Shown in pieces: positions 1 to 12,610 of a stretch of DNA of 12,610 nt. Made by a program: the position numbers and the translations under genes. The notes beneath the pieces were generated by a model. That model was given only the letters and a program-made list of their open reading frames with translations. It did no database searches and was not told the DNA's origin. The DNA is from an uncultured Caryophanales bacterium (GTDB lineage Bacteria > Bacillota_I > Bacilli_A > Acholeplasmatales > Anaeroplasmataceae), in contig CAMOUK010000036.1 of NCBI GenBank assembly GCA_946626535.1, positions 1 to 12,610 on the forward strand, written 5' to 3'. Position 1 is the stretch's first letter; each line of letters opens with the position of its first letter.

Positions 1-53
1 AACCATCGATCAGGCAGTTGCAGTGCCGTGCCTTACCACTTGGCTACAGGGCC
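1..53 (-). tRNA. tRNA-Cys (GCA anticodon), 5' part, cut by window edge
   Basis: On the minus strand the sequence from base 53 reads as a tRNA: 7-nt acceptor strand GGCCCTG, TA, D-arm GCC...GGC with the AGTGGTAA loop, anticodon arm CGGCA-CTGCAAC-TGCCT with anticodon GCA, a 4-nt variable loop, then T-stem strand GATGG and the first TT of the T loop at the window edge. The anticodon and the cysteine-type D-arm both indicate tRNA-Cys. The outermost anticodon-stem pair (position 27-43) is a C-U mismatch; the other four pairs are intact. The 3' half and any further tRNAs in the cluster lie outside the window. Confidence 0.93.
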
Positions 54-71
54 ATTTTTTTACGCTCATTT

Positions 72-100
72 ATTATAACAAACACTAAACTTAAAGTCAA
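72..100 (-). promoter_or_regulatory. Promoter of tRNA-Cys
   Basis: On the minus strand TTGACT (95-100) and TATAAT (72-77) are separated by exactly 17 nt. The -10 box ends 18 nt before the first tRNA base, giving a predicted 5' leader of about 10-12 nt. Confidence 0.8.
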
Positions 101-124
101 CGACTATCTTATTCTATTTTATTT

Positions 125-151
125 TTGGCACTCTTCTATTGACAGTGCCAA
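125..151 (+). promoter_or_regulatory. CIRCE operator (HrcA binding site)
   Basis: TTGGCACTC (125-133), nine spacer bases, then CAGTGCCAA (143-151). This matches the CIRCE architecture TTAGCACTC-N9-GAGTGCTAA in half-site length and spacing. The third base of the left arm is changed A to G, with the matching T to C change in the right arm, so symmetry is kept; only the innermost base of the right arm breaks it. The element covers the -35 box (139-144), the expected position for repression by HrcA. HrcA itself is not in the window. Confidence 0.88.
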
Positions 152-166
152 TTTTAGTGCTATAAT
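139..166 (+). promoter_or_regulatory. clpB promoter (SigA-type)
   Basis: Perfect TTGACA (139-144), a 16-nt spacer and perfect TATAAT (161-166). The predicted start near 173 gives a very short leader, with the AGGAG ribosome site at 178-182. The -35 box lies inside the CIRCE element. Confidence 0.85.
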
Positions 167-192
167 TATAATTGAAAAGGAGAGTGATTATA

Positions 193-2310
193 ATGATGAA
201 CGATAACTACAATCAAGAAAACGAAGATGTATTAGAAAAATATGGTCGCGATATAGTTAAACTTGCTAAAGAAGGCAAAATCGATCCAGTAATTGGTAGA
301 GATGAAGAAATTAGACGTATAATCAAAATCCTATCTAGAAAAACTAAAAACAACCCAGTACTAATAGGTGAACCAGGTGTTGGTAAAACAGCTATTATCG
401 AAGGCTTAGCTAGACGTATTGTTGCTAATGATGTACCAACATCATTAAAGAATAAAACAATATTTGAACTAGATATGGGTGCTTTAGTTGCTGGAGCTAA
501 ATATCGAGGAGAATTTGAGGAAAGATTAAAAGCCGTCTTAAATAAGGTAAAAGAATCAGATGGAAACATCATCATGTTTATCGATGAAATCCATCTAATT
601 GTCGGTGCTGGTAAATCAGATGGTGCTCTTGATGCTTCTAACATGCTAAAGCCTATGCTTGCTAGAGGTGAACTACACTGTATAGGTGCGACAACTCTAA
701 AGGAATACAGAGAATATATCGAAAAGGATTCAGCCTTAGAAAGACGTTTCCAAAAGGTCTTAGTTTCTGAGCCTACAGTCGAAGATACTATTTCTATCTT
801 AAGAGGTATAAAGGAGCGCTTTGAGCTACATCATGGTGTTACAATCCTAGATAACGCTATTGTCGCTGCTGCTACCTTATCTAATAGATATATCACTGAT
901 AGATTCCTACCAGATAAGGCAATCGATTTAATCGATGAGGCTTGTGCTTCTTGCAGAATGGAAATAGATTCAAAGCCTGCTGAGCTTGATGATATGGATA
1001 GAAAGATTGCTCAATTAAAAATTGAACAAATGGCCTTAAAAAAGGAATCTGATCCTACTTCTATTAAAAGATTAGGGGTTATTGAAAATGAGCTTAAGGA
1101 AGCTCAAACTAAAGCTAAAGCTCTAACTGATAAATGGACAAAAGAAAAAAATGAAATTCAAAATTATAAATCTGTTAAAAAGGATTTAGAGGATAAAAAG
1201 TTCCAGCTAGAAAAAGCCTTTAACGAAGGTAATTATAAACTAGCATCTGAGCTACAATATTCTAAGATTCCTGAATTAGAAGCAAAAATTAAAGAATATC
1301 AAGAAATGTCTAAAGAAGATCATCTTCTTTCTGAATCTGTATCTGAAGAAGATATCGCTACAGTTGTAGCTAAATGGACAAATATTCCTATTTCAAAGCT
1401 AATGCAAGGCGAAAGAGAAAAAATCTTAAATCTTGCTGATACCTTAAAAAATAGAGTTATAGGTCAAGATGAGGCTGTTGAATTAATATCTGATGCTATC
1501 ATAAGACAAAGAGCTGGTATCAAAGATGAAAATAAGCCAATTGGTTCATTTATGTTCTTAGGCCCTACAGGCGTTGGTAAAACTGAACTTGCTAAAGCCT
1601 TAGCCGATGCGCTATTTGATAGCGAATCACATATCGTAAGAATCGATATGTCTGAATATATGGAGTCTCATAGTGTGGCTAAGCTAATAGGTGCGCCTCC
1701 AGGATATGTTGGCTACGATGAGGGCGGTCAGTTAACTGAAAAGGTTAGACGTAATCCTTATTCTATCATTTTATTCGATGAGATTGAAAAGGCCCATCAT
1801 GATGTATTTAATATCTTACTTCAAATACTTGATGATGGTAGACTATCAGATTCTCAAGGTAGAACTGTAGATTTCAAAAATACAATCATTATTATGACAT
1901 CTAATTTAGGTAGTGAGCTTCTTCTTTCTAATTCTAAGGATGCAAAGCTTCAGGTTGAAAAGCTATTAAAACAAAACTTCAAGCCAGAATTTTTAAATAG
2001 AATTGATGAAATCATAACATTTAACCCATTAAATAAGGATGTTCAATTAAAGATTGTATCTAAGCTTCTTCACAATCTTGATTTAAGATTAATAGCTCAA
2101 GGAATTAATATTACTTATACTGATTCCTTAAAAAAATATATTCTTGATCAATCATTTGATGAGGAATATGGTGCAAGACCAGTTAAAAGATATATTCAAA
2201 AATATATCGAAACATTTATCGCAACTAAAATTATTAAAGGTGAAATCAAGCCTGATGTCCCTTATGTTTTAGATGCCTTAAATAATGAGATAAGATTACT
2301 CGTAAAATAA
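193..2310 (+). CDS. clpB: ClpB-type disaggregase lacking the N-terminal domain
   Basis: Cytosolic AAA+ chaperone that, in the known family, extracts proteins from aggregates together with DnaK. The protein is 705 residues from ATG 193. NBD1 has Walker A GEPGVGKT (about 59-66), Walker B with FIDE (131-132), pore-loop Tyr in GAKYRGEF and arginine finger RRFQ. A long coiled-coil M domain spans about 255-375, ClpB length rather than the short ClpC linker. NBD2 has Walker A GPTGVGKT (about 457-464), Walker B LFDEIEK, pore loop [11 protein letters not shown] and sensor-2 motif GARP. No IGF/IGL-type ClpP-docking loop is seen, arguing against ClpC or ClpE. The usual ~140-residue N domain is absent; the protein starts about 20 residues before [11 protein letters not shown], as in mycoplasmal ClpB. 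The in-frame TTG at 172 lies upstream of the AGGAG site (178-182), so ATG 193 or 196 is the start. CIRCE implies heat-shock control. Confidence 0.95.
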
Positions 2311-2325
2311 TTTTTAAAAATTTTC

Positions 2326-2353
2326 TTGACATATCAAAATAAAAGTGTATAAT
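2326..2353 (+). promoter_or_regulatory. Promoter of the small-ORF unit
   Basis: Perfect TTGACA (2326-2331), a 16-nt spacer and perfect TATAAT (2348-2353), beginning 16 bases after the clpB stop. The predicted transcription start is G2359 or G2360. No CIRCE-like repeat overlaps it, so it appears independent of heat-shock control. No GC-containing terminator separates it from clpB, so read-through from clpB is also possible. Confidence 0.8.
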
Positions 2354-2358
2354 AAAAT

Positions 2359-2418
2359 GGTTTTGAAAAATAACTCCTTCAATCCGTCAAGATAAAAGAC
2401 GTTAAAACCTGGAAGGAG
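2359..2418 (+). promoter_or_regulatory. Structured leader that can sequester the small ORF's ribosome site
   Basis: Three complementary pairs can be read directly. CTCCTTC (2374-2380) pairs perfectly over 7 bp with GAAGGAG (2412-2418), which is the Shine-Dalgarno. CGTC (2385-2388) pairs with GACG (2398-2401) as an inner hairpin with a 9-nt loop. GGTTTT (2359-2364), at the predicted transcript 5' end, pairs with AAAACC (2404-2409), which would tie the fold into a pseudoknot. It resembles no riboswitch class I can name. It could be a ligand switch, a thermosensor or simple translational repression. The pairings are seen; the function is inferred. Confidence 0.5.
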
Positions 2419-2427
2419 ATCATATAC

Positions 2428-2502
2428 ATGTTAAAGAAATTTTTATATACAATTGCAGAAATATTTGCAGCATGTGGATTAGATATCAATAAGCTTGACT
2501 AA
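2428..2502 (+). CDS. 24-residue amphipathic small protein or leader peptide
   Basis: ATG 2428 follows GGAAGGAG (2411-2418) at a 9-nt spacing, an excellent ribosome site, and the ORF ends at TAA 2500. The peptide starts MLKKFLYTIA, has a single Cys at residue 16 and ends INKLD. Residues 2-16 would form an amphipathic helix (Leu2, Phe5, Leu6, Ile9, Ile12 and Phe13 on one side; lysines at the N-terminus). Net charge is about zero. I recognise no family. Options are a membrane-associated microprotein, a type I toxin-like peptide, an AgrD-like pheromone precursor (weak: no clear processing motif or agrB nearby), or a leader peptide whose translation affects the overlapping terminator. Its own promoter, ribosome site and terminator favour real expression. 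Confidence 0.55.
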   Translation: MLKKFLYTIAEIFAACGLDINKLD

Positions 2503-2517
2503 TCCACTATTTTTTTT
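2474..2517 (+). terminator. Intrinsic terminator overlapping the small ORF's 3' end
   Basis: GTGGATTAG (2474-2482) pairs perfectly with CTAATCCAC (2499-2507). Across an ATA bulge, TCAA (2486-2489) pairs further with TTGA (2495-2498), leaving a 5-nt loop. A run of eight T follows (2510-2517). The left arm lies in codons 16-19 of the small ORF, and the right arm begins at the last base of codon 24 and contains the stop codon. A ribosome finishing the ORF would therefore block hairpin formation. Confidence 0.85.
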
Positions 2518-2518
2518 A

Positions 2519-2547
2519 TTTAAAAAACATTTAAAATTTGGTAAAAT
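2519..2547 (+). promoter_or_regulatory. Possible weak promoter for the HD-GYP gene
   Basis: TTTAAA (2519-2524), a 17-nt spacer and TAAAAT (2542-2547). Both boxes are imperfect and the region is so AT-rich that chance matches are common. If it is not used, the HD-GYP gene depends on read-through of the terminator just upstream. Confidence 0.3.
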
Positions 2548-2600
2548 ATTTCTAGTGAGTTTATATTGCAATTAATCATTTTTTAGAGGTGTTATATAAA

Positions 2601-4031
2601 ATGAGAGAGCCTAGATGCAACCATATAGTTAAATCTAAAAATTTATGGGAAATAGCTATCGAATTCATTCAAAAAATAGACGATAAGCTAATGGATATAA
2701 ATTTAAAACAAGCCTATATTACATATAAAATTTGTAAGATTAGAAATGTACCATATGAGACAGTTTCTAAATTAGTATTTTTATCTTGTTTCAACAATGT
2801 AGGAAAATACTATGCGGCAGAAAATAAATCAGACCCGGATATTGAAACATATCTATTTTTAAAATATTTCTCACCAGTAAAAAATTATGCCGATGTCCTA
2901 TTATGCGATACCCAAAATCATAAAATAACTATTCCTCACCAAGAGGCAATACTATTTAAAATTTCAAATGACTACACAAAGCTTCTTCTTAATCTTAATA
3001 ACACTACAGAAGCTTTAAACGCTCTACTTGAGAATAAGGATAATTATGATTCAAAATCTATTAGAGCCTTAGAAAGACTAATTAGAAAAACTGATATAAT
3101 ATATGAATTTAATTCAGTTCATTACAAAACTATAATATATAGATATATATCTAAAACAATCTTTAATCCTCAAGATAAAAATAAATTCATTTCAATGCTA
3201 TCATCACTATTTGAAATGTATAGTGCTCAAACACTATATCATTCAAAGCTAACAGCGATAATAGCCTATATGCTTGCTAAAAAGCATCATATCCATTTTA
3301 ATAGAGCTAAAAGAATCTATATGGCTGGTCTATGCCACGACCTTGGTAAGGTATGTATTCCTCTTAGAATACTAGAAAAGCCTGATAAGCTTACAGATAG
3401 AGAATACACTCAGATGAAAAAGCATGTAACCTTCACCAAAGAAATTCTAAATTCAAAGATGGATTATGAAATAATCGAAATGGCCTATCGTCACCACGAA
3501 AAGCTAGATGGTACAGGCTATCCAAATAAGCTTAAAGGTGATTTTATTACTATAGACCAAAGAATATTACAGGTTGCTGATATCATAAGTGCCTTAATAG
3601 CTAAAAGAAGCTACAAGGAAGCCTGGGATATTACAAAGACTATTTCTATATTAGAGGAAATGGCAAATGCTGGTAAAATAGATAAAAATGTGGTTGAATG
3701 CTTCAAGAAAAATCAAAAGAAAATTTTAAAGACTGCCTTCTGCTTCACTGAACAAGCTGATAAGGTTTATGAAAAGATTAATAGAGAAAGAGAAATTCTA
3801 AACATAAAGAAGAGTCAGTCTTCTACTATTGATACTGAAGAGCCTAAGAAGGTTGTAAGAGTTACAAAAAGAAAGGTAGCTTTAAAGCCTACTGAAGAGC
3901 CTACTAAAAATGAAAATGTAGTAGAAAAGCCTATAGAAGTTAAAACTGAAGAAATCAAGCCTGAAGAAATTAAACCAGAACAAAATACTATAGAAAATAA
4001 TCAACAAGAAAGCGAAAGCTCTGACAATTAA
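2601..4031 (+). CDS. HD-GYP cyclic-di-GMP phosphodiesterase with a degenerate N-terminal HD copy
   Basis: Predicted cytosolic protein of 476 residues from ATG 2601, with ribosome site AGAGGTG (2585-2591); the in-frame GTG at 2589 lies inside that site and is rejected. Residues about 210-375 form an HD-GYP domain: HDLGK (HD at 246-247), His275, HH 298-299, DGTGYP (303-308) and Asp327 in VADIISAL. This is a full set of metal ligands plus the GYP signature, so hydrolysis of c-di-GMP is likely. Residues about 30-165 look like an older, decayed copy: AYITYKICK, then FNNVGK where HDLGK is expected, then ILFKISNDYTKLL in the place of ILQVADIISAL. The last 70 residues are low-complexity, Lys/Glu/Pro-rich, with an IKPEE/IKPEQ repeat, probably disordered. 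No membrane segment is seen. It is preceded by the small-ORF unit. Confidence 0.85.
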   Translation: MREPRCNHIVKSKNLWEIAIEFIQKIDDKLMDINLKQAYITYKICKIRNVPYETVSKLVFLSCFNNVGKYYAAENKSDPDIETYLFLKYFSPVKNYADVLLCDTQNHKITIPHQEAILFKISNDYTKLLLNLNNTTEALNALLENKDNYDSKSIRALERLIRKTDIIYEFNSVHYKTIIYRYISKTIFNPQDKNKFISMLSSLFEMYSAQTLYHSKLTAIIAYMLAKKHHIHFNRAKRIYMAGLCHDLGKVCIPLRILEKPDKLTDREYTQMKKHVTFTKEILNSKMDYEIIEMAYRHHEKLDGTGYPNKLKGDFITIDQRILQVADIISALIAKRSYKEAWDITKTISILEEMANAGKIDKNVVECFKKNQKKILKTAFCFTEQADKVYEKINREREILNIKKSQSSTIDTEEPKKVVRVTKRKVALKPTEEPTKNENVVEKPIEVKTEEIKPEEIKPEQNTIENNQQESESSDN

Positions 4032-4042
4032 GTCAGAGCTTT
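4015..4042. terminator. Bidirectional terminator between convergent HD-GYP gene and znuB
   Basis: AAAGCTCTGAC (4015-4025) pairs perfectly with GTCAGAGCTTT (4032-4042) across a 6-nt loop. On the plus strand it is followed by TTATTTTC. On the minus strand the tract after the stem is weaker (TTTC, CGC, TTTC). It overlaps the last codons and stop of the HD-GYP gene and touches the znuB stop, an extremely compact convergent end. Confidence 0.9.
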
Positions 4043-4863
4043 TATTTTCTATATTTAATTTTACCAACACAAAAACAAATAATACAAACTATAAAGCTTA
4101 CAAAAACAATTGATGAGCCTATAGGCAGGTTACCAATTATACATGCTAAAAGTAAACCTACAATAAATGAAAACGAGCTAGATGCTACCGCAAATATTGT
4201 TACACCCTTAAAGGTCTTAAATATCTGTCTTGCAGATAAAGTTGGAAAAATAATTAAGGCTGTAATAAGTAGCGCACCCATAACCTTCATTCCAATTACT
4301 ACAGTAAGTGAGGTTAATATTGCAATAACACTATTTATAAATGTAGTTTTAGTGCCTGTAGATTTAGAAAATGTTTCATCAAATGTAACACTAAATATCC
4401 TATTATATAAAAGGATATATAAGCCAACCACTATTACTAACACAATTAAGCTTATTATTACTTCTTCTAATCTAACACCTAAAAGTGAACCATATAAATA
4501 ATTACCAACATTAAAATTAACGCCCTCACCAAGCTCTATAGCTGCATAGCCTAATGCTAAGGCTAAGGTTGAAAATACCGCAATTGCGCTATCACCAAAA
4601 ACCTTTGATTTATTAGCAAGCCATAAAATCAAAAATGAGGCTACCATTACAACAGGTATCGCAAAGGCAAGTGGTGCCCAGCCCATACATGCCGCAACAG
4701 CTACTGCACCAAAGCCTACATGTGATAAACCATCACCTATCATCGAATGCTTTTTTAAAACTAATGAAACACCAAGTAATGCTCCACAAATAGACATTGT
4801 TAAGCCAACTACAAAGGCATATCTTATATATTCTCTAGATAAAATTTGGATTAAATCACTCAT
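4042..4863 (-). CDS. znuB: Zinc ABC transporter permease (ZnuB/ABC-3 family)
   Basis: Membrane subunit of a zinc (possibly manganese) importer. From ATG 4863 the protein has 273 residues, typical for the ABC-3 family, with about eight hydrophobic segments. Family hallmarks are the N-terminal stretch KKHSMIGDGLSHVGFGAVAV, which carries the conserved GDGLSH-type motif, and the later MGALLITALIIFPTLSAR segment. The ATG overlaps the znuC stop by 8 bases (4856-4863), and GGAGG lies 8 bases upstream inside znuC, so translation is probably coupled. The frame stays open upstream to 4896, but that ATG lies within znuC and lacks a ribosome site. It is the last gene of the zur-znuACB operon. Confidence 0.9.
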   Translation of the reverse strand: MSDLIQILSREYIRYAFVVGLTMSICGALLGVSLVLKKHSMIGDGLSHVGFGAVAVAACMGWAPLAFAIPVVMVASFLILWLANKSKVFGDSAIAVFSTLALALGYAAIELGEGVNFNVGNYLYGSLLGVRLEEVIISLIVLVIVVGLYILLYNRIFSVTFDETFSKSTGTKTTFINSVIAILTSLTVVIGMKVMGALLITALIIFPTLSARQIFKTFKGVTIFAVASSSFSFIVGLLLACIIGNLPIGSSIVFVSFIVCIICFCVGKIKYRK

Positions 4864-5521
4864 AATCGTCCTCCAAATTCTTAAATTCATAGCCATTATC
4901 TGTTATTCTTAAAAGCTTATTGCCAAGCATTTTATCGATATCAACATCATGACTAATCATTATAATAGATATACCAAGCTCCTTATTAAGCTTCATCAAC
5001 AACAAATAAAATTCTTCTCTTGATGTGTTATCTAAATTATTAGATGGCTCATCTAATATTAATAGTTTATCTGTTGCACATAAGCTTCTAGCAAGCAAGG
5101 TCTTTTGTCTTTGACCTCCTGATAAATCACAAAATGACTTATTTTTAATATCTAAGATATTTAATATCTTTAAAGCCTTTATTGCCTCAGCCTTATCTTC
5201 TTTATTATAAAATGGTCTTTTACCCATCTTATTAATTCTTCCAGATAAAACAATCTCCATTACAGAGGCAGGAAAGGCTCCATCAACCTTAGTTTCTTGA
5301 GGCATATAACCAATATGCTTCTTATTTAAGGACTCATCAAAAACAATTTCACCACTCATAGGCTTTATTAATCCTAATATGCCCTTTATAAGTGTTGATT
5401 TACCAGCACCATTTTTTCCTACAACAATGATAAAATCCTTTTCTTCAACCGAAAAGGAAATATTATTTATTATTTTTTCATTTTCATAACCGAGGGTAAG
5501 TCCCTTAACTTCAAATAGCAA
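4856..5521 (-). CDS. znuC: Zinc ABC transporter ATP-binding protein (ZnuC)
   Basis: Cytoplasmic ATPase that powers the importer. In 221 residues it has Walker A GKNGAGKST (35-43), Q-loop YMPQ (Gln75), signature LSGGQRQ (133-139), Walker B LLILDEP (Asp157/Glu158), D-loop and switch His191 (ISHD). The PQETKVDGAFP stretch after the Q-loop resembles metal-type ABC-3 ATPases. The start is TTG at 5519-5521; no ATG or GTG is in frame just upstream, and AGGA overlapping the znuA stop codon sits 9 bases before it. The gap to znuA is 11 bases. It ends in TGA, showing that TGA is a stop in this organism. A TTG start may set a lower ATPase level, which is inference. Confidence 0.92.
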   Translation of the reverse strand: MLFEVKGLTLGYENEKIINNISFSVEEKDFIIVVGKNGAGKSTLIKGILGLIKPMSGEIVFDESLNKKHIGYMPQETKVDGAFPASVMEIVLSGRINKMGKRPFYNKEDKAEAIKALKILNILDIKNKSFCDLSGGQRQKTLLARSLCATDKLLILDEPSNNLDNTSREEFYLLLMKLNKELGISIIMISHDVDIDKMLGNKLLRITDNGYEFKNLEDDYE

Positions 5522-5532
5522 TATACCACATC

Positions 5533-6480
5533 CTACGCTAAAGCTTTTCTTAAGCTTTCAATATTAAGGTTCATAAAATCAACATAGGTTTTTCCTGCTT
5601 CATAATCATCTTTTGATAAATTATGCATAGTATAAAAAACTCTCTTTTCTAATTCTATTTGATCCTTTTTACAAGTATTAATGATTGTGTCTGCAATATT
5701 ACTTTCTGAAAGCTCTATAACAAATAGAACCTTAATATTATTTTCTTTAATAACATTAATTAATGATTCTATAGTTTTAGGATTAGCTTCCTTTGCAGTC
5801 TCACAGCCCTTAAAGGCAGCATCATATTCTAAATTATATTCCTTTACAAAATAAAGTAAAGGAAATCTATCAGCAAAAACAAGCTTCTTTTTATTAGAGT
5901 TATTAGTAATAGCTTTAATATCGCTATCAACCTTATCTAATTTACTAATATAGTTTGTTTTATTTTGAACATATTTATCTTCGTTTACCTTATCAATTTC
6001 AACTAACGCATCACAAATTGCATTAATTATTTTTTTAGCATTAGTAATTGAATTCCACACATGCTCGTCAAATTCTTCTTCCTCTTCTTCCTCTTCACTA
6101 AAGCTTGATGCTGGCTCTTCCTCATTATAAGTGACACCGCCATTTTTTACAACATCCATCATGTTGATAACCTTAGTTTTATTCTCATCAATTTCAGGTA
6201 GAATTTGTTTTTCAACCCACTGTTCATCTGATTCTCCACCAATATAAATAAAGATTTCTGATGAAATAATCTTTTCAATATCAGAAACAGATGGTGAATA
6301 ATCATGAAGCTCCTCACCTGGAGCTAGTAGCATTGATGATGTTTTTAAATCACCCGCAACAGCTCTTCCAAAATCAAAGCCTGCAAAAGATGTTGAAACA
6401 ATATTTGTCTTTTTAGTTCCTCCACAAGAAGATAAAACAATTAAAAATAATAAAGTAAATAATAGATAAAGTTTTTTCAT
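5533..6480 (-). CDS. znuA: Zinc-binding lipoprotein of the ABC importer (ZnuA-like) with a poly-glutamate loop
   Basis: Extracellular metal-capture protein, 315 residues. It has an N-terminal signal with a hydrophobic core and lipobox LSSC (Cys19 as lipidation site). Likely ligands are His59 in EELHDYSPS, His140 in DEHVW, and His286 in MHNLSKDD. At the place where TroA/ZnuA proteins usually have a third His, this one reads FADRFP (Asp204), a form I recall from Firmicutes zinc-binding relatives. The mobile loop before His140 is normally His-rich; here it is eight consecutive Glu (129-136) followed by FDEH. It sits between zur and znuC with 11-base gaps. The Zur-regulated context supports zinc over manganese. 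Confidence 0.88.
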   Translation of the reverse strand: MKKLYLLFTLLFLIVLSSCGGTKKTNIVSTSFAGFDFGRAVAGDLKTSSMLLAPGEELHDYSPSVSDIEKIISSEIFIYIGGESDEQWVEKQILPEIDENKTKVINMMDVVKNGGVTYNEEEPASSFSEEEEEEEEFDEHVWNSITNAKKIINAICDALVEIDKVNEDKYVQNKTNYISKLDKVDSDIKAITNNSNKKKLVFADRFPLLYFVKEYNLEYDAAFKGCETAKEANPKTIESLINVIKENNIKVLFVIELSESNIADTIINTCKKDQIELEKRVFYTMHNLSKDDYEAGKTYVDFMNLNIESLRKALA

Positions 6481-6491
6481 AGTCTATCCCC

Positions 6492-6902
6492 TTAAAAATT
6501 AATAAAACTTTTACAATCACTACATATTCCATTTAAAATGACATTTTTCGCATCGATACTAAAATGATGCTGTTTCAAGATATGTAGATATAAATCTTCT
6601 ATACATCCACAATCAACATGAGTTATCTTTCCACATTTATCGCATTTTAAATAGAAATGATTTTCACTTATACAATCATTAACATATTTATATAATGCTA
6701 TATTCTTTTCATTATAATATTTTTTAACAATGCCTAAATCACATAGATCCTCTATAGCTCTATAGATAGTAGTTAAGCCTACATTTAGATTTTTATTATC
6801 TAAATCTTCCTTTAATTTTTTAATTGTAGTGCCATCAGGATAATTAATAATTTCTTCTTTTATAATGTTTTTAGTCTTAGTATTATATTTATCTCTCGCC
6901 AT
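6492..6902 (-). CDS. zur: Fur-family metal regulator, probably the zinc sensor Zur
   Basis: DNA-binding repressor of 136 residues. The N-terminal winged helix includes TTIYRAIEDLCDLGIVKK (about 44-61). The C-terminal half has HFYLKCDKC and ICSDC, giving CxxC pairs at Cys87/90 and Cys127/130 that form the structural zinc site of the family. His82, His95, Cys98, Cys100 and His112/113 are candidates for sensing. The ATG at 6902 follows GGAG at a 5-base spacing. As first gene of a zinc-uptake operon with a Fur-type palindrome in its promoter, it most likely represses its own operon when zinc is plentiful. Fur or PerR is less likely given the znuACB neighbours. Confidence 0.88.
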   Translation of the reverse strand: MARDKYNTKTKNIIKEEIINYPDGTTIKKLKEDLDNKNLNVGLTTIYRAIEDLCDLGIVKKYYNEKNIALYKYVNDCISENHFYLKCDKCGKITHVDCGCIEDLYLHILKQHHFSIDAKNVILNGICSDCKSFINF

Positions 6903-6911
6903 ATAATCTCC

Positions 6912-6934
6912 AATTTGAAAATCATTTTCGATTT
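6912..6934 (-). promoter_or_regulatory. Zur box (palindromic operator)
   Basis: On the minus strand the halves are AAATCGAAAAT and ATTTTCAAATT around a central G at 6923. The inner 13 bases (GAAAAT-G-ATTTTC) are a perfect inverted repeat. It closely resembles the Bacillus Zur box (AAATCGTAAT-N-ATTACGATTT as I recall it). It lies between the -10 box and the zur start codon, over the expected transcription start. Confidence 0.8.
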
Positions 6935-6936
6935 AG

Positions 6937-6964
6937 ATTATACCACCATTTTTATAAAATACAA
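6937..6964 (-). promoter_or_regulatory. Promoter of the zur-znuACB operon
   Basis: Minus-strand TATAAT (6937-6942) is preceded by TGG, an extended -10 (TGn). The -35 is weak: TTGTAT (6959-6964) at a 16-base spacing. The extended -10 would compensate. Confidence 0.65.
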
Positions 6965-6989
6965 GAAAAAAAGATGATTTCTCATCTTT
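6964..6989 (-). terminator. Terminator of the ktrBA-dgk-GGDEF/EAL operon
   Basis: Minus-strand stem AAGATGA (6982-6988 complement) pairs with TCATCTT (6971-6977 complement) around a GAAA tetraloop; one more A-T pair extends it. A T tract follows (to 6966) and then CTTG. It lies directly after the GGDEF/EAL stop codon and just before the zur promoter. Confidence 0.85.
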
Positions 6990-6990
6990 C

Positions 6991-9657
6991 TTACTTAACA
7001 TATTTTTTAATAAAATCCTCAATTGGTAGTGGCTTATCATATAGATAGCCTTGAATATAATCACAGCCTATCTCCTTTAGGTAATCTCTTAAGCCTACAT
7101 CTTCTACGCCTTCACATAAAACCTTCATGTTTAAACTCTTAACAAGCTCTGTAATATATTTTAAAATAATTATTTCTTTTTTATTATTAACATTATTACA
7201 TAATTCCTTATCAATCTTAATAATATCAAAATTTAAATGTGATAATGTAGTGAAATTTGAATAGCCAGCTCCAAAATCATCCATAGCTACCAAATAGCCC
7301 TTTTCATGTAATAAATCTATAAATGAAGAAATACTTTCGGTATTTGCCGTATACATTCTTTCTGTAATCTCAAATTCAATTAAGGAAGACTTTACTCCAT
7401 ATCTAGTTCTAATACGCTCAAGCTCATCTAAATAATAGTTAAAATCAGGGACATATCTAGATACATTTACAGATATAGGAACAATTATCTTCTTTTCTTC
7501 TTCAAGCTTTTTAATTAGCTTACATACCTGTTCAAATACGTAATAATCTAAATTAACTATAAAGCCAGCTTCCTCAAAAATAGGAATAAAGACATCTGGA
7601 TAAATCATCTCATTATTTTTATAATTCCATCTAGATAAAGCCTCCGCTCCAGCAACACTGCCTGTCTTTATATCAATTTTAGGCTGTAGATAAACTAAGA
7701 ATTCATAATTTGCTAAAGCTTCATACATATGCATTTGAAGCTCCATCTTTCTATTTTCAAGCTCAAATACTTCCCTATCAAAGTAAACAACAGATTCATT
7801 AACCTTTTTTCTTTTTCTAGTCAATAGAGCCTGATCTTCAATAACTGAAATATCATCGCCTCTATTACCTAAAGATGCACCACAGGTTAAAATAATATAT
7901 TTACTCCAAATATCATGTTCTTTAATTTTAATCATTAATTCATTAAAAATAGTTATAGCTGTATCATCAGTCTTTGGAACAAATATGGCAAATCTTGCAT
8001 CACCAGAACGACAGAATATATAATCATTATTTTTTCTTTCTGCTTCTAATAATTCAACCATATATATTAAAAGCTCATCAGTTCTCTTACTTCCTAAAAT
8101 ATTAGTTAAGCTTCTAAATTCATGAAGGCTCAAATCTAAAATAGTATAGCTTTCAATCTGATTAACCTTTATATAATCATTAACCTCAACAAGCCACTTA
8201 TTATAATTATAAGCTCCTGTAAGCTTATCAAAATATAAGTCTTCTAATTGTTTTCTTGTATTATATTCCTTATTAAATTTAATAGATAAAATTCTAGCAA
8301 TAAGCATTAGTGTTGAAACATCTGTTTGTTGCCAAAATCTATTAACTGATGTCATTTCAAAGTTGATAATACCAAATGGCTTACCTTCACCTCTAAGCTC
8401 AAAGGCTACAATAGCTGATACATTATTTCTAACTAAGCTATTATAACAAGCTAGATTAGAGTTAGCTGAAACCTGATTTAGCTTAACAATATTAGCCTCA
8501 CCTAAGGCCTCTCTCCAGGTATCCATATCGCCATTTTCAACATCGATACTTTTTTTAGTACTTCTTGGATTATACCAAATCTTAGTATCAACTATCTTAT
8601 CAGTTTCAGGATCACTTTCGATAAGAAAAACTCTATCGAGAGTAAAATAATTACCTATAAGTGGCAATATTTCATCTACTGATACATTAAGGCTTTGATT
8701 CTTATTTAATATTTCTAATATCATAGTTATTAAAGAAATATTAGTATTAGAATTATAAGCCTTATCTATTTTATTTTTAGAGACATCAATCTCATCATTT
8801 TCACTTACAGGACCACAATTTTCCTCTAAATAAATAACGAAGCAGTCTCTAGCTTTTCTTTTTCCTCTATACAAGGCCTTATCAGCCTTTCTAAATAATA
8901 ACTCATAGGTACTTCCATCATTTGGAAATCTTGAACAACCAATAGTAACTGTATATTTTACATTTCTAGCACTACTTATACTAGCCTTAGCGATAGATTT
9001 CTTTAATCTCTTACAAATATCATATACAGTATCATATGAATCATCAGCCTTATAGCAAATTAAAAATTCATCTCCACCTATTCTACTAACGTATCCATCA
9101 CTACCTAAGAAATCCTTAATTGCTGATACTATTTCAATTAAAACAATATCACCAAACATATGACCATACATATCGTTATATTCTTTAAAATTATCGACAT
9201 CTACAATCATCAAAACAAAGCTTTCATTTCTAGCAATAGCTTCCTTAACTACGCCCATTAAATAGCCTCTAGAATGAGTTTTTGTAAGCTCATCAAAGCT
9301 ATTTTCAGTATTAGTATCAGGTGATGTTAAAATAAGTATTTCATCTTCATTAATTCTAACACCGCTATATAAGATTCTTAGTGTTTTATTATTTAAAGTA
9401 TTATATGAAACAGTAATAGTAAATGATTCATTTCCAGGATTTAAGTTCTTTAAAAATCTTAAGGTCTTAGCCTCAAAATCTAAAAGTAGCCCATAAACCT
9501 TAGCAAACTCAACCGCAAAGCTATGATAATCTAGCTCATCAGCTATTTTCTTATTACCATAATAAGCGCTAAAAACCTTACTTAATTTCGTATTAACTAT
9601 GAAAAAAAACTTACCATCATGTTTAATGACTCTTTCAAATAATTCATTTTTTTCCAT
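6991..9657 (-). CDS. Cyclic-di-GMP hybrid enzyme: PAS-like, GGDEF, GAF, degenerate GGDEF, EAL
   Basis: Predicted cytosolic protein of 888 residues with both c-di-GMP-making and -breaking modules. Residues 1-115 are a sensory, possibly PAS-like, region. Residues 122-275 are a GGDEF domain with DELTKTHSR, DVDNFKEYND and intact GGDEF (194-198); no Arg of an RxxD inhibitory site is seen at the expected spot. Residues about 300-465 look like GAF (FGIINFE...). Residues 476-625 are a second GGDEF fold whose signature reads GDARF (552-556), so inactive. Residues about 640-885 are EAL with EAL (672-674), NVS, EITE, DDFGAGYS (Asp793/794), KIDK, EGVED and Gln869, all the usual metal and catalytic residues. 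No transmembrane segment is visible. The start has AGGAGGT five bases upstream. It follows the lipid kinase gene by 13 bases and is last in the operon. Net direction of catalysis cannot be told from sequence. Confidence 0.92.
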   Translation of the reverse strand: MEKNELFERVIKHDGKFFFIVNTKLSKVFSAYYGNKKIADELDYHSFAVEFAKVYGLLLDFEAKTLRFLKNLNPGNESFTITVSYNTLNNKTLRILYSGVRINEDEILILTSPDTNTENSFDELTKTHSRGYLMGVVKEAIARNESFVLMIVDVDNFKEYNDMYGHMFGDIVLIEIVSAIKDFLGSDGYVSRIGGDEFLICYKADDSYDTVYDICKRLKKSIAKASISSARNVKYTVTIGCSRFPNDGSTYELLFRKADKALYRGKRKARDCFVIYLEENCGPVSENDEIDVSKNKIDKAYNSNTNISLITMILEILNKNQSLNVSVDEILPLIGNYFTLDRVFLIESDPETDKIVDTKIWYNPRSTKKSIDVENGDMDTWREALGEANIVKLNQVSANSNLACYNSLVRNNVSAIVAFELRGEGKPFGIINFEMTSVNRFWQQTDVSTLMLIARILSIKFNKEYNTRKQLEDLYFDKLTGAYNYNKWLVEVNDYIKVNQIESYTILDLSLHEFRSLTNILGSKRTDELLIYMVELLEAERKNNDYIFCRSGDARFAIFVPKTDDTAITIFNELMIKIKEHDIWSKYIILTCGASLGNRGDDISVIEDQALLTRKRKKVNESVVYFDREVFELENRKMELQMHMYEALANYEFLVYLQPKIDIKTGSVAGAEALSRWNYKNNEMIYPDVFIPIFEEAGFIVNLDYYVFEQVCKLIKKLEEEKKIIVPISVNVSRYVPDFNYYLDELERIRTRYGVKSSLIEFEITERMYTANTESISSFIDLLHEKGYLVAMDDFGAGYSNFTTLSHLNFDIIKIDKELCNNVNNKKEIIILKYITELVKSLNMKVLCEGVEDVGLRDYLKEIGCDYIQGYLYDKPLPIEDFIKKYVK

Positions 9658-9670
9658 ATAATACCTCCTG

Positions 9671-10588
9671 CTAGTTATTGTTCAAAAAATGCCTCTTAAA
9701 TACCCTTCTTGTTGTTATTAGCTCTATAGCTAAAGGAGCACAAGAAACCTCTATCAAATTGTGCTTACCAAACATCTCTCCATCTGTATTATAAGCAACA
9801 AGCTGATTTGATTTTACGACAAACTTTTCAGAATCAAAATTGATAATATTATGCTTATATCTCTCCCCAAAGATTAAAAACATACCAAAATCAAAAATAT
9901 TAGCAAGTTTACTTGTTTTCTTTATTAAAGTTACTCTTATTTTAGAATCGTTTAAATATATTCTTTGTTTTCTATTGATTCTAAAGCCAGCTAAATATCT
10001 AGTATTTAGGGCAAGCATCAAGCTAAAATCACCACTAATTTCCTGACCATTAGTTTCAATAGAAATATTTATAGTTTTTGTATCAACATAGGATTTTAAG
10101 CCCTGTAAATAATAAGCGAATTTGCCTATATTTTTCTTCAAGCCTCGTCCAGTATCATAGCTTATTTCTGTTAAACAGCCGGCAGCTAGTCCATACATGA
10201 AATATTCATCATTTATCCTGAATATATCCATCTTAGCACTACAGCCCTTTAAAATAGTTTTGACAGTCTTCTTAACATTCTTTCTTAAGCCAAGACTTCT
10301 TGCGGCATCGTTACATGTACCAGCAGGAATATATGCAAGCTTAGGCTTTCTATCAAGCTTCATAACCGCATTAATTACCTCATGGACAGTACCATCGCCT
10401 CCAACGCATACTAAAAGATCATATACAGAGCCCTTAAGCCGAATATAATCAGCATTACTGCCGATATACTCTGATTTATAAAAATCGACTATGTCATATT
10501 TAGTTTTTAGTGACTTAGCGATATAATCTAGTCTTTTTATAAATCTAGAATTGCCGCTAAAAGTATTATATAAAACTAAAGCGCGCAT
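9671..10588 (-). CDS. Diacylglycerol/lipid kinase family protein (DagK/YegS-like)
   Basis: Predicted soluble ATP-dependent lipid kinase of 305 residues, the usual length. The catalytic-domain signatures are YNTFSG near the N-terminus (in place of NPxSG), CVGGDGTVHEV (about 61-71), PAGTCND (about 88-94) and a C-terminal YNTDGE. In Firmicutes the related DgkB returns diacylglycerol, released during lipoteichoic acid synthesis, to phosphatidate; the substrate here is not provable from sequence, and YegS/BmrU-type relatives are an alternative. The start ATG 10588 follows AGAGGT at a 6-base spacing. The gap from ktrA is 16 bases and to the GGDEF/EAL gene 13 bases, so it is internal to the operon. 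Confidence 0.87.
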   Translation of the reverse strand: MRALVLYNTFSGNSRFIKRLDYIAKSLKTKYDIVDFYKSEYIGSNADYIRLKGSVYDLLVCVGGDGTVHEVINAVMKLDRKPKLAYIPAGTCNDAARSLGLRKNVKKTVKTILKGCSAKMDIFRINDEYFMYGLAAGCLTEISYDTGRGLKKNIGKFAYYLQGLKSYVDTKTINISIETNGQEISGDFSLMLALNTRYLAGFRINRKQRIYLNDSKIRVTLIKKTSKLANIFDFGMFLIFGERYKHNIINFDSEKFVVKSNQLVAYNTDGEMFGKHNLIEVSCAPLAIELITTRRVFKRHFLNNN

Positions 10589-10604
10589 ATTTATACCTCT
10601 TTTA

Positions 10605-11264
10605 TTATGAATTTAAGAATGCATCGAATTTTCTTACCATTGCAGGTGTACCTATAACCGCAACAATATCCTTTGGATTTAAAGTATCAGTACCACGTGG
10701 AATCATGAATTCATCATTTCTAATGATACCAACAATATTTACATCAAATCTATTACGTACATCAAGCTCAATTAAGTTTTGAGTAGATTCAAAGTTTTTA
10801 CCTATAGAAATCTTAATAATAGCGTGATTTTTAGCAAGCTCATAATAGTCCAAAATAGAATCTGAAATAATATGGTTAGAAAGTGAAATTGCTGAAGCTT
10901 CCTCTGGAATAATTACATCAGTAGCACCTAGCTGTAAAAATACTTCCTTATGACCAACCTCATCAGCTCTAACTGTAATGTTTGGAACATTAAGCTTCTT
11001 TAAATTTAACACAGTTAAAATAGATGCCTGTAGGTTATTACCGATACATACGATAGCATGATCAACAGATGCAACACCTAAATCCTGTAAAACAGATAAT
11101 TTAGTAGAATCAGCTACTACAACATGTGGAATTTGCTTAGCAACATTATTTACTGCTTCTTCATTAATATCTATTGCGACTAAATCACAATTCATCTTAT
11201 CTAAAGATTTTGCTACAACTGAGCCAAATCTTCCAAGTCCTATAATTACAAAACTCTTTTTCAT
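10605..11264 (-). CDS. ktrA: Potassium-uptake regulatory subunit KtrA/TrkA (RCK protein)
   Basis: Cytosolic gating subunit of 219 residues. RCK_N (about 1-120) has the Rossmann motif GLGRFG (9-14) and Asp32 after the second strand, binding ATP/ADP or NAD(H) in the family. RCK_C (about 135-219) follows; in Firmicutes KtrA/KtrC this domain is a known c-di-AMP receptor, which is family knowledge and not shown here. The length, with one RCK unit, fits KtrA rather than the double-unit E. coli TrkA. ATG 11264 shares one base with the ktrB stop (TAATG), so the two subunits are translationally coupled. Confidence 0.93.
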   Translation of the reverse strand: MKKSFVIIGLGRFGSVVAKSLDKMNCDLVAIDINEEAVNNVAKQIPHVVVADSTKLSVLQDLGVASVDHAIVCIGNNLQASILTVLNLKKLNVPNITVRADEVGHKEVFLQLGATDVIIPEEASAISLSNHIISDSILDYYELAKNHAIIKISIGKNFESTQNLIELDVRNRFDVNIVGIIRNDEFMIPRGTDTLNPKDIVAVIGTPAMVRKFDAFLNS

Positions 11265-12571
11265 TATCCTACGTAAACTCCTTCTTCTACATACTTAATA
11301 TCACTTCTAGATTCATTCATCCAGTTCTTATTTACTACTCCGATAATTGTTAATGGTCCAAGTCTACCAAATAGCATTAATACACATAGTACTAATTTTG
11401 AACCAATTGATAGGCTCTTTGTTATACCCATTGATAAACCTGTTGTTGAGAATGCTGAAACACACTCAAATATAATCTTTTTAAGATCTATATCAGTCTC
11501 TATACAAGCTACAACAAATATACCAACAACTAGGAATATAAAGGCTATAACGTATAATACAAAGGCCTTAAATATAACATTATTTGGAATTTTTCTTCCA
11601 AAGGCCTTAGCTGTCTTACCTGTTGCGAAATGATAGATGGCAATTAAAATAACAATTATTGTTGTTGTCTTAATACCACCACCAGTTGAACAAGGTGAAG
11701 CACCAATAAACATTAAACCTATACAAATTAGATAACCACCATTTGATAGCTCTGCCATATCAAATGTTGCAAAACCTGCAGTTCTACATGTTATAGATGT
11801 AAAGAATGACTGCATCCATGTCGCATTACTTTGAGCCATTCTAAATAGTAATGCACCACCAATAATTAATATAGCTGTAATAATTAACGTTAGTTTTGTA
11901 TGAAGAGTTAATCTCTTCCATCTTCTTTTTCTAATGATATCATCAATTACGACAAAGCCTATACCACCTAAAACAATTAAAATCATAGTAGTCGCATTAA
12001 GTAATACATCACTACTAAAGCCAAGCATTGAATCATCTCCAAATATATCGAAACCAGCATTATTAAATGAAGCTACGGTATGGAAGATAGAAACATATAG
12101 GCTACGACCAAAATTATAATCATAGTGTGGCATCAAAGCTATTAAATTTATTATTGTTCCAACGCCTTGAATAATAAGGGTTGTAAATATTATCTTTTTA
12201 ACTAAACCAATAACACCCTTAACAGAATTTTGATTTAAAGCTTCCTTTATCAATATTCTATTGCTTACACCTATTTTCGCACCTAATATTGCAAAAATAA
12301 AAACCGCAATAGTTATTATAGAAAGTCCACCTATTTCCATTAGCACGCACATAACTATCTGTCCAAAGACACTTAAGTTATTTGCTACACTAACAGTGGC
12401 AAGACCTGTTACACATACTGCAGATGTTGACATAAATAGCGAATCGATAAATCCTATAGAATTACCATCTTTAGCTGATATAGGTAACAGCAATAATAGT
12501 GTTCCTAATAAAATTACACTAACAAAAGAGCTTATTATTAAAATGTAAGGATGAATTTTTCTAACACGCAT
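11264..12571 (-). CDS. ktrB: Potassium-uptake channel subunit KtrB (TrkH family)
   Basis: Integral membrane K+-translocating subunit of 435 residues, the KtrB size. The four P-loop selectivity glycines of the family are visible in CVTGL (Gly56), NNAGF (Gly173), CRTAGF (Gly266) and STTGLS (Gly378). GASPCSTGGGIKTTT (about 290-304) matches the conserved intramembrane-gate region of TrkH/KtrB, and LFGRLGPLT (about 400-408) is also typical. It forms the Ktr system with the coupled downstream ktrA. Start ATG 12571 has AGAGG about 10 bases upstream. It is the first visible gene of the four-gene minus-strand operon. Confidence 0.93.
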   Translation of the reverse strand: MRVRKIHPYILIISSFVSVILLGTLLLLLPISAKDGNSIGFIDSLFMSTSAVCVTGLATVSVANNLSVFGQIVMCVLMEIGGLSIITIAVFIFAILGAKIGVSNRILIKEALNQNSVKGVIGLVKKIIFTTLIIQGVGTIINLIALMPHYDYNFGRSLYVSIFHTVASFNNAGFDIFGDDSMLGFSSDVLLNATTMILIVLGGIGFVVIDDIIRKRRWKRLTLHTKLTLIITAILIIGGALLFRMAQSNATWMQSFFTSITCRTAGFATFDMAELSNGGYLICIGLMFIGASPCSTGGGIKTTTIIVILIAIYHFATGKTAKAFGRKIPNNVIFKAFVLYVIAFIFLVVGIFVVACIETDIDLKKIIFECVSAFSTTGLSMGITKSLSIGSKLVLCVLMLFGRLGPLTIIGVVNKNWMNESRSDIKYVEEGVYVG

Positions 12572-12587
12572 ACAATTTAAACCTCTT

Positions 12588-12608
12588 ATTGTAGTATTAT
12601 ACTACAAT
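12588..12608. promoter_or_regulatory. Perfect 21-bp palindrome covering the ktrB -10 box (putative operator)
   Basis: ATTGTAGTAT (12588-12597), central T, then ATACTACAAT (12599-12608): a perfect 10-1-10 inverted repeat. The minus-strand TATAAT (12596-12601) sits at its centre, placing it across the -10 and transcription start of ktrB, a classic repressor position. The -35 lies beyond the window edge. The half-site order (TGTAGTA outward) is inverted relative to BlaI/MecI/CopY sites, and I cannot name the regulator. A hairpin in the 5' leader is possible only if transcription starts upstream. Confidence 0.65.
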
Positions 12609-12610
12609 TT

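Follow-up and report, generated by a model that had tools for sequence, protein, structure and literature searches.

Within the window, the whole stretch of 12,610 nucleotides analysed here (G+C content 30%), a compact transcription unit is flanked by a gene encoding a ClpB/ClpC-type ATPase (172-2310) and an HD-domain gene (2601-4031, Pfam HD_5), the HHExxDGxGYP string of which we take to be the HD-GYP signature. A sequence-only reading had placed just such a unit, of about 160 nt, between clpB and an HD-GYP gene, and had suggested that it might encode a microprotein or a small RNA, or act as a regulatory leader. Its features are:

2326-2353, plus strand: sigma-70-type promoter, TTGACA-16-TATAAT, matching the consensus at 12/12 positions
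2374-2380, plus strand: 5' arm of helix P1, CTCCTTC, an anti-Shine-Dalgarno sequence (fold; covariation across five members)
2385-2401, plus strand: P2 hairpin, CGTC-AAGATAAAA-GACG, the first half of the conserved core (fold, alignment, covariance models)
2402-2411, plus strand: 3' half of the conserved core, single-stranded, TTAAAACCTG (alignment of members)
2412-2418, plus strand: 3' arm of P1, GAAGGAG, the Shine-Dalgarno sequence of the ORF (fold, opening-cost computation)
2428-2502, plus strand: ORF MLKKFLYTIAEIFAACGLDINKLD, 24 codons plus TAA (homologues; purifying selection)
2474-2517, plus strand: intrinsic terminator, its stem overlapping the last codons and stop of the ORF (fold against shuffles)

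The promoter is as perfect as had been claimed, with TTGACA at 2326-2331, TATAAT at 2348-2353 and a spacer of 16 nt. It is one of two full 12/12 matches in the window, and such sites are rare, since any full match occurred in just 33 of 1000 dinucleotide shuffles. The terminator, a stem (2474-2482 paired with 2499-2507) with an inner hairpin, followed by eight T residues, likewise proved strong (-12.9 kcal/mol, z = -4.5, none of 200 shuffles equally stable). It is absent from a simple terminator scan that admits loops of 3-8 only. The predicted transcript runs from ~2360 to ~2516, and its ~157 nt agree with the proposed size; its fold as a whole is more stable than shuffles (z = -2.75, 3/200 equally stable).

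The sole relative returned for the HD-domain gene (64% identity in the best segment) is found in a sheep-rumen MAG labelled Acholeplasmatales (genome G001), and the Clp gene is 88-89% identical to those of G001 and of two other genomes, G013 and G021. The HD-domain gene (2601-4031) and a GGDEF-EAL gene (6991-9657) flank a ZnuA/ABC/FUR metal-uptake cluster, and the two are likely a cyclic-di-GMP set in an Acholeplasma-like genome. A partial tRNA gene (1-53, minus strand) is truncated by the window edge.

Related units in bacteria and phages

A tblastn search (E 0.5) with the 24-residue peptide in 55 genomes of the family of G001 gave matches in 14, two of them free-standing ORFs and 12 located inside frames of 331-358 codons, which are discussed below. 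The free-standing homologues, MIKKFIRIIADIFVSFGLDLNSLD in G021 (E 1.8e-4) and MIKKFLKRMAYIFVSMGLDLNKLD in G013 (E 2.4e-4), are both 24 residues long, with 58 and 63% identity to the window peptide. Although they were found from the peptide, both have the 24-nt core GTCAAGATAAAAGACGTTAAAACC in their leaders with no mismatches, and TTGACA-17-TAATAT (10/12) lies upstream of each unit. Promoter, ORF and stems, the features whose conservation in close relatives the earlier reading had wished to see checked, are all present in G013 and G021. The G013 terminator has a weaker, mismatched stem in the full fold and does not appear in the terminator scan.

In G013 and G021 the unit is downstream of recQ, whereas in the window it follows clpB, and the genes behind clpB in these two genomes differ from those in the window. 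No core was found in G001 at three mismatches, and weak DNA, model and profile matches there were not units on reading, in a genome that, like G013 and G021, may be incomplete. The cassette thus appears to be sporadic and to change place.

Its rarity extends to larger samples. At up to three mismatches, the core occurs in 2/160 genomes of the order (G013 and G021) and in 0/395 genomes sampled from the class; the three phylum genomes (of 392) that match the pattern all have three mismatches and, by eye, lack a paired Shine-Dalgarno sequence with a short ORF. Covariance model R2 (E 0.5) matched 54 of the 160 order genomes, with G013 and G021 accepted; ten weaker matches (alignments, with the flanks of nine) and one of G001 were inspected and rejected, and the others were rejected by score. 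Model R3 (E 0.001) returned only G013, the centre of the sample, from the 395 class genomes; in these large model runs, just the top few candidates per genome were scored. With no copy found in 158 of the order's 160 genomes, the unit appears to be dispensable.

In virus contigs, pattern scans picked out 39 distinct stretches, each inspected by eye around the match, and a paired Shine-Dalgarno sequence plus ORF was seen in only two. Phage A (IMGVR_UViG_3300021400_000048, 223 kb) is the sole virus contig with the exact core; phage B (IMGVR_UViG_3300031994_000003, 333 kb) was found via the first 16 core bases, which occur in 20 stretches, those of the two phages being taken as real. Both contigs were found from the RNA core alone, and a short ORF of related sequence directly follows each leader (MLRRVKSFLNTVAELFIDYNLNLNEIK in phage A, MKKFLYKMADFFVMVYMSSIN in phage B). 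This recurrence of leader and ORF in bacteria and in two virus contigs indicates that the unit in the window is a real gene.

Several other candidates were not retained. In L033:840-890 (IMGVR_UViG_3300032007_004072), the AAGATAAAA hairpin and then TTAAAACC occur directly behind a promoter, with no short ORF; the likeness is attributed to chance because the opening bases, ACAGGTTAAGA, are seen again at a second promoter of the same phage. Annotated plasmids and phages gave short, chance-like DNA matches and two weak phage peptide matches (E 6 and 7). None of the 159 virus stretches returned by the peptide profile was confirmed, and the search must be regarded as insensitive, since phage A was not returned. 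CRISPR-repeat mimicry, raised by the hairpin plus AAAAC, was set aside because G013 and G021 show single copies. Three core strings and four peptide strings were absent from the open-access literature searched, a scope outside which most subscription papers fall.

In both phages, the unit lies inside a tRNA array and in the same direction as the tRNAs. The phage A array comprises 26 tRNAs, with one further tRNA apart, and the unit has tRNA-His and tRNA-Thr as its neighbours; in phage B, which has 28 tRNAs and a tmRNA there, it is flanked by tRNA-Asp and tRNA-Glu. The tmRNA (L106:9097-9466) has the predicted tag ANKLIANAMINQVVFA, and one tRNA of that array, with anticodon ATT, is called tRNA-Asn. 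The ~200 bases from tRNA-Asp to the leader (L106:5834-6030) have no Rfam match at E 5, and one may wonder whether they are another RNA.

An ORF of phage B is a terminase large subunit according to PHROGs (2.2e-59), although Pfam names nothing there; attention had been drawn to it by phrog_2, which was discarded as a poor test of virality, having also matched in 13/14 control genomes. For phage A, a viral nature is indicated by its inclusion in IMG/VR and by an RtcB, a helicase and a tRNA content of phage type; the parts examined gave neither a clear capsid match nor a clear terminase match, and the sole portal-family match there falls within a nudix-like stretch. Sample 3300021400 is described as a sheep rumen metagenome (PMC6118326). 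Two of the 120 listed relatives (of 7471) of the phage A tryptophanyl-tRNA synthetase carry an organism name, Anaeroplasma (62%) and 'Bacilli bacterium' (59%); this is consistent with a rumen host of Mollicutes type without proving it. A search for sister phages by YqeY gave, among the matches listed, phages A and B only. In phage A (L038, L040 and L037:11081-11155), reading TGA as sense lengthens the longest stop-free frame from 568 to 3496 and from 497 to 1215 codons in two of four 20-kb stretches, the other two changing little, and one of the tRNAs has the anticodon UCA. TGA recoding has been reported in jumbo phages (PMC13037316).

These neighbourhoods bear on whether the unit could be an attenuator, with the leader peptide and terminator governing the HD-GYP gene downstream. 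In the window it does precede the HD-domain gene on the same strand; however, the sole returned relative of that gene has no upstream unit, and none was found in its genome. Behind the unit, the next gene seen in G013 is a convergent tRNA-Lys, and each phage has a different tRNA there, the G021 contig ending at that point, so that the neighbours differ in all four settings where one is visible. Given the terminator that closes the unit and the convergent gene in G013, there is little to favour a leader that serves a gene downstream, and attenuation seems extremely improbable. A Trp-codon attenuator in particular can be set aside, as no Trp codon occurs in any of the five peptides.

The leader RNA and its Shine-Dalgarno sequence

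In a search of 100,985 bases with covariance model R1, for which only G021 and G013 were used, the window reached 54.9 bits (E 6e-11), as against 37.7 bits (E 9.9e-7) for phage A; phage B, left out of R2, scored 57 bits with that model. In all five members, the Shine-Dalgarno sequence is paired inside P1, a helix of 7-9 bp enclosing the 4-bp hairpin P2 and the core GTCAAGATAAAAGACG[T/C]TAAAACCT, which is invariant save for one base. Over 25 bases, the window, G013, G021 and phage A do not differ in the core; phage B has a single change, T to C, and TTAAAACCT is invariant elsewhere. The structured leader of the sequence-only reading agrees with a predicted fold common to five members. As to its strong ribosome site, GAAGGAG is indeed present, and the Shine-Dalgarno-like arm of P1 ends 9 nt ahead of the ATG in every member, but the site is predicted to be paired with CTCCTTC at 2374-2380.

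P1 is formed in 93% of cells across the five members, with changes on both sides in 6/9 pairs; in P2, one pair is changed on one side only, and no pair on both. For the whole structure, 95.4% of cells are paired, compared with 80.5% in shuffles and 33-65% with slid partners. On four of five measures, none of 500 shuffles equalled the structure, and on the fifth 4/500 did, in an alignment that was made to the model; the signal from the first four members only is weaker, with 5 to 159 of 500 shuffles equal. Folded individually, four leaders have the same P1 and P2, and the Shine-Dalgarno sequence is paired in each of the five; the lowest-energy fold of phage A has the same P2 and a shifted register of P1 that includes the final bases of the core. 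The computed cost of opening the Shine-Dalgarno sequence is 3.8-7.9 kcal/mol, lowest (3.8) in the window, and its burial exceeds that in shuffles in four leaders (p 0.003-0.03), with p 0.20 for phage A.

The covarying structure therefore takes in the ribosome-binding site, as in a cis-regulatory RNA with a translational expression platform. P1 drifts in sequence while its pairing is kept, and the loop and strand that it encloses are fixed, which is expected of a binding site coupled to such a platform. Translational riboswitches and leaders that sequester the ribosome-binding site have been described, likewise with a covarying helix that holds the Shine-Dalgarno sequence and surrounds a conserved core (PMC7266159). 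The present leader differs from these in having no Rfam match, in preceding an ORF of 21-27 residues and not an enzyme or transporter gene, and in the occurrence of its core in phages as well. No Rfam family covers the unit, only tRNA and tmRNA passing the cut-off in the Rfam scans; the best sub-threshold match over it is the Avashort thermometer (E 0.36, 17.6 against 88 bits). An RNA thermometer is unlikely because the computed opening is nearly independent of temperature, the mean unpaired probability of the Shine-Dalgarno sequence in the five leaders rising by at most 0.03 from 25 to 45 C. A preQ1-I riboswitch, in which a pseudoknot joins the hairpin loop and the 3' tail, was rejected, with no conserved complementary loop-tail pairing on inspection and no Rfam match at E 10.

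A buried Shine-Dalgarno sequence also recalls type I toxin genes, in which it would silence a small toxic helical peptide while an antisense RNA served as antitoxin. The AapA peptide of the Helicobacter AapA/IsoA system is very small, like the microprotein here. Its mRNA is structured, and sequestration of the Shine-Dalgarno sequence has been reported for one AapA mRNA, as predicted for the present leader (PMC6733600), the usual form of such systems being a small hydrophobic peptide and an antisense RNA (PMC6563280); the sporadic, locus-hopping distribution of the unit would also suit a toxin. Here, however, no antisense RNA locus was found, the Shine-Dalgarno sequence is paired by one upstream arm, and the core is invariant. 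There is no antisense promoter across the unit in G013 or G021; the window has one 9/12 minus-strand site inside the ORF (2489 to 2460), where promoter-like sites are near chance (12 found against 9.4 expected, sd 2.9). An antisense partner would leave unexplained a near-invariant unpaired core beside a drifting P1, and a toxin gene would be odd inside the tRNA arrays of large phages. We consider a type I toxin unlikely.

It may instead be that the RNA is itself the product, a small RNA that binds a target via the invariant core, with the ORF incidental. The core, with 25 invariant bases in four members, is much more conserved than the ORF, and a discrete molecule could arise in all five settings, from promoters in the bacteria and flanking tRNAs in the phages. 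Against this stand the protein-level selection among the bacterial members, described below, and the constant 9-nt distance of the Shine-Dalgarno-like arm from the ATG. No second core match at up to three mismatches was found on either strand in G013 or G021, and hence no locus that could encode a partner RNA complementary to the whole core; a reversed control pattern matched once in G021, which is the level of chance. A small RNA with an incidental ORF is accordingly given a slim chance.

The encoded peptide

The 24-codon ORF at 2428-2502 gained support as a gene from its homologues in two bacterial genomes and from its pattern of substitution. The nucleotide differences, with third-position changes in brackets, are 28 (14) between the window and G021, 27 (15) between the window and G013, and 15 (7) between G021 and G013. 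When the same number of changes was placed randomly, 57-82% of simulations gained a stop, and the rest were compared. No stop-free simulation conserved the peptide equally well for the window and either bacterial relative, and for G021 and G013, the share was 0.5% when scored by BLOSUM and 3.3% when residues changed were counted. The corresponding values are 0.7 and 9.8% for the window and phage A, and 7.7 and 28% for the window and phage B over 14 codons; the phage B peptide lacks the C-terminal GLDLN. As judged by these simulations, the bacterial peptides show purifying selection, and those of the phages are weakly conserved. The sequence-only reading had held that a conserved ORF with synonymous bias would support a peptide, and covarying stems with a decayed ORF an RNA element; both halves proved positive, except that the ORF is not decayed.

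Across the members, the ORF is 21-27 residues long. The N-terminal stretch of the peptide is basic, and it probably forms an amphipathic helix, although the helical moment (best value above shuffles, p 0.01-0.13) is suggestive only.

The 12 tblastn matches inside longer frames all appear by eye to be tryptophanyl-tRNA synthetase, at one helix; the identity of the G032 enzyme was checked against solved structures. When a profile of the three bacterial peptides was searched against the 55 genomes, the best outside match was this helix, LKKNIKELAALFLACGLDLNK, before 'FIQSEVP', in 4/55 genomes (E 1.2e-5 in G032; 1.1e-4, 1.2e-4 and 4.3e-4 in three more), a stronger match than that of the single peptide (E 0.005). 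Against the G032 enzyme, the bacterial peptides beat 300/300 shuffles, that of phage A 97% and that of phage B 54%, in a test whose target was picked as the best match and whose peptides are mutually related. No peptide is significant against phage A's own synthetase (10-52% of shuffles equal), and the profile has no synthetase match at E 10 in G013 or G021, the helix of the G021 enzyme reading LRKNIRSLVALYLACGLDPKK. The helix thus resembles the bacterial peptides, with a match that is weak or absent in the phage peptides, and unlike the synthetase the microprotein has just 24 residues and no catalytic motif. Descent from a fragment, mimicry and chance are all conceivable, and the resemblance is an unproven lead.

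Proposed control of translation and possible exchange with phages

Taken together, the five members, known from sequence alone, make it probable that the unit is a free-standing microprotein gene whose translation is controlled in cis by a structured RNA. Among the options of the sequence-only reading, the best fit is thus a microprotein gene combined with its own regulatory leader. Genes of fewer than 30 codons are often missed by gene callers, and to our knowledge few are known with a dedicated regulatory RNA; the unit looks like a previously undescribed RNA-controlled microprotein, a protein of 24 residues paired with a regulatory RNA whose core spans chromosomes and the tRNA arrays of giant phages.

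Since opening P1 costs energy, the transcript would be off by default, with the Shine-Dalgarno sequence buried. A putative factor, which could be a protein, a small molecule or an RNA, would recognise both the loop of P2, AAGATAAAA, and the YTAAAACCT strand, and would shift P1. We tentatively favour a factor that opens P1 and so switches translation on over one that stabilises P1, which seems rather unlikely. The near identity of the core in chromosomes and phage tRNA arrays points to a shared, strongly constrained binder, and its 24 bases offer a handle with which to find further members and isolate the factor. In the phages, tRNA end processing would free an RNA of 200-360 nt from the array.

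The cassette is perhaps exchanged between rumen Mollicutes and phages, and the peptide would act on a partner or membrane common to the host and to phage infection. More speculatively, and with little probability, it may belong to a phage-host conflict over translation, in which an infection cue, sensed by the conserved RNA that rumen Mollicutes and their giant phages both carry, frees a microprotein that mimics the synthetase helix or otherwise engages the machinery of tRNA charging; the host would have captured its copy from a phage, or the reverse. A phage peptide of similar size, T4 Stp (26 residues), acts on a host restriction/tRNA-nuclease complex, and its N-terminal part is likewise better conserved than the remainder (PMC3014915). 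No such leader is reported for Stp in the available part of that source (PMC3014915), and the microprotein described here, unlike Stp, has bacterial copies.
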